This document shows, piece by piece, positions 1 to 64,000 of a stretch of DNA of 64,000 bases (positions within the stretch are counted from its first letter, which is position 1; every line of letters starts with the position of its first letter). The DNA comes from a bacterium. Its GTDB lineage: Bacteria > SZUA-79 > Acidulodesulfobacterales > Acidulodesulfobacteraceae. Below the pieces are notes generated by a model. It was given only the letters and a program-made list of their open reading frames with translations, was not told the origin of the DNA and ran no database searches. The position numbers were made by a program, and so were the translations under genes. The DNA lies in the NCBI GenBank assembly GCA_021798875.1, contig JAJZBN010000001.1, positions 145,634 to 209,633 on the forward strand. The letters are read 5' to 3'.

Positions 1-545
1 TCGGCGGTATAAACTCCGTCCACGTCGGTATATATATCACATCTGTCGGCCTTAACGGCGGCGGCTACAGCTACTGCGGTAGTATCCGACCCTCCCCTTC
101 CAAGCGTCGTTATAAATCCGTTGGAATCTATTCCCTGAAAACCTGCTATTACGACTATTTTCCCGCTTTTTAACATTCTGCGTATATTTTCGGAATCTAT
201 CGAAGATATTCTTGCTTTTCCGTAAGATTCGTCCGTCGTTATTCTTACCTGGTGTCCAAGCATCGGAACTGCGTCGTAACCTTCATTTTTTAAGGCAAGC
301 GATAAAAGTCCAGAGCTTATCTGCTCTCCGCTCGATATTATAAGGTCGGTTTCCATATCGTCCTGCTTTCCGCCCATTTTTACCGCAAGGTCTAAAAGCC
401 TGTTGGTTTCTCCGCTCATAGCGCTTACGACTACGACCACGTCGTTGCCTTCATTTTTTTCCTTTATTACCCGTCCTGCGACCTGTTTTATTCTTTCAAT
501 GCTTCCCATCGAAGTTCCGCCGAATTTTTGAACAATAAGCGACAT
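1..545 (-). CDS. lysC: Aspartate kinase, N-terminal part (runs off window)
   Basis: The reverse strand from 545 to the window edge stays open and begins [21 protein letters not shown] is the nucleotide-binding signature of aspartokinases. Further in are [18 protein letters not shown] and [13 protein letters not shown], the usual substrate and ATP-binding loops of the amino-acid-kinase fold. The enzyme phosphorylates L-aspartate as the first step towards lysine, threonine and methionine. Only about 181 residues are inside the window, so the C-terminal ACT regulatory domains cannot be seen and a fused homoserine dehydrogenase cannot be excluded. It is the last visible gene of the minus-strand housekeeping run, 57 bp after lpdA. 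Confidence 0.93.
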
Positions 546-602
546 AGATTATGGTTTCCTTTATTTTATTTGGTTATTATATTTTAAATTATACCTGCCG
601 TT

Positions 603-2024
603 TTAAGCTTTTTTTGCAGTTCTCGGATTAAATTTATGTATGGCTTCTCCTATCGAATCTAAAGCCGCCTCAGGCACTATTTCAGACAGCGTGGGATGAG
701 AATGTATAGTTGACTCTATGTCAAAAACAGTTCCTCCGAAATGCATATAGGAAGCAATTTCGGCGATAAGTTCCGGAATGTCGGCTCCTATTCCGGTAGC
801 CCCGAGTATTTTTTTAGTTTCCGGTTCGACCACGACTTTTAAAAATCCTTCGGGCTCTTCCATTGCCAGCGCCATACCGCTTGCAGCATAGGAAAAACGT
901 CCAACTGTATATTTTATTTCGGAAAGTCCTGCATCGCCCTCTCTTAATCCAACCGTTCCTATCGAAGGATTGGTGTAAACCGACCAGGGAAGTACGCCGT
1001 AATCTTTTTCTTTAATTATTCCTGCAATATTATCGGCGGCTATTATTCCGTCGTATGAGGCTTTATGTGCCAGCATAGGTCCGTCGATTATATCGCCGCA
1101 GGCATAAATTCCTTTTATGTTGGTTTCGTTATGCATATCGGTTTCTATTTTTCCTCTTTTATCCATTGTAACGCCTATTTCCTCAAGTCCCAAATCCGAA
1201 GTATTTAATTTTCTGCCTATGGAAACAAGAACTTTTTCGGCGGAAAATTTTTCGCCCGTTACCAGTTCTACTTCGGCGCCTGCTTCTAATGCTTTAATAC
1301 TTTTAACTTCCGCCCCCGTTTTAACCTCTATATTTCTGGATTTAAAATTTTTATCTATAAATCTTGAAATTTCTTTGTCTTCGGTAGATAAAATAGAAGG
1401 CAAAAGTTCGATCATCTCAATAGAACATCCGAATTCCGAAAAAATATTCGCAAATTCGCACCCTATAACTCCCGCTCCTATAATAATCAAAGATTTGGGT
1501 ATTTTGTTTAAAGAAAGAGCTTCGTCGGAAGTTATAATATTTTTATGGTCTATGTTGAAAGCGGGTATCATTAAAGGCGACGAACCCGTAGCAGCTATAA
1601 CGTTATCCGCCGAAATTTCCGCGCTTGAACCGTCTTTACTATCTATGCTCACAGAAAATCCTTTTTCGCCGTTTTTTCCTTTAATTTTACCTGAGCCGTA
1701 AAAAATATTTACCTTTCTGGCTTTTAATAGTTTTTCTACTCCGCTCGTAAGGGTTAAAACTACTTCGTCTTTATATTTTATAATTTCTTCGTAATTAAAA
1801 TTAAACCCGTTAATCGTAAATCCTCTTTCCGGCGTTTTTAATTTTTTTAAAAATTTTGCCTTTGAATAAAGAACCTTCGTCGGAATGCAACCTCTGTTCA
1901 AGCATGTTCCGCCGAATCTTTCTTTTTCGATTATTGCCGCCGATAAACCGTTAATAGCGCATTTTAATGCGCTCACATACCCGGCGGGACCGCCGCCTAT
2001 AATACAAACGTCGAATTTTTCCAA
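603..2024 (-). CDS. lpdA: Dihydrolipoyl dehydrogenase (E3)
   Basis: FAD-dependent pyridine nucleotide-disulfide oxidoreductase that reoxidises protein-bound dihydrolipoamide with NAD+. It has an N-terminal FAD motif (CIIGGGPAGY), the redox-active pair in GGTCLNRGCIPTK, a second Rossmann motif (IIGAGVIGCEFA), the GDI FAD-binding segment and the C-terminal active-site segment HSHPTLSEIVPEA. A longer reading frame starts with ATG at 2042, but a strong ribosome site (GGAGGT, 2031-2036) lies 6 nt before a TTG at 2024, so I take TTG as the start; this gives about 473 residues. It could serve the glycine cleavage or 2-oxoacid dehydrogenase systems, or the lipoate-binding proteins encoded at 18.6-19.5 kb. 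The partner is not decidable here. Confidence 0.95.
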   Translation of the reverse strand: MEKFDVCIIGGGPAGYVSALKCAINGLSAAIIEKERFGGTCLNRGCIPTKVLYSKAKFLKKLKTPERGFTINGFNFNYEEIIKYKDEVVLTLTSGVEKLLKARKVNIFYGSGKIKGKNGEKGFSVSIDSKDGSSAEISADNVIAATGSSPLMIPAFNIDHKNIITSDEALSLNKIPKSLIIIGAGVIGCEFANIFSEFGCSIEMIELLPSILSTEDKEISRFIDKNFKSRNIEVKTGAEVKSIKALEAGAEVELVTGEKFSAEKVLVSIGRKLNTSDLGLEEIGVTMDKRGKIETDMHNETNIKGIYACGDIIDGPMLAHKASYDGIIAADNIAGIIKEKDYGVLPWSVYTNPSIGTVGLREGDAGLSEIKYTVGRFSYAASGMALAMEEPEGFLKVVVEPETKKILGATGIGADIPELIAEIASYMHFGGTVFDIESTIHSHPTLSEIVPEAALDSIGEAIHKFNPRTAKKA

Positions 2025-2081
2025 AAATATACCTCCGTTCATAAATATAAAATATACCGCAAAAATTAAATTATATTTTAT

Positions 2082-2543
2082 TTATAAAATTTTTTCTATT
2101 GCAATGTAGCGTTTTTCTTTATTTTTTTCGTCTGGGTCTATTTTTATATTAACCAAATAATAGTTTCCAGCGATGTATTTTTTATAATCTATTTTCACGG
2201 CATCTGCCCACTCCGCTATAGTCAGGTTTTTACCTTCTAAAGATTCGAAAAAACCGCAGGTTTCAAGGTCGTAAACGCTTTTAAGCCTGTAAAAATCGAA
2301 ATGATTTATTACGCCGCCGCCGCATGAATATTTATTCATAATGGAATAGGTTGGACTTAATGCCGTAACGTCGTCGTTTTCGCACAGTAATCTTATAATT
2401 CCCGATGTAAATTTAGTTTTTCCGGCGCCGAGGCATCCGTTTAAAGCTATAAAATCGTAAGGTTTTAATTTTTTTGCAAATTCGGCAGCAATAGATTCCG
2501 TATCTTCGGGCGAATCGGATTCGAAAGATTGAATATTCCGCAT
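2082..2543 (-). CDS. tsaE: tRNA threonylcarbamoyladenosine biosynthesis ATPase TsaE
   Basis: A small P-loop ATPase of 153 residues, the usual TsaE (YjeE) length. The Walker A motif GCLGAGKT is at residues 36-43, followed by SPTYSIMNKY, HFDFYRL and the IAEWAD segment, all typical of the family. TsaE works with TsaB and TsaD to make the t6A modification at position 37 of ANN-decoding tRNAs. It lies between lpdA and a CBS-domain gene on the same strand with short gaps, so it is probably co-transcribed; tsaB and tsaD are not in the window. Confidence 0.93.
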   Translation of the reverse strand: MRNIQSFESDSPEDTESIAAEFAKKLKPYDFIALNGCLGAGKTKFTSGIIRLLCENDDVTALSPTYSIMNKYSCGGGVINHFDFYRLKSVYDLETCGFFESLEGKNLTIAEWADAVKIDYKKYIAGNYYLVNIKIDPDEKNKEKRYIAIEKIL

Positions 2544-2565
2544 TTTAGTTTTAGATTGTTATTTT

Positions 2566-3039
2566 TTATTTAACGGATTTTGCGTTTGACTGCGACATGG
2601 CTTTAATTATATCATATCTTGAAACTACGCCGACAATTTCTTTGCCCTCGTTTACGATAGGAATGGAATAAAATTTTTTATCCGTCATTACCGTTGCAAT
2701 ATCGTAAATATCTTCGGTTTCTTTAGCGTAAAAAACGTCTTTGTTCATAATATCTTTAATCTTCGTCGCCGTTATTTTGTTTACGTCTTCTTTAAAATGT
2801 TTAGACGATCCGAGATAAAATATGCTGTCGAAAATAGTAAAAAGCGTAGGAATGTGAAGATTGGATTCCTGATATACCAAATCGGTTTCCGATACTATTC
2901 CGCATAATTTTTTATCGGAATTCACTACCGGAATAGCGTTTATTTTATATTTTAGAAAAATATCGGACGCTTTCTTAATATCGTCTTCATCATTTAAAAC
3001 TATGACGTCTTTTGTCATAATATCGCCGGCCGTAATCAT
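2566..3039 (-). CDS. Two-CBS-domain protein
   Basis: A 157-residue protein made almost entirely of a CBS pair. The first domain runs roughly 5-60 (DIMTKDVIVLNDEDD, INAIPVVN, GIVSETDLV) and the second roughly 93-150 (DIMNKDVFYAKETED, SIPIVNEGKEIVGVVSRYDII). Such stand-alone CBS pairs bind adenine nucleotides and usually sense energy charge for a partner enzyme or channel; the partner is unknown. The start is preceded by AAGGAG at a good distance. About 70 bp of AT-rich DNA separates it from nnr upstream. Confidence 0.9.
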   Translation of the reverse strand: MITAGDIMTKDVIVLNDEDDIKKASDIFLKYKINAIPVVNSDKKLCGIVSETDLVYQESNLHIPTLFTIFDSIFYLGSSKHFKEDVNKITATKIKDIMNKDVFYAKETEDIYDIATVMTDKKFYSIPIVNEGKEIVGVVSRYDIIKAMSQSNAKSVK

Positions 3040-3108
3040 TAATAACTCCTTTTTTATAGTTTTTTTATTTTTTTTATTTTAAAATTTATAATGTTATCTA
3101 TATATATA

Positions 3109-4755
3109 TTATCTATTATGCTCTTTTACTTCGGACAGCATAAAATTAATCGAAACAGGCACGTTTTCGGCAATTTTTACCGCGCCTGCGCCGAAATATC
3201 CGTATTTTTTTTCAAGATTTTTCGCCGAATAAACTAAAATAAAAGCGGCGCATTTCATGCTCATATATAAACTCAATCCTCCCGATATAAAACCTCCTAT
3301 TAAACCGCTGAGTACGTCTCCGCTTCCGCCGCTTGCCAGCAGTGAACTATGTCCGCACTGCACCGATACATGTCCGCCGTTTTTGTCGAATATAAACATG
3401 CTAGAACTTTTAAGCACTAAATATACTCCGAATTCTTTAACGAATTTTTTTCCTATGTTTATCGGGTCTTTTTCTATAATATGACGGTCTATGCCGGAAA
3501 GCCGCTCCATTTCTTTAAAATGAGGCGTCAGGATTAAATCGGTTTTATTTGCCGTTTGTTTTAAAATATCGGTATCTTCGGACAAAATGTTTAATGCGTC
3601 TGCATCTAAAACCGCCGGAATATTTATTTCGGACAAAAGTTTATGCAAAAAAACTTTAGTTTCTTCTTTAAGTCCTATGCCGGGACCTATAACCGCAGCA
3701 TTTTTTCCTTTCAGCAAATCGTTTTTAATAATTTCTGCCCCTTTTTCGATAAAAAAACCTCTGCCGTCGTCATATACCGGATATGTCATAACTTCGTCCG
3801 TTTTTGCCTCCATAATATCGTTCAGTTTCTCAGGTACCGCAGCAGTAACTAAACCTGCGCCGCTTTTAAAACCGGCTAAAGAAGACATGTAAGCCGCTCC
3901 TGTTTTTCCCGAACTTCCCGCTACGACGAGAAGATGGCCGTAATCGAATTTTGTAGCCGTTTTTTTTCTTTCTTTAAAACAGCCGGCAATCTCTTTTTCC
4001 GTAATTATTTCTATGCCCGGCGCGTATTTTTTTAATAACCGGCGCGGCTGATTTATGTCGATTAAAACCGTTTTTTCGTTAAGAAGCATCTTTTCGCCGT
4101 CGTTTATGTAAAAACCCGCCTTTAAGCCGCCGAAGGTAAAAATTCGTTTAATATTTTTAGTAATAGCGGCGTCCATAATTTCGCCGGTATCGGCGTTCAA
4201 ACCGCTCGGAACGTCGATGCATATAATATCGTATCCGCTTTCAAAATTTTTTAAACATTCCGGATTCCAGCCGCAATAACTTTTTTCGTCGATAACCTCG
4301 ATAACCTTTTTAAAAAATCCGGTTAATTTTCTGTTTAAACCTACGCCGAATATAGCATCGACGACGACGTCCGACTTTTCCAATATGTTTTCCAAATCGG
4401 CAATTTTATCTTCCGACGGCACCTCCGTAATAACCGCCCCCAACTTTGATAATATATCTAAATTTTTTCCGGCAATTCCTTTATAGGACGCTTTTTCCGC
4501 AAGAACTGCAATATTTACGTTAAAACCTGAATTAAAAAGATATCTTGAAAATACGAAACCGTCTCCGCCGTTATTGCCTTTGCCGCAAATTACGGAGACA
4601 GAAGCTTTTTTTAGAAAGTTTTTATCGTACAGTTTCAAAAATTCCCTGAAGCACCCGCCTCCCGCATTTTCCATTAAAATATCTTCCGAGTATCCGAAAG
4701 CGGAATAGCTTTCTTCGTCTATTTTTTTTAAATTATCCGAAAAATAAAGTTCCAT
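3109..4755 (-). CDS. nnr: Bifunctional NAD(P)H-hydrate epimerase / ADP-dependent dehydratase
   Basis: A repair enzyme that restores damaged NADH and NADPH hydrates. The N-terminal half (about 1-230) is the YjeF-N epimerase, with GKGNNGGDGFVFSRYL as its nucleotide loop and DAIFGVGLNR following. The C-terminal half (about 255-540) is the ribokinase-fold dehydratase, with VVAGSSGKTGAAYM, PGIGL, TPHFKEMERLSG and the ADP-site motif GSGDVLSGLIGG. The 548-residue length matches the fused bacterial form. It sits 32 bp downstream of acpS on the same strand, an arrangement common in bacteria. Confidence 0.94.
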   Translation of the reverse strand: MELYFSDNLKKIDEESYSAFGYSEDILMENAGGGCFREFLKLYDKNFLKKASVSVICGKGNNGGDGFVFSRYLFNSGFNVNIAVLAEKASYKGIAGKNLDILSKLGAVITEVPSEDKIADLENILEKSDVVVDAIFGVGLNRKLTGFFKKVIEVIDEKSYCGWNPECLKNFESGYDIICIDVPSGLNADTGEIMDAAITKNIKRIFTFGGLKAGFYINDGEKMLLNEKTVLIDINQPRRLLKKYAPGIEIITEKEIAGCFKERKKTATKFDYGHLLVVAGSSGKTGAAYMSSLAGFKSGAGLVTAAVPEKLNDIMEAKTDEVMTYPVYDDGRGFFIEKGAEIIKNDLLKGKNAAVIGPGIGLKEETKVFLHKLLSEINIPAVLDADALNILSEDTDILKQTANKTDLILTPHFKEMERLSGIDRHIIEKDPINIGKKFVKEFGVYLVLKSSSMFIFDKNGGHVSVQCGHSSLLASGGSGDVLSGLIGGFISGGLSLYMSMKCAAFILVYSAKNLEKKYGYFGAGAVKIAENVPVSINFMLSEVKEHNR

Positions 4756-4787
4756 ATTTAAATATTTAATTTAAATTAAATTAAATT

Positions 4788-5153
4788 TTACAATATTACT
4801 ACGGCGCACGCAAAACCTTTATCGTGCGTTATGCTTACTTTAGCCGAAATATTATCCGCCAAGCTTGAATCTAAATTTATATAAGGCTGCCCGCTTTCGT
4901 CGTTTGAAATTTTAATTTTATTTAAAGGAATAGAGAAAAGGCCCTTGCCCAGAGCTTTTAAAAAGGCTTCTTTTGCGGCAAAATATCCTGCGGCTTTTTC
5001 AAATGCCCTCTTTTCGTTTCTGCTTTTTATTTTTTCTATTATATCCGATTCCGTGTCGGAAAAAACCCGCGAATAAAATTTTTCGCCGCGCATTTCTATC
5101 GCTTTTTTAATTTTATCTACGGATATTAAATCTATTCCTATCCCGTTAATCAT
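4788..5153 (-). CDS. acpS: Holo-[acyl-carrier-protein] synthase
   Basis: A 121-residue 4'-phosphopantetheinyl transferase of the short AcpS type, which transfers phosphopantetheine from CoA to apo-ACP. It begins MINGIGIDLISVDKI, where the Asp of GIDL is a metal ligand, and has the second signature FAAKEAFLKALGKG, in which the Glu of KEA is the other ligand. It is a member of the pdxJ-acpS-nnr string, a common conserved neighbourhood in proteobacteria. Confidence 0.95.
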   Translation of the reverse strand: MINGIGIDLISVDKIKKAIEMRGEKFYSRVFSDTESDIIEKIKSRNEKRAFEKAAGYFAAKEAFLKALGKGLFSIPLNKIKISNDESGQPYINLDSSLADNISAKVSITHDKGFACAVVIL

Positions 5154-5190
5154 TAGGTATCATGTTATTTCATTTATATTTAGTTTTGGT

Positions 5191-5940
5191 TTAACTTTTT
5201 GCTTTATCCAATTTTGCGAAATCCGCTGCTTTTATTATATCAAGCATTTTTTCTACCGCACGTCCAAGTCCTTCGAAAACGGCCTTCGATACAATGGAAA
5301 ATCCTATGTTAAACTCTTCGAAGCCTTCTATTAATGCGATATCGAATATATTTTTATAATCGAGTCCGTGACCCGCGTTAACTTTGAGTCCTATCTTTAA
5401 AGCATACCCGACTGCTTCTTTTATTCTTTTTAGTTCTTTCATCCTTTCGGATTCCGTTGCGGCGCCGGCATATCTTCCGGTATGTATTTCTATAAAATCG
5501 AACCCCGCTTCCTTAGCCGCCTCCGCCTGCTTTATATCCGGCTCTATGAATGCCGAAGCAATGCTGTCTGTGGATTTAAACTTAAAAGATTCCGTGATAT
5601 TTTTAAAGCGTTTTACGTCTCCTGCCACGTCAAGTCCGCCTTCGGTCGTTAATTCTTTTCTTTTTTCGGGAACTATAGTAACGCTTCTCGGCATAATATC
5701 AAGAGCTATTTTTACGATATCGTCGTTCGCGGACATTTCTAAGTTTAATCTTTTAGTTAATTCGGATATGATTCTTACGTCGTTATCCCTTATGTGTCTT
5801 CTGTCTTCCCTTAAATGACATGTAACGTTTGAAGCGCCAGCTTCTAAAACGACGAAAGCCGCATGTACCGGAGAAGGAAAATTTTCCCCTCTTGCATTCC
5901 TCAGCGTTGCGATATGGTCTATATTAACGCCTAATTTCAT
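5191..5940 (-). CDS. pdxJ: Pyridoxine 5'-phosphate synthase
   Basis: Condenses 1-deoxyxylulose 5-phosphate with 3-amino-2-oxopropyl phosphate to make pyridoxine phosphate (DXP-dependent vitamin B6 route). The sequence begins with the family signature KLGVNIDHIATLRNARG, then HLREDRRHI, and has EIHTGRYA and VNAGHGLDY later. The 249-residue length is close to the usual 240. It lies 37 bp downstream of glmM and 38 bp upstream of acpS, so it is probably in one transcript with them. Confidence 0.96.
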   Translation of the reverse strand: MKLGVNIDHIATLRNARGENFPSPVHAAFVVLEAGASNVTCHLREDRRHIRDNDVRIISELTKRLNLEMSANDDIVKIALDIMPRSVTIVPEKRKELTTEGGLDVAGDVKRFKNITESFKFKSTDSIASAFIEPDIKQAEAAKEAGFDFIEIHTGRYAGAATESERMKELKRIKEAVGYALKIGLKVNAGHGLDYKNIFDIALIEGFEEFNIGFSIVSKAVFEGLGRAVEKMLDIIKAADFAKLDKAKS

Positions 5941-5976
5941 ATTCGATTCTCCCTGTTATCCAACTATATTTCGGCA

Positions 5977-7341
5977 TTATTTCTCTATGCCGAACCCTTT
6001 TTCTATTTCTTCTTTTATTTCTGCGCCTATGTTGTTTATTTCGCAGGCATCTTCCCCTTCTACCAGCACTCTCAAGTAATTCTGAGTTCCTGAATAACGC
6101 ACGTATATTCTTCCTCTGTCTTTCAAGACTTCGTCGAAATACGCAATTTTTTTTGAAACTTCAGGCAGTTCGTTCAAATTTTTCTTATAAGGCACGTCGA
6201 CGTTAAATAAAACCTGCGGATAAGGATTTATTATTTTTCTTAATTCCGAAAGCGGCATGCCCGTTTTTACCATAACGGACAAAAGTTTTAATGCCGAAAT
6301 TATGCCGTCCCCGGTATTAATATCGTCTAAAAATATTATATGTCCGGACTGTTCGCCGCCGAGATTATAACCCTCTTTCAGCATTTTTTCCATAATATAC
6401 CTGTCGCCCACGTCTGCGTAAACAGTTTTTATTCCATGTTTTTTAAATAATATCTCCAAAGCTACGTTAGACATAGGCGTCGTAACTACGCCTTCGTTTT
6501 TAAGACATCTTTCTTTTTTCATATGCAATGCGCAAATTGCAAGAAATTCGTCGCCCTGCAAAGTCTTACCGTTTTCGTCGCAAAAAATCACCCTGTCGCC
6601 GTCGCCGTCGAATGCCAGACCAACGTCTGCCCCGTGTTTTTTTACCGAACCGCTTAATTTTTCGGGATACATGGAACCGCAGCCGTCGTTAATATTTACG
6701 CCGTCTGGACTAACGCCTTCGAGTATAACTTCGGCTCCAAGCTCACTAAAAACCTCAGGTGCCGCTTTATAATCGGCTCCGTTGGCACAGTCTATAACTA
6801 TTTTTAATCCGTTTAGAGTTAAATGCTTAGGAAATGAAAGTTTGGCGAAAATGACGTATCTTCCGGTTGCGTCGTCTATTCTGTGAGCTTTTCCTATATG
6901 AATTCCGGTCGGATCTTTATCGTCGAAATCAAAATTAAAAAATAAATCTTCTATTCTTTTTTCTACTTCGTCGTCGAATTTAAATCCGTTGCCGTCAAAA
7001 AATTTAATACCGTTATCGTAAAAAGGGTTATGCGAAGCAGAAATAACGACGCCTGCATCAGCCCTCATGCTTGACGTTATAAACGCTACTCCGGGCGTCG
7101 CAAGAGGTCCTACCAAATAAACGTCGGCTCCCATAGAACATATACCCGAAGAAAGAGCCGTCTCCAGCATATACCCCGAAATTCTCGTATCTTTTCCTAT
7201 TACTATTTTCAATCCTTTCCCGTTCGGTTTTAATACTTTAACCAACGCTTTGCCTAATTTCAAAGCAACTTCTGACGTCAGCGGATATCTGTTTGCCTGT
7301 CCCCTTACGCCGTCCGTACCGAATAATTTTCTGCCGCCCAA
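5977..7341 (-). CDS. glmM: Phosphoglucosamine mutase
   Basis: Interconverts glucosamine 6-phosphate and glucosamine 1-phosphate on the route to UDP-GlcNAc, peptidoglycan and lipopolysaccharide. It begins GGRKLFGTDGVRG, has the active-site phosphoserine loop ISASHNPFYDNGIKFF, the metal loop DGDGDR and a C-terminal phosphate-binding loop. The start is TTG, with GGAGGA 9 nt upstream (7351-7356), so the non-ATG start is well supported. The terminal loop reads RYSGTQNYLR where most family members have SGTEP, a mild oddity. The cdaA-cdaR-glmM order is the classical cluster linking c-di-AMP synthesis to cell-wall precursor supply. Confidence 0.96.
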   Translation of the reverse strand: MGGRKLFGTDGVRGQANRYPLTSEVALKLGKALVKVLKPNGKGLKIVIGKDTRISGYMLETALSSGICSMGADVYLVGPLATPGVAFITSSMRADAGVVISASHNPFYDNGIKFFDGNGFKFDDEVEKRIEDLFFNFDFDDKDPTGIHIGKAHRIDDATGRYVIFAKLSFPKHLTLNGLKIVIDCANGADYKAAPEVFSELGAEVILEGVSPDGVNINDGCGSMYPEKLSGSVKKHGADVGLAFDGDGDRVIFCDENGKTLQGDEFLAICALHMKKERCLKNEGVVTTPMSNVALEILFKKHGIKTVYADVGDRYIMEKMLKEGYNLGGEQSGHIIFLDDINTGDGIISALKLLSVMVKTGMPLSELRKIINPYPQVLFNVDVPYKKNLNELPEVSKKIAYFDEVLKDRGRIYVRYSGTQNYLRVLVEGEDACEINNIGAEIKEEIEKGFGIEK

Positions 7342-7412
7342 AATGCCGATTCCTCCTAAATAGTTATATTTAATACCGATATTTAAATATAACTTCTATT
7401 TTATTTATATTT

Positions 7413-8075
7413 TTATTTTTTTGAACTTTTTATTACGGTTAAATTAACATTAATCTTTTTATTATACAAAATTTTTAACAAATTTGTCGGTTTTCTTAAA
7501 GAAACCGACAGCGTTTTATTTTTATCTATATTATCGATATCTATTTTCATTGTTGTAATTACCGAAAGATGGTCCACTATATCACGCGGACCTTTAATTG
7601 GAACGTATTGCGGCAAAACACTAATATGTTTTAAAATATAGCCTTTTTGCGGCAATCCCGACGTTATCGGCAAAATTTTTACATATTTTGTCGTAATTCT
7701 GCTTATTATAATAGGGATAATCATAGGACTTATTTTGATAATTTTAATTCCGTTGGGAAGACTTAAATAAGACCTGCCGAGAATTATAGTATTTTTTTTT
7801 GCGAGAAGAGAATAGCCGTTAATTTGAAAAAAAATTTTTTTATTTATTTTCATAAGGTCGATTCTCGAACCTCTCAGCTTAACGTGAATCTTTTTAGGCA
7901 TAACGTTGCTTACTGCATAACCCTTTGGAAGATTTTTAATAATTAATCCGGCGGTTACGACTTCGTCCTGCTTGGTTCCACCGACGACGTATGCCCAAAT
8001 TATCACGGCGAAAATTAAAGAAAAAATCTTCAGCCAGAAATTTTTTTTAATAAGATTTTCTATATATCTGTTCAT
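7413..8075 (-). CDS. cdaR: YbbR-domain regulator of diadenylate cyclase (CdaR-like)
   Basis: A 220-residue protein with one N-terminal membrane segment (about 14-30, FWLKIFSLIFAVIIWAYVVG) followed by extracytoplasmic YbbR repeats, seen as repeats of the pattern of a short strand followed by V-P-x-x-V-x-V-x-G (for example KKIHVKLRGSR and PQYVPIKGPRDIV). CdaR proteins bind and modulate the membrane diadenylate cyclase CdaA. The gene lies between cdaA (36 bp upstream) and glmM, the conserved position. It has about two YbbR repeats, fewer than in Firmicutes. Confidence 0.88.
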   Translation of the reverse strand: MNRYIENLIKKNFWLKIFSLIFAVIIWAYVVGGTKQDEVVTAGLIIKNLPKGYAVSNVMPKKIHVKLRGSRIDLMKINKKIFFQINGYSLLAKKNTIILGRSYLSLPNGIKIIKISPMIIPIIISRITTKYVKILPITSGLPQKGYILKHISVLPQYVPIKGPRDIVDHLSVITTMKIDIDNIDKNKTLSVSLRKPTNLLKILYNKKINVNLTVIKSSKK

Positions 8076-8110
8076 TTTTGCTTATCTGTTTTTTTTATTT
8101 AGTTTTAAGT

Positions 8111-8932
8111 CTACTTATCCGCCGATTTTCCGAACAGCAGGTCGGAAATTGACTTTATGAAAACATGTCCGTGGTCTTCGTAATATTTTAAATGTTTTAA
8201 AAGTCCGTTTCTTAAATCTTCTATATTATCGACTCCCGATATTTTTTTGGATCTGACGATAGAAACCTTTCCCGTTTCTTCGGAAACTACTACCGAAAAG
8301 GCATCGGTCAGCTCCGACAAACCTATAGCCGCCCTGTGTCTCGTTCCAAGTTTTTTGCTTATATTGTCTTCGGTAGAAAGAGGCAGGTAGCAGGAAGCGG
8401 CAGCGACCCTGCCTTTTTGAATGATAACGGCGCCGTCGTGAAGAGGTGAAGGCGGAGTAAATATGCTTATAAGAAGCTCTTTAGATACTATAGAATCTAA
8501 TTTAACCCCTATTTTTAAATAATCTCCCAGAAATACGTTTCTTTCAAAAACTATAATAGCGCCTATTTTTTTTGAAGCAAGCTCGAAAACCGCTTTGGAA
8601 GTTTCTTCTACTAAACTTACTCTTTCTAATTTATTCTGCGCTATGGCAAAAGGATTTTTACCTACTTCGATAAGCGCCCTCCTTATCTCGTTTCTAAAAA
8701 GAACTATTATTACTATTATAATCGAACTTAAAAAATTGCCGAAAATATATTCGGTAGCATAAAGTTTAAATATAACCGCAAACAAAAAAATTGCAAAAAC
8801 TATAATAAGCCCTATTAATACCTGAAATGCTCCGGTGCCCTTAATAAGAGTGATAACTCTGTATATTATAAAAGCGACTATAATTATATCTAATATATCG
8901 CGCCATCCAAAATTATTAAGGAGAGAAAACAT
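8111..8932 (-). CDS. cdaA: Diadenylate cyclase (c-di-AMP synthase)
   Basis: Makes the second messenger c-di-AMP from two ATP. Three hydrophobic N-terminal segments lie within the first 85 residues, then the DAC domain with the catalytic motifs LHDGAVII and GTRHRAAIGLSE. The 273-residue length is that of CdaA (DacA). Presence of c-di-AMP synthesis implies regulation of potassium or osmolyte transport and wall homeostasis; no c-di-AMP phosphodiesterase or receptor is recognisable in the window. It is the first gene of cdaA-cdaR-glmM and lies 36 bp downstream of folP. Confidence 0.96.
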   Translation of the reverse strand: MFSLLNNFGWRDILDIIIVAFIIYRVITLIKGTGAFQVLIGLIIVFAIFLFAVIFKLYATEYIFGNFLSSIIIVIIVLFRNEIRRALIEVGKNPFAIAQNKLERVSLVEETSKAVFELASKKIGAIIVFERNVFLGDYLKIGVKLDSIVSKELLISIFTPPSPLHDGAVIIQKGRVAAASCYLPLSTEDNISKKLGTRHRAAIGLSELTDAFSVVVSEETGKVSIVRSKKISGVDNIEDLRNGLLKHLKYYEDHGHVFIKSISDLLFGKSADK

Positions 8933-8968
8933 ATTTACTTTTATCTATATTGTTTATTTTATTTAAAT

Positions 8969-10192
8969 TTACAAATTTATCTTTTCCAACAAAGATAAGG
9001 CTGAAAAGGTCTGCTTAACGTCATGCACCCTGACGATGTCCGCGCCTTTAATTTTTAGATAAGATGCAAGCGCAATACTGCCGCTTAAAATAGTACTTTT
9101 ATCGTTTTTAGTTATATGCTTTACGAAAGATTTTCTTGAAACGCCCGCTAATAATGGTTTACCCAGAGATTTAAAGGAAATAATGCCCGATAAAAGATTG
9201 TAATTATCGTCTAAAGTTTTTGCAAAACCGAATCCCGGATCTATTATGACGTTGTCCGTATTATAGCCTTTAAGCTCCAAATATTCCAATTTTTTTTTAA
9301 AATAAACCAATATTTCAAAAAAAATATCGTCGTAATGCTCGATATCTTTCTGCATATTTTCCGGTTTTTTTTCTCTTGAATGCATCATTATATAAGGAGC
9401 GTCGAAATCCAATAACACTTTAGCCATATTTTCCGCATCATAAGATAATCCGGAAACGTCGTTTATTATAGAAGCCCCTGCTTTTAAGGCTTCCATTGCG
9501 ACTTCCGGTTTTCTGGTGTCGACTGAAATCGGTATAGAAACCGTTTTAGAGAGTTTTTCAATTACCGGACATACCCTGTCTATTTCAGTTTGTATATCTA
9601 CTTCTTCGGAATAAGGTCTAGTCGATTCTCCGCCTACGTCTATAATATCGCCGCCTTCCTTTTCTATTTCTATTCCTCTTTTTACGGCATCGTTATAATC
9701 GTAAAATTTTCCTCCGTCAGAAAAAGAATCGGGAGTAACGTTTAAAATGCCCATTATATACGTCTTGCCGTTAAAAACTATGTCTTTATCCCGTATTTTT
9801 GTTTTAATTTTTCTCGGATTGTTTTTTTTAAAAGACTTGTCGCACTCGGACAGTATATTTTCAAGTTCGTTGGATAGTTCGTTTAAACCAAACTGCTGCA
9901 GTTTAATTTTTTTTACTATAATTCTTAATTGAACGGGCGTTCCGAATAAAATAGAATCCGAAACAGGAATTTTACCTGTTATAACGTCTTTGTGGTTTGC
10001 GACTTCGGCGCCTATGCCGAGGGCTTCCTGCTTAAGTATATTAAGAGCGGTTGCATTTATGTTTTTCAGCTTTATGATTATATATTTTAATTTTTCTCCC
10101 ATAATCATTCTGCCGGTAGCGGAAACCCCTATTTTGGATAATTCGCTGCCGGCAATATGACTGTCTAAAATATCGACAAGATAAGCTTTCAT
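8969..10192 (-). CDS. folP: Dihydropteroate synthase with N-terminal extension
   Basis: Joins 6-hydroxymethyl-dihydropterin diphosphate to p-aminobenzoate in folate synthesis. The catalytic TIM barrel occupies roughly residues 140-405, with the signatures MGILNVTPDSFSDGG, DVGGESTRPYS, IINDVSG, DPGFGFAK and GVSRKSF. The first ~135 residues are an additional domain, also found in several deltaproteobacterial FolP proteins, giving about 407 residues instead of ~280. The longest frame starts with TTG at 10201; an ATG three codons further in (10192) has AAAAGG at 10 nt and is preferred. Confidence 0.93.
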   Translation of the reverse strand: MKAYLVDILDSHIAGSELSKIGVSATGRMIMGEKLKYIIIKLKNINATALNILKQEALGIGAEVANHKDVITGKIPVSDSILFGTPVQLRIIVKKIKLQQFGLNELSNELENILSECDKSFKKNNPRKIKTKIRDKDIVFNGKTYIMGILNVTPDSFSDGGKFYDYNDAVKRGIEIEKEGGDIIDVGGESTRPYSEEVDIQTEIDRVCPVIEKLSKTVSIPISVDTRKPEVAMEALKAGASIINDVSGLSYDAENMAKVLLDFDAPYIMMHSREKKPENMQKDIEHYDDIFFEILVYFKKKLEYLELKGYNTDNVIIDPGFGFAKTLDDNYNLLSGIISFKSLGKPLLAGVSRKSFVKHITKNDKSTILSGSIALASYLKIKGADIVRVHDVKQTFSALSLLEKINL

Positions 10193-10232
10193 AAAATACA
10201 AACCTTTTAAAACTTTTATTTTAATCCGCCGG

Positions 10233-12131
10233 TTAATCTTCTATGTCTATTCCTTCATTGCTTTCCCCGCCTTTGCCGCCATCCGCCTGATCGGCTTTTT
10301 CGTCTTCGGACTCGTTGGACTCGTTACTTTTATAATCGGGTTTATGGGCAATAATAATCTCGTCTATCTCTTTTCCGCTTAAAGATTCCTTTTCTATTAA
10401 TTTTAACGAAAGATCTTTAAGTATATCTATGTTTTCGGTTAATAATGCCCTTGCTCTTTCATGGTTTGAAGTAATAATTTCTTTAACTTCCTGGTCTATA
10501 GCTACTGCCGTAGATTCGGAATAATCCTTGTGCTGTGCAAATTCCCTGCCCAGAAATATCTGTTCTTCCTTTTTGCCGAAAGTCATAGGCCCCAGTTTTT
10601 CGCTCATACCCCATTCGCAAATCATCTTTCTTGCTATATCGGTAGCTCTTTCTATATCGTTTGATGCTCCCGTGCTCATCTGGTTGAATATTATCTCTTC
10701 CGCCGTTCTTCCGCCGAGCAAAATAGCTATTTCGTTAAGAAGATATTCTTTGTCGTAATTATGTTTTTCGTCTATAGGCAGCTGCTGGGTAAGACCCATA
10801 GCCATGCCTCTCGGAATTATCGTAACCTTGTGGATAGGGTCGGTATCCGGCAGTAGTTTTGCTACAAGGGTATGCCCCGCTTCATGGTAAGCGGTAATTT
10901 TCTTTTCTTTTTCGGTTATAACCATGCTCTTTCTTTCCGTTCCCATCATAACCTTGTCTTTAGCTTCTTCAAGGTCTGCCATACTGACCGAAGTTTCGTT
11001 TTTTCTTGCGGCTAAAAGAGCCGCTTCGTTAATCATATTGGCAAGGTCTGCACCCGAAAATCCAGGGGTTCCCCTTGCTATTACTTTTAAATTTACGTCC
11101 TGGCTTACCGGCACGTCTTTAATGTGCACTTTTAATATTTCTTCCCTGCCTTTAATATCCGGCTTTGGAACTACTACCTGCCTGTCGAACCTTCCAGGTC
11201 TTAAAAGAGCGGGATCTAAAACGTCCGGCCTGTTGGTTGCGGCAATTAAAATAACGCCTTCGTTGGGCTCGAAACCGTCCATTTCGACGAGAAGCTGATT
11301 AAGCGTCTGCTCCCTTTCGTCGTGTCCGCCTCCCAAACCTGCGCCTCTGTGTCTTCCGACGGCGTCTATTTCATCTATAAAAATTATACATGGAGCGTTT
11401 TTCTTTCCCTGTGCAAAAAGATCTCTTACCCTCGACGCTCCCACGCCGACGAACATTTCGACGAAATCCGAGCCGCTTATGCTGAAGAAAGGAACGCCGG
11501 CTTCTCCCGCTATAGCTTTTGCAAGAAGAGTTTTACCTGTTCCGGGAGGTCCTACCAATAGAACGCCGTGCGGTATCCTGCCGCCGAGTTTAGTAAACTT
11601 TTTAGGGTCTTTTAAAAAATCGACTATTTCTTCAAGTTCCTGTTTAGACTCTTCTATTCCTGCTACGTCTTTAAACGTAACCTTGTTTGTTCCGTCGTTC
11701 AACAGTTTTGCTTTAGATTTTCCGAAAGACATAGCCTTTCCGGCACCTCCCTGCATCTGCCTCCAGAAAAAATACCAGAATGCGAAAAGGATTATTATCA
11801 TAGGCAGCCAGTCGATAAGAAAACTCAAATACCACGGCGAACCGGGTTTAGGTTTTGCATCTATGGCAACGTTATGTTTTTCTAAAAGAGGCACTAAACC
11901 TGGATAAGTAGGCGCATAAGCCTTAAATTTCTTTCCGTTCTTAAAAATGCCTATTATATCGTGAGATTCTAAAGTAACGCTTTTAACTTTTCCCGACTTA
12001 ATATTCTTTATTAAAGCCGAAAAAATTATTTTTTGAATTTTCGGGGGATGGTGATTAAACATCGTAAAGATAAATATCATCAAAAAAATTATAAATATCC
12101 ACAATAAAAGATTTTTTATTCTCGAATTCAA
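10233..12131 (-). CDS. ftsH: ATP-dependent zinc metalloprotease FtsH
   Basis: Membrane-anchored AAA+ protease for quality control of membrane and regulatory proteins. Two membrane segments (about 7-26 and 105-122) flank a small periplasmic domain. Then come the AAA module, with Walker A GPPGTGKT at 194-201 and Walker B IIFIDEID at 249-256, and the zinc protease site HEAGH at 416-420. The 632-residue length is normal and the C-terminus is an acidic, Gly-rich tail. The start is TTG, with GGGGG 10 nt upstream. It lies downstream of tilS, the usual tilS-ftsH order. Confidence 0.97.
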
Positions 12132-12243
12132 ATTATATTAACCCCCTTAAGGTTTTTGTCTTAAATTTTAATTTTATTAACACAACCATATATAAATATG
12201 TCATATTTATATATTTTTTTCAATAACTATTTACGTCCAGCTT

Positions 12244-13797
12244 TTACTCTATGCGCATAATTCCGACGTTTTTTGTAAATTCGGTTATTTTAATATCATC
12301 GCTAATCTCGTTTAAAGAAACCCATGCAATTTTACCGCCGAACAAAATTATCGGGATTATTCTTCTTACTTCGATAGGAACTTTTTTGTCTATAAAATAT
12401 TCCTTCAATTTTTTAGCGCCTTTCATGCCGAGCGGAACGAATCTGTCGCCTTCTTTAAAGTTTCTTACGGTAACCGGAAAACTTATTTTATCGCAATCGA
12501 AATAAACCGCATCCGGTTTAAAATTGAATTCTTTTTTCATTATCTTATTTATTATTTCGTTGCCGTCGGACGCATTAACGTTTTCAATAGAAAAAGTCTT
12601 ATTTATTTCTTTAATTTTAATTTTTAAACTTGTTATTGAAGAGGTCGGCATTTTTTCTTTTATAATATATTCATATTTGTTATAGCGCGAAGCGGCGGCA
12701 GATTCTCTGTTTTTAATAGTTTCGACCGGATTAAATTCGATTGATTTAAAACTAAACGAGTCTGCGGATGCGCTATATTTTATAAAAATCTTATCGTACT
12801 CGTTTCCTGCCTCTATAAATCTCCCTATGTTAAAAAAAACGTTTGGTTTTTCTGATTTTATAAGTTCTACGAATGCTTTAAATTTATTATAGTAAATTAT
12901 TGGTTTTTTTATAAAAAAAACGTCTTTATTATCCGTATTGCATTTATATATTTCTAAAACGGAAAAGTTTAATATTCTGTAAAGCACGGGTTCGTCTAAT
13001 TTCGATAAATCCTTTTTTTTAAAATAAATTTTTCCGTTATTTACGTGTTCGGCTATGTCTTTAAAAATTTTAAGCGAGATTTTCTCGATAAAATCGTCGT
13101 CTTTTTTTAATATTTCAGCTGTATTTCTAACCGTATTTAAAAATGAAGGATTAACGGATTTAAAAGATGGGAGAATATTTAATCTTACGAAATTTCTTAA
13201 AATTTTTGTATCTTTGTTGGTAAAATCTTCTGTAAATTTTATCGAATTTTTATCGGCAAATTCGATTATTTCGGACTTTGAATGGTTTATAAGCGGCCTT
13301 ATTACATGTCCGGATTTGGCTTGAAAACCCGATATAGCTCCCGCTCCCGCTCCCGTAATAAGTCTCATAATTACGTTTTCCGCAAAATCGTCCGAATGGT
13401 GGGCAACGGCAATTTTTTGGGCATTAAAATCGCGCGCCGTTTTTAACAGAAAATTATAACGCAAAATCCTTGCGGATTCTTCAAGATTTAATTTATTTTC
13501 TTTTGCGTATAATTTTACGTCGCCGCTTCCGGAATAAAACGGTATGGAAAGATTTTTGCATAAATCTTTGACGAATAGTACATCTTGTCCCGAATCAGGC
13601 CTCATTTTATGGTCGAACGAAGCGCAGGCCGACGATATTCCGAAATAATGCCTAAGTTCGTATAGCGAAAAAAGCAGAACGGTCGAATCTACCCCGCCGC
13701 TTACCGCAATCACGACTCTATCCCCCCAAGCGAGAAGGTTAAAACTTCTTACGGTTTTAATTAATTTATCGAGGAAAGAAGAGCTGATTTTATCCAA
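12244..13797 (-). CDS. tilS: tRNA(Ile)-lysidine synthetase
   Basis: Modifies the wobble cytidine of tRNA-Ile(CAU) to lysidine so that it reads AUA, an essential step in an AT-rich genome that uses ATA heavily. The PP-loop ATP site SGGVDSTVLL is near residue 34 and is followed by AHHSDDFAENVIMR. The C-terminal region carries the TilS substrate-binding portion (VRNFKEGDRFVPLGMKGAKKLKEYF). The 517-residue length is at the long end for the family. The start is TTG in context; the 52-aa gene immediately upstream ends 26 bp before it. Confidence 0.94.
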   Translation of the reverse strand: MDKISSSFLDKLIKTVRSFNLLAWGDRVVIAVSGGVDSTVLLFSLYELRHYFGISSACASFDHKMRPDSGQDVLFVKDLCKNLSIPFYSGSGDVKLYAKENKLNLEESARILRYNFLLKTARDFNAQKIAVAHHSDDFAENVIMRLITGAGAGAISGFQAKSGHVIRPLINHSKSEIIEFADKNSIKFTEDFTNKDTKILRNFVRLNILPSFKSVNPSFLNTVRNTAEILKKDDDFIEKISLKIFKDIAEHVNNGKIYFKKKDLSKLDEPVLYRILNFSVLEIYKCNTDNKDVFFIKKPIIYYNKFKAFVELIKSEKPNVFFNIGRFIEAGNEYDKIFIKYSASADSFSFKSIEFNPVETIKNRESAAASRYNKYEYIIKEKMPTSSITSLKIKIKEINKTFSIENVNASDGNEIINKIMKKEFNFKPDAVYFDCDKISFPVTVRNFKEGDRFVPLGMKGAKKLKEYFIDKKVPIEVRRIIPIILFGGKIAWVSLNEISDDIKITEFTKNVGIMRIE

Positions 13798-13823
13798 TTT
13801 ATAAAATTATTAAAAGTTATCCG

Positions 13824-13982
13824 TCAAACGTGAATACTTATATTGCCGCTTGACTGCTGAACCTTAACGGAAGACGGAGCATTGGGCAATTCTATTTTTA
13901 TAGGCGGAGCATTCTGAATAATCTGCTGATAATTTGTCTCTATTGCGCTTGCAGGCGACGAAGTTACGCTTGTAACCGCCAT
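13824..13982 (-). CDS. Orphan 52-residue small protein
   Basis: A short open frame with a textbook ribosome site: AGGAGG at 13991-13996, 8 nt before ATG at 13982. The product begins MAVTSVTSSPASAIETNYQQ, then a short stretch rich in Pro and Asn (NAPPIKIELPNAPSSVKV), and ends GNISIHV. It has no Cys, no signal peptide and no membrane segment, is low in charge, and looks like a partly disordered binding segment with two similar NAPP/NAPS motifs. It ends 26 bp before tilS, so it may be the first gene of the tilS-ftsH-folP-cdaA transcript. I do not recognise a family. Confidence 0.7.
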   Translation of the reverse strand: MAVTSVTSSPASAIETNYQQIIQNAPPIKIELPNAPSSVKVQQSSGNISIHV

Positions 13983-14080
13983 AAATAAAACCTCCTTCAA
14001 TGATTTAATATTTATATATAAGTTTAAATGTTAAATGTTATTATATTAATTTTATAAGTTAATTTAAAAAATTTCAACTG

Positions 14081-14212
14081 AAAAAGGTGTCAGATTTTAT
14101 TTTCCGCAGATGAAACGGTCAATAAGAAAAAGGTGTCAGATTTTATTTTCCGCAGATGAAACGGTCAATCAACATTAAAAGCTATTTAGGAAAATTAATC
14201 TGACACCTTTTT
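14081..14212. repeat. Palindromic repeat family, site 1 (43-bp direct pair plus inverted half)
   Basis: Two identical 43-base copies lie at 14081-14123 and 14127-14169 (46-base period), each beginning AAAAAGGTGTCAGATT and ending ACGGTCAAT. An inverted copy of the 16-base core follows at 14197-14212, next to the 3' end of the OsmC gene. The same core recurs at 19.6-19.8 kb. The form (short core in direct and inverted copies, able to fold, intergenic only) is that of REP-like elements or a small non-autonomous element; no transposase is nearby. Confidence 0.85.
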
Positions 14213-14225
14213 CCGTTCCCTTTAT

Positions 14226-14690
14226 TTACATACGTTTTTCCGAACTATCAAACGAAATTTCAAAATATGTCCGTTTTTCTATCATAGTGTGTACGGGACA
14301 TCTCTGCGAAACTCTCTGGAGTTCTTCTATCTGGTCGTCGTCTAAATTTCCTATAAATTTTATCTTTTTTTCTATTTTATGAACGTAACCCCTTTCATCG
14401 TCTATTTCAACCCCAGAGTCTTTTAGTTCTTCGACCCTGACCCTTTTGTGAGTAAGATTTATTTCTACGCCCTGCAGATCGTACTTCATTCTTTTTGCAA
14501 ACATCATAAGTACCGAAATAGTGCACGAACCTTCCCCTCCAAGCACAAGTTCGATGGGATTAATCGCAAGTTCGTCGCCGCCCGAATCCTCCGGCTCGTC
14601 GGTTATAATCGTATGCTTTTCGGTAATTATCTGATTTTGCAAATTATTTAAATGCTTAACTTTGACGCTGACTAATTCCGCTTCGTTCAA
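14226..14690 (-). CDS. OsmC/Ohr-family redox protein
   Basis: A 154-residue OsmC-fold protein. Members of the family reduce peroxides or carry thiols through two Cys residues; both are present here, C56 in GGEGSCTISVLMMFAKRM and C131 in RCPVHTMIEK. The start is TTG at 14690 with CTCCT (AGGAG) 8 nt upstream. It is the last gene of the lipoate-related cluster, 127 bp after lipS2, and may be an independent thiol-peroxidase or may act on the thiol chemistry of the cluster. A specific substrate is not inferable from sequence. Confidence 0.85.
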   Translation of the reverse strand: MNEAELVSVKVKHLNNLQNQIITEKHTIITDEPEDSGGDELAINPIELVLGGEGSCTISVLMMFAKRMKYDLQGVEINLTHKRVRVEELKDSGVEIDDERGYVHKIEKKIKFIGNLDDDQIEELQRVSQRCPVHTMIEKRTYFEISFDSSEKRM

Positions 14691-14817
14691 TTCTTATTCT
14701 CCTTTCTTACAAAATCCGGCACTTCTTTCTAACTTAACTACTTTACTTTTTAATAAATTTCTCTCTTTTTTAATAAAAGGCTTCAGGCAAAACCGGCCGG
14801 AGCGGTTTTTGTATTAT

Positions 14818-15963
14818 TTAATATTCCAGCAATTCTTTTCTTACCCTGTTTAAGTCGGCAGCGTTAAGCTCAAAAGGGAAACTTCTTATATTTTTTGGAG
14901 AAGAGTCGCCGAAAGGCCTGTTGCAAGCTGAAATTTCGGTTCTGCCCGGACAGCCCGTAGTCTGGAAAGCTGCGCCTCTTTCAACTATTTCCGCCACATT
15001 TTTAAAAGGTATTCCGAAATCCGTTATTTTTCCGCTTTCGTCAAATTTCATGTTTTCGGCTCTTCCCAAATCGTAGTCGATTATATGCCTTGCAACCTGA
15101 ATTCTTCTATACTGTCCTGCAGGACATTGCGGGTGGTTTTCTAATCTGGAACCTTTTTCCTGATAAAAAGAAAAAAGATGCGATCTTGCCCCTTTATCTC
15201 TTACCGCCTGTATTCTTTCAGCCATTTCTTTCTCCGTTTCTCCTAGACCGACTACGAGGTGGCATCCGACTTTATTTTTGCCGAAAACGGAAACGGAATA
15301 TTCCAGTATATCGTTATATTTTTCCCATCTGTGCGGACCACCGACGCCTCTGCCTCTGTATTTATCGAATAAATCAGGCGTTGCCGTATCTAAAGCTACG
15401 GTAACCATATCCGCTCCGTATTCTTTAAATTTGTCTATATCTACGTGCTTTAATATAGTTGGGGTCATAAGTATAGAAACGGGACAATGGAGCTCGCTTG
15501 AAAATCTTTTTAAAATAGTCAAGGTGTCGTCTTTTGCCTTTTCGTGCGTTATCATGGAAATACAAATTCTGTCAACTATTTTTTTCTTTTTTAAAGCAGA
15601 TTCTATTATGTCGTCGGTTTTAAACGCAGGCCAGTCCACCCTTATAAAACTCTTATCGTTATATCCGCCTTCTCTCGATTTTTGAAGTCCGCAATAAGCG
15701 CAATTTGCCCTGCAGCCTTCTTCGTAAGTCAAAAGAACGTTTATGCAGTGAAGGCAGGCGTTGCGGTAAAAAATACCGGGTACGAAATCCATAGTCATAG
15801 CCGCCGCTAAACTCACTTTTAAATATTCGGGAGAACTTCCGAAAATATCGGAATCTTCTTTACGCTCTATTACTTTAAATACTTGGTTATTTTCATGGCA
15901 TCCGCACTCGAAATAGGAATTTTTTTCCGCCTTTTCCGCAGCAAGTCCCGTTATTCCGTTCAT
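14818..15963 (-). CDS. lipS2: Radical-SAM protein, LipS2-like lipoyl synthase subunit
   Basis: A 381-residue radical-SAM enzyme. The cluster-binding triad is C84, C88 and C91 (CRANCAYC); more Cys residues lie at C20/C22, C70/C73 and C338/C347 (GCPGRTEISAC), candidates for an auxiliary iron-sulfur cluster. The family was long annotated as biotin-synthase-like. In archaea and some sulfur-oxidising bacteria two such proteins, LipS1 and LipS2, together insert the two sulfurs into protein-bound octanoate, replacing LipA. Context (lipoate ligase, second radical-SAM gene, two lipoate carriers) supports this role. Assignment as LipS2 rather than LipS1 is my judgement from size and overall similarity and is less certain than the pair assignment. 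Confidence 0.8.
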   Translation of the reverse strand: MNGITGLAAEKAEKNSYFECGCHENNQVFKVIERKEDSDIFGSSPEYLKVSLAAAMTMDFVPGIFYRNACLHCINVLLTYEEGCRANCAYCGLQKSREGGYNDKSFIRVDWPAFKTDDIIESALKKKKIVDRICISMITHEKAKDDTLTILKRFSSELHCPVSILMTPTILKHVDIDKFKEYGADMVTVALDTATPDLFDKYRGRGVGGPHRWEKYNDILEYSVSVFGKNKVGCHLVVGLGETEKEMAERIQAVRDKGARSHLFSFYQEKGSRLENHPQCPAGQYRRIQVARHIIDYDLGRAENMKFDESGKITDFGIPFKNVAEIVERGAAFQTTGCPGRTEISACNRPFGDSSPKNIRSFPFELNAADLNRVRKELLEY

Positions 15964-16002
15964 ATTTTTACGTCCTCCGTTATCTTTTTTTAAATTAACG
16001 AA

Positions 16003-17574
16003 TTATTTTATTTTATTATTAACGGTTACCTGCCGTCCGTCAAAAATTTTAAATAAAACCCGCGCGCCTAGCTTAGTTTCTCCGTTAAACCTGCCTTCGT
16101 AAGCATCGCTTTCCTTTTTATATTTATAGCATAACGGAGAAGAAATGTCGATTAAGAGGGCTTTTATACCGCTTTTTTTAAACGCTTCGTTTCTTTTTAC
16201 ATAAAATTCTTTGCAGCAGAAACCGATATAAGATTGAATACCTTTTATTTTTAGTTCTTTTAAAGTTTCCACCAAATTTTCGTAACTTATAACAGTTTTT
16301 GGAATAATTCCGTATTTTTCCGCAAATTTATAAGCAATACCCGTTTCGCATTCTCCGCAGGCGATGCATTTATCTTTGTTTCTAAATTCGCAGTCCGGTT
16401 TTTTTGCACAGTAAGGAAGCAAAATATATTCCGCCGAAGCAATATCTTCGGCATTCATTCCGTTTACGAACGTAAACCTCGATAAATCTTCCTCTTTTAC
16501 GCCGGAGTTTTTAAGAAACTGAACTTTATTTATTATTTGAACAATTATATTAAAAAAATCTTCTTTTTTTACGTTGTGAAACTCGGGCTTAAATTTTTCA
16601 AAATAATCGTCAATTTTAAATACGGCTTCGTTTAGCTGAACGTCTTTAAGACAGCTTTCTAAATCGTTAATAGTTCTTGCAGGCGAAACGAAAAAATCTC
16701 CGGTAAAATATATATATTTTAATAAATTTCTTTTTTCGTCCACCTTTGCAAAGGTTTTAAAAACTCCTCCCGCGCATTTATATATTTCGGAAATTATTTT
16801 TGTTTCCGCAGGATTAAAATCTTTTGAATAAATCCATTTTTCGGAAGAATAAAAAGAAATATTTTCATTTAAAAAATTTTTTTCTTCCTTAGAAATTTCA
16901 GACTCGTAAAAATCTAAATTTAAATGCTCCTTAAAACCGTCTAAAACGGCAGATTTTATAGATTCTAAATCGGGTATATAACCTAAAATATTTTTGACGG
17001 AGGTTACCCTCGATAAAATAGAATCAAAATTTTTAGCCGTCAGCTTTTCTATCGGGATTTTTAAAGATTTTACCATATTTTCGGGGTTGAAATCCAAAAG
17101 GAGCGTCCCCTGAAAAAAATAGACCGAAGACTCGTATGTTCCTCCCGTTCCGGATATCTTGCGCCCTTCGACTTCTATATCGTTTCTCGGCCTGAATTCT
17201 GCATTTATCCCAAGTTTTTTCATTCCTTTAGAAAAAGCAGCGCATATATTTTCCGTCAAATCGTCGAGATTTTTTATTTTAATGCTTTTAGCCGAAAAAA
17301 CAAGTTCCCATCCAAGCTGGGCTTCGTCGAAATATATAGCTCCGCCTCCGGTAATTCTTCTGCCGACGGCAATATTTTTTTCTTTGCAGTAATCTAACCT
17401 TATTTCGCTGTATATGGACTGATGATAACCCGTCAAAACGCAGGGTTCAAATCGCAAAAAACGGAAGGTGTCTTCTATAAGCCCGTCTTTTCTTAATTCT
17501 ATCAGGGCTTTATCCATGCATATATTATAAGAGAAATCTTTTAAGCCCGTGTCTATAACTCTAAACATACGCAA
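16003..17574 (-). CDS. Lipoate-protein ligase fused to a DUF116-like Cys-rich domain
   Basis: A 523-residue two-part protein. Residues ~5-215 are a ligase of the LplA/BPL fold with the lipoate-AMP loop RRITGGGA (72-79) and the catalytic Lys in GRKISGTGG (K139). Residues ~215-350 resemble the accessory C-terminal ligase domain. Residues ~380-505 match a DUF116-like region with many Cys: C389, C395, C403, C406, C409, C453, C454 and C482, including a CxxCxxC group that could hold an iron-sulfur cluster or zinc. The ligase part would attach octanoate or lipoate to the LbpA lysines. It lies 8 bp after lipS1 and 39 bp before lipS2, so one transcript is likely. Confidence 0.85.
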   Translation of the reverse strand: MRMFRVIDTGLKDFSYNICMDKALIELRKDGLIEDTFRFLRFEPCVLTGYHQSIYSEIRLDYCKEKNIAVGRRITGGGAIYFDEAQLGWELVFSAKSIKIKNLDDLTENICAAFSKGMKKLGINAEFRPRNDIEVEGRKISGTGGTYESSVYFFQGTLLLDFNPENMVKSLKIPIEKLTAKNFDSILSRVTSVKNILGYIPDLESIKSAVLDGFKEHLNLDFYESEISKEEKNFLNENISFYSSEKWIYSKDFNPAETKIISEIYKCAGGVFKTFAKVDEKRNLLKYIYFTGDFFVSPARTINDLESCLKDVQLNEAVFKIDDYFEKFKPEFHNVKKEDFFNIIVQIINKVQFLKNSGVKEEDLSRFTFVNGMNAEDIASAEYILLPYCAKKPDCEFRNKDKCIACGECETGIAYKFAEKYGIIPKTVISYENLVETLKELKIKGIQSYIGFCCKEFYVKRNEAFKKSGIKALLIDISSPLCYKYKKESDAYEGRFNGETKLGARVLFKIFDGRQVTVNNKIK

Positions 17575-17582
17575 TAAATTAT

Positions 17583-18584
17583 TTAATTTCCGGTTTCTAT
17601 TACCGGCAAAGCCGATTCAGAAAAAATTAAAGAACAGCAGACCTCGGAAAACTTTGGTTTTAAACCTAATTTTATGCTGAAAGGAATTATTCCTTCCGAC
17701 GGATAGGCTATGCCGTTTAAACCTGCTTTTACCGCAAGTTCTTCTATTTTAAACTTGCTTAATCCGTATGGCCTTTCGCATCCTAAAAGAACCGGAGTTT
17801 TAATAAATTTTTTGCGAGCATATAAAAAAACTTTTCCTATCTCTTCTGCGGCGGGCGGAGCCATGTTTTCCATTTTCGTATTGTGCATAGGCATAAAACC
17901 GACCAATACAAGCGACGATATATCGTAATTGGATATAATGTCTATTGCGTTAAATTCTCCTGCTATTACACCGTGTTTTAACCCGATTACTACATGCGGC
18001 GAACAGGGAATTTTTCTGTCGGACAAATATTTCAAAGAATTTTCGTAGTCTTTAACTTCTGCGTTAAGGTGATAAATTTTACGTATCGTATCTTCTTCGC
18101 CGATAATATCGAGCATAGCGGAATCAACTCCTGCTTCCAAAAGTCCGTCGGCTATCTCTTCCGTAATAAGCCCGCAATGCACAATAACTTTAAGGTTTAA
18201 TTCGGATTTTATCTTTTTGATAGTTTTTATATACGGCAGAATATCTACTATTCCTCTGCTGTTGGAACCTCCGCTAAGGAGAAAGCCTAAACCTCCGGAC
18301 TCATAAATAACATTCGCTCTTTCAAACAGTTCGTCGGGAGTTAAAGCCGGAGCCATAGATTTTAAAATTTCCGCATTGCAGTGTTCGCATTTCAAAGAGC
18401 AGGAACCGCCGGTAATAGAAAAAGGAGGAAAAGAGTCCGACTTAGTATTTTTAAAATCTTCCGTTTCGTAAGATTTTATACTTGGAGCGTAAAAATTTAT
18501 TTCCGAATCGAAATAGTTTTTTCTGATTTCAAAACCTTCTGCATATTCTTCGTCGATATTTTCGTCATATTCATAAAAACTCAT
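17583..18584 (-). CDS. lipS1: Radical-SAM protein, LipS1-like lipoyl synthase subunit
   Basis: A 333-residue radical-SAM protein with the cluster triad C62, C66 and C69 (CSLKCEHC) and a biotin-synthase-like barrel (LSGGSNSRG, VHCGLI, HVVIGLKHG). It ends with a Cys pair (SEVCCSLIF) that may bind a second cluster. In the two-protein lipoyl synthase LipS1 pairs with LipS2 to sulfurate octanoyl carriers. It is separated by only 2 bp from the lbpA-like gene upstream and 8 bp from the ligase gene downstream, tying it tightly to lipoate assembly on the two carriers. Which of the two radical-SAM genes is LipS1 is inferred. Confidence 0.8.
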   Translation of the reverse strand: MSFYEYDENIDEEYAEGFEIRKNYFDSEINFYAPSIKSYETEDFKNTKSDSFPPFSITGGSCSLKCEHCNAEILKSMAPALTPDELFERANVIYESGGLGFLLSGGSNSRGIVDILPYIKTIKKIKSELNLKVIVHCGLITEEIADGLLEAGVDSAMLDIIGEEDTIRKIYHLNAEVKDYENSLKYLSDRKIPCSPHVVIGLKHGVIAGEFNAIDIISNYDISSLVLVGFMPMHNTKMENMAPPAAEEIGKVFLYARKKFIKTPVLLGCERPYGLSKFKIEELAVKAGLNGIAYPSEGIIPFSIKLGLKPKFSEVCCSLIFSESALPVIETGN

Positions 18585-18586
18585 AT

Positions 18587-19033
18587 TTATCTCTTTTTGC
18601 AGATTATATCTTCCTTCTCAAGCTTTTTTACGTATGCTTTGACTGCTTCTTCGCCGAAAGGAAGGGAATTTACGTCCGAAACGGACTCGGGAAGAGGCTT
18701 TAATTTTACAATCCAGCCTTTTCCGTACGGGTCTTCGTTTATGATGTGGGAATCGTTTTCAAGCTCCTTATTTACCTCCGTTATTTCGCCGGCAAAAGGC
18801 ATCGGAAAAGGACCGACGTATTTTCCGCTTTCGATTGTAGCGGCACTTTTCCCTTTCTTAATAATTTTACCTACGGGCTTAACGTCTGCGTAAAGAATCT
18901 TGCCGGCTAAAGACTGTGCCGGATCCGTCATTCCGAAAGTAAAAGTTCCGTCGCCGTTTTTTTTGCCCCAAACCTGATTTTCGATATCGTAATAAAGGTC
19001 TTCCGGCAGATTGCATTCGTTAAAAATAGGCAT
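18587..19033 (-). CDS. lbpA2: GcvH-like lipoate-binding protein (LbpA type), copy 2
   Basis: A 148-residue lipoyl-domain protein of the glycine-cleavage H fold. The predicted lipoylated lysine is K71 in TIESGKYVGP; true GcvH proteins usually have ESVKA here, while ESGKYVGP is typical of the LbpA carriers linked to heterodisulfide-reductase-like sulfur oxidation. Cys residues lie near both ends (NECNLPEDL and DIICKKR) and match those of the paralogue upstream. No gcvP or gcvT is nearby, which argues against a glycine-cleavage role. No hdr-like gene is in the window either, so the sulfur-oxidation link is inference from the carrier type and the lipS1 neighbour. Confidence 0.85.
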   Translation of the reverse strand: MPIFNECNLPEDLYYDIENQVWGKKNGDGTFTFGMTDPAQSLAGKILYADVKPVGKIIKKGKSAATIESGKYVGPFPMPFAGEITEVNKELENDSHIINEDPYGKGWIVKLKPLPESVSDVNSLPFGEEAVKAYVKKLEKEDIICKKR

Positions 19034-19091
19034 TTATATACTCCAAATTTTTATAAATTTATATTTTGCGGTTTTATTTATTTTATTCGCA

Positions 19092-19532
19092 TTATTCGCA
19101 CTTAATTCCGTCGGCTTCGATTTTTTTCTTGTATGCTTCTACCGCTTCTTTTCCTGTAAGAAGATTTTTTTTGTCAGCTTCGATGTTGTCTGCTTTAATC
19201 TTGCATACCCACCCTTTGCCGTAAGGGTCGGAATTTATTAAAGATACGTTTTTAACCGCGTCTTCGTTTATTGCCGTTATTTCTCCTGAAAACGGAGCTG
19301 GAACGGGTCCGACGTATTTCCCGCTTTCCACTGTTGCGACGGACTTAAGCTGGGCTATCTTTTGACCGACTTTTTTAGGAGTAAGGTATAAAAGTTTACC
19401 GGCTAAACTTTGAGCTACGCTCGTCATTCCGACGGTCACAATACCGTCGTCGCCTAATTTTCCCCAGACGTGCTTTTCTACGCTGTAGTATAAATCTTCC
19501 GGAATATCGCATCCGTTAATCTTGGACGACAT
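19092..19532 (-). CDS. lbpA1: GcvH-like lipoate-binding protein (LbpA type), copy 1
   Basis: A 146-residue paralogue of the next gene with the same layout: NGCDIPEDLYY at the N-terminus, lipoyl lysine K72 in TVESGKYVGP, SDPYGKGWVCKI, and a Cys near the C-terminus (GIKCE). It has a strong ribosome site (GGAGGAATT) and is the first gene after a well-formed promoter (TTGAGA, 17 nt, TATTAT). Two carriers of clearly different sequence suggest two partner complexes or two steps of one pathway. They are separated by 58 bp and share an orientation with lipS1, the ligase fusion and lipS2. Confidence 0.87.
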   Translation of the reverse strand: MSSKINGCDIPEDLYYSVEKHVWGKLGDDGIVTVGMTSVAQSLAGKLLYLTPKKVGQKIAQLKSVATVESGKYVGPVPAPFSGEITAINEDAVKNVSLINSDPYGKGWVCKIKADNIEADKKNLLTGKEAVEAYKKKIEADGIKCE

Positions 19533-19565
19533 AATAAATTCCTCCTTAATATTAAATTTAAATAT

Positions 19566-19594
19566 ATAATACTACATTTTTTTATTATTCTCAA
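19566..19594 (-). promoter_or_regulatory. Predicted sigma70-type promoter of the lipoate cluster
   Basis: On the minus strand TTGAGA (19589-19594) and TATTAT (19566-19571) are 17 nt apart, ending 33 nt before the lbpA1 start. It is the only well-formed promoter I see ahead of the six-gene run down to the OsmC gene, and lies between that run and the repeat cluster at 19.6-19.8 kb. Confidence 0.65.
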
Positions 19595-19608
19595 GTACGC
19601 CTTTTAAG

Positions 19609-19815
19609 AAAAAGGTGTCAGATTTATTTATTTTCTTACTCCCGACTGCGTTTGCAGGTTTATTAGATACCGAAAAGAACGAAAAAGGTGTCAGATTAAT
19701 TTTACGCAACATCTTTTATCGTTAATTGTATATTTTCGTATGCGTAAAATAAAATCTGACACCTTTTTCTGTGACACCTTTTTCTGCGTAAAATAAAATC
19801 TGATACCTATTTCTG
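19609..19815. repeat. Palindromic repeat family, site 2
   Basis: Cores AAAAAGGTGTCAGATT (or its first 15 bases plus variation) run forward at 19609-19625 and 19682-19697. Inverted copies lie at 19749-19768 and 19795-19814 (the latter degenerate), with a partial one at 19772-19784. The copy at 19682-19708 and the inverted copy at 19741-19768 can pair over about 27 bases with one indel, leaving a ~32-base loop. The family is the same as at 14.1 kb. It fills the gap between the lipoate cluster and the crotonase gene; no gene is seen in it. Confidence 0.85.
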
Positions 19816-19869
19816 CAATTTTCCGTTATTTTCGAGTACGGCGTAAAACACACGATATTTTATATTTTT

Positions 19870-20631
19870 TTACAAAGAGTCTCCGTAAAAATCTTTTATT
19901 GATTTTTTCCAGTCTTTACCATCTTTTAAAATTTCCGAAAAAATCTCTTCGGCAGGAAGCTGATTGTTTTTCAAATAATTTTTCCATAAATCTATAAATA
20001 ATTTTTTCTTAAGCCTTAAAGAATCGACGGAAAGATTTTTAAAATTTTCTATAAATCCGCTAACGCTTTTTTCAAAATTTTCTCCGCCAAAATACTCGGT
20101 TAAAAAATTAAATCTGTACATATCTTCGGCGGAATATATCTTAGAACTAAGCAAAATTTCTTTAGTTTTCTGCACTCCTATCAAAAAAGACAGTCTTAAA
20201 ATAATATGGGAAGGATACAATATGCCGTATTTAGAAGACAAATCGGCAAAAGACGCTTTTGGCCCCGCAAGCCTGAAATCGCACGTAGAAGCGATATCGA
20301 GTCCTATGCCGCTCACGGCACCGTTTATAATACATATTACTGGCACCGACATTGTAGTGATATGTTTAGCCATAATATTAAGAAGCGTAACGTAATATCT
20401 TGATCCTTCCCTGTCCAATCCGGCTATTTCTTTAATTTCCGGTCCTGTAGCAAAATAATCCGGATTTGTACTTTTAATAACGACAGCCTTTAAATCTATT
20501 TCCTTTTCTAAATTAGATTCCAATATTTTTATAAGTTCGTTTATTTCGGCGATATTAAATGAATTTTTACCGCCTAAATCTAAATCTATCTCGGCAATAC
20601 AGCTGTTTGCGCAACTAAATTTTATAGGCAT
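19870..20631 (-). CDS. Crotonase-superfamily protein lacking the hydratase acids
   Basis: A 253-residue enoyl-CoA hydratase/isomerase-fold protein. The oxyanion-hole helix is recognisable (INGAVSGIGLDIASTCDF), as is the following SFADLSSKYGI segment. Aligned to rat crotonase, the two catalytic glutamates are replaced: the first by D112, the second by S132. Simple hydratase activity is therefore unlikely; isomerase, hydrolase, dehalogenase-like or non-enzymatic acyl-CoA binding functions are possible. It stands alone between the repeats and the RND operon and has no clear ribosome site beyond AGAGG. Confidence 0.8.
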   Translation of the reverse strand: MPIKFSCANSCIAEIDLDLGGKNSFNIAEINELIKILESNLEKEIDLKAVVIKSTNPDYFATGPEIKEIAGLDREGSRYYVTLLNIMAKHITTMSVPVICIINGAVSGIGLDIASTCDFRLAGPKASFADLSSKYGILYPSHIILRLSFLIGVQKTKEILLSSKIYSAEDMYRFNFLTEYFGGENFEKSVSGFIENFKNLSVDSLRLKKKLFIDLWKNYLKNNQLPAEEIFSEILKDGKDWKKSIKDFYGDSL

Positions 20632-20712
20632 AATAATAACCTCTATGTTTTAAAAGAATATTTAATCTAATTAATTTAATTTTACGTATATTTTAATAAT
20701 ATATATAATATT

Positions 20713-23700
20713 TTATAGATTGTCGTGAATATCTTCTTTATGCCACCTTCTGCCTTCTATCATATAATAGAGCACTGGAATAACTATAAGAGTAAGCGTC
20801 GTGGAAGCAATCATTCCGAAAATAAGCGCCCAAGCCAGACCGTTCCAAACCGGATCGGTTACCAATATGGCAGAACCGAATACTACCGCGAGAGCGGTTA
20901 TAATAATCGGTCTTGCTCTCATCGATCCCGCCGCTATAAGCGAATCTATAATATTATATCCTTCTTTTTTTCTGTCGTTGATAAATTCGAGCAGAAGGAG
21001 CGAATTTCTTATAACTATGCCGGACAGGGCAATAGCTCCTATCATGGAAGTTGCCGTAAAATAAACTCCTATTAAACCGAAACCGGGCATTATTCCTATC
21101 ATTTCAAGGGGTATAGCTCCCATTAGTATTAAAGGTATGATAAAAGAACCGGTATAACCTACCAGCAATATATAAATAAGTAAAATTGCTATACCCATAG
21201 CGGCGCCGAGCTGGGCAAAAACTTTAAGGGTCAAATGCCATTCGCCGCCCCACCTTATATGATAGCCTGCAGGCAGAGGATGCTTTAAGAAATGAAGAAA
21301 AAGATCAAGGTTTGCATACATAGGGCTTCTTTTTACGACTTTGCCGTAAACATAGACTACGGATTTTAAATCTCTCTGATATATCATATTATGAAGGTAG
21401 CCGTGTTTTATTTTTACGACGGAATTTAAAGGCACTAATCTTCCTGCATAAGGCGCATAAATCCATACGGAAGATAATGCATTTACGTCCGTTCTGAAAT
21501 CGTCAGGCATTCTCAAAAATATATCTTCCTGATGCAAATGCCTTTTATTATGTAATGTTCCTACACTTATACCGTTATTTAAAATATAGAGCGACTGGGC
21601 TATCATTTGCGTGGTTATACCCATAAGAGCCGCTTTTCTTCTTCTGATTATAAGCCTTATTTTTCTGATGCGCTTTTTATAAGAAGAATTTACGTCGGTA
21701 ACGCCCCTTGTTTTCTTCATCCTCGCTTCTACTATTTTAGAAAGTTTTTCCTGCTCTTTATAATTATTGCCGTATATTTCTGCTACTATTGTGGACTTAA
21801 CCGGAGGTCCCGGCGGACTTTCCAGCACTTTTACGTCTGCATCGTATTCTTTCCCTATTTTATGAACTACTGGAAGTATATTAAGCACAAGCTGATGCGA
21901 CGAAGTACTCCTTTTGTTTTTATTTATTAAATTAACCCTTATTTCGGAATACCAGCTTGCATTCCTGAAATTTGCGCCTCTCAAAAGGCCGGAAAAATCT
22001 ATTACCGAAGGCGTGCCTACCGTAATTACATAATTTTTTACCTGTTTTATGCGTTTTAAATAATTTACTATGTGCATCGTAGCGATATTTGTAGATTCAA
22101 ACGTAGAACCCGGACGTTTATTGACCGTAATTAAAAAAGTGTTCGTATTTGCTACCGGAAGCATTTTAAATTTAACAATTTTTAAAACTGGAAGCAACAT
22201 TGCCAAAATAAATAAAATTATTATAACCGACATAAAAATATATCTTTTCTTTTTGCTCAAAAGCAGAGGTTTTAATATTCTTGCATATATTCCTGAATTA
22301 ACGTCTTTACCTTCTTCTTTTAATTCTTTTTTTCTTAAAAGAGCCATTCCCTTTTCGTTTGCCATAAGTTTAAGATAGAACCATGGAACTATCGTAAGAG
22401 CTACAAATAAAGAAACCAGCATTGCAATAGGTACGTTAAAAGGAATAGGCCTCATATAAGGACCCATCATTCCCGTTACGAAGAGCATGGGAATAAAAGA
22501 AGCTATAACTGCAAGGGTTGCAAAAAAATTAGGATTTCCTATTTCATTTACCGCATCCACGGCATAAGTCGGAAGGACGTTTCTTTCCCTCGAAAAAACC
22601 CTTTCTATGTTGTCGATAACTACTATTGCGTTATCGACTAAAAGCCCTAAGGAAAGAATAAGAGCAAACAGGGTAATCCTGTTAAGCGTCTGATGAAATA
22701 TATATGCAATTCCGAGCGTTAAAAACAGCATAAGCGGAATCGTAAAAGCGACTATAAAAGCTTCTCTCCAGCCCAGTATTAGCAGAAGCAGGACTATTAC
22801 GACGATTATGCTTATAATAAGATGAAACAGCAGTTTATTTACTGCATTGTTTGCCTTTTTGCCGTCGTTTCTGGTTACGGTATAATGAACTCCTGCCGGC
22901 AGGCTTGTTTCGGCTATTTTGTGAAACTTTGCAAGAACGTTATCGACGACGGTAACCGCGTTTTTACCCCTTCTTTTGGCAACGGCTATAGTAACGGCGG
23001 GATAAACGCCTTTAGCGCCTTTTATAATTCTGTCGTTTGCGTTAATTTTTCTGTAATAGCTGCCGAATCCTATTTCAGATAAAAAATTTAAAGGTTTGTA
23101 TGAAGCTTTTACAATTGCGACGTCTTTTAAATAAACCGGTTTGCCGTTATGAACCGATATTATAAAGTTTTTAACCGATCTTGCATGATGAAAATATCCG
23201 CCTGCTGTAATAAAAGTTTTCCTATTGTCGTTTCTCAAAAAACCTGCCGGCATATTAACGTTGGTATTTTTGAGCTCTTGCGCTATCATAAGCGGAGATA
23301 CGTTATATGCAGCCATTTTTACGGGATTAAGGTAAACGTTCAGCTGCTTATATCTTGCTCCGTTTAAAGACGTTACCCCAGTTCCCCTTACGGAATCTAA
23401 TTTATCCAATATTCTTTCTGCTATTGTCGTCAGATATCCCGCATCGTATTTTTTACTCCATAGCGTAATATTAAGAATAGGAACATGATTTACGTCGATA
23501 GGCTTTATAAGCGGACGCATAACTCCTTTTGGAATTTCGTCTAAGTTTGAAAAGACTTTATTGTAAATATCGACGAGGCTTTTATCGCGGCTTGCATTTA
23601 CGTGGAACTGCACGGTCACTATAGACTCGGAATTCATAGATATAGAATAAACGTGCTTCACTCCCGGAATCTGCCACATTTTTCTTTCTAAAGGCTTTGT

Positions 23701-23904
23701 GACTAAATTTTTAACCTGCTCCGCGCTTGCACCAGGAAATCTTACTATTACGTTGGCGGCAGGAACGATAATCTGGGGATTATACTGCCTCGGCGTCAAC
23801 ATAACCGCTATTATTCCGAAACCTATTATGAATAATATAAATAGGGACGTAATTTTATTTTCTATGAAATATTCGGTAATTTTTGCACTGAAATTTTTAT
23901 TCAT
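20713..23904 (-). CDS. RND-family efflux transporter, inner-membrane subunit
   Basis: A 1063-residue AcrB/MdtB-type proton-driven pump. Membrane segment 1 is near residues 17-35 (SLFILFIIGFGIIAVML), a large periplasmic loop with RFPGASAEQVKNLVTKPLE follows, then the TM2-6 bundle with LGLLVDNAIVVIDNIER, where the Asp of VDNAI is the proton-relay acid, a second periplasmic loop, and a second bundle (GGEWHLTLK, ALSGIVIRNSLLLLEF). It is coupled 33 bp downstream of its adaptor gene. Substrate is not predictable; no TolC-like gene is in the window, so an outer-membrane channel must be encoded elsewhere. Confidence 0.93.
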   Translation of the reverse strand: MNKNFSAKITEYFIENKITSLFILFIIGFGIIAVMLTPRQYNPQIIVPAANVIVRFPGASAEQVKNLVTKPLERKMWQIPGVKHVYSISMNSESIVTVQFHVNASRDKSLVDIYNKVFSNLDEIPKGVMRPLIKPIDVNHVPILNITLWSKKYDAGYLTTIAERILDKLDSVRGTGVTSLNGARYKQLNVYLNPVKMAAYNVSPLMIAQELKNTNVNMPAGFLRNDNRKTFITAGGYFHHARSVKNFIISVHNGKPVYLKDVAIVKASYKPLNFLSEIGFGSYYRKINANDRIIKGAKGVYPAVTIAVAKRRGKNAVTVVDNVLAKFHKIAETSLPAGVHYTVTRNDGKKANNAVNKLLFHLIISIIVVIVLLLLILGWREAFIVAFTIPLMLFLTLGIAYIFHQTLNRITLFALILSLGLLVDNAIVVIDNIERVFSRERNVLPTYAVDAVNEIGNPNFFATLAVIASFIPMLFVTGMMGPYMRPIPFNVPIAMLVSLFVALTIVPWFYLKLMANEKGMALLRKKELKEEGKDVNSGIYARILKPLLLSKKKRYIFMSVIIILFILAMLLPVLKIVKFKMLPVANTNTFLITVNKRPGSTFESTNIATMHIVNYLKRIKQVKNYVITVGTPSVIDFSGLLRGANFRNASWYSEIRVNLINKNKRSTSSHQLVLNILPVVHKIGKEYDADVKVLESPPGPPVKSTIVAEIYGNNYKEQEKLSKIVEARMKKTRGVTDVNSSYKKRIRKIRLIIRRRKAALMGITTQMIAQSLYILNNGISVGTLHNKRHLHQEDIFLRMPDDFRTDVNALSSVWIYAPYAGRLVPLNSVVKIKHGYLHNMIYQRDLKSVVYVYGKVVKRSPMYANLDLFLHFLKHPLPAGYHIRWGGEWHLTLKVFAQLGAAMGIAILLIYILLVGYTGSFIIPLILMGAIPLEMIGIMPGFGLIGVYFTATSMIGAIALSGIVIRNSLLLLEFINDRKKEGYNIIDSLIAAGSMRARPIIITALAVVFGSAILVTDPVWNGLAWALIFGMIASTTLTLIVIPVLYYMIEGRRWHKEDIHDNL

Positions 23905-23936
23905 CTATTTATAAAACTCCTTATATTTCTTTTATT

Positions 23937-25010
23937 TTATGCCGCGGCCGCAAAATCGGGATTTACGTAATCTCCGATATCTATTTTATTTAATTTTCCG
24001 GTTATAACCGTCATTCCCGAATTTAATCCGTTTAAAATTACGACGAATTTTTTCTTATAAATCCGTCCTTTCTTCACCGGCTGAAACATAACCCGACCCG
24101 ATTTGCCTACGATATACACCCCAGTTATACCGAGTCTTCTGACCACGGCGTTTTTAGGAACTATCAAAGCATTTTTGATACCTATTTTAAAATAAGCTAC
24201 CCCGTACATTCCCGGCATAAGCCCGTCCATAGCGGATTTTGCTTTTGCTATTGATATCCTTACTAAAACCGAGTGGGAATAAGGATTTGCCGAACGGACG
24301 ACGGATACTACTTTTCCTTTTATAGTCTTATTTATAGAAGAAAATTTCAGTTTTACCGTTTCGCCGTTTTTAATTTTATCGTAATATTTAACGTTCACGG
24401 AAGTCTTGAATTCTAAATTTTTAACTCCCTGTATCATAAAAAGCATCTGCCCGGGCGCAACCAGATCTCCCATCGAAACGTTTTTTTTAACGATAATTCC
24501 GTTTATGGGAGAATATATGTTTTTATAATTCAAATAACTTCCGGCTTCGTTTAGTTCGGCCTTTGCAACGTTATACTGCATCAGAGTATTGTCGTAAGTT
24601 TGACGCGAAACCGAATTTTCGGCGTACAATCTTTTAATTCTGTCGTAAGTTTTTTTTGCATTTGCGAATCCCGCTTTGGCGGCGTAATATTTTGAAACGA
24701 TTTCAGGCGCGCTTAATTTCAATAAAAGCTCTCCCCTGTCAACCTTCTCACCCTGATGAACGTTTTGAGTAATTGCGTAGCCCATTATATGCGCGGAAAT
24801 AACCGTATTGTTTAAAGAATCCGTATTGCCCGGAGATTTAAGAAAATTCGGCATCGAAGTATATTTGGTTTTGTATGCGGCTACGGATATTTTATTTTCG
24901 GCTTTTTCTTTATAAACGGATTTTTCGGAACATCCGCTTAATACCAAGGATAAAAGCGACGTTATAAAAACTGCAATAAAAATACCGTAAAATATTCTTT
25001 TTTTTCTCAT
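23937..25010 (-). CDS. RND efflux periplasmic adaptor lipoprotein
   Basis: A 357-residue membrane-fusion protein. It begins with a lipoprotein signal peptide (hydrophobic 8-24, lipobox LSGC with C27 as the lipidated Cys). It then has a lipoyl-like half-motif (VHQGEKVDRGELLLKL), a coiled hairpin with AKKTYDRIKRLYAENSVSRQ, the matching second half (INGIIVKKNVSMGDLVAPGQ), and a beta-barrel/membrane-proximal part. It bridges the pump and an outer-membrane channel. It is the first gene of the adaptor-pump pair; the 153 bp upstream are very AT-rich with a TATATAT palindrome and no clear operator. Confidence 0.92.
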   Translation of the reverse strand: MRKKRIFYGIFIAVFITSLLSLVLSGCSEKSVYKEKAENKISVAAYKTKYTSMPNFLKSPGNTDSLNNTVISAHIMGYAITQNVHQGEKVDRGELLLKLSAPEIVSKYYAAKAGFANAKKTYDRIKRLYAENSVSRQTYDNTLMQYNVAKAELNEAGSYLNYKNIYSPINGIIVKKNVSMGDLVAPGQMLFMIQGVKNLEFKTSVNVKYYDKIKNGETVKLKFSSINKTIKGKVVSVVRSANPYSHSVLVRISIAKAKSAMDGLMPGMYGVAYFKIGIKNALIVPKNAVVRRLGITGVYIVGKSGRVMFQPVKKGRIYKKKFVVILNGLNSGMTVITGKLNKIDIGDYVNPDFAAAA

Positions 25011-25163
25011 CGACTGCTCCCCTTTAATATCTTATTTTAGCAATTCTGAAATTTAATTTATATCGGTAGTTATATTAGTTATCGGTTATATTCAAAATAA
25101 TATACAATATCATATATATGAATATCAATATATAATAATATTATCATTTTTGTATATTAAATA

Positions 25164-26378
25164 TCAACCTTTTTTTGCAAAATTTACAACGTCGAAAGCT
25201 GGAAGGTATATAGCAAGGATAATAAATAAAACGGTGCCGAAAATTACCGTAAGCAATATAGGTTCTATGCTGGTATGCAGCATACTTATGCGGTGGTCTA
25301 ACTCTTCGTCGAAATAGTCTGCTACTCTGGCGAGCATTTCGTCTATCTGCCCCGTTTCTTCACCTATGCTTAACATCTGTATGATTATACCCGAAAATAT
25401 TCCGGAATTTCTGAAACTCTCAGTTATAGATTTACCGTTTGAAACATCCGTTTGGATATAGTCTATTTTATTTAAAATAAATTTATTGTCGGTCTCGTTT
25501 TTCACCAATTCAAAAACTTTATTTACCGGAAGTCCGCTTTTATACAAAAGTCCGAATAATCTAACGAATCTGCTCATTGCCGATTTATAAAAAATAGTTC
25601 CGAATATCGGCATCTTAAGTTTGCATTTATCCCACAAAGGTCTTCCGTAAGAGGAATTTAAATAAATTAAAACGCCTGCAATAAATATAGCCGCTCCAAG
25701 AAATAACGTCTGCCATTCGTTTACGAAAAAATTGGATAAACTTACGAGAACTTTCGTTTCTATAGGAAGTTTTACGTTAAATTTATTATAAAAAGACGTA
25801 AAACTGGGCATAATAAAACCTAAAAAAATTACTAACGCAATTACGATTATGGAAACGACTATCTTTGGATAAAACACGGCTCTTTTAACTTTAGCTTTAA
25901 CGGCAATATCTTTTTCCGTTAAAAGAGCAAGTTTTACCAGCGTGTCGTATAAAAGATCGCTCGCTTCTCCAATTTCAACCATATCGACGTAAATTTCGGA
26001 AAAAATTTTGGGATGCTTAGCTAAACTTTTAGATAAAGTCATTCCGTTTTCTACGTCAAACTTAATATCTAAAAGCACTTCTTTAAATTTCCTGTTTCTG
26101 GTAAATTCCATTAACAATCCAAGGCTTTTGCTTATAGACACGCCAGACTGATAAAGAACTGCAAGCTGTCTTGAAAAAACTACTACGTCTTTTTTTGTAA
26201 CGCTGTAAAATGCCGGAAAAAAATCTTTAAGGTAAAAACTCGAAGCTTCTTCTATGGATATAGGAATGAGTTTTAAGTCCTCTATCTGCTTTTCGGCTAA
26301 AACCGCGGTAGAAGATTCTATCTTGCCGGTTACGAATTCGCCGCGCCTGTCTTTTGCCCTGTAATTATAAATAGCCAT
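25164..26378 (-). CDS. Type II secretion / type IV pilus inner-membrane platform protein (GspF/PilC)
   Basis: A 404-residue PilC/GspF-family protein. Two T2SF domains, about 68-190 and 270-390, share the motifs FSRQLAVLYQSGVSISKSL and FVRLFGLLYKSGLPVNKVF. Three membrane segments lie near 170-190, 222-240 and 375-395. The platform protein assembles pilins with an ATPase. No pilB, pilT, pilin or secretin gene is close, so its system is encoded elsewhere, or it is an orphan platform. The N-terminal MAIYNYRAKDRRGEFVTGKI is a typical PilC start. Confidence 0.9.
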   Translation of the reverse strand: MAIYNYRAKDRRGEFVTGKIESSTAVLAEKQIEDLKLIPISIEEASSFYLKDFFPAFYSVTKKDVVVFSRQLAVLYQSGVSISKSLGLLMEFTRNRKFKEVLLDIKFDVENGMTLSKSLAKHPKIFSEIYVDMVEIGEASDLLYDTLVKLALLTEKDIAVKAKVKRAVFYPKIVVSIIVIALVIFLGFIMPSFTSFYNKFNVKLPIETKVLVSLSNFFVNEWQTLFLGAAIFIAGVLIYLNSSYGRPLWDKCKLKMPIFGTIFYKSAMSRFVRLFGLLYKSGLPVNKVFELVKNETDNKFILNKIDYIQTDVSNGKSITESFRNSGIFSGIIIQMLSIGEETGQIDEMLARVADYFDEELDHRISMLHTSIEPILLTVIFGTVLFIILAIYLPAFDVVNFAKKG

Positions 26379-26413
26379 AGTAAAGAAATATTATACTTTT
26401 TTAATCAATACCG

Positions 26414-27346
26414 TTATGCCGTTTTGCTTAAAAATTTTACGGTTTCATACAAATCGTCCGTCCCAATCTGCCCGGGCGCCGTCATTCCGAAAGGAGAAGA
26501 ACAGTATGCGAGATACGACCCGTTAATCAAAGAAGACGCTCTGGTAACCGCCCCTTTTTTGCCCATTCCGAAAATTATAAATTCCGGAAAAACTTTTTCG
26601 TCGGTCGATTTTATGGATCGTATCTTTATATTTTTTTCCGAAACCGCCAAAACGTCTTCGTCCGATATTACGGTATCGGAAAGCTTAAAATAATCTGCTT
26701 CAAAATAGCTTGAATCCAAATAATATCTTACCGCATCAAGAAGGTCTATGCGTCCGTTAAAATCATGAACCGATAAAATAACCTGTTTTTCTTTTAAATG
26801 AGCGAACTCTACAAAATCTTTTATGGTCTTCCGCTTCAAAATATCCAGTTCTATATCGCATATATCTATACCTGCTTCTATAACCGACTTTAAAAATTTA
26901 ATTCTTTCCGGTTCCAGTTCGGTTTCCGCCGCCATCGTATCAAAGACATCGGCTTTATTAAGACTGAGTTTACCGCCGCTCTCTTCCGTTTCCGCATCAA
27001 CATGCCGTTTTACTAATTTTTGCTTTTCCAAAAACGAAACGCATCTGTTTGAACCGTAAAAAGCCGCCCTGTTAGTTCCTATAGTTTTAATTCCTTTATC
27101 TTTGGCATATAAAATTATTTTTTTAATTTCGGGAAGAATGCTTTCTTCGTCAAGATTGCCGCCGGCTGAACCTGCATATGAATTATCTCCGCTTTTACCG
27201 TCCATGCGGTTTAATCGTGCGGTTTCGGCAATCATATCGAACCTAAGCTCGATAAACTCGACGTCTTTGCTTTTAGCGTAGTCTATGGCGCCGTAAACTT
27301 CTTTTAATCCCGTATTGCCTATCGACAGGCAGACTCTCGGTTTCAT
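26414..27346 (-). CDS. aroD: Type I 3-dehydroquinate dehydratase
   Basis: Shikimate-pathway enzyme that dehydrates 3-dehydroquinate through a Schiff base. It has an N-terminal ELRFDM (33-38), the general-base His in VILSVHDF (H194) and the Schiff-base Lys in YFKLSD (K221), followed by GKKGAVTR and FGMTAPGQIGTDDL. At 310 residues it is longer than the usual ~250. The excess is in two variable stretches, a Gly/Ser/Asn-rich one at 46-66 and a charged one at about 108-145. It shares an ATGA overlap with the tautomerase gene upstream; aroB is far away at 50-51 kb. Confidence 0.9.
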   Translation of the reverse strand: MKPRVCLSIGNTGLKEVYGAIDYAKSKDVEFIELRFDMIAETARLNRMDGKSGDNSYAGSAGGNLDEESILPEIKKIILYAKDKGIKTIGTNRAAFYGSNRCVSFLEKQKLVKRHVDAETEESGGKLSLNKADVFDTMAAETELEPERIKFLKSVIEAGIDICDIELDILKRKTIKDFVEFAHLKEKQVILSVHDFNGRIDLLDAVRYYLDSSYFEADYFKLSDTVISDEDVLAVSEKNIKIRSIKSTDEKVFPEFIIFGMGKKGAVTRASSLINGSYLAYCSSPFGMTAPGQIGTDDLYETVKFLSKTA

Positions 27347-27561
27347 TTTTTTTCTTCCTTTTCCTTTCGCGCTTTTATTCTATCGCAAGCCAGTTCCCCG
27401 CCGAGTCCCCACTCGTCCGCAGGAAACTCTTCGACTACTACCCATACGTTGCTTTCGTCTATGTTTAAACTTTCGGAAACGCTTTTAGTTATAGACTTAA
27501 TTAATTTTTTTTTCTGCTCTTTGGTTCTTCCTTCGAGCATCTTAACCGATACGAAAGGCAT
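27343..27561 (-). CDS. 4-oxalocrotonate tautomerase-family protein
   Basis: A 72-residue protein starting MPFVSVKMLEGRTKEQK. In this family the initiator Met is removed and Pro-1 is the catalytic base; Arg at position 11 after processing is also conserved. Possible roles range from tautomerisation in aromatic catabolism to an unassigned side activity. The stop codon overlaps the aroD start (ATGA), so the two are translationally coupled. The 285 bp upstream separate it from the divergent chemoreceptor gene. Confidence 0.88.
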   Translation of the reverse strand: MPFVSVKMLEGRTKEQKKKLIKSITKSVSESLNIDESNVWVVVEEFPADEWGLGGELACDRIKARKEKEEKK

Positions 27562-27747
27562 ATTTTTTTCTCCTTTACTTACTTGTAATAGTTATATATA
27601 ATTTCTTTTAAAAAATTATAACAAAAATAATATTTTTAAACAACGATTTTAAGCAATCTTATTTTAAAACAATCTTAAAATTTAAGATTACGAATTTTAT
27701 AAATTAAATTTTTTATTTATTGTAAATTTATTGTAAAAATTAATCGC

Positions 27748-27775
27748 TATAGTTTTCTTTATATAATGCCGATTA
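27748..27775 (+). promoter_or_regulatory. Candidate FliA (sigma28)-like promoter of the chemoreceptor gene
   Basis: TATAGTTT (27748-27755) and GCCGATTA (27768-27775) are 12 nt apart; the flagellar sigma28 consensus is TAAAGTTT, 11 nt, GCCGATAA. A TATAAT overlaps at 27762-27767 without a good -35, so a sigma70 promoter is an alternative. The rest of the 285-base gap (27562-27846) is AT-rich and shows nothing else. Confidence 0.35.
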
Positions 27776-27846
27776 TATAGAAAAATAATAAAAATTTATA
27801 AAATTATTCTAATATAAATAATATTTATTAGGGAGGGGGAAGATTT

Positions 27847-29541
27847 ATGCTGAAAACTTTAAAATCCAAGCTTTATTTCATCGCCGTCGTCGGTTTTATT
27901 TTTATCTTGGCTGTAAACCTGTTTTTAATTAATTATTCTAACGGCTTAAAAAACGAAACTCTTAATTCGGAGGTTATATCAAGTACTCAGACGGCTATCA
28001 AAACTTTAAAAGGAAACCTTCTTCAGATAATTTTTTTATCCCGCATAAAAATGCTCAAAATGAATTCGGTAAAATCTAAAAAAGCAAAAGCGCGGATTGA
28101 AAAATCTTACAACGCAAAGATATTAAAATTAGCCGCCGCATCTAAACCCCTGTTTACAAACGTAAACAACGCTCTTACCGGATACACAATGGGATTTTCA
28201 AAAGTTAAAGCGGCAGCGGTCTTCGGCATGCAAAAAAATAAACTTAACGAATTTTCGTCGCAAAACACCGCATTGCTGTTAAAAAGCCTTAAAAATAAAT
28301 TTTATATATTCCGCCCCATAGTCGGGAGGCTCCTAAAATATCCTCTTCTTCTTGGCGGCGCAATGAGCACCAAATATTTTGAAAGCCAGCTTAATCCCAT
28401 GGTTTCCCAAATTTCCCAGATTAAAGCCGCCGTAAATAAATCATATTACAAAAAGGTAAAATTGATGGAATATATATTCATAGCATTCCCTATCGTATTT
28501 TTAATAGGAGTGATTATAGTAATTTTATATTTTAAAAATTCCGTCATAAATGTATTAAACTTAATCGATAAAAAAATAAAGCAGATAGCCGGCGGCGACC
28601 TCACCTCCAAAATCAAAATATCAGGCATCCATAAAGAAAGCGAAATAGGTATTCTCATAGGGCAGGTCAACAGCTTGGTAGATTCTTTATCAGGCAACGT
28701 AAAGGGAATAGTCAACACTTCCAACTCTTTAAGCTCACAGTCCGAACAGTTGAATTCCTCTTCCAGAGAATTCGAAAAAACAATTGAACAGATGAGGGAA
28801 AAAGCATCACGCATAATAGAATCCATTAAACAGATGTCCATAGCCATCATAGAAGTAGCCAAGAACTCTTCCTCTTCCGCTCAGAAGGCTCAGGAAACGG
28901 AAAAAGTCGTCGATTACGGTACAAAATCCGTTCAGGACGTGGCGCGCGAGATGAAAAACATAGAAAAGACCGTATCCGCCGTTTCCGCCACCATTACCGA
29001 ACTCGGCTCTTCTTCCGAAAAAATAGGCGAAATCATAGGCGTAATTAACGACATAGCCGACCAGACCAACCTTCTCGCCTTAAACGCCGCAATAGAAGCG
29101 GCGAGAGCCGGAGAACAAGGAAGGGGCTTTGCCGTAGTCGCCGACGAAGTAAGAAAACTCGCCGAAAGAACCACAAAAGCTACGAAAGAGATAGAATCGA
29201 TGATACTTAGCATTCAAAGAAATACCCAAGATGCCGTTACCTCTATGCAGAAAGGAAAAGAAGAAGTCTCCAAAGGAGCGGAGATTGCCGGAAAGTCCGC
29301 CGAAGCTATATCCAACATAAACTCTTTAATGATAAAACTGAAAGAGATGATAACGCAGATTGCTACGGCCTCCGAAGAACAGTCGCAGGTGAGCGAAGAG
29401 ATATCTCTTTCCTCAGAAGAAATCATTAAAGCGCAGGACAGCGCACAGACCGGCTCAAAACAGGTAATAGCTTCTTCGGAAGAGCTTGCAAAAATGGCGG
29501 TAGATTTGTCCAATATGGTAAAAATGTTTAAGACGGCGTAA
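27847..29541 (+). CDS. Methyl-accepting chemotaxis protein
   Basis: A 564-residue chemoreceptor. Membrane segment 1 is near 10-28, a helical extracytoplasmic domain of about 175 residues follows, then membrane segment 2 near 207-226 and a HAMP linker to about 280. The signalling hairpin tip is in the region of residues 400-430 ([37 protein letters not shown]). The ligand-binding part has no recognisable PAS or Cache fold and looks like a four-helix bundle; the ligand is unknown. A strong ribosome site (AGGGAGGGGG) precedes the ATG. No che or flagellar genes are in the window. Confidence 0.94.
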
Positions 29542-29651
29542 TGCTTTTTAAAAAAAAATTAAAAAAATTTGATTTTTTGAATTTTATGTTTTATAATTAA
29601 ATTATCAGAGGTTTTATTTTTCATCTTAACTCCTCGATGTAATGTCCTCCT

Positions 29652-29690
29652 AACCTGCCGGTTACCAACTACTTCCGGCAGGTTTTTTTT
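29652..29690 (+). terminator. Rho-independent terminator after the chemoreceptor gene
   Basis: A perfect 10-bp stem (AACCTGCCGG at 29652-29661, CCGGCAGGTT at 29675-29684) with a 13-nt loop runs into a T-tract to 29690. It lies 110 bp after the chemoreceptor stop and before the mobile-element remnant. Confidence 0.8.
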
Positions 29691-29752
29691 ATTATTATAT
29701 GCTCTTTCGGCATAATAAATTTCATCAAAAACATATCGCACGGATGGTTGAT

Positions 29753-29794
29753 AAAGAGGGATATATCGGTTAAGACGTTAAGGTTCTTGATTGA
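29753..29794 (+). pseudogene. Remnant of a second integrase 3' end
   Basis: Read in one frame this segment gives K-E-G-Y-I-G-stop-D-V-K-V-L-D-stop, aligning with KGHIREAVKVLD near the end of the integrase at 30997-31524. The 15 bases GTTAAGGTTCTTGAT are identical. It ends one base before the tRNA-Asn fragment at 29796, the same geometry as the live integrase end next to the intact tRNA. Short and with an in-frame stop, it is only a scar. Confidence 0.6.
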
Positions 29795-29795
29795 A

Positions 29796-29840
29796 TGGCT
29801 CCCCGAGACGGATTCGAACCATCGACCCAGTGATTAACAG
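29796..29840 (-). repeat. Displaced 3' half of tRNA-Asn (distal att site)
   Basis: Forty-five bases identical to the tRNA-Asn sequence from anticodon loop to CCA. The copy stops at the anticodon loop, the standard crossover point for tRNA-targeting integrases. It has no 5' half and cannot make a functional tRNA. Confidence 0.9.
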
Positions 29841-29957
29841 ACGCTTTAAACGAAAATTAAACTTAATAAAATAACGGCTTTATGGCTTACTTTCTGACGA
29901 TTACGGCTTTTTTATCTTACCTTTTTTTATCCGCTTTTTTCTTTTTTTTAAAATTTA

Positions 29958-29998
29958 ATCATAATTTTATCATAGACCGACCCGGTGATTTTTAGTCA
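29958..29998 (+). pseudogene. Third, degenerate integrase-tail/tRNA junction
   Basis: Bases 29958-29977 are identical to 31475-31494 inside the 3' end of the integrase gene. They run straight into CGACCCGGTGATTTTTAGTCA, which matches the tRNA segment CGACCCAGTGATTAACAGTCA at 17 of 21 positions. This looks like an older junction from which ~70 bases were lost and which has since drifted. The tRNA-like part could be chance, since the segment also forms a GACCGAC/GTCGGTC hairpin; the 20-base identity is not easily chance. The other bases of 29841-30059 show no gene. Confidence 0.45.
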
Positions 29999-30059
29999 GT
30001 CGGTCATAGGTTCGGCCTGATAGCTTGTCCACTATCTAAATTAAGGTTTTATAACGGAA

Positions 30060-30239
30060 CTAATCTTTGTTATTGTTTAATTTTTGATTATTATCTGTAT
30101 TATTTTTTATTACCGGCGCCGGTATTATAATTCTATCGATAGGTTTTATTTTAGACATATCTATTTTTAATCCCTTTGATAAGTCTAAAGGATTTTTACC
30201 GACCCAACCTTCCGTTAAAGGAACATATTTTTTACTCAT
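30060..30239 (-). CDS. 59-residue partner protein of the DUF6338-like gene
   Basis: A small gene starting 4 nt after the stop of the DUF6338-like gene, with GGGGTGA overlapping that stop as its ribosome site. The product begins MSKKYVPLTEGWVGKNPLDL, continues through KIDMSKIKPIDRIIIPAPVI and ends in an Asn-rich tail (NNTDNNQKLNNNKD). No Cys, no membrane segment; it looks largely disordered with a Pro-containing middle. Small tail-like genes next to DUF6338 genes are something I recall from other genomes, but I cannot verify it here. Tight spacing argues that the two act together. Confidence 0.65.
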   Translation of the reverse strand: MSKKYVPLTEGWVGKNPLDLSKGLKIDMSKIKPIDRIIIPAPVIKNNTDNNQKLNNNKD

Positions 30240-30243
30240 ATTA

Positions 30244-30828
30244 TCACCCCGTTTTTTGTTTTAAGTTTAATAATTCAATCGTTATTATATCTAAACTATT
30301 TATCCAAATACCGTTATTAAATTCATCAATTTCTAAATTGCCATCATCTCCAAAACTTGCGGATTTTTCTAAAAAAATGCCATTTAAATTTTCTGAAAAA
30401 GATATATTAGATTCATTGGCATATATACCATGTAATATTTCTCCGTTTTTTAATTTTACCCTTACTAAAGACGGACTATTAATTATTGCTTTCTTTCCTA
30501 AAGAATCCCATCCATTGATTAAAATAGTTGACCTTGTTTTATAAATAATAGTTCTAAAAAATCCAATGTTTAACAAAAATAATACTATTATTGCGCTAAG
30601 AATAGAAGCTAACCCTGCATATTCTATATGCAAACTAAAATATTGTATGTAATTTATAAGAATTAATTGAAACGATGCAAAAATAAATATATGGAATAGT
30701 CTATCCTTTTTATCGTTTTGTCTTATGCCGAAATAAATAAATAATTCTGATATGAATGCAAATACAAATATATTTACAAGTATATTTTTGTTTAAAAAAT
30801 CGTTTAAGACGGATATAAATTCACTCAT
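30244..30828 (-). CDS. DUF6338-like membrane protein
   Basis: A 194-residue protein. The first ~105 residues contain three hydrophobic segments (about 16-35, 47-65 and 74-95). The soluble C-terminal part (about 120-190) has the pattern VRVKLKNGEILHGIYANESN, a short acidic stretch, and GIWINSLDIITIEL at the end, which resembles the C-terminal region of DUF6338 proteins. The fold looks like a small beta-rich domain at the membrane. Function is unknown; the family is found in accessory regions. It is transcribed from its own consensus promoter and heads a two-gene unit inside the tRNA-Asn element. Confidence 0.7.
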   Translation of the reverse strand: MSEFISVLNDFLNKNILVNIFVFAFISELFIYFGIRQNDKKDRLFHIFIFASFQLILINYIQYFSLHIEYAGLASILSAIIVLFLLNIGFFRTIIYKTRSTILINGWDSLGKKAIINSPSLVRVKLKNGEILHGIYANESNISFSENLNGIFLEKSASFGDDGNLEIDEFNNGIWINSLDIITIELLNLKQKTG

Positions 30829-30856
30829 ATTTTATTTAATTGATTTATTTTTAGAT

Positions 30857-30885
30857 ATTATAACATATTTTTAAAACCTTATCAA
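30857..30885 (-). promoter_or_regulatory. Predicted sigma70-type promoter of the cargo pair
   Basis: On the minus strand TTGATA (30880-30885), 17 nt, TATAAT (30857-30862), ending 28 nt before the start of the DUF6338-like gene. The near-consensus form suggests that the cargo pair is still expressed although the integrase is broken. Confidence 0.7.
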
Positions 30886-30996
30886 AATAAAAACCTTTCA
30901 AATCCTTATTTTACCTGCAATTAATCACGTGTTGACAAATTGTAAGTTATTGATTTTATTACAGTCAAAAACGAAAAAAGGCTATTTTTCTATTCC

Positions 30997-31524
30997 GTGA
31001 ATTGCGATAATTATTTAAGGCCTGTCGTAATAACGGCTTTAAATACCGGAATGAGGAAGTCGGAAATATTTAATCTTACTTGGGATAGAGTGGATTTAAA
31101 GAACAGGATAATTCTTTTAGATAAGACTAAAAACGGTGAAAGGCGGGAAATTCCTATTAATGATACGCTTTTAAATACTTTATCCTGTATCGTGAGGAAT
31201 ATCAAAACCGACTACGTTTTTTATAATCCGGAAACTTTAAAACCTTTTTATGATTTTAAAAAATCATGGCAAAAGGCTTTAAAAAAGTCGCATATTTTAG
31301 ACTTTAGGTTTCACGATTTAAGACATACGTTTGCAAGCTCATTGATAATGAAAGGCGTCGATTTAACGACTCTTAAAGAACTATTAGGGCATAAGGACGT
31401 AAAGATGACCTTACGTTACGCTCATTTGGCAAAGGGACATATTAGGGAAGCTGTTAAGGTTCTTGATAAAAATTATCATAATTTTATCATAGACGATGAA
31501 AATGAAATTTTATCAAACTCTTGA
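30997..31524 (+). CDS. Tyrosine integrase, N-terminally truncated
   Basis: A 175-residue frame (GTG start) holding only the catalytic domain of a phage-type integrase. The full catalytic set is visible: R20 (NTGMRKSEI), K43, H106 and R109 (HDLRHTFAS), H132 (LLGHKD) and Y141 (TLRYAH). The arm-binding and core-binding N-terminal domains (~150-200 residues) are missing; in-frame upstream codons remain recognisable to about 30946, where a TAA interrupts. It ends 15 bp from the tRNA-Asn 3' end, the usual place for an integrase that uses that tRNA. Probably inactive in integration. Confidence 0.85.
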   Translation: MNCDNYLRPVVITALNTGMRKSEIFNLTWDRVDLKNRIILLDKTKNGERREIPINDTLLNTLSCIVRNIKTDYVFYNPETLKPFYDFKKSWQKALKKSHILDFRFHDLRHTFASSLIMKGVDLTTLKELLGHKDVKMTLRYAHLAKGHIREAVKVLDKNYHNFIIDDENEILSNS

Positions 31525-31539
31525 AACCCTTGTTAAAAC

Positions 31540-31615
31540 TGGCTCCCCGAGACGGATTCGAACCATCGACCCAGTGATTAACAGTCACTTGCTCTGCCGG
31601 CTGAGCTATCGGGGA
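31540..31615 (-). tRNA. tRNA-Asn (GTT)
   Basis: A 76-base cloverleaf including an encoded CCA. The acceptor ends TCCCCGA and TCGGGGA pair, the D-arm reads AGCTCAGCCGGCAGAGC, the anticodon loop CTGTTAA has GTT at 31580-31582, and the T-arm contains GGTTCGAATCC. Its 3' half is the target of the integrative element, whose insertion regenerated a complete gene. Confidence 0.95.
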
Positions 31616-31673
31616 ATATAGAATTAATATGAATAATTATGTAACGATGAATTGAATTCTTAACTGTTTAGAT

Positions 31674-31702
31674 AGTATAAATAAAAATCGGCTTCTTGTC
31701 AA
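31674..31702 (-). promoter_or_regulatory. Predicted promoter of tRNA-Asn
   Basis: On the minus strand TTGACA (31697-31702), 17 nt, TATACT (31674-31679), about 58 nt before the tRNA 5' end. A consensus promoter is expected for a stable RNA gene. Confidence 0.7.
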
Positions 31703-31762
31703 TATTTTTATTGCTATTTTTTTGATATAATATATTTTTATTGCGCTGCATCGATATTAATT

Positions 31763-31990
31763 TTATTCGTTAAAATATTTAAGCACTAATACTGCGGACA
31801 GCAAAACTCCTGCGGAAAGTATAAGAAAATACAGAACGCTCTGCACGGCTATGCCGACGATTAGATATAAAATCAAAATAACGCGCTTAATTTTTTTTAA
31901 CTCTTCGTCTCTCAGTAAAAAACCGGCAATAAACGCAACGATTATATAAATTACCGATTCTATAATAACGGCGCCGATATTTATATTCAT
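31763..31990 (-). CDS. Small hypothetical membrane protein
   Basis: A 75-residue frame with two hydrophobic segments (about 5-26 and 38-70) separated by a charged turn (RDEELKKIKR). No family recognised. The ATG lacks a clear ribosome site. It lies 45 bp downstream of the UDP-xylose synthase gene and may be the last gene of that run. It could be real (the hydrophobic periodicity is regular) but support is moderate. Confidence 0.5.
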   Translation of the reverse strand: MNINIGAVIIESVIYIIVAFIAGFLLRDEELKKIKRVILILYLIVGIAVQSVLYFLILSAGVLLSAVLVLKYFNE

Positions 31991-32035
31991 AGTTCAAAGT
32001 TTTTATATAAATTAAGGTACTGCATTTTTTTGTTT

Positions 32036-32968
32036 TTATTTTATTACTTTTTTAAAGTATTCTACGGTCTTTTTAATTCCGCTTTCTATATCTACTTTAG
32101 GGTTATATCCGAGTTTAGTTTTTGCAAGCGTTAAATCCGGATTTCGCTGAATAGGGTCGTCTTTCGGCAGTTCTACTAATTTAATTTTCGATTTCGACCC
32201 CGTGAGCCGTAAAACTAAACTTGCAAAATCCGATATTGTGAATTCGTAGTTGTTACCCATATTAACTGGTCCGGTAAATCCGCTTTTATCGTTAATAAAG
32301 AGCATAATACCGTCGATTAAATCCGATACGTAGCAGAAAGAACGGGTCTGTTTTCCGTCTCCGTAAACCGTTAAATCCTGCCCTCTTAGAGCCTGAACGA
32401 TAAAATTTGAAACTACCCTGCCGTCGTTTTCGAGCATTTTGGGACCGTATGTATTAAAAACCCTTATTACTTTTATTTCCGTTCCGTACTGCCTGTGATA
32501 ATCGAACATAATAGTTTCGGCCGCCCTCTTTCCTTCGTCGTAACAAGACCTTATAGAAACGGGGTTAACGTTGCCGTTGTAATTTTCCGGCTGAGGATGA
32601 ACCGACGGCGAACCGTAAACTTCCGAAGTCGAAGTATGAAGAACAGGTATTTTAAGACGTTTTGCGTTTTCCATAACGTTAAATATTCCAAAAACGTTGT
32701 CTTTCATAGTTTTTAAAGGGTCTCTCTGATAATGCGGAACCGATGCCGGACATGCAAGATTTACGATAAAATCGGCTTCTATGTTAAAAGACCGGCTTAT
32801 ATCCCATCTTATTAATTCAAATGCCGGATTTCCGATAAATTCATTTATATTGTTTTTCGACCCCGTATAAAAATTATCCATGCATAAAACTTCATGTCCT
32901 TCGTTTAAAAGCCTTTCGCATAAATTTGAGCCTATAAAACCGGCTCCTCCCGTTACAAGTATCCGCAT
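32036..32968 (-). CDS. uxs: UDP-glucuronate decarboxylase (UDP-xylose synthase)
   Basis: A 310-residue short-chain-dehydrogenase-fold sugar-nucleotide enzyme that converts UDP-glucuronate to UDP-xylose. It has the NAD motif GGAGFIG (6-12), the UXS-typical [12 protein letters not shown], catalytic Y143 and K147 in [16 protein letters not shown] and the substrate segment [19 protein letters not shown]-xylose or a derivative presumably feeds surface glycans such as those made by the cluster at 53-63 kb. It is 34 bp downstream of cobJ, although unrelated in pathway. Confidence 0.92.
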
Positions 32969-33002
32969 ATCTTAATTATCCTCCCGTTATTTTTGATTAT
33001 TC

Positions 33003-33797
33003 TTAATCGTCCGTCTTTTTAATTAAACCGTCTCCGCTTAAATCGTATTTATTGCCGTAACCTCTTCTCGTTATCATGTAAAGTTCGTTTACGTAAGTAT
33101 TGCCGTTGCCGATTATTATGGAAGAATTCATGCTTACGATATCGAATTTGTCGATATTTTCAAGCGTCGTTATAACTATTTCTTCGTCCGGTCTCGTTAC
33201 CGCCTTTGCTATAACCGCAGGCCTGTCTTTTTCTATGGTTTCAAGTAAAATATTTTTCGCCGTCGTAAGCTCGTCTTTACGCTTCATGCTCTTTGGATTA
33301 TAGATTATTATTACGAAATCTCCCGCAGCAGCCGCTCTGAGCCTTTTTTCTATATCCTGCCAGGGCGTTAAAAGATTTGACAGCGAAATAACGCAAAAAT
33401 CGTTTGTTATCGGCGCTCCGACGGCGGCCGCTGCGGCGCAGAAAGCCGGAATACCCGGAACTATTTCAACCGGAACTTTTCCGATAAGGGACTGCTTGTC
33501 TAAAATTTCAAGCAATAAACCGCTCATGCCGTAAATACCGGCATCGCCTCCCGAAACCAAAGCCGTCGTTTTTCCCTCCAAAGATTTTTTAACAGCCGCT
33601 TCGCACCTTTTAATTTCGTCTTTCATATTAAACGAAAGCTTTTCCTGAGTATCTTTCAATAAACCGCCAATCTGTTTTAAATAAGAAGAATATCCTATAA
33701 CCGCTTCGGCTTCGGTTATAGACTCATAAGCTTTTTTGCTTAGATGTTCCAAATCTCCGGGTCCGGTTCCTATAACCGTTATTTTTCCATAATTCAT
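33003..33797 (-). CDS. cobJ: Precorrin-3B / cobalt-factor III C17-methyltransferase
   Basis: A 264-residue SAM-dependent tetrapyrrole methylase that methylates C17 and contracts the corrin ring. The N-terminal VIGTGPGDLEHLSKKAYESI and VSGGDAGIYGMSGLLLEIL loops and EIVPGIPAFCAAAA are family signatures; IIYNPKSMKR follows. With cbiG and cbiD in the same run it belongs to the early-cobalt-insertion (anaerobic) pathway and could also be called cbiH. It is the last corrin-ring gene, 114 bp after cbiG. Confidence 0.93.
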   Translation of the reverse strand: MNYGKITVIGTGPGDLEHLSKKAYESITEAEAVIGYSSYLKQIGGLLKDTQEKLSFNMKDEIKRCEAAVKKSLEGKTTALVSGGDAGIYGMSGLLLEILDKQSLIGKVPVEIVPGIPAFCAAAAAVGAPITNDFCVISLSNLLTPWQDIEKRLRAAAAGDFVIIIYNPKSMKRKDELTTAKNILLETIEKDRPAVIAKAVTRPDEEIVITTLENIDKFDIVSMNSSIIIGNGNTYVNELYMITRRGYGNKYDLSGDGLIKKTDD

Positions 33798-33911
33798 TTT
33801 TTCTTTTCCTTATTTTAAATTATTTAAATAAATTGTTTTTATAAATTGTTTTTTATTATAAATTTATTTGCTTGAATAATTATTCTCTAATAATTAATAA
33901 TTATTATGTTT

Positions 33912-35213
33912 TTATTTAATATCCCCAATAACGGCTGCCGACGCCGTAACGTTTCCTTTTTTTTGCTTAGGTATTAATATCAAGGGAGCCGTAAAATTTT
34001 TAGCGGACATCATGGCGCAAGGCTCGCAGACTGAATATGCCCCCGTATATTTAAAACTCGGAGATTTTAAATATTCCGCCGATAAAGGCGTATTTTTAGA
34101 AACAAACGATTCAATAAAAGCGTTGATTTCGTCTTTTGAATAGAAATCTATAAATCTGCCGTATTTAAATCCAAAATCTAAGAGCCCCCGCTCGTTTTTT
34201 TTATTATCTATGGATGCTATGTTTCTTATGGAATTTAAAGCAATGCCGTTTTTTTCGAATATTTCCGAAACAAAATCTTCTATCTCGTTAAAACCCGTAT
34301 TTCTGTTGCATCCGATCCCTACGACTAAACGTTTAGGTCTTAAAATAGCAATGTTTTTCGACTTGGACAAACCGTTCAAATGTTTTTTCATCGTAACTAC
34401 TATAGCCTTGCGCTTCTTAGCGTTAAAATCTAACGTCAATGCCCCGTTTATTTTTATTCTTTCCGCGTTTATAAAACCTTTCACGTATTGTTTTATATAG
34501 AAATCTTTAAAATTATCTTCCAAAATTATTTCAAAACTTTCGCCTTTAAGCGACGCTTCGTTGAAATCCTTGACTTTTTTCTTCGCATCTTCTATGTAAA
34601 AATCAAATTTTTCGGCAAAAGCGTCTATCGAAAATTTATTTTTGGAATCCGTAGCCGTAGTTATTACCGGAATAGAATTTTCGATATATCCAGAAATTTC
34701 TTCGGCAAGCCTGTTTGCTCCGCCTATATGTCCGGAAAGCAGGCTGACCGCAAATTTTCCGGCTTCGTCCACAGCTATTATTCCCGGGTCTTTATACTTA
34801 TTTTTCAAATACGGTGCTATCAACCTTACTACTGCGCCGACTGCAAGAAAAAATATTATATAATCGAAATTTTCAAGCAATAATTTAACCGTTTCTCCGT
34901 CCGAAAGTTTTTTATATTTTTTTATTTCAAATTCAATATCGGTAAATTTAAAAGAATTTAATTCTTTTATTAATGCGTAAGCGGATTTAATTAATTCATC
35001 TTTATTTTCTTCTATAAAAAAATTTATTTTATAATATTCTTCGTCAGATTTTTTATTTAATTTTTTATTTATTATACCCTTGCAAATTTTGGCAGCATTA
35101 GACAAAGAATTTTCCGATATTATAACTAATGCGATAAAATTAATTTTTTCTATGGCCTTATCATTATAAGCCGGCAGAAGAATCTCTGTACCCGTGATAA
35201 AAGTTCTTGTCAT
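33912..35213 (-). CDS. cbiG: Cobalt-precorrin-5A hydrolase
   Basis: Opens the delta-lactone of cobalt-precorrin-5A and releases acetaldehyde. Three recognisable parts: an N-terminal domain to ~115, the central segment with FFLAVGAVVRLIAPYLKNKYKDPGIIAVDE and SLLSGHIGGANRLAEEI, and a C-terminal domain (RLVVGIGCNRNTGFNEIEDFV ... ). The 433-residue length is longer than usual because of charged insertions. The ATG at 35213 lies inside the end of cbiF, a 50-bp overlap, and no better start follows. Confidence 0.9.
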   Translation of the reverse strand: MTRTFITGTEILLPAYNDKAIEKINFIALVIISENSLSNAAKICKGIINKKLNKKSDEEYYKINFFIEENKDELIKSAYALIKELNSFKFTDIEFEIKKYKKLSDGETVKLLLENFDYIIFFLAVGAVVRLIAPYLKNKYKDPGIIAVDEAGKFAVSLLSGHIGGANRLAEEISGYIENSIPVITTATDSKNKFSIDAFAEKFDFYIEDAKKKVKDFNEASLKGESFEIILEDNFKDFYIKQYVKGFINAERIKINGALTLDFNAKKRKAIVVTMKKHLNGLSKSKNIAILRPKRLVVGIGCNRNTGFNEIEDFVSEIFEKNGIALNSIRNIASIDNKKNERGLLDFGFKYGRFIDFYSKDEINAFIESFVSKNTPLSAEYLKSPSFKYTGAYSVCEPCAMMSAKNFTAPLILIPKQKKGNVTASAAVIGDIK

Positions 35214-36063
35214 AAAGTTTCGATTTGTTATTTTTAAAATATTTCCCGTTAAGAGCTTCTCCGACTATTAAAACAGCCATATTTTTTATCGAAAATTGTT
35301 CGGCTTTTTTAACTACGTCTTTTAATTTGCAGTTTATCAAAAACTGGCTTTTTAAAGACACGTCCTTTGCTATAAGGCACGGCGTATCTTCATTGTAAGA
35401 CTCAAGCAGGTCTTCGGTTACGGAATTTATCAGCCCGAAGCTTAAATATATAGCCATAGTGGCTCCGTGTTTCGCAAGGCTTTTTATATCCTGCCCTTCC
35501 GGCATTTTGCCCGTCCTTCCTTCGCCCCTGCAAAATATAACGGTTTGCGAAACGTCGGGAAGGGTCAAAATAGATTTATTTGCGGCGCTTGCTGCAAAAG
35601 CAGCGGTAACCCCGGGTATAATTTCATATTCAGCGCCCATTTCTTCCAGATAAGCCATCTGTTCGTTTATTGCGGAATAAATAGACGAGTCTCCCGCATG
35701 GAGTATGGAAATTACCTTTATTCCGCGCTTCCCGACTTTTCCGTCTTTCACCGCTCTGCCGTATTTTTCTACTTTACCGCCTTTAACCGGCACTGAACCT
35801 GCGCCTCCGCTATTTCTTTCGTTTATACTCAAAATATTTTCTACTTTAGTTTTTATTTCTTCAAAATTAAGGCTCTTTAAGTCTATCAATTCGGCGCCTT
35901 TTTTGATAATTTTAAGCATTAAAGGATTAATTAAAGAACCTGCGTAAAAAACGGCATCAGATTTTTTTAATATTTTTGCGGCTTTGACGGTCAGCAGTTC
36001 CGGATCGCCGGGTCCCGCCGAAACAAAATATATTTTAGATTTTAAAAACTTATTATTATTCAT
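35164..36063 (-). CDS. cbiF: Precorrin-4 / cobalt-precorrin-4 C11-methyltransferase
   Basis: A 299-residue tetrapyrrole methylase. It has IYFVSAGPGDPELLTVKAAK and YAGSLINP at the N-terminus, then LHAGDSSIYSAINEQM and EIIPGVTAAFAAAS-like segments, all typical for the C11-methylating enzyme (CobM/CbiF). A Gly/Ser-rich insertion at about 80-105 (SGGAGSVPVKGGKVEKYGR) makes it longer than the usual ~255 residues. It overlaps cbiG by 50 bp and is 9 bp from cbiL. Confidence 0.92.
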   Translation of the reverse strand: MNNNKFLKSKIYFVSAGPGDPELLTVKAAKILKKSDAVFYAGSLINPLMLKIIKKGAELIDLKSLNFEEIKTKVENILSINERNSGGAGSVPVKGGKVEKYGRAVKDGKVGKRGIKVISILHAGDSSIYSAINEQMAYLEEMGAEYEIIPGVTAAFAASAANKSILTLPDVSQTVIFCRGEGRTGKMPEGQDIKSLAKHGATMAIYLSFGLINSVTEDLLESYNEDTPCLIAKDVSLKSQFLINCKLKDVVKKAEQFSIKNMAVLIVGEALNGKYFKNNKSKLYDKNFYHGYRDSSAGL

Positions 36064-36072
36064 GCCGTATCC

Positions 36073-36885
36073 TCACAAAAACACGCCTATTAAAATTGAA
36101 AAATAATCGAAATCCAAATCGGTTTTCTTTGTAAAATCTTCTACGACTTCCGATTTTTCTATTAAATACAGTTTTATTTTACCGTTTTCGTTCTCTCCGT
36201 ATCCGTCGCCTAACGCTTCTTTAAACGCTTCCAAAATATTTTTTACGCAGCTTCCCGCTTTCATAAAAACTATAATTTGCGGACGCGAAATTCCGGATTT
36301 ATCGGCTATAAACTTTATTTCCGCTTTTAATTCGTCTAAACTTTTTTTAAGCGGCACGGATATTAAAACGCTCGCATTTTTAGCTATGTACGGTTCTTCG
36401 AGAAGTCCGAAAGAATACAAGAAAGAAGAAACGCCGTTAATAATATTTATATTTATAGCAAAATTTTTATGCTCGATTTCTTTCCCTATTTCTTTTAAAG
36501 CGGCGTGAATTCCGAAATATGTGCTGTAAAAAGCCGGGTCTCCAAGAGTAACGTATGAAACGCACGAAACGCTTTCGTTTTTCAATTTTTCATAAATTTT
36601 TAAAGCGTTTTCCCTGTATAAATCTTTATTTTTGCCGGTAGAACGCTTCATTTCAACCTGCAAAGGAATAAGCCTGTTTTCCCCGATATCCTGCAAGCCG
36701 GCAAATTTTAACGCGCTTTTAATTATATCGTAAGCGGTTTTGTTTTTCCCTCCGCAAACGTCCGGATAAAATATATAATCGCTTTTAATCACGGTGTTAA
36801 TCGCTTTTACGGTAATAAGCTCCGGATCTCCCGGTCCGACTCCTACTACGAACAGCGTTTTTTGTCCGCTTACGTTAGCGCTCAT
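36073..36885 (-). CDS. cbiL: Precorrin-2 / cobalt-factor II C20-methyltransferase
   Basis: A 270-residue tetrapyrrole methylase (CobI/CbiL). Signatures are FVVGVGPGDPELITVKAIN, YPDVCGGKNKTAYDII, and VTLGDPAFYSTY with INIINGVSSFLYSF. It adds the C20 methyl group to cobalt-sirohydrochlorin, the first corrin-specific step. It overlaps the end of cbiET by 11 bp. Confidence 0.92.
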   Translation of the reverse strand: MSANVSGQKTLFVVGVGPGDPELITVKAINTVIKSDYIFYPDVCGGKNKTAYDIIKSALKFAGLQDIGENRLIPLQVEMKRSTGKNKDLYRENALKIYEKLKNESVSCVSYVTLGDPAFYSTYFGIHAALKEIGKEIEHKNFAININIINGVSSFLYSFGLLEEPYIAKNASVLISVPLKKSLDELKAEIKFIADKSGISRPQIIVFMKAGSCVKNILEAFKEALGDGYGENENGKIKLYLIEKSEVVEDFTKKTDLDFDYFSILIGVFL

Positions 36886-38872
36886 TTTCGCCGCTCCAGT
36901 CGTTTTCGATGCCGTAATTTAAATCGTTAGCGTTTGCGCCGGTTTCTTCATCTGCGCTTAATTCGCTTAATGTTCCTAATTCTTTTAATCCGTTTAATTC
37001 GTCAGGATTGCGTCCGGTATCTTCGACGCCGGCATTTCCATTATCGCCGCGGTTATTATAATTTTTACCGATGACGTTATTACCGTCGTCATTTCCACCG
37101 TTATTGCCGTTTTCTATGCCGTTATCTTTAGCCGGTTTCGCCGTTCCGATAGCTTTATTTCTTACTTTTATTTTAGGCATTTCGGAATTTAATTCTTCGT
37201 TTTTTTTATCGTTTCTATTTTCTATTTTAAAGGTCATATTTCCTTTTTTACGCAGGGTTTCGGCTTCCTGCTTAAGTTCGGTTTTAGCAAGCGTACTTGA
37301 CTCTTGTTTCGGTCTTCCGTTAATTTTTGATTCTGTTTTTGGTTCCGTTTTAATTTCGACATTTTGTTTTAAAAACTTTTTAGTAATTTTAATTACGTAA
37401 ATCTGGTTTAAAGCCTGAAAATACGAGGTTTCGCCGATAGATTTCAGCCTTGAAACGTTCAAGGAAACCATTTCATATTTAAGTCCCGTGTTTTTAATAA
37501 AATTAATTACCGCATATAAAGTTTCTATAGTGACGGCGTTAACTACGATAACTCCGTTTTCTTTGAGTATATTCAAAGATTCTTTCAATATTCCGTCTAT
37601 GTTTTCGGCTCCGCCGCCCCCTATAAAAACGGAATCAGGATTAACGCCTTTTAATTTCAAATTTAAACGGCTTTTTATCGCGTCCGGAAGTTCGCCTAAT
37701 ATCGGCTCTATGTTATTTCTTCCAAATTTTTTTATATTTCGCTTTAGATTTTCAATTTTCTGCTTATTTTTATCTATAGAGTAAACTTTGCCCCTGAAAG
37801 CGAGCCCTGCCGCCTCTATGCTGACGCTTCCGCTTCCGCAGCCTGCGTCTATTATAACTGAATCTTCTTTAATTTCCATCATGCCGAGGCTCACGGCCCT
37901 TATCTCTTTTTTCGTAGGTTCGCCCGAAGCATGAATATATCTGTCGTCCTCTATGCCCAATACTATATCTCTGTTTCTATTTATATAGACGTTAACCGTA
38001 TTTTCGGCGTTTACACCCATTCCCGCGCCGGCAGAATTAACGTTATCGTCAAAATTCTTATTATTGCCGCTTTTATTGTTACCGTTATTCTTGCTTTTAC
38101 CGTCCGAAAGGTTTCCTGCATTCACCGTCTCGGTTTTGTTTTTTTGATTTTTTTCCTTTAATATAACGATATTTTTTTTACCGCTTATATCTTCCAAAAT
38201 ATCTTTAGTAAAAGTTTTATATATTTTTTCGTTTTTAGAGCATAATTCCGTCAGGACATAAAATTCAAAATTTCCTATAATACCTTTTTCTTCAAGTTCG
38301 CCGTAAATTTTATAAGGGGTGTTTACTTCATCGGTATATATCCCTATTATTTTTTCGGAATTAAGAACGGGATGCAGGTCGTCGAAACTTCTTCCGTGAA
38401 GACTTAATATATAAGCATGGGTCATGGGGATTTTTAATTTCGAAAATCCTATCTGCATATAACTTATTGCAGGATATATTTCTATAAACCTTTTTTCGTT
38501 TTCTTTTAATCCGCCGATTATAGTGCCGCCGATACCGAAAAAATTAGGATCTCCGTTAGCAAGTATTAAAATATTCTTTTTACCGAGATTGTCTTTAACG
38601 TAATCTTCTATAAATTTTATTTTGCCGTCGTAAAATATCTGCGCATTGTTTAAGCGCGTAATATTTCCGTTATTTTCCAGAACTAAGCTCTTCTTTTCGG
38701 TCGATATCTGTTCCCTGACCCATATAAGAAGCGGCGCATCTTCTTTTTTTGCAAATACGGCATCTATTCTATTTTTTTTATCCGCAAACAATTCTAAAAT
38801 CTGTTTTCTTGCAATATCCTGATAGCATGGAGAAACTCCTGCTATATAAACTTTTTTGGACGTTTTTGCCAT
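36875..38872 (-). CDS. cbiET: Precorrin-6Y methylase/decarboxylase fusion CbiE-CbiT
   Basis: A 665-residue fusion that methylates C5 and C15 and decarboxylates the C12 acetate. Residues ~5-235 are CbiE (ILANGDPNFFGIGG). A low-complexity linker at ~245-300 is rich in Asn, Lys and Gly. Residues ~310-500 are CbiT, a Rossmann methyltransferase (ASGEPTKKEIRAVSLGMMEI, VIDAGCGSGSVSIEAA, VFIGGGGAENIDGIL). The last ~160 residues are a second low-complexity tail rich in Asn, Gly, Glu and Lys. Both insertions are absent from standard fusions (about 400-430 residues). Confidence 0.92.
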   Translation of the reverse strand: MAKTSKKVYIAGVSPCYQDIARKQILELFADKKNRIDAVFAKKEDAPLLIWVREQISTEKKSLVLENNGNITRLNNAQIFYDGKIKFIEDYVKDNLGKKNILILANGDPNFFGIGGTIIGGLKENEKRFIEIYPAISYMQIGFSKLKIPMTHAYILSLHGRSFDDLHPVLNSEKIIGIYTDEVNTPYKIYGELEEKGIIGNFEFYVLTELCSKNEKIYKTFTKDILEDISGKKNIVILKEKNQKNKTETVNAGNLSDGKSKNNGNNKSGNNKNFDDNVNSAGAGMGVNAENTVNVYINRNRDIVLGIEDDRYIHASGEPTKKEIRAVSLGMMEIKEDSVIIDAGCGSGSVSIEAAGLAFRGKVYSIDKNKQKIENLKRNIKKFGRNNIEPILGELPDAIKSRLNLKLKGVNPDSVFIGGGGAENIDGILKESLNILKENGVIVVNAVTIETLYAVINFIKNTGLKYEMVSLNVSRLKSIGETSYFQALNQIYVIKITKKFLKQNVEIKTEPKTESKINGRPKQESSTLAKTELKQEAETLRKKGNMTFKIENRNDKKNEELNSEMPKIKVRNKAIGTAKPAKDNGIENGNNGGNDDGNNVIGKNYNNRGDNGNAGVEDTGRNPDELNGLKELGTLSELSADEETGANANDLNYGIENDWSGENER

Positions 38873-38875
38873 ATT

Positions 38876-40288
38876 TTACAATCTCTCCCTTTTTATTTCG
38901 TTTCCGCCGTAATCGATAAGTACTATTTCTATATTTATATCTATATCTATATCTATTTTCATATCCGTCGGATTCCCGCCTTCGGTATTAACATTAATAT
39001 CGGCTCCGGTTTCTGCTTCAAAAACGCGGCCTGCGCCGTTATCGTTTTTATCGGCGTTTTTTACGATATTATACAATTTTTCGGCGGCTTTTTTTAATAA
39101 TTTGCTTAAAATATCGTCCGAATAAATATTAAAATCATCCGAGGTTATATGCCCGAAAGCTTCCCGCGAAGTATTAGAGTTTATTATAAGCCCGTAAATA
39201 CGCTCGGCATCGGTTTCGCTGCGCTCTTTAACCGCTTCTTTTGCGGTTTCCGCAAGAAAACCTAAATTTAACGACGTATATTTAGCATTAGTGTTTCTTG
39301 CGCCCTGGGCAATTTTAACTATTTTCCCTAATTGTCCTGCAAATATTATATTTTTAATTCCCGTTCCGCAAACTTTTCTTAAAGAATATGAAACGTAATC
39401 CCCTATTTCTATAAAACTTTCCCTGCGTATATTTTTAAATATTTTTACTGCCGCTTTTTCGCTGAATCTTCCAGGCGTAAAAACGCAGACGTCTATTTTA
39501 TTTGCTTTTAAAAAACTTAAGCACGCTTTAATAGTTTCGAGCCATGCTTTGGTAGATATGGGAACGACGTACCCCGATGTTCCGAGTATGCTAATGCCCC
39601 CCTCTATACCAAGTCTCGAATTTAAAGTCCGTTCCGCAATTTTTTCTCCTTCCGGCACGTAAAGTACCGAAAAAAATATTTTGCCGCAGACGACGTCATA
39701 GCCGCCGCCTAAGCCGTACTTAACGCCTTTTATAGCGTTTAATTCTTCTTCTGCGGCAGACTCTATCATTTTATAAGGAACCGGATTTATTGCCGGATAA
39801 CCCGTTTTTACCGGCAGCCCTTTTCTCTTAACAATGCCTATGCCTTTAGACGATACGAAAATTATCGCCGAATCTGCGCATAAAGGACATTTTATTATAT
39901 TATAAACCAAGAATTTTTCATAATATTTTTTTAAACTTTTTACGGCATTTTTATCTTTTTTATCTATAACCGTAAAATCGGCGCAAATTTCAATTCCGCC
40001 GGTTACGTCCGCAAAATCGTCTCCGGAATCCTTTATCAAAACAGATTTTGAAATAACATGTTCCGCGTCCGGTTTTAATTTGAATTTTAATAAAGATGCA
40101 ACTTTTAAATAAGCATTTTCGCCTCCGGGCATTTTTATTTCTATGGAATTAAATTTTTCGTCTTCAAAATAGTATCTTATAGACGCTTTTACCGCCGCGG
40201 CGCTTGTGCTGCCTGTGGAAAAACCTTTTCTTAAACCTGGCCCCGACCCGCCGTCAGCGCTTTCAATCAATATTTCCGCCGGTTTCAT
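38876..40288 (-). CDS. cbiD: Cobalt-precorrin-5B C1-methyltransferase
   Basis: A 470-residue CbiD, diagnostic for the anaerobic cobalamin route. N-terminal GFSTGSTSAAAVKASIRYYF corresponds to the family's usual TTGTCAAAA region with Cys replaced by Ser. IKGVKYGLGGGYDVVCGK and ILGTSGYVVPISTKAWLETI follow. The terminal ~90 residues include an extension not usual for the family (GAGRVFEAETGADINVNTEG). The ATG overlaps the stop of the Omp85 gene upstream (ATGA), so cobalamin and outer-membrane genes are translationally linked. No cobalamin riboswitch is seen ahead of it. Confidence 0.92.
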   Translation of the reverse strand: MKPAEILIESADGGSGPGLRKGFSTGSTSAAAVKASIRYYFEDEKFNSIEIKMPGGENAYLKVASLLKFKLKPDAEHVISKSVLIKDSGDDFADVTGGIEICADFTVIDKKDKNAVKSLKKYYEKFLVYNIIKCPLCADSAIIFVSSKGIGIVKRKGLPVKTGYPAINPVPYKMIESAAEEELNAIKGVKYGLGGGYDVVCGKIFFSVLYVPEGEKIAERTLNSRLGIEGGISILGTSGYVVPISTKAWLETIKACLSFLKANKIDVCVFTPGRFSEKAAVKIFKNIRRESFIEIGDYVSYSLRKVCGTGIKNIIFAGQLGKIVKIAQGARNTNAKYTSLNLGFLAETAKEAVKERSETDAERIYGLIINSNTSREAFGHITSDDFNIYSDDILSKLLKKAAEKLYNIVKNADKNDNGAGRVFEAETGADINVNTEGGNPTDMKIDIDIDINIEIVLIDYGGNEIKRERL

Positions 40289-43104
40289 CAGAAAGAAGTC
40301 CCCACGGTAAAATTAACTCCTCCCGCCGGCCAGTAAGGTTCTCTAGTAAGAATAAAACCGTAAGAAAAGCTTATCGGTCCGATAGGCGAAAGATACATTA
40401 TACCCGCTCCCGCAGATTTATAAAGCGCTAAAGGCCTTACGTCCGACGTATCCAAAAAAACGTTGCCTCCGTCCTGAAAAATAAAAAAATTAATACTTTT
40501 ATAAACTGGTATATTAAGCTGAAGATTGTAATTTTCCATAACGTCTCCGCCTATAGGATATCCGTAAGGATTTAAGTTGACGAGCCCTATGGAATCCTGC
40601 GGGAAACCTCTGACGGTCGTCCTTCCGCCGAGAAAAAATCTTTCGTTAATCGGCACCTGCGAAGTCGGCGACAGCGGCCTTATATAGCCCAATCTTGCTC
40701 CTACAAGAAAATCGGTGTCATATACGAAAGGTATATATTCTTCCGAATGAAAATAAATTTTAAAAAAGTTAATCTGGGAATCTATCAGGAAATTGGAATA
40801 AGAAAAACGTAAATCCGTTAAATTTCCGGAAGTCGGATTGAAGATATTATTTTTAGTATTATATATAAACGAAAGCGAAGCAGAGCTTATTCTGGTAAAA
40901 CCGTTGTCGCGGGGCGTAATTTCGGCGCCGGGGTTTAATCCCGAAAGAAAATCGTAAAACATGCCGTACGACAGCAATCCTTTAAAATATTTGTCGAATC
41001 TTCTTATAAGCGAAAAATCCGCCCCCTCTTTGTGCATAGTGTAATTAAGCGTTATTACGTCGGTATCGAGTCCGCTTGCGTTAAACGCCAGCCCCCTGTA
41101 TCCGTATATAGCGGGGTCGTAATAGTTTAACAAGAGATTTGTATAAATAGCGCTTTTTGAAAATCTTAAAGAAAGAGATTTTCCGGTGCCGAAAAGATTG
41201 TTGTTTTCAATCTGAATAAACCCTTTATATCTGGTATAAGTTCCGTAACCTGCGCCAAAACTCAAATCCAGCGGTTTTGCATCTTTTACCTTAATGATTA
41301 CCGTTTTTTCGGAAACTTCGTTTTCCGGATTTTCTATTTTAATAACGACCGAATTAAATATACCTCTTTTATAAAGCCTGTTTTGAGTTTCAAGTATTTT
41401 CCGCTGGTCGTAAAACTGCCCTTTTTTAAAAAGCAAAAGACTTTTAATAAAACCCGTCCTCGTTACCGTATTGCCGGTTATTAAAATCCGTTTTATCCTT
41501 ACTCTCGGCCCCGCTTTTATTTCATAGTAAATATATGCATATTTTTTATTTTTTAAAAACTTTACGTTCATTTTGACTTTTGAAAAAACATATCCCGAAT
41601 CCGATAACTTGGTGGAAAGCAGCTCCTTTCCGTTCTCGGCTATAATTATACGGAAAGGCTTCGCTTTCATTTTTAAAAAATAGCCGGTAAGCGCGGCATC
41701 GCTTTTAAAAATAGCCGGAAGTCCCGCAATATAAACTTTTTTTACGATGGTAGGAATTCCCGAATCTATATTTACGGTTACCGCTACGCTCTTTTTATCA
41801 GGCGAAAATTTTAATTCATAAGAAACGCGGGCGGATAAATAGCCTTCGTTGTCGTAAAAGTTTTTAATATTTTGAACGTCGTTTTTAAGCCTGTTTTTGC
41901 AGAAATATTCTCTGTTAAAAAAAGATGTAACGTGCGTTCTCATAAGACGCGTTATAGTCGTTCTGCTAAAAGGTTTATAGCCGTAAATGTATATTTTGCT
42001 TATTTTTACTTTACTTCCTTTGTTTACCGAGTAATAAAGATTTATCGTCTTATCTTTTTCGTCTTTATTTTCTTTAAACAAAACATTAGCAAAAAAGTAG
42101 CCCTGCTTCATATAGTATTTTTTTAAAACCTTTTGAAATGCTAAAAAAGTACCGCCGTCGAATATTAAAACGTTTTTTATCTGCAATACGGAATTTTTTA
42201 CGTAATTTTCGCTTAACGGTTTTATGTCTTTAAAATGAAATAATATTTTATAACCGGGATGAACCTTAAAGGTTATAACTGCTTTGCGCTTAGAAATATA
42301 GGTTATTTTAGGACTTGTTATTATGGCGTTTAAATAGCCTTTATTTTTATACAAATCCCATATGCTTTTTCTTAATAAATGAATTTTGTTTAAATTAAGC
42401 GGCTTGCCGATAAGTTTTTCAATTAAAGCTTCAACTTTTTTTTTCGGATAATATAATTTGAATTTAACGAATATATTAGAAATTATAACCGGTCTGCCCG
42501 AAATAATTTTTATATTTACCGCATAATATTTAGGCCTTCCTTGCAATAAAGGCGTTTTTATGTTTACTTTTGCCGACGGATAGCCGCCCTTAGACATAAT
42601 CTTTTTTATTTTTTTTATGCTTACGGTTTTATAATACTTATATATTAAACCGCCTTTTTTAAAAGGAATGGATTTTATTATACTTCCTCTTGAAATTCCG
42701 GTATTTTTAAGCCCTTTTATATTAACTTCTTTTATGTAAATTTTCGGGAAAAAAACGAATCTTAAATAAATTAATTTCAATTTTTTATTTATATTTGCAA
42801 AAACCGAAATATTGGAAAAATAACCGGAAGCATAAAGCGTTTTAATTGTTTTCTCGAGATAAACCATAGAAAATTTTCTTCCCGCTTTTATATAAAAAAG
42901 GTTTTTTATATTGCTTGCGGGAATACCGTAAGGCACCCTGTAATTTATGGATTTTACGGTGTACCGTTGCGCGTTTATGCCGTATATATTTACGGCGTTT
43001 AAAGCATAAGCGTCTTTTACCGCAAAACATAAAATAAATGCGGCAAATAACGGTAAATAATTTATAATTTGATTTATTTTTCTTATTTTATTTATAATAT
43101 CCAT
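40288..43104 (-). CDS. Omp85-family outer-membrane protein with about seven POTRA domains (BamA/TamA-like)
   Basis: A 938-residue protein. A signal peptide (about 15-35) is followed by a long periplasmic part to ~610 in which I count about seven POTRA-like units (for example YASGYFSNISVFANINKK, SKGGYPSAKVNIK, YKNKGYLNAIITSPK, YMKQGYFFANVLFKEN, YDNEGYLSARVSYEL, LYKRGIFNSVVIKIEN). The C-terminal ~330 residues are the barrel, with the loop-6 motif FLGGRTTVRGFP and a terminal Phe as the insertion signal. It inserts outer-membrane proteins; tamB upstream suggests a TamA-like role, but if this is the only Omp85 in the genome it would be BamA. Confidence 0.9.
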   Translation of the reverse strand: MDIINKIRKINQIINYLPLFAAFILCFAVKDAYALNAVNIYGINAQRYTVKSINYRVPYGIPASNIKNLFYIKAGRKFSMVYLEKTIKTLYASGYFSNISVFANINKKLKLIYLRFVFFPKIYIKEVNIKGLKNTGISRGSIIKSIPFKKGGLIYKYYKTVSIKKIKKIMSKGGYPSAKVNIKTPLLQGRPKYYAVNIKIISGRPVIISNIFVKFKLYYPKKKVEALIEKLIGKPLNLNKIHLLRKSIWDLYKNKGYLNAIITSPKITYISKRKAVITFKVHPGYKILFHFKDIKPLSENYVKNSVLQIKNVLIFDGGTFLAFQKVLKKYYMKQGYFFANVLFKENKDEKDKTINLYYSVNKGSKVKISKIYIYGYKPFSRTTITRLMRTHVTSFFNREYFCKNRLKNDVQNIKNFYDNEGYLSARVSYELKFSPDKKSVAVTVNIDSGIPTIVKKVYIAGLPAIFKSDAALTGYFLKMKAKPFRIIIAENGKELLSTKLSDSGYVFSKVKMNVKFLKNKKYAYIYYEIKAGPRVRIKRILITGNTVTRTGFIKSLLLFKKGQFYDQRKILETQNRLYKRGIFNSVVIKIENPENEVSEKTVIIKVKDAKPLDLSFGAGYGTYTRYKGFIQIENNNLFGTGKSLSLRFSKSAIYTNLLLNYYDPAIYGYRGLAFNASGLDTDVITLNYTMHKEGADFSLIRRFDKYFKGLLSYGMFYDFLSGLNPGAEITPRDNGFTRISSASLSFIYNTKNNIFNPTSGNLTDLRFSYSNFLIDSQINFFKIYFHSEEYIPFVYDTDFLVGARLGYIRPLSPTSQVPINERFFLGGRTTVRGFPQDSIGLVNLNPYGYPIGGDVMENYNLQLNIPVYKSINFFIFQDGGNVFLDTSDVRPLALYKSAGAGIMYLSPIGPISFSYGFILTREPYWPAGGVNFTVGTSF

Positions 43105-43121
43105 TGTTTTTATTTTAAATT

Positions 43122-46100
43122 TTAGTAAAATCTGAAGTGAAAAACTATATTGCCGCCCACTTCGCTGAAAACGTTTGAATTATTTGGAGCAAGCTCGTTA
43201 TTTTCCCATACTCCTATAACGGAAATATGAGGGGAAATTTTATAAGTGACGGTAGCGGATTGCGACGACTGGGAAGACGCTATATCGCTGTATGAAACCG
43301 ACAGCCGCTTTGTCAAGTTTTTAGAAACGGTTACCTGAGGTGCGGCACTGTGCGTTATCGCCGAATAACCTGGGGTTATCGACATATTTTTAAAGCCGAA
43401 ATAGCTCGATATAGTTCCGGTAACGCTCTGCTCGACCCCTCCGCCTATCGCCGAAGCGGCTTCCGAAGCGGCTATTCCTCCGGCGGAAGAAGCATAAACC
43501 GAGTTAGCCGAAGTGCCGAGCGCGAGCATCGAAACTATGCTTAACTCAGAAAGAGGCGGAGTCGATGAAAGGTTAACGTTAAAATTAAGCATCGATCCGC
43601 TTGCGTTCATTCTTATTATATATTGATTTATATAAGTTCTCGCCGCGACGTCGAAAGTAGGATTTATTTTATACCTGTTATTAAAATCTAAATTTGCGTA
43701 TGACAGTTTCAGTTCGGTTCCCCTAAAAAATATATCGCCCTTTTCGGCATTAGCCGTTCCTATAATTACGGGATTATCGAGCGTGCCGAGAATATTAAGG
43801 TCGGCGCTGAAATTCGTATTTATTATATTATTTCTTATCTCTATTTTCTTTTTCGACGTTACCTTAACATTCAGCCTCGGATTGGTTAAACTTACCGGAG
43901 ACGCCTGAGTTACCGCGTTGTATCTTTTATAGCTTAAAAGAAACGACGAAAAATTTATTTTCTTATCGTACATGGCTTTTTTAATTTTTACGCTTCCGTA
44001 TAAAATCGGGTTGTCCGGCCTCCCCGAAAAACCCAGTCTTCCGCTCATTTTTGCGTAAAAATAGTCGGACGCCCTGTAAACCGCGGAATTAAAATTAGTT
44101 CCTAATCTATAATAAGATGGTAAAAAATTGTGCAGCCTTATAACGCCGCGAGCCGAAAAAATGCCGTTAAGCATTCTGAATCTTGCTTTTTTGATATAAA
44201 TCATGTTTTTATTAAACGTAATCTGCGCAAAAATTCTTGAAGCCGCAAATGAAGAATAAACGGACGGTTCAATCAGCCCCCTCTTGATATTTGCAAATCC
44301 GTATATTTCCGGAGATGCGAAAGGTCCGAATATTACCGCAGAAGCAGTCGCAAATCCGGATGAATTTATTATTTTGTTAGTAAAAATTCCGAGAACCCAT
44401 AAATCCGTTCTGTCGTTTAATATTATATGGTATTTTCGCGGAGTTATATAACCTCTTAGCTGAAAATAGTTATTGCCGCCTTTGAGCTTAAAACCGCTGA
44501 ATTCAACGGTTCTATCCATATAAGAAATTTTAATATTTTTGGTATTTTGCAGGAAAAAAGGACCGTGTTTTAAATACAAATAATCTAATTTGGAAAAAAT
44601 ATACGAATTTTTAAAATTAGAAAGTTTTCCGCTGCCGAAAATTCCGCCGGAAAGCCTGAACAAAGTTTTTCTGTAATTAACGCTTAACATTTTTATATTC
44701 GTAATAAAATTGTAGGGATAACCTTTTTCCAATAAAATTTTAGCTTTCGTGTCAAGCGTATTGTCCATAGCAAATAAACGAAGTTTCATTTTTCTTTTCG
44801 AAGAATTGACGACGGCTTTTATAGCGCCCAGACGATAATCTTTAACAAAAACGTTTTCTGCATCGACGGAACCGGAAATATCAGGCAGATTAAAAGTGCC
44901 GCCTAAATGCAAATCGGCATCGGCGATTCCTTTTACCGAATATTTTTTTAAAAAATTGAAATTTAAATACGAAAGGTTAATGCCGTTTGAAACTACATTT
45001 ATATCGTAATTATCATGGCCGCCGCCGTTTTGTCCGTTAGCGCTTCTTCCTGCGGTTCCGTTAAAATTCAAAACGCCGTAAGAGTTAAAATATGCGCCGC
45101 CGTATAAGCCTCTAAGTTCATATAAATTCAATATTTTTTTAGTAACCGAAAATTTAAAATTAACTTTGTTAACGTTTTGACCGTATATAACTGCTTTCTT
45201 AGAATTTCCCGCCGCCGTTAAAACTGGATTTTTTAGTTTCCCTTCGATATTTCCTTCGGAATTAAAAACGGCAAAGAAACCGGTATGCGACGCCGCAAGG
45301 TTTTTTGCATTAAAATATCCGTTAATCAGCTCTTGACGGGAAATTTTGTCCTTATAAATTTCTCCGTTAAAATTAAACATCCCCTTTCCGTCCGTGCCGT
45401 TTTCTTTTAGTCTTACTTTTTTTACGATAACCTTGCCGCTTCCGGTTATATTAAAGTTTGCGGTTCCGGTAAACGGAGCCGTATATCCGTTTATAAAAAG
45501 CCTGTTAAACCTGTTTTTAAACTTAAAACATATATCGTGAAGTTTGCCGGTTATATTACCGGTTAAAATTCCCTCCGCCGTTGGATTAAAATACCGGCTT
45601 TTATATTTATCGACAAGACCAATTTTCGGCAGTTTGCCGTAAGAAGCTTGAAAATTTAAATTTAAATATTTTTTTTCGTAATTAATTTTCCCTCCTAAAA
45701 CGCCTTTTACGGTTTCCGATAAAATTCCGGTATGCTTTATAACAATATATTTATCGTTTACTAAAACCGCTCCGTTAAGTAAAATTCCGTTTCCGTAATT
45801 AATCCTGTATATCGTATTTATTCCTTTTTTGTTTTTAAATTTAAGCTGTTCGACCGGTTTAAGCAAATTTATTTTTTCTATATTAGCAATGTAAAAATTT
45901 TTGCCGAAATTTAAAAAAGTCGTAATACTGCCGCTTGCTTCAGCCTTTAACTGCGGAATTTTTTCCGTATCGTAAAAATCGATCAGCTTTCCAACGTCTA
46001 TTCCTTTTAATACAGATTTAAATCTGCCTTCTTTTTCGTTAAGATTTATACTGCCCTTAGAACTGAACGTGCCGTTAAAAGTTTTAAGGTTGATTTTTTT

Positions 46101-47138
46101 GAATTTTATAATATTATTTTTGTCTTTTGAGCCGTTTCTGTCAAACGTACATATTATTTTTCCGCTTTTAAAATCGCCTCCCGAAAAAACCGTATCTTTT
46201 AATGTAATTACAGCTTTAGACTTTAACCTTCCGGCAGCCGCTCCTATTACATTCACGTTTGCCCGCAGTTTTCCTTTTAAAGCCGGAAGCTCATCGAAGC
46301 GTTTTGAAAAAAAAGAAAGATCGCTTACTTTTAATATCGTAGTATCGTTAATTTTTTTAATAATTTCCGGAAATAAAATTTTTTTCTTTAATTCCAGAAT
46401 CCCGCCGGATGAAACGTTAAAATATTTATTTTCCAATATTACTTTTCGGTAATATACAAAACCTTTTGCATAATGTATCTCTTCAGCGCTTGAGCGGTAA
46501 AACCCTCCATATTTTAAATTGCCGGATTTTAAAAATATATAAGGAATATCGTATTTAAGATATATGCCGGCGTTTTTATAAACGAACGGCATTTTAGAAG
46601 GCTTTTTATAAACGGTAAGATTTATTTTTTTAAGATTAAGAAGTATTTTTTTATCTTCGTCGTTAAAGTTGAAACTGCCGCCTGATATTTCTATCTTATC
46701 GAATGAAACCGAAATTAAAGTGTTTGGACGCTTAACGGAAAATTCTTTTATTACCGAAGCTATTTTTTTATAGTTATAAAATTTATTATTCTTTATTAAA
46801 ACATATAAGTAGGGATTAATTATATTTATTTTATAAATATTTAACTTTCTGCCGAAAATATTAACGTGTCCGACGTTTATATCGATTTGTTTAATCTTTG
46901 CCAAATTTTTAATTTTTACGCCGTAAATACTTATTTGCGGAGAAAAAATAGAAAATCTTATTCGTTTTAACGTTACCGTTTTTTTAAGTTTTTTGGAAAG
47001 ATAAGAAGATATATAGGTTTTTGCTATATATGCAAAATAGGAAGATTCTAAAAAAGAAACGGCGCTTGCCGAAATTGCGATGATAATAAACAGCAGAACT
47101 GCAAGATAAATTTTAATCTTTTTGTCATATTTTTTCAT
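43122..47138 (-). CDS. tamB: Translocation and assembly module protein TamB
   Basis: A 1338-residue AsmA-like/DUF490 protein. One N-terminal membrane anchor (about 9-28) is followed by AsmA-like repeats with many FNG/FDG and KG-x-F-x strand patterns, forming a long beta-taco bridge across the periplasm for lipids or substrate proteins. The C-terminal ~350 residues are the TamB domain (VSIVSMLALGTSANSV, TRLSVSYSDIASSQ, ending FHFRFY). It lies 17 bp before the Omp85 gene and its start overlaps the response-regulator gene by 14 bp, so the three may form one unit. Confidence 0.88.
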   Translation of the reverse strand: MKKYDKKIKIYLAVLLFIIIAISASAVSFLESSYFAYIAKTYISSYLSKKLKKTVTLKRIRFSIFSPQISIYGVKIKNLAKIKQIDINVGHVNIFGRKLNIYKINIINPYLYVLIKNNKFYNYKKIASVIKEFSVKRPNTLISVSFDKIEISGGSFNFNDEDKKILLNLKKINLTVYKKPSKMPFVYKNAGIYLKYDIPYIFLKSGNLKYGGFYRSSAEEIHYAKGFVYYRKVILENKYFNVSSGGILELKKKILFPEIIKKINDTTILKVSDLSFFSKRFDELPALKGKLRANVNVIGAAAGRLKSKAVITLKDTVFSGGDFKSGKIICTFDRNGSKDKNNIIKFKKINLKTFNGTFSSKGSINLNEKEGRFKSVLKGIDVGKLIDFYDTEKIPQLKAEASGSITTFLNFGKNFYIANIEKINLLKPVEQLKFKNKKGINTIYRINYGNGILLNGAVLVNDKYIVIKHTGILSETVKGVLGGKINYEKKYLNLNFQASYGKLPKIGLVDKYKSRYFNPTAEGILTGNITGKLHDICFKFKNRFNRLFINGYTAPFTGTANFNITGSGKVIVKKVRLKENGTDGKGMFNFNGEIYKDKISRQELINGYFNAKNLAASHTGFFAVFNSEGNIEGKLKNPVLTAAGNSKKAVIYGQNVNKVNFKFSVTKKILNLYELRGLYGGAYFNSYGVLNFNGTAGRSANGQNGGGHDNYDINVVSNGINLSYLNFNFLKKYSVKGIADADLHLGGTFNLPDISGSVDAENVFVKDYRLGAIKAVVNSSKRKMKLRLFAMDNTLDTKAKILLEKGYPYNFITNIKMLSVNYRKTLFRLSGGIFGSGKLSNFKNSYIFSKLDYLYLKHGPFFLQNTKNIKISYMDRTVEFSGFKLKGGNNYFQLRGYITPRKYHIILNDRTDLWVLGIFTNKIINSSGFATASAVIFGPFASPEIYGFANIKRGLIEPSVYSSFAASRIFAQITFNKNMIYIKKARFRMLNGIFSARGVIRLHNFLPSYYRLGTNFNSAVYRASDYFYAKMSGRLGFSGRPDNPILYGSVKIKKAMYDKKINFSSFLLSYKRYNAVTQASPVSLTNPRLNVKVTSKKKIEIRNNIINTNFSADLNILGTLDNPVIIGTANAEKGDIFFRGTELKLSYANLDFNNRYKINPTFDVAARTYINQYIIRMNASGSMLNFNVNLSSTPPLSELSIVSMLALGTSANSVYASSAGGIAASEAASAIGGGVEQSVTGTISSYFGFKNMSITPGYSAITHSAAPQVTVSKNLTKRLSVSYSDIASSQSSQSATVTYKISPHISVIGVWENNELAPNNSNVFSEVGGNIVFHFRFY

Positions 47139-47853
47139 CTATAAATTTATAGCCTACGCCTCTTATAGTTTCAATAAACTTGACAGATTCGTCTATCTCG
47201 ATATTAGACCTGAGCCGTCTTATGTGAACGTCGACCGTCCTTGGTTCGACGAAAGAATCGCTTCCCCATACGTTGTCTAAAAGTTTCTCGCGCGAAAAAA
47301 CGTCCCCTGCGTAAGTCATCAAAAAAATAAGAAGTTTAAATTCTATAGGGCTGAGTTTTATCTCGGTATCTTTTACCATGACGCTGTGTTTAAGAACGTT
47401 AATAGTAATATTTTTAAAACCGAAACCGTCGGATATTTTCTCCGCCTTATTATTTTCATTTTCTACGGCGTTTGCCGGAGGCACCCTTCTTAAAATAGTT
47501 CTTACTCGAGCAAGAAGTTCCGCTACCGAAAAAGGTTTGGTTATATAGTCTTCGGCTCCGGACTCAAAACCCAGCACCTTATCGACCTCTTCCTGCTTTG
47601 CGGAAAGAAATATTACCGGAACCGCCGAAAAATTTGCCGTTCTTTTTATTCTTTTGCAAACTTCGTAGCCGTTAATATCCGGAAGCATTATATCTAATAT
47701 CAGCAGATCGGGCTTAAAAACTTCCGATGCCCTCAATCCGTCAAATCCGTTAAAAGCAAACTCTACTTTATAGCCTTCTTTAGCAAGATTATATTTTAAA
47801 AGTTCGACCAAATCAGGTTCGTCGTCTATTATAAGTACGTTGGCTTTATACAT
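47125..47853 (-). CDS. OmpR/PhoB-family response regulator (orphan)
   Basis: A 242-residue regulator. The receiver domain (about 4-118) has acidic residues D10/D11, phosphoacceptor D54 (ILDIMLP) and K106 (YITKPFS). The winged-helix DNA-binding domain (about 145-240) has SPIEFKLLIFLM, FSREKLLDNVWG and RTVDVHIRRLRSNI. No histidine kinase lies next to it. The ATG has no ribosome site, and a promoter (TTGACA, 17 nt, TGTATT) puts the transcript start at or next to the ATG, suggesting a leaderless mRNA. Its 14-bp overlap with tamB suggests envelope assembly as a target. Confidence 0.93.
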   Translation of the reverse strand: MYKANVLIIDDEPDLVELLKYNLAKEGYKVEFAFNGFDGLRASEVFKPDLLILDIMLPDINGYEVCKRIKRTANFSAVPVIFLSAKQEEVDKVLGFESGAEDYITKPFSVAELLARVRTILRRVPPANAVENENNKAEKISDGFGFKNITINVLKHSVMVKDTEIKLSPIEFKLLIFLMTYAGDVFSREKLLDNVWGSDSFVEPRTVDVHIRRLRSNIEIDESVKFIETIRGVGYKFIDEKI

Positions 47854-47860
47854 ACTAAAT

Positions 47861-47889
47861 AATACAACATAAAAAACGGTTCATGTCAA
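47861..47889 (-). promoter_or_regulatory. Predicted promoter of the regulator-tamB unit
   Basis: TTGACA (47884-47889), 17 nt, TGTATT (47861-47866); a TATTAT two bases further (47859-47864) gives a 19-nt spacer as alternative. The -35 element lies over the last codon and stop of the HD-GYP gene. Confidence 0.5.
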
Positions 47890-49061
47890 GAATTTTCCTC
47901 ATCTATTCTCCGCCTTGCTTCCAGTATCTCGTCTATGCCTTTTAAAAAAGCGCCGAAACAGGCGGGATCGAAAGCCGCCCCAGGCTTCATTTCGTCTTTC
48001 ATTATCCTGAGGGTTTCTTCCAGCGTATAAGCCGGTTTATATATTCTTTTATTTATAAGCGCGTCGAAAACGTCGGCTATCTTAGTAATCCGTCCGGAAA
48101 GCGGTATGGCGTCGCCCTTCAAACCGTTAGGATATCCGCTTCCGTCGTAATTTTCGTGATGCGATAATGCTATAACCGCGCCTTCCTTTAATGTATTAGA
48201 CTCCGAATCCTTTAATATATTATATCCTATTACGGTGTGCGACTTCATAATTTCAAATTCGTTTTTATCCAATCGTCCGGGTTTCAATAGAATATTATCC
48301 GGTATTCCGACCTTGCCTATATCGTGCATGGGAGAGGAATTCAATATATTCTCCCGATAAACGCCGTCCATTCCAAGTTCTTTTGCTATAATTGCGGCAT
48401 AATGAGACATTCTGGCAATATGGTTTCCGGTGTCTTCGTCCCTGTATTCCGCTAAAACCATTAAGCTGTTAATAGAATCGTGCTCCATTTTATAAACGTC
48501 GTCTATTGTTTTTTGATAATACGATTCTATGGCAAGCGTTATATCGATAGACAGCATTTTCTGTACCGAATTAAGTATCGATATAGACTCTTCGCTGTCT
48601 ATGCCTTTTTCTTTACAGCATTTTATAACGGCATTAGTTATAAGCGTATTGTAATATCCGTAACTACCTATATAAACCGAAGGAGATATCTTATAAACGT
48701 AATGCGCAAAACCGACTATAACCCTGTTAATAAAATAATTTTCGTCATACGTCAATCCGAACAGCTGCTTAATATAGTGGGACTGAGTAAGTTTCAGCTG
48801 CTCCAAAAGGTCGGGTCTTGAATTAATAATTTTAGCGGTTTCTTCGATATTCAGCAAATAATCGTAAAAATCCGAAGCTATTTTTAAAGAATTATTTTCT
48901 ATACATTCCGTTATTTTACCTATGCCGTCTATGTCTTTTTGCGTAAAATGAGTCAAATCTTTTAAAAGTTTTACATTGTTTTGACCGAAAAGACCGTAAA
49001 TGCCTATAACGCCCTTTTCGGTCATTTTATTTTTTTTTAATATGTCGTCCAATCTGCTCAT
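47886..49061 (-). CDS. Globin-coupled HD-GYP domain protein
   Basis: A 391-residue two-domain sensor. Residues ~20-185 are a protoglobin/globin-coupled-sensor domain, recognised by YDENYFINRVIVGFAHYVYK and SPSVYIGSYGYYNTLI; H120 is at the position of the heme-ligating proximal His. Residues ~190-380 are an HD-GYP domain with metal residues H246/D247 (HDIGK) and the signature HHENYDGSGYP (301-311), expected to hydrolyse cyclic di-GMP. It should report oxygen, NO or CO to c-di-GMP level. A clear ribosome site (AAAGGAG) precedes the start. No transmembrane segment, so cytosolic. Confidence 0.88.
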   Translation of the reverse strand: MSRLDDILKKNKMTEKGVIGIYGLFGQNNVKLLKDLTHFTQKDIDGIGKITECIENNSLKIASDFYDYLLNIEETAKIINSRPDLLEQLKLTQSHYIKQLFGLTYDENYFINRVIVGFAHYVYKISPSVYIGSYGYYNTLITNAVIKCCKEKGIDSEESISILNSVQKMLSIDITLAIESYYQKTIDDVYKMEHDSINSLMVLAEYRDEDTGNHIARMSHYAAIIAKELGMDGVYRENILNSSPMHDIGKVGIPDNILLKPGRLDKNEFEIMKSHTVIGYNILKDSESNTLKEGAVIALSHHENYDGSGYPNGLKGDAIPLSGRITKIADVFDALINKRIYKPAYTLEETLRIMKDEMKPGAAFDPACFGAFLKGIDEILEARRRIDEENS

Positions 49062-49104
49062 AAATTCTCCTTTTTTTAAACTGCCAAGACCTGTTTATTG
49101 ATAT

Positions 49105-50205
49105 TTATTGAGTTTTATTTCTATCGTATTCTTCCGCCGTGTCGGCTATTTTTAAACTCTGATTCATATTCCTCGGATGAAATTTTGCATGCTGTTCTTT
49201 CAAATGAGATATATCGGTATGCGTGTAAATTTCCGTAGTGGAAATACTCGAATGACCAAGCATCTGCTGAATCGACCTTAAATCCGCACCGCCCCCAAGA
49301 AGGTGAGTAGCAAAAGTATGCCTTAACATATGCGGAGTTATATTTTTATCTATTTTAGCGAGAAGCGCCGATTTTTTAATAATTTTCCACAAACCCTGTC
49401 TTGTTAAAGGCAGTCCTTTTGCCGTAATAAACAGATACGCTTTTCCGGTATTTTTAGATTTAACTGCGTATTTTTGCCTGAGCGGCAGATAAACTTTAAG
49501 CATCTCTTTAAAAGGCGTTCCAAAAGGAACTATTCTTTCTTTAGAGCCTTTGCCTATTACTCTCGCAAAATTTAAATCAAAGTTGAAATTATCCAGTTTT
49601 ATGTCCGCAAGTTCGGAAATTCTCAGTCCGCTTGAATATAAAAATTCTATTATTGCTTTATTTCTAAGATTTTCAAATTTGTCCGCATCCGGGTCTTTTC
49701 TTTTTCGTATTCTTCCCTGTCCCGTAAACTCGACAGATAAAATTTTTCTTATCTCTTCTTCCGTAAGAAAATCGGGCAGTTTCTTTGCCGTAAAAGGATA
49801 ATCTATATCTTTAAAAGGAAATTCCGTTACAATGCCGCGTTTAAATAAAAATTTATAAAATCCTTTAATAGACGAGTAAAACCTCGCCCTTGTTTTTCCG
49901 CTTAAATTTAATTCGGAAAGATAAGACAGGAAATCCTGAAAAAAAAGGGGCGAAAGTTCTTTAAAATTAATATTTTTGTCCGCTAAAAAGCCGCGAAATT
50001 TCATTAAATCCAAATAATATGAAGAAACGGTATTAAGGCTTAAACCTCTTTCTATTTTAAGAAAAGATATATAGTTTTCTATAAAAGCCTCAAGTTCGTC
50101 TTTTTTAATCGGATTTTTAATAGGAATCGTTCCTTCATCCATAATTTTGCATTTTGCCGTACTTTTGCATTTCATTTTGCCGCGCTCGAATGTAATAATC
50201 GGCAC
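49105..50205 (-). CDS. xerD: Xer-type tyrosine recombinase
   Basis: A 366-residue XerC/XerD-like recombinase that would resolve chromosome dimers. N-terminal SAM-like domain (about 38-125, FIENYISFLKIERGLSLNTV), catalytic domain with the Arg of SSGLRISEL, the Lys of GKGSKERIVPF, HMLRHTFA, LGHSSISTTEIYTH with the terminal Tyr. The GTG start at 50205 is the longest option; a basic ~25-residue extension and ATGs at 50175 and 50142 make a shorter start possible. It is 1 bp from aroB. XerC versus XerD cannot be decided. Confidence 0.9.
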   Translation of the reverse strand: MPIITFERGKMKCKSTAKCKIMDEGTIPIKNPIKKDELEAFIENYISFLKIERGLSLNTVSSYYLDLMKFRGFLADKNINFKELSPLFFQDFLSYLSELNLSGKTRARFYSSIKGFYKFLFKRGIVTEFPFKDIDYPFTAKKLPDFLTEEEIRKILSVEFTGQGRIRKRKDPDADKFENLRNKAIIEFLYSSGLRISELADIKLDNFNFDLNFARVIGKGSKERIVPFGTPFKEMLKVYLPLRQKYAVKSKNTGKAYLFITAKGLPLTRQGLWKIIKKSALLAKIDKNITPHMLRHTFATHLLGGGADLRSIQQMLGHSSISTTEIYTHTDISHLKEQHAKFHPRNMNQSLKIADTAEEYDRNKTQ

Positions 50206-50206
50206 T

Positions 50207-51343
50207 TTAATAATTTTGCGTTTTTTTTAACTTCACCGACTCGGTCAAATAGTTAAATATAAGTCCAAAATCCAGCATTTTAAATTCATATGCTCCTATT
50301 CCTTTTATAAGCACGAATTTTATCTGTTTATCCGCCACTTTTTTGTCTAATTTCATTGCGTTTACGTACTGTTCGGGAGTAAAATCCGGAACGTCCGCCG
50401 GCAGACCCGAATTTATTATTAAATTTTTAATTCTCGCTGCGTCTTCATCGCCGCACAATCCAAGATGTTTAGAGAGATTTGCGGCAAAAACCATTCCTAT
50501 GGCTACCGCCTCGCCGTGTTTAATATTTTCATAATTATATAAAGTCTCTACCGCATGCCCCAGACTGTGCCCGAAATTTAAAACGGAACGCAGTCCCGAT
50601 TCTTTCTCGTCCTGATTGACTATATCAGCTTTAATAGAACACGACTTTTCAATTATATGAATTAAACATTTTTCGTCGTAAGCAAGGATTTTTTTATAAT
50701 TAGATTCGAGATAGGAAAAAAAATTTGCGTCTAACGAAGCTCCGTATTTTATGACTTCGGCAAATCCGTTGGCTAACTCTCTTTTATCCAGCGTTTTAAG
50801 AAGATTTACGTCGATAAATACGGCTCTCGGCTGATAAAAAGAGCCTATAAGATTTTTTCCTTTAGGATGGTCTATGCCCGTTTTTCCGCCTACGCTCGAA
50901 TCTACGTCGGCAAGCAAAGTAGTCGGAACCTGAATGAAGTTAATTCCCCTTAGATACGTAGCCGCGGCAAATCCCGCAATATCGCCGACAACTCCGCCTC
51001 CGAAAGCTATTATATAATCGGACCTTTCCATCCTTTTATCTATAAGCCGGTCGTAAATATCCGAAAGATATTTAAGGCTCTTGGTAGATTCCCCGTCGGG
51101 AAGGACGATAAAATCAAAATTTTCTATTCCGCATTTTTTAAGAAAATCGGAAAATTTATCTCCGTATAAACCATGAACGGTTTTAGAAGTTACGGCTAAA
51201 AACCCCGCTTTTAAATTTACGGCGGCGGAATTTAAAAGCGAAACCGCTTTATCCGCTGAAACTCCGCCTATAATTCCGGCGTCTATTACTATATCGTAGC
51301 CGTTTTTCTTTCCGCCTGTTTCCGGTTCGACCCTTATTTTCAT
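50207..51343 (-). CDS. aroB: 3-dehydroquinate synthase
   Basis: A 378-residue NAD-dependent enzyme that makes 3-dehydroquinate from DAHP. Signatures: AFGGGVVGDIAGFAAATYLR, QVPTTLLADVDSSVGGKTGI, metal-binding ANGFAEVIKYG and LNFGHSLGHAVE. It is the only other shikimate gene beside aroD (26.4 kb). It is co-directional with the recombinase and 78 bp downstream of the helicase. Confidence 0.95.
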   Translation of the reverse strand: MKIRVEPETGGKKNGYDIVIDAGIIGGVSADKAVSLLNSAAVNLKAGFLAVTSKTVHGLYGDKFSDFLKKCGIENFDFIVLPDGESTKSLKYLSDIYDRLIDKRMERSDYIIAFGGGVVGDIAGFAAATYLRGINFIQVPTTLLADVDSSVGGKTGIDHPKGKNLIGSFYQPRAVFIDVNLLKTLDKRELANGFAEVIKYGASLDANFFSYLESNYKKILAYDEKCLIHIIEKSCSIKADIVNQDEKESGLRSVLNFGHSLGHAVETLYNYENIKHGEAVAIGMVFAANLSKHLGLCGDEDAARIKNLIINSGLPADVPDFTPEQYVNAMKLDKKVADKQIKFVLIKGIGAYEFKMLDFGLIFNYLTESVKLKKTQNY

Positions 51344-51421
51344 ACCGTATGCTTCAGCTTTACTAAAAAAATAAAATTATAATTTATATATTATATTATT
51401 TTATAAATCAAATATTTTAAC

Positions 51422-52897
51422 TTATTTAACCTTGGCGGACTTAGAATTAGAAAAAGAATTTTTTGAAAAATTCTGTCTTTTGGAATTTCCGAATCTGTAT
51501 GAATTTAACGGTTTTTTTGAACTTTGCGTACCCGTAAACCCTGACGGCTTAAAAGATTTTGCAGTATTTGCCGAAATATTTAAATCGTTAGAAAAGCCTC
51601 TTTCCGCCCCTGCGTTAAAACGGCTCTGTCTTCCTCTCGACGTTTTACGCTGAGCCGTTCTCGGCCTTCCTTTAAACTGTCCGTCGTAATTGTTATGCGA
51701 CACGGTCTTTTCCTCCGCCGCTATATTAATATTTGCGGGAGGCACGAAACTGTCGAACATAACCCTCGGTATTTCACGTTTTATAAACCTTTCTATCTCT
51801 TTCAAGAAACGCATTTCTTCTCTGTCAACTAATGAAACCGCTCTTCCGCTTGACCCCGCTCTTCCGGTTCTTCCAATGCGGTGAACGTAATCTTCGGCTG
51901 CGTTAGGCAGTTCAAAATTGACCACATACGGCAGGCGGTCTATATCGATACCTCTCGACGCCACGTCCGTAGCAACCAAAGCGGTTACCGAACCGTTTTT
52001 AAACTGATTGAGCGCCTTAATTCTTGCGGGCTGGCTTTTGTTTCCGTGTATTGCGGTCGCCGAAATTCCGTCTGCCGCAAGCTTATCCGCAAGCCTGTTC
52101 GCTCCGTTTTTAGTGCGCGTAAAAATAAGCACCTGCTCCCATTTATGATGTTTAATGAGATGAGATAACAGATGGCTTTTTAACTTCTGCGAAACCATAT
52201 GGACGCTCTGATCGACTAATTCCGAAGCCGAATTCTGTTTTTCTCCCTGCACGAAAGCAGGATTGCGAAGAACAAACTCGGACAGCGACTTTATTTTTTC
52301 CGAAAAAGTTGCCGAAAACAACAGATTTTGCCTCTGTTTCGGCAAAAGCGCTATAATTTTTTTAATATCGACTATAAAACCCATATCCAGCATTCTGTCC
52401 GCTTCGTCCAGAACTAAAATTTGAATTCCCGATAAATCCACCGTCCTTTGTCCCGCATGGTCGAGAAGTCTTCCTGGCGTAGCCACTAATATATCCACGT
52501 TGCGCCTTAAAGCCTTTATCTGCGGAACTATGCTCATTCCTCCAAAAACGGACGTCGATTTAAGCGGAAGGTATTTTCCGTACATTTTCACCGATTCCTC
52601 GACCTGCACAGCAAGCTCTCTCGTAGGAACCAGCACTAAGCACCTCGGCTTAGACTTTAAATTATTATTGGAATTTGAAAGCATATGAAGTATAGGAAGC
52701 GTAAAAGCCGCCGTTTTCCCCGTTCCGGTCTGCGCTCCCGCAAGAAGGTCCTTTCCCGAAAGCACTATCGGGATAGACTTAGCCTGAACCGCCGTCGGAT
52801 TTTCATAACCCGCATCGGCAATCGCCTTCATCAAATTTTCCGATAAATTTAAATCTTTAAAACTCATTTCTTCAACCGTCTTTAATTTTTGCAACAT
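51422..52897 (-). CDS. DEAD-box RNA helicase (RhlE/DeaD group)
   Basis: A 491-residue helicase. Q-motif region FKDLNLSENLMKAIADAGY, motif I AQTGTGKT, motif II DEAD, motif III SAT, and motif VI HRIGRTGR are all present. The last ~95 residues are a basic Arg/Lys/Ser/Asn-rich tail with no fold, the usual RNA-binding tail of RhlE-like proteins. It probably acts in ribosome assembly or mRNA turnover, particularly at low temperature. AGGAGG lies ~12 nt before the start. Confidence 0.93.
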   Translation of the reverse strand: MLQKLKTVEEMSFKDLNLSENLMKAIADAGYENPTAVQAKSIPIVLSGKDLLAGAQTGTGKTAAFTLPILHMLSNSNNNLKSKPRCLVLVPTRELAVQVEESVKMYGKYLPLKSTSVFGGMSIVPQIKALRRNVDILVATPGRLLDHAGQRTVDLSGIQILVLDEADRMLDMGFIVDIKKIIALLPKQRQNLLFSATFSEKIKSLSEFVLRNPAFVQGEKQNSASELVDQSVHMVSQKLKSHLLSHLIKHHKWEQVLIFTRTKNGANRLADKLAADGISATAIHGNKSQPARIKALNQFKNGSVTALVATDVASRGIDIDRLPYVVNFELPNAAEDYVHRIGRTGRAGSSGRAVSLVDREEMRFLKEIERFIKREIPRVMFDSFVPPANINIAAEEKTVSHNNYDGQFKGRPRTAQRKTSRGRQSRFNAGAERGFSNDLNISANTAKSFKPSGFTGTQSSKKPLNSYRFGNSKRQNFSKNSFSNSKSAKVK

Positions 52898-53248
52898 TTC
52901 TTTAAAATCCTCCTGTTTTTATACAAATTAACACTGCGAATAGTTTTATTTCAGAGGAATATTTAAAGAAAAGTCTTTAAAGGGATACCGCGCTTTTAAC
53001 TTTAACAATGTCGATATATATATTTAATATTTTTTTATTTTTTAATTATACCTCATATACAGATTTTATGCAAATATCTTTCCGTTTAATCCGTTTAATT
53101 TATTTCCTTGTTCATTTCATTATATTAATCCAAACGATATAAAGCAAGGAATCGTTGCCATAATTATTTAAAAAAGCTATAATTTTAATAAAATAAAATT
53201 AATTTAACTTAATTTAACTTAATAAAAATCTGCAATTAACAATTAATA
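52898..53248. other. Intergenic region between divergent helicase and glycan cluster
   Basis: About 350 AT-rich bases between the helicase gene (minus) and the glycan cluster (plus). Apart from the promoter at 53155-53183 and the helicase ribosome site I see no gene, no stable RNA and no strong hairpin. Confidence 0.6.
53155..53183 (+). promoter_or_regulatory. Predicted sigma70-type promoter of the glycan cluster
   Basis: TTGCCA (53155-53160), 17 nt, TATAAT (53178-53183), about 65 bp before the first glycosyltransferase gene. Confidence 0.7.
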
Positions 53249-54436
53249 ATGAATATTCTACACATAATATCTTCGAGGGGCTGGGGAGGGGCGGAAAATT
53301 CAGCCGTTTATCTTGCCAAAACGCAAATTGAAAAAGGGAATTCGGCTTTTTTATTTATTCATTCGCTTAACGAAAAGCTTATAAATATCCTAAAAAATAA
53401 CGGCGTTAATTTTTATTCTGCATTTAATCCCGAAAGAAAAAATATATACGCCTTAAATAAAATTATAAAAATATGCCGAAAAAACAATATAGATATTATA
53501 CATACCCATCTTGGCACAGGAAGTTACCTTGGGGTTATAGCAGGAAACTTTCTTAAAATTCCAGTCGTCAGCACTATAAACATATTCAGCGGTTATCATT
53601 ATTACGCGCTTGCAGACGCATTATGTTTTGATAGCAATGCCGTTAAAGACTATCATATAAAATACTTTTCCACCCCGAAATATTTAAAATACAAACCTAA
53701 TTTAATAGAATCGGCAGTCAACAAACTTTTTAAATTTTCTTACAAAACCGTTAACGATATAAATGAAATAAAAAATAAATCTTACGTATTATACGAAAGA
53801 ATAGACGAATCGCATTTCATTAATTACAAAGACCGGTTAAACGAATTCGATAATTATTTCAACATAGGTATTACCGGAAGAATTGACGAACAGAAAGGTC
53901 AAATTTATTTTATAGAAGCGGCAGAACTTTTAATTAAAGAATATAAAGAAAATTCGGCTTTTAAATCAAAAATAAAACCGCTTATGTTTCATATAGTAGG
54001 AAGCGGTAAAACGGAAAAAGATTTAAAACGGATAACCGAAAGTAAGGATATTGACAAAAATTTTAGATTCTGGGGATATCAAAAAGACGTCAGAAAATTC
54101 GTCAATACTTTCGACGTCTGCGTTTCTTGTTCGTTAAACGAACCTTTCGGTATTAATAATCTGGAATACATGTTTATGCAAAAACCGTGCATAGCTTCCA
54201 ATACCGGCGGAATCCCCGAAGTTTTCGGCGATACCAATATACTTGTGCCTCCTAAAGACCCTTTTAAACTCAAAGAAGCAATTAAACTTTATATAGAAAA
54301 CGAAAACTTTAAAAACGAACAAGCCGTCAATGGTTTCGAAAGAGCCAAAAAATTTTTTTCTTCCGATATCTGCTATAAAAACGTCATGGACGTTTACGCA
54401 AAGGTTTTAAAAAGACAAGCTCGCAATGCAAAATAA
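53249..54436 (+). CDS. Glycosyltransferase family 4 (GT-B fold)
   Basis: A 395-residue GT-B enzyme. N-terminal acceptor domain with RGWGGAENSAVYLAKTQIEKG; C-terminal donor domain (~195-390) with IGITGRIDEQKG, FRFWGYQKDVRKF, and the nucleotide-sugar segment SLNEPFGINNLEYMFMQKPC followed by NTGGIPEVFGD. It likely adds a sugar to a lipopolysaccharide or exopolysaccharide unit. First gene of the plus-strand glycan cluster; weak ribosome site. Confidence 0.88.
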   Translation: MNILHIISSRGWGGAENSAVYLAKTQIEKGNSAFLFIHSLNEKLINILKNNGVNFYSAFNPERKNIYALNKIIKICRKNNIDIIHTHLGTGSYLGVIAGNFLKIPVVSTINIFSGYHYYALADALCFDSNAVKDYHIKYFSTPKYLKYKPNLIESAVNKLFKFSYKTVNDINEIKNKSYVLYERIDESHFINYKDRLNEFDNYFNIGITGRIDEQKGQIYFIEAAELLIKEYKENSAFKSKIKPLMFHIVGSGKTEKDLKRITESKDIDKNFRFWGYQKDVRKFVNTFDVCVSCSLNEPFGINNLEYMFMQKPCIASNTGGIPEVFGDTNILVPPKDPFKLKEAIKLYIENENFKNEQAVNGFERAKKFFSSDICYKNVMDVYAKVLKRQARNAK

Positions 54437-54623
54437 AAATGTAATAAATATAATAAATGTAAATAATACAAGGCTATAATAACTATAATTATAACTATAG
54501 ATAGAACCATCACTAAAGCTATAAACAATAATAATTAATAATTATAATAATTAATTATTATAAACAATAACTATCTATAAAATTTATTAGAAATGACATT
54601 AATGCCATGAATAAATAAACACC

Positions 54624-57023
54624 ATGAATAAAAATTTTTTTAAAAAAAATTTTATAAAAAATCTGGTTGTTTTTATATTTTATCTTCTTATATCGGTCTT
54701 TTTTTTCGGTTATCCTATACTGGAGCATATATCTAAATACTATATAGGAGGAGGGATAGATCCTACCCAATACATATGGTCGTTCGAATGGGCAAAATAC
54801 TGCCTAATCCATTTTAAAAATCCTTTTTATACTAATTTTATGTGGGCGCCGCGCGGCTTTAATCTTACCGGTTCTACCGTAGTATTCGGCGCCGCTTTTC
54901 TTTCTTTGCCGCTTACAACTCTTTTTGGTCCCGTCGCAAGCTACAATACGGTTATGATTTTGCTTCCAGCCCTTGCCGCTTTTTCTATGTTTATACTGCT
55001 TAAACATATCATAGAATTAAATGCGGCGGAATTAGCTGCCGTTAAAAATCCGACGCGGTTTTTTCCAGCAATAATCGGCGGATATATATTCGGCTTTTCA
55101 AGCTATATGATAAATCAGATGTCTTCGCATATGCACCTCGTCCTCGTGTTTTTAATCCCGCTGATGGTTTATCTGTTTCTGCTTAAAATCGAAAACCGCA
55201 TTACGAATTTAAAATTTATTTCGCTTTTTACGATTATGCTGATATTTCAATTTCTTTTTTCGTTGGAAATTTTTGCGACTTTTACGTTTTTCGGATTTAT
55301 TTCTTTAATTATATTTCACTTAATATACAATAAAAATAAGATTCGGAACGCAAATAGAAAAAAAGATTTATCTGATAACGATAATAGAAATACATGTAAT
55401 ATAAACGAATCTAAAGATAAAACTAAAGCTAAAGATTTAAAATTAAGAATTTTAAAAGCGTTAAAGCCTGCCGTAATTTCTTATATCATAGCTGCCGCCA
55501 TTCTTTCGCCGTATCTTTATCTGTTTTTTATCCAAGGCAGATTTAACGTCGTGCATTTTGCGCCGGCAGATTTTTCTTCAAACCTTTTAAACTTTTTTAT
55601 ACCTTCAAAATATACTATGCTCGGCGGCAATTTCTTTACCTTTTTATCCGATAAGTTTGACGCCCGCGATTACGTTTTCGACCAAGACGCGTATTTAGGG
55701 CTGCCTTTTATAGGCATTCTTATTTTTTATTTCTATAAAAACGGCTCTAAACTATTAACGAAAGCATTAATGTATACTTTTTTAACCATAGCGGTATTTT
55801 CGATAGGGCCTACGCTTCATATTTACAAATATTCCATTATGCCTATGCCCTACAAGCCTTTCGTGGTAGTCCCGCTTATAAAACATGCTCTCCCCGCCCG
55901 TTTCATGCTTTACGCTTTTTTCGTGCTCGGCATAATAACAGCTTTATTTTTAAGCGAACCATTGAAAGACGAAACGTTAAACTCGATAAAATATGCATCT
56001 GCTTTGTTGGGAATTCTGTTCATCCTGCCCCCTTTAAATTTTTCCGGAAGATATACAAAACCGTATCTTCCGCCTTTTTTCTCCTGCAATACCGGCAATA
56101 CTTTTATCAATAACAAAAATAACGATAAAAATTGCGGCAATTACAAAAAATTTATTAAAAAAGATTCAAACGTGCTTATTATTCCTTTCGGTTATAACGG
56201 TTTATTCCTATATTATCAGGCAATCGACGGAATGTACTATAAAACGGCGGACGGATATCTCGGCGCTACTCCGTCTTATTTTTCAAAATATCCTATAGTT
56301 CATTCGTTTTATCATGCAGAACCGATACCGTATTCAAAAATGGAATTAGCTAATTTCCTTTACAGGCATAAAGTAAAAAAAATTATCGTTATTCCGCCGG
56401 TAAATAAATATTATTTTAAACTTTTCGATAAAATATCGCCCGGCAGAAAACCTGCTTATAAAAACGGCGTTTATATTTACTCCGTTTCTGCGAAGGCTAC
56501 ATCGAAATATAAAACTTTAAAAATAAAAATTACAAAACCTATTCTTAAGGAATATTATTTCGGCCTCTTATTGAAAGGAGCAATAAAATTTATAAAAGTT
56601 AGTTTATCTAAAAATAAATATAAATATGAGGGTAAACATAATAGTAAATTTGTATATGAAAAAATATACAAAAAGATATCTCCCGCATTCTTAGAAAAAT
56701 ACGGCTATATACCCAAGTTTTTCGGAGTATCTAAAAAACCTTATTATACGGCGCAGGATTCCTGGATAGGTCCTTTCGGAAATGCAAAAACCGGTATAGA
56801 TAAAGATAAAGGTAAATATAAAGGTTTAGGTGTAGAAATAGGAATAGGCATTGGCATAGGCGGCTCATATAAAAATTTGCGTTTAATTTTCAAAAAATAC
56901 TCTAAATACGCAAAAAAAATCTATTTCCCTTATCCGATAATATATAACGGCTCAAAATCTGGAAACGGCTTGCTTTTAATGGTATTTAACGCAGGTAGTT
57001 TAAAATCTTTCCCCTTATTTTAA
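54624..57023 (+). CDS. Polytopic membrane protein, GT-C-like, paralogue 1
   Basis: A 799-residue protein with about 10-12 membrane segments in the first ~480 residues and a large C-terminal part outside. The conserved N-terminal loop (GGGIDPTQYIWSFEWAKY, then PFYTNFMWAPRGFNLTG) is shared with the paralogue downstream (NIDPTLFIWFIEWWPF, AYMWAPEGI) and resembles the first extracytoplasmic loop of GT-C glycosyltransferases with its acidic residue. The tail is Lys/Tyr/Gly-rich. Function unknown; likely transfers a sugar from a lipid carrier, or acts in glycan assembly. Confidence 0.75.
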   Translation: MNKNFFKKNFIKNLVVFIFYLLISVFFFGYPILEHISKYYIGGGIDPTQYIWSFEWAKYCLIHFKNPFYTNFMWAPRGFNLTGSTVVFGAAFLSLPLTTLFGPVASYNTVMILLPALAAFSMFILLKHIIELNAAELAAVKNPTRFFPAIIGGYIFGFSSYMINQMSSHMHLVLVFLIPLMVYLFLLKIENRITNLKFISLFTIMLIFQFLFSLEIFATFTFFGFISLIIFHLIYNKNKIRNANRKKDLSDNDNRNTCNINESKDKTKAKDLKLRILKALKPAVISYIIAAAILSPYLYLFFIQGRFNVVHFAPADFSSNLLNFFIPSKYTMLGGNFFTFLSDKFDARDYVFDQDAYLGLPFIGILIFYFYKNGSKLLTKALMYTFLTIAVFSIGPTLHIYKYSIMPMPYKPFVVVPLIKHALPARFMLYAFFVLGIITALFLSEPLKDETLNSIKYASALLGILFILPPLNFSGRYTKPYLPPFFSCNTGNTFINNKNNDKNCGNYKKFIKKDSNVLIIPFGYNGLFLYYQAIDGMYYKTADGYLGATPSYFSKYPIVHSFYHAEPIPYSKMELANFLYRHKVKKIIVIPPVNKYYFKLFDKISPGRKPAYKNGVYIYSVSAKATSKYKTLKIKITKPILKEYYFGLLLKGAIKFIKVSLSKNKYKYEGKHNSKFVYEKIYKKISPAFLEKYGYIPKFFGVSKKPYYTAQDSWIGPFGNAKTGIDKDKGKYKGLGVEIGIGIGIGGSYKNLRLIFKKYSKYAKKIYFPYPIIYNGSKSGNGLLLMVFNAGSLKSFPLF

Positions 57024-57127
57024 AAAAGCTTTATTTTCCTTAAACGTTAATTTATAATATACAAAATCAATAAATAACCAAATAACTAACTAAATAAATA
57101 AATAATTTATTAATTAATAAATTAAAC

Positions 57128-57316
57128 ATGAAACTGTCCGTCATTATACCTTGCTACAACGAAGTAAAAACGATTGAAGAAATTATAGCCGCCGTTAAAA
57201 ATTCCCCTTATAAAAATAAAGACGGCAGGACTTACGACGAATGCAAGAAAATCGGTTTAAAAGACGGCTTTAGGGGATTATACTGCATAATAAAATATAA
57301 CGTTTTCAGAAAATAA
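57128..57316 (+). pseudogene. Glycosyltransferase family 2 gene with internal in-frame deletion
   Basis: Reads [20 protein letters not shown] at the start, the N-terminus of a GT2 (dolichyl-phosphate mannosyltransferase-like) enzyme. It then passes at about residue 30 straight into [20 protein letters not shown] and YCIIKYNVF, the C-terminal signature of the same family. The ~170-residue middle with the DxD nucleotide-sugar motif is gone without loss of frame, leaving 62 residues. It cannot be catalytic. It sits between two paralogous membrane proteins, suggesting recombination in the cluster. Confidence 0.8.
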
Positions 57317-57343
57317 TTACTTTACCCCATTTTTCATTTTTCT

Positions 57344-59098
57344 ATGTCAAAATCGAAAAAAAAAACTTCGTTAATTAATATTACAGTTTTTATAATATAT
57401 ATTTTAATATCTCTGGCATATTTCGGCTTTCCAACTTTAAATTCCCCTCAAACACGTTATGTAGGAATGAACATAGACCCTACTCTTTTTATATGGTTTA
57501 TCGAATGGTGGCCGTTTGCGATTATTCATCATCTTAATCCGTTTACAACGGCTTATATGTGGGCACCCGAAGGTATTAAGAATCTACTATGGCTTAATGC
57601 TATTCCAGGTTTAAGCATAATATTTTCTCCGTTGACTATTTTAATCGGACCGGTTTTTACTTATAACGTTATTGCTTTATTAAGTCCTGCTTTATCGGCT
57701 TTTTTCGCATACATATTAATAAAATATATAACTAAAAATACCGCAGCATCGGCAATTTCCGCATATCTATACGGATTTTCAAGCTTTATAATGGGCAATT
57801 CAGATTTAAACGTTTTTTTTATATGTCTTATTCCTTTATTGGTTTATCTTTTTCTGCTTAAATATGACGATAAAATTAATGCAGTTGTTTACGTTATCTT
57901 ATCCGCCGTAATTTTTACCCTTGAATTTTCAATATCGCCCGAAATTTATTTAATTATATTTTTCTTTGCTATTACAAGTATTTTAATTTATATATTGCTC
58001 ATCATAAAAAATAAAAAAATTGAATATTTATCAAAATTTATCGTAAATTCTTTTTATTTTATCTTAAGCTATGTTTTATCTATAGTCTTAGTAAGTCCAT
58101 TTTTATATATCATGTTCGAATCGATAGAAAAATCTCCCAAATATCCGATGAATCCTATAAGCTGGAGTACTTATATAATAAATCTTATTTTACCTGGACC
58201 TGTTATTTTTCTCGGCGGAAGGCTGTTTTATCAAATTTTTAATTTTCGCATCCGTGAAACCGCTTCATATCTAGGAATTTTTATTTTTATTATGCTAATA
58301 TGGTTTGCATATGAAAGGCGGAAAAAGTCAAAGTCCATTGCCGGCAAATATCTTCTTATTTTATTGGCGGTTATATTAATTTTATCGCTTGGACCATACC
58401 TGCATTTCAACGGAAATAACACGCACTTTCCTCTTCCATGGTATATCTTTTATAAACTGCCGGTAATAGGCAAGGCTATTCCGATAAGATTTATGTTATT
58501 TGCATTCCTAATTTTAAGTATTATTGCGGGACTCTGGCTTTCTTCCCATAATAGTTCCAATCCAATCAAAATAATAAAGTATATTATTCTATTTTTAGCG
58601 ATATTTTCTTTCATTCCAAACCAGTATTATTTCGACTCTAACTCTCATATGCCAAGATTTTTTTACAAAAAAGAATATAAAAGATATATAAAAAGAAACT
58701 CGATCGTTATGATTATACCGTTTTCCAATTCCGGATACAGTCTTTTATTCCAAGCTTATACCAAAAATTATTTCAGGCTTGCCGGAGGCTATAACGATAC
58801 TAGTTTTATACCTATCTCATATAAGCGCAGCTTAATTTTTGAACATTTTTTATACAATAAAAAATTCAGCAGAACAAATTCAAAAAAAAATTTAAAAACC
58901 TCAAATTTATTCAAAAAATTTTTACTATACCATAAAATAAACTATATAATAGTAGTTAGGGGTCGAAATGCATATATTCCCGGATACGGCTCCTATCATC
59001 CTTTTAAAAGATTTAAGAATATACTTAATACATTAGGTATCATACCCGTTGAAAAAGGCGGCATATTGCTATATAAAATTCCTAAAAATTATAAATAA
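57344..59098 (+). CDS. Polytopic membrane protein, GT-C-like, paralogue 2
   Basis: A 584-residue paralogue of the gene at 54.6 kb. About 11 membrane segments; the shared loop contains NIDPTLFIWFIEWWPFAIIH and AYMWAPEGIKN. A shorter C-terminal part follows the last membrane segment (about 415). It lies 27 bp downstream of the GT2 remnant and 3 bp before a GT9 gene. Proposed role as for paralogue 1. Confidence 0.75.
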   Translation: MSKSKKKTSLINITVFIIYILISLAYFGFPTLNSPQTRYVGMNIDPTLFIWFIEWWPFAIIHHLNPFTTAYMWAPEGIKNLLWLNAIPGLSIIFSPLTILIGPVFTYNVIALLSPALSAFFAYILIKYITKNTAASAISAYLYGFSSFIMGNSDLNVFFICLIPLLVYLFLLKYDDKINAVVYVILSAVIFTLEFSISPEIYLIIFFFAITSILIYILLIIKNKKIEYLSKFIVNSFYFILSYVLSIVLVSPFLYIMFESIEKSPKYPMNPISWSTYIINLILPGPVIFLGGRLFYQIFNFRIRETASYLGIFIFIMLIWFAYERRKKSKSIAGKYLLILLAVILILSLGPYLHFNGNNTHFPLPWYIFYKLPVIGKAIPIRFMLFAFLILSIIAGLWLSSHNSSNPIKIIKYIILFLAIFSFIPNQYYFDSNSHMPRFFYKKEYKRYIKRNSIVMIIPFSNSGYSLLFQAYTKNYFRLAGGYNDTSFIPISYKRSLIFEHFLYNKKFSRTNSKKNLKTSNLFKKFLLYHKINYIIVVRGRNAYIPGYGSYHPFKRFKNILNTLGIIPVEKGGILLYKIPKNYK

Positions 59099-59101
59099 AA
59101 A

Positions 59102-60283
59102 ATGAACAGTAAAAAAATCAACGATTTGTTTTTAAAATTTATTAATTTGCTTCCTCTTGGAATTATACTGCGTATTTTAAACTTTAAAAAAAGTAAAAAA
59201 CAGCAATTACAGGCGGGGACTTCCTCTTCGCAAATTCAAAAGATTTTATTCATTAAATTAGAAGGCATGGGAGACTCGGTTTATCTGGTCGAAATAATTA
59301 ATAGGCTTTTACAAAACTACCCTTCGCTAAAAATAGATGTTTTAACGACGGGAGGCAATCCGATATTTCCGCTCTTTAAAGACTCGTTTAACAAATCATA
59401 TAAACCAGGATACGGCATAAAAGTTCTTAAACCTTTAAGTCCTTCAAGCTATTATAAAACCGTAAAAGAAATAAACAAAGAAAATTACGACATGATACTG
59501 GACTTTACCGGAATGCCGGTAAATATTCCCCTAATGCTTTTATTCGTACAATCATCATATAAAGTTGGATTCGATATGCTGGATTTAAGAAAAAAAAGCT
59601 ACGATTACACGACTGCTATAGATAATAAAATCCATATATTCGACAACTATTTAAATCTCGTCAAGCCTTTTTTTTCTATCTCGAACGAAAAAAAATTTAC
59701 TATAAATTTTAATACGGGTGCACCTGAAATTGGTATTGCAGACGACTTAAAACCTGATAAAGAAAATTTTATAAACCTCGTTTTGTCAAGCAGCGGCGGC
59801 GGCAACATGGACAGAAGGCTACCGTTAGAAAATTCCATTCTTTTAATTAATCTAATTATAAAAAACTTTCCGAATTATAAAATTTACCTACTTGGAGGTC
59901 CAACCGATTATCCATATCTTGAAAGTTTATGCGGCGAATTAAATTTAAACGGTTCGCCGTCGGCAACGGATATAGTTTTGGTAAAAAAAACCAAAAATAT
60001 ACCTAAAGCAATGGAACTTCTTAAAAATTCGTTATTTAACATATGCATCGATTCCGGACTTATGCATATATCTTCTTTAGTAAATCCTAATACTTACTGT
60101 CTTTTTGGATATTCAAGTCCGGCAAATTCTCTGCCGTTTAACAACATCGGTTATTACGCAGCAGAAATCAATTGCGCCCCATGTTCGTTTTATAAAATAA
60201 GCGAATGTAAAACTTTGGAATGTATGAAAAAAATTGACCCGAAAAAAATAATAAACGATTTAAAAGAATCACGCCTTAAATAA
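59102..60283 (+). CDS. Glycosyltransferase family 9 (heptosyltransferase-like), 1
   Basis: A 393-residue GT-B enzyme of the ADP-heptose:LPS heptosyltransferase family. FIKLEGMGDSVYLVEIINRL is the N-terminal phosphate-loop region and ICIDSGLMHISSLVNPNT with LFGYSSPANSLPF is the C-terminal donor site. The Cys group near the end (NCAPCSFYKISECKTLEC) is common in GT9. First of three tandem GT9 genes; 3 bp separate it from the membrane-protein gene upstream. Confidence 0.9.
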   Translation: MNSKKINDLFLKFINLLPLGIILRILNFKKSKKQQLQAGTSSSQIQKILFIKLEGMGDSVYLVEIINRLLQNYPSLKIDVLTTGGNPIFPLFKDSFNKSYKPGYGIKVLKPLSPSSYYKTVKEINKENYDMILDFTGMPVNIPLMLLFVQSSYKVGFDMLDLRKKSYDYTTAIDNKIHIFDNYLNLVKPFFSISNEKKFTINFNTGAPEIGIADDLKPDKENFINLVLSSSGGGNMDRRLPLENSILLINLIIKNFPNYKIYLLGGPTDYPYLESLCGELNLNGSPSATDIVLVKKTKNIPKAMELLKNSLFNICIDSGLMHISSLVNPNTYCLFGYSSPANSLPFNNIGYYAAEINCAPCSFYKISECKTLECMKKIDPKKIINDLKESRLK

Positions 60284-60307
60284 ATTTATTGATTTATCGA
60301 AAATAAT

Positions 60308-61786
60308 ATGCAATTAGAAAAAATAAAATCTATAAGAAAGTCCGAAATCGAAAAGCTTGCCGCCTCGCCTATTAAAAGAAAGCTGAAAAAAATCGTTTAT
60401 CTTTTAAAATACGGCATGCCGTTTGCCAAATTTATAAAATATGCTTTTTCTTACTTATTCATAATTCCTATAGCAAAAATAAAAACAGATTTAAAAAGCA
60501 AGGCGATTAAAAAGGAATACTTTGGTAAAACCATAGGCGACGCCGGCGGCAAATTAGTCTTTAATAGCTCAGACAGCTGCTACATAGCCGTAAATATAGG
60601 CAACGCCGGCATAGGCGACGCTATCGTAGCGATAAGATTTTTAAGGGATTTAACCGTTTTTTTAAGTCGCGAAAATGGCGTTAATAACAGTAAAGCCGTT
60701 AATTGCGGTAAAGACGGTAACAGCAGTAATTGCGGTAAAGACGGTAAAACCGGTAAAGGCGATAAAGGCGATAAAGGCGATAAAGGCTGCCAAATAGTCT
60801 TTGACGTTTTCTACAGGTCTCCTTATTCTATTAAGTTTATTACTGCGGCTCTTCCTAACGTAAGAAGGGTTTTAAACCTGCCGGACTATGCCCTATTGCG
60901 TAAATTTTACGATATAGATTTAAGATTAAACACTTTTTTTATTAAAGAAGAAATTAACGAATTAAGCCGAGATAAATTGTTCAAAAAATTTCCGTCGGTT
61001 TTAAAAATTATCGAAAACATTAAAACCAACCAGTCCCCTATCGAACAATATATTAAAACCCGTCCGTTCAGCGAGGGCATTTTATCCGATGCCGTAACGG
61101 CTATGGGGCTTTCCCGCGCATCGTATTTGAATAGCATTGCCGGAATAGGAATTGCGGTTCCCGCAGATGCCGCAACAAAAGCCCTCAAACTTGATATAGA
61201 CATATATTCGGCATCCGATATAACAGCGAAATTTAATTTAAAAGGCAAAAAATTTATCACCGTCCACGACGGATGGGACGAAAACACTAAAACAAAAACC
61301 GGCTCATCGACGAAGTCTTATCCGCACGAAAAATGGTCTGAATTGGTAACCTTGTTGAAACAAGAGTTTCCAGACTATATCACCGTTCAGCTCGGCGGTC
61401 TCGGCAACGGCTCCGACATTGAAGGCATCGACTTAAACTTAAGAGGCAAAACAACGCTTAAAGAAGCAGCCTCTCTTCTTGCGGCATCTTCCCTGCATAT
61501 CGATACCGACTCAGGACTCGTTCATATCGCCGTTTCGCTTGGAACTCCCTGCGCAGTCCTTTTCGGTCCCACTAACGCCGCATACTGTTCGTATTCGCAA
61601 CTTTCAAATTATATTGCAATAACCCCGCAACTGTGCGGAAACTGCTGGTGGAGCACGGACGACTGGATGGAAACCTGCCCAAGAGGACTTAACGTTCCAG
61701 AGTGTATGAATTCAATAGAGCCTATAGATATAATAAAGAGTATAAACGGAAAAATTATAAACGGAATGCAAATATTAAACAAATGA
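60308..61786 (+). CDS. Glycosyltransferase family 9 with Gly-Asp-Lys insertion, 2
   Basis: A 492-residue GT9 protein. NIGNAGIGDAIVAIRFLRDL is the N-terminal site; HIDTDSGLVHIAVSLGTPCA and LFGPTNAAYCSYS mark the donor site. Cys-rich end (LCGNCWWSTDDW, MNSIEP). Between residues ~120 and 165 there is a low-complexity insertion built of Gly-Lys-Asp units, including four GDK repeats at DNA level. The end overlaps the start of the next GT9 gene (ATGA). Confidence 0.88.
   Translation: MQLEKIKSIRKSEIEKLAASPIKRKLKKIVYLLKYGMPFAKFIKYAFSYLFIIPIAKIKTDLKSKAIKKEYFGKTIGDAGGKLVFNSSDSCYIAVNIGNAGIGDAIVAIRFLRDLTVFLSRENGVNNSKAVNCGKDGNSSNCGKDGKTGKGDKGDKGDKGCQIVFDVFYRSPYSIKFITAALPNVRRVLNLPDYALLRKFYDIDLRLNTFFIKEEINELSRDKLFKKFPSVLKIIENIKTNQSPIEQYIKTRPFSEGILSDAVTAMGLSRASYLNSIAGIGIAVPADAATKALKLDIDIYSASDITAKFNLKGKKFITVHDGWDENTKTKTGSSTKSYPHEKWSELVTLLKQEFPDYITVQLGGLGNGSDIEGIDLNLRGKTTLKEAASLLAASSLHIDTDSGLVHIAVSLGTPCAVLFGPTNAAYCSYSQLSNYIAITPQLCGNCWWSTDDWMETCPRGLNVPECMNSIEPIDIIKSINGKIINGMQILNK
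60752..60787 (+). repeat. 9-base tandem repeat inside a GT9 gene
   Basis: Four near-perfect copies of GGCGATAAA or GGTAAAGGC-type units encode Gly-Lys-Gly-Asp-Lys-Gly-Asp-Lys-Gly. Because the unit is nine bases, changes in number keep the frame. The product stretch is collagen-like and hydrophilic and lies between the two halves of the N-terminal domain. Confidence 0.8.
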
Positions 61787-63312
61787 TGTTAAGACAAAAA
61801 ATAAATAAGATAAAAAGGCGCTCTTATAAATTATTCAACAAACTGTTTATATACCTGCCGGTCGATATACTGATTTATCTGCGCAATTTTTTACGCGGCG
61901 TTTTTAATCCCAGGCATTACGAATCCGACGAATCTAACAAATCTTCCACTTCCGCGCCTTTAAAAAAGACGGAAAAACGCCTCATAATATTTCGTCACGA
62001 CGGTATAGGCGATTACGTAATGTTTAGAAACTTCCTTGAAATATTAAAGAAAAGTCCAAAATTTGCAGGCTATAAAATAACGCTTCTCGGCAATGCCGCA
62101 TGGAAAGATCTTGCAGAGTTTTTAGACAAAGACTATATAGACGAATTTATCTGGCTAGACAAAAAAAAGTTTACGGCAAATTTCTTTTACAGATACAAAA
62201 AATTTAAAGAAATAACTTCCGTTAAATACGACGTTCTCATCCACCCTTTCAGCAGGGAATTTTTTAACGCCGATAACGATTTGGCTTTTCTTATAAAAGC
62301 GGACAAAAAAATAGGCAGTATCAGAATTCCCCGCTTTACTAAGCCGTATAAAACTAAAATACTCGAAAAAATTTATAACGAATTAATTCCGGACGAAGAA
62401 AACGTCAGATTTGAATTTTATAAAAATAAAATTTTCTTTGAAAAACTGCTCCACGAAACTGCCCCCCAAACAATAAACGCCGGTATAAATTCAGGTATAA
62501 ATTTAAACAGGCCTTTTATAAATTTGCCGCCTTATAGTCTGCCGCTTTATAGCGCATGCCCATCAGGCGCTGTAAACTCATCCGTCTCCGCTCTTTCAGA
62601 CGTCGCCGATTTAAAATCAAAACTTTGTATTTCTTCTCCATACGCCGCTTTTTTTATCGGCGCAAGCGTAAAGCACAGAAAATGGCCGCCCTCATACTTT
62701 GCCGAAACAGCCAACTACCTTAATACGAAATACGGCTTTAACATAGTCCTGTGCGGCGGAAAAAGCGAATTAAACGACGCCGCCGAATTCAAAAAACATT
62801 TTCCTACCAATCTTGCGGACAAATCATTTTTTACCGACGCCGTAGGAAAAATATCGCTTATAGACTTACTCTATATAATAAAAGACGCCTCTTTGGTTAT
62901 CTCCAACGAAACTATGGCGCCTCATATCGCAATGGCTTTGGCGAACGCCTATGCTGATAAAGACGATACCTCTAACTTTACTCAAGCTCATACGTCAAAA
63001 TACTCATCCGTAAAACCATCCGTAGAACTACCAGCAAAACAACCCGCAAAACCATCGGTAAAACCAGCCGTAATAGTTATATCCACAGGCGAAGCTTCAT
63101 ACGGACATTTCGTGCCTTATCCCGAAGAAATAGGCGGCAATTCAAACTACTCCGCCGTCTTCCACCCATATATAGAAAAAAACCTCGAAGAATATATCGA
63201 CATCACTGCAAAATTTGGACGCGGCTACGACGACAGGTTCGATATATCTGAGATAACGGTTAAATCGGTTTTGGATAAGATAGACGAAAAACTTGCATCC
63301 GTTAGCACTTAA
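61783..63312 (+). CDS. Glycosyltransferase family 9 (heptosyltransferase-like), 3
   Basis: A 509-residue GT9 protein starting MMLRQKINKIKRR; the ATG at 61783 overlaps the TGA of the gene before, so I prefer it to a longer upstream frame at 61702. Signatures: IIFRHDGIGDYVMFRNFLEI, FIGASVKHRKWPP and LVISNETMAPHIAMALANAY. A Pro/Ala/Ser/Lys-rich insertion (PSVELPAKQPAKPSVKPAVI) follows the donor site. Last gene of the glycan cluster. Confidence 0.9.
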   Translation: MMLRQKINKIKRRSYKLFNKLFIYLPVDILIYLRNFLRGVFNPRHYESDESNKSSTSAPLKKTEKRLIIFRHDGIGDYVMFRNFLEILKKSPKFAGYKITLLGNAAWKDLAEFLDKDYIDEFIWLDKKKFTANFFYRYKKFKEITSVKYDVLIHPFSREFFNADNDLAFLIKADKKIGSIRIPRFTKPYKTKILEKIYNELIPDEENVRFEFYKNKIFFEKLLHETAPQTINAGINSGINLNRPFINLPPYSLPLYSACPSGAVNSSVSALSDVADLKSKLCISSPYAAFFIGASVKHRKWPPSYFAETANYLNTKYGFNIVLCGGKSELNDAAEFKKHFPTNLADKSFFTDAVGKISLIDLLYIIKDASLVISNETMAPHIAMALANAYADKDDTSNFTQAHTSKYSSVKPSVELPAKQPAKPSVKPAVIVISTGEASYGHFVPYPEEIGGNSNYSAVFHPYIEKNLEEYIDITAKFGRGYDDRFDISEITVKSVLDKIDEKLASVST

Positions 63313-63539
63313 ATGCCTTATAAGTTTCTTGCGTTTCATACTGCTATTAGTTTGTTGTCAACTTTTAATTTGTCATATTTATTTATAAAAAGTTATATGT
63401 GACGATTTTGTGACAATCACTCCTCAATCCCTTGTCGCCGGCTTGATCGCCGAACTGTTTTGCGAATTTTTATATTATTCCTGACTAATCACCATTGTGA
63501 AAATTTTTCCACAATTGTTTCTCTATTTTCGTTATTATA

Positions 63540-63702
63540 TTATTGGATATTTATTTTTTTTAAAGTGAATAATTTTGTTTTTTCGGCTATGGCTATAGCT
63601 TCTTTAGCGTCTTCTAAATTCGGCTCTATAATGTCGTCATACCTTACTATAACGGCATAGTTTGTCATATCGTCTATATTTAATTTTTCAAGCTCTATAA
63701 AA
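63540..63702 (-). pseudogene. 3' end of a HEPN-domain gene
   Basis: On the minus strand this reads VSDFIELEKLNIDDMTNYAV, IVRYDDIIEPNLEDAKEAIA and a Lys-rich end (EKTKLFTLKKINIQ-stop). The pattern tdYAV-x-x-RY followed by an acidic Glu/Ala helix is the C-terminal part of HEPN proteins. The start is missing: upstream frame content changes at ~63703 to the neighbouring gene on the other strand. Remainder of 63313-63539 holds no gene I can support. Confidence 0.6.
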
Positions 63703-63705
63703 TCA

Positions 63706-64000
63706 CTTACCGGCAAGAAAGTTTTGGAGTCTTTAGACGTCAGTTTTCCTAAGGTAGAAGAGTTAAGGGCAGATCTTCTTTTAAGGCTTGAAGACGAAAG
63801 CATATTCCATCTTGAACTTCAAACCGAAAACGATCCGTTAATGCCCTTAAGGATGCTTAAGTATTATACCTATATATATTCTATCTATTCCAAAGAACCT
63901 ATTCAGACGGTTCTTTATATAGGTTCAAAACCCTTAAGCATGGAAAACTTTATTAATAAAGATCATCTTAGATTCGACTATTCTTTGGTCGACATAAAGA
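63706..64000 (+). CDS. Rpn/PD-(D/E)XK-type putative nuclease, 5'-truncated, runs off window
   Basis: Reads LTGKKVLESLDVSFPKVEEL, then RADLLLRLEDESIFHLELQT, followed by ENDPLMPLRMLKYYTYIYSIYSKEP, to the window edge. FHLELQ with the preceding acidic residue is the PD-(D/E)XK site of Rpn-like recombination-promoting nucleases (putative transposases of the YhgA type). The first ~40 residues of the family are missing: an in-frame stop lies at 63658-63660 and the HEPN remnant abuts from the other strand. The 3' end is beyond the window. Confidence 0.72.

Follow-up and report, generated by a model that had tools for sequence, protein, structure and literature searches.

The operon lbpA–lbpB–lipS1–lpl–lipS2–osmC is, in our judgement from sequence comparison, probably a module dedicated to lipoylation for sHdr-type sulfur oxidation, with the type-I sHdr complex encoded on a different contig (C105) of the same genome as its client. 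The window, the whole 64,000-nt stretch of DNA that was analysed, lies on contig C121 of a 2.5 Mb genome in 126 contigs with an estimated completeness of 97%. All six ORFs are encoded on the minus strand, between positions 14226 and 19532 of the window, co-directional as a reading made earlier from the sequence only had placed them. The features are as follows.

lbpA, 19092..19532, minus strand: lipoate-binding protein A, 146 aa, with K72, C8 and C145; PF01597 at 123 bits.
lbpB, 18587..19033, minus strand: second LbpA-type carrier, 148 aa, with K71, C7 and C145; PF01597 at 125 bits.
lipS1, 17583..18584, minus strand: radical-SAM lipoyl synthase subunit 1, 333 aa, C62-x3-C66-x2-C69; NF053742 at 223 bits.
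lpl, 16003..17574, minus strand: lipoate-protein ligase with LplA catalytic and LplB-like parts and a C-terminal DUF116 (about residues 380-490).
DUF116-like part of lpl, 16003..16530, minus strand: residues 349-523, with C389, C395, C403, C406, C409, C453, C454 and C482.
lipS2, 14818..15963, minus strand: radical-SAM lipoyl synthase subunit 2, 381 aa, C84-x3-C88-x2-C91; NF053743 at 217 bits.
osmC, 14226..14690, minus strand: OsmC-family protein, 154 aa, with C56 and C131 (GEGSC...RCPVH); PF02566 at 46 bits.
Promoter-like element 5′ of lbpA, 19566..19594, minus strand: TTGAGA-17-TATTAT, from a consensus scan.
Empty site between ECH and lbpA, 19533..19869, no strand: 337 nt with REP-like repeats here; arsR and a linked hdr cluster in relatives.

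In the proposed scheme, the LplA-LplB part of the ligase would load octanoate or lipoate onto K72 of LbpA and K71 of LbpB, LipS2 and LipS1 would insert sulfur at C8 and then C6, and the lipoyl-LbpAs would carry sulfur intermediates for the C105-encoded complex. Published biochemistry has sLpl(AB)-LipS1/S2 modifying LbpAs (PMC10332631). From lbpA to osmC the intergenic gaps are 58, 2, 8, 39 and 127 nt, and osmC, behind the widest of them, has its own ribosome-binding site. The promoter-like site (19594-19566) came from a consensus scan whose matches are no commoner in the region than in shuffles; the site recurs in G019 and in those same-genus genomes that were examined, irrespective of whether they have the linked hdr cluster. 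The earlier suggestion was that one promoter serves all six genes; osmC may or may not share the transcript.

Both carriers match the GCV_H family and carry their lipoyl lysine in ESGKYVGP, at the residues that the sequence-only reading had given. Published LbpAs combine the lipoyl lysine with a cysteine near each terminus, and these cysteines are wanting in GcvH (PMC6067878). We observe the N- and C-terminal cysteine pair in LbpA and LbpB and neither cysteine in the genome's own GcvH1 or GcvH2. In a tree of 51 sequences, the carriers with the cysteine pair form one side of a 99/97 branch, apart from GcvH, and the same side holds LbpAs whose genes lie within type-II sHdr clusters in genomes G243 and G102; these hdr-linked LbpAs, rather than the named reference LbpAs, represent the family in the tree. 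By these sequence characters the window carriers are sHdr-type LbpAs, as had been proposed, and GcvH is excluded by the cysteine pair and the tree. A further feature of published LbpAs, an hdr-like cluster that adjoins or contains the gene, concerns the neighbourhood and not the protein itself; it is absent here and present beside the same-locus orthologues in several genomes of the genus and family.

The two radical-SAM proteins had been called LipS1/LipS2-like, and profile searches bear this out. By far the top NCBIfam match is NF053742 for LipS1 (223 bits, curated cut-off 230) and NF053743 for LipS2 (217 bits, curated cut-off 270), as against about 30 bits each for BioB, a margin by which biotin-synthase-like enzymes are rejected. 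That both scores fall below the curated cut-offs is a point against the assignment. Both proteins have the CxxxCxxC motif and the lpl gene as neighbour; the motif cysteines are invariant in 19/19 LipS1 and 18/18 LipS2 sequences. LipS1 is found in nearly all of the family genomes, and a phmmer search of LipS1 and LipS2 against PDB sequences returned no matches.

The ligase matches LplA-B_cat at 154 bits, followed by an LplB-like stretch and DUF116 (PF01976; 31.1 bits, E 2e-7, gathering score 25). An AlphaFold2 model of the full protein (mean pLDDT 67.5) matches Thermoplasma acidophilum LplA (3r07_A, TMt 0.77) and LplB (3r07_C, TMt 0.87). By Pfam and by the fold of the predicted model, the enzyme has LplA catalytic and LplB domains of the sLpl(AB) type. 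The DUF116 domain had been missed by the sequence-only reading. All eight cysteines of this part are kept in 20/20 Lpl-DUF116 fusions, those of the family as well as that of G060, a genome related only at the domain level. Aligned by hhalign with the standalone DUF116 protein of the same genome, it gives a weak match (P 73%, E 3e-5), and a fold search with its model (pLDDT 72) gave no match at E<=0.001. The genes beside the standalone DUF116 resemble def and fmt, and the other DUF116 loci that were read with their flanks (in G288, G164, G168 and G107) are no lipoate clusters, so a general role of DUF116 as a marker of lipoate loci is unsupported. No paper treating DUF116 and lipoate together was found in a full-text literature search.

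The DUF116 domain of the ligase is probably a metal- or Fe-S-binding unit, and it plausibly aids LipS1 and LipS2 through electron or sulfur supply. A more specific proposal, to which we give perhaps a one-in-several chance, is that it acts as a cysteine-ligated (Fe-S) electron or sulfur donor that couples carrier loading to sulfur insertion by LipS1/LipS2, replacing the role proposed for LipT, the FAD oxidoreductase suggested as electron source for LipS1/S2 (PMC10332631). The operon does not contain lipT, yet contig C101 encodes a geranylgeranyl-reductase-family oxidoreductase, and the donor role is for this reason a hypothesis only; the same protein rules out any claim that LipT is strictly absent from the genome. 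If the donor role is correct, a DUF116-family domain gains an assigned function. The fusion itself suggests that a component of the LipS1/S2 pathway is still unassigned; electron and sulfur supply in this pathway are unproven.

The locus had been said to lack hdr genes, and this holds: HdrB-type CCG (PF02754) matches occur on contigs C4, C90, C105, C109 and C110, and none on C121. An absence of hdr from the whole genome is ruled out, as the search for sHdr genes elsewhere that had been advised turned up a complete C1-B1-A-H-C2-B2 cluster on C105 (L056:4457-10194), which has the type-I sHdr gene order shdrC1B1AHC2B2 (PMC11582611). Its sHdrA matches the Hyphomicrobium denitrificans sHdrA structure 6TJR best and over the full length (277 bits, compared with 195 for the top methanogen HdrA), and its H has a homologue in the H gene of type-II clusters (profile match, 62 bits). 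A type-I sHdrB1, whole or partial, is present in 28 of the 30 family genomes; those without it are G009 (59% complete) and G024 (85%). In all family genomes in which the surroundings of type-I sHdr were read, it lies apart from lbpA and from the maturation genes, so that its pairing with LbpA rests on co-occurrence and on the identity of the carriers. Seven TusA homologues are encoded in the genome. Visual reading of C101 (L255) also showed an SQR-like gene next to DsrE-like ones.

The absence of a gcvP/gcvT partner, noted from the window, does not extend to the genome, in which gcvT-gcvH-gcvPA-gcvPB lie on C81, a second gcvH (GcvH2) stands beside a ligase/transferase gene on C74, and a LipA gene is on C95. 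The lipoylation module looks dedicated, given the separate GcvHs for glycine cleavage and the presence of LipA. Glycine cleavage or an E2 as the carriers' client is rejected, with the cleavage system and its own GcvHs elsewhere and the LbpA cysteines in the carriers.

In relatives the operon can adjoin a second hdr cluster. We find the order RND-crotonase-arsR-hdrC1-B1-A-C2-B2-lbpA-lbpB-lipS1-lpl-lipS2-osmC-(methyltransferase in some)-tilS-ftsH in G003 and G008 (same genus) and in G016, G019, G021 and G023 (family), and the same order as far as shorter contigs reach in G007 (crotonase onward), G012 (arsR-hdr-lbpA) and G024 (hdrC2-B2-lbpA onward). The linked set has no H. Its B1 and A are only about 45% identical to those on C105, and 6TJR and methanogen HdrA match its HdrA about equally well. 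Run against the etf-linked type-II cluster of G243, C1, B1 and A profiles built from the C105 set score higher than those built from the linked set, and the H profile matches the H gene of that cluster. The carriers may have co-evolved with this second cluster, because they adjoin it in relatives.

The linked cluster is absent from the window's genome assembly and from the locus in G002, G005, G010, G011, G013, G014 and G018; G017 keeps arsR alone, and in G020 arsR is the gene immediately 5′ of lbpA, where the contig ends. From ECH to lbpA the distance is 5470-6325 nt in seven relatives that show the whole cluster, 102-241 nt in seven without it, 682 nt in G017 (only arsR left) and 337 nt in the window. 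On a concatenated operon tree, presence and absence of the linked cluster need at least 4 changes, and the window's genome falls inside a five-member clade without it. This patchiness is consistent with repeated loss and may instead reflect repeated gain; the window's lineage probably lost the cluster in one event that left the operon with its own conserved promoter. REP-like repeats as the cause are unsupported, because the empty sites of the near relatives G002, G011 and G013 have none. With a patchy linked cluster and LbpA modules that are separable, the lack of adjacent hdr genes does not mean the lack of a client. The sequence-only reading of a module separated from its client is accordingly right about the missing linkage at this locus; the client is nevertheless in the genome, and the split is in part a local rearrangement, relatives having hdr genes 5′ of lbpA.

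The osmC gene bears on an improbable alternative, in which the carriers' partner was the linked second hdr complex and the module was later kept for another task, such as passing electrons from dihydrolipoyl-LbpA to an OsmC peroxidase. Lipoylated proteins serve as reductants of Ohr enzymes (PMC5962072), which makes the position of osmC in the operon suggestive, and this position hints, as a hypothesis only, at a lipoyl-peroxidase role for OsmC. In most of the family osmC comes after lipS2, both in genomes that have the linked hdr cluster and in those that do not, the redox cysteines C56 and C131 are invariant in 16/16 family members, and a work cited in PMC10332631 connects OsmC, by its title, with an incomplete glycine decarboxylase complex in Trichomonas hydrogenosomes. 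However, G017 and G020 keep the rest of the locus but have no osmC there, so that its place at the operon end, pointed out earlier, is a feature of most of the family and not of all. The protein also falls far under the NCBIfam OsmC-related cut-off (47 bits against 95), no catalytic Arg was identified in it, and the window's genome has type-I sHdr, the class needing LbpA.

Slightly less probable still is that the type-I sHdr partner is LbpA3, a third LbpA-like protein with the lysine and the cysteine pair that is encoded elsewhere in relatives (G003, G016, G017, G018 and G019) beside a thioredoxin-like gene, with LbpA and LbpB belonging to the second hdr cluster. We did not find LbpA3 in the window's genome (97% complete, 126 contigs), which keeps type-I sHdr, and lineages that have lost the second hdr cluster retain LbpA and LbpB. 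It is very improbable that the module serves clients in general (glycine cleavage, 2-oxoacid dehydrogenases) and that the carriers relay the lipoyl group to them: LipS1/LipS2 do occur inside glycine-cleavage clusters in other genomes, but the window's genome has its own GcvH for glycine cleavage, LipA and a second ligase/transferase, and in published work the ligases linked to sHdr are specific for LbpAs (PMC6067878).

Ca. Acidulodesulfobacterales, the order to which the window's genome belongs, have been described as sulfate reducers of acid mine drainage with possible sulfide oxidation via Dsr (PMC6776010). A conserved type-I sHdr together with a dedicated LbpA maturation operon would amount to a second, oxidative sulfur route for the order. 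Its top transcripts include hdrB2, hdrC2, gcvH, sqr and sirA, filed under methane, glyoxylate and relay (PMC6776010), and the hdr and gcvH transcripts among them may be those of sHdr-LbpA. A literature search for SZUA-79 with Hdr and for sHdr with Acidulodesulfobacter found no papers.

Among the closest known systems is the sHdr-LbpA module lipS1-lipT-lipS2-slpl(AB) plus lbpA of Hyphomicrobium denitrificans and Thioalkalivibrio (PMC6067878, PMC10332631). Shared with it are two LbpAs with lysine and cysteine pair clustered with LipS1, LipS2 and Lpl(AB), and a genomic LipA; unlike it, the operon here has no lipT, a ligase with C-terminal DUF116, and an added osmC. The window operon has no adjacent hdr, whereas strict linkage to hdr is the published description of the proteobacterial and Aquificae group I clusters; on C105, order and subunits match published type-I sHdr, with sHdrA closest to 6TJR. 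The locus of another genome (G070, L192) resembles the window in having a GcvH-like carrier, ligase, LipS2 and LipS1 with no hdr gene nearby, but its carrier lacks the cysteine pair (IQTRKWIGK), its ligase of 352 aa lacks DUF116, and osmC is missing; that genome gives no strong sHdrB1 match. In G060 (L151) an LplA-LplB-DUF116 protein with 36% identity over 513 aa keeps the eight cysteines; unlike the window, the fusion stands between tusA and a geranylgeranyl-reductase-family oxidoreductase gene, on a contig too short for LipS1/LipS2. The kind of system, LbpA maturation for sHdr, is already known; the split layout of lipoyl-carrier operon and hdr genes is unusual, and what is new here is a divergent, eight-cysteine DUF116 domain fused to an LplA-LplB ligase, a combination previously unreported.

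Five relatives in the family carry a third LbpA-like gene, adjoining a thioredoxin-like gene, at the following loci; in the window's genome the third gene had no match.

Third LbpA-like gene in relatives
L236:9749-10198, G016
L237:9712-10161, G019
L238:9074-9523, G003
L240:4514-4963, G018
L241:9359-9808, G017

The third proteins that were checked in these relatives have both the cysteine pair that distinguishes LbpA from GcvH and the motif ESGKWVGP. G060, a genome related at the domain level only, has a locus (L243:6767-8907) in which an LbpA-like gene that lacks the cysteine pair adjoins genes that by eye look to be of HdrC and HdrE/NarI type. Another genome, G070, has consecutive genes for a GcvH-like carrier, a ligase, LipS2 and LipS1 (L192:5230-9182); no hdr genes were found near this row, and sHdrB1 had no strong match in the genome.

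An hdr cluster of the order C1-B1-A-C2-B2, similar to the divergent set upstream of lbpA in many relatives, was observed in genome G350 (L191:2349-7377), where it adjoins a Rieske-like-looking gene and no LbpA was seen. In the relatives G010 (L163, L164) and G007 (L165), type-I sHdrB1 is present at full length two or three times within a single MAG, reflecting either real paralogues or mixed strains.

Elsewhere in the window, a Protoglobin domain is fused to an HD-type signalling domain (47886-49061), and two long ORFs of 799 and 584 aa (54624-57023 and 57344-59098) had no Pfam match at E<=1e-5.

Repeats with the core AATCTGACACCTTTTTC lie on both sides of the operon (window 14080-14213 and 19608-19813). 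Allowing <=3 mismatches, the core has 12 matches in the window against 0.24 expected, and further copies are dispersed on other contigs of the genome; these repeats are possibly REP-like elements.
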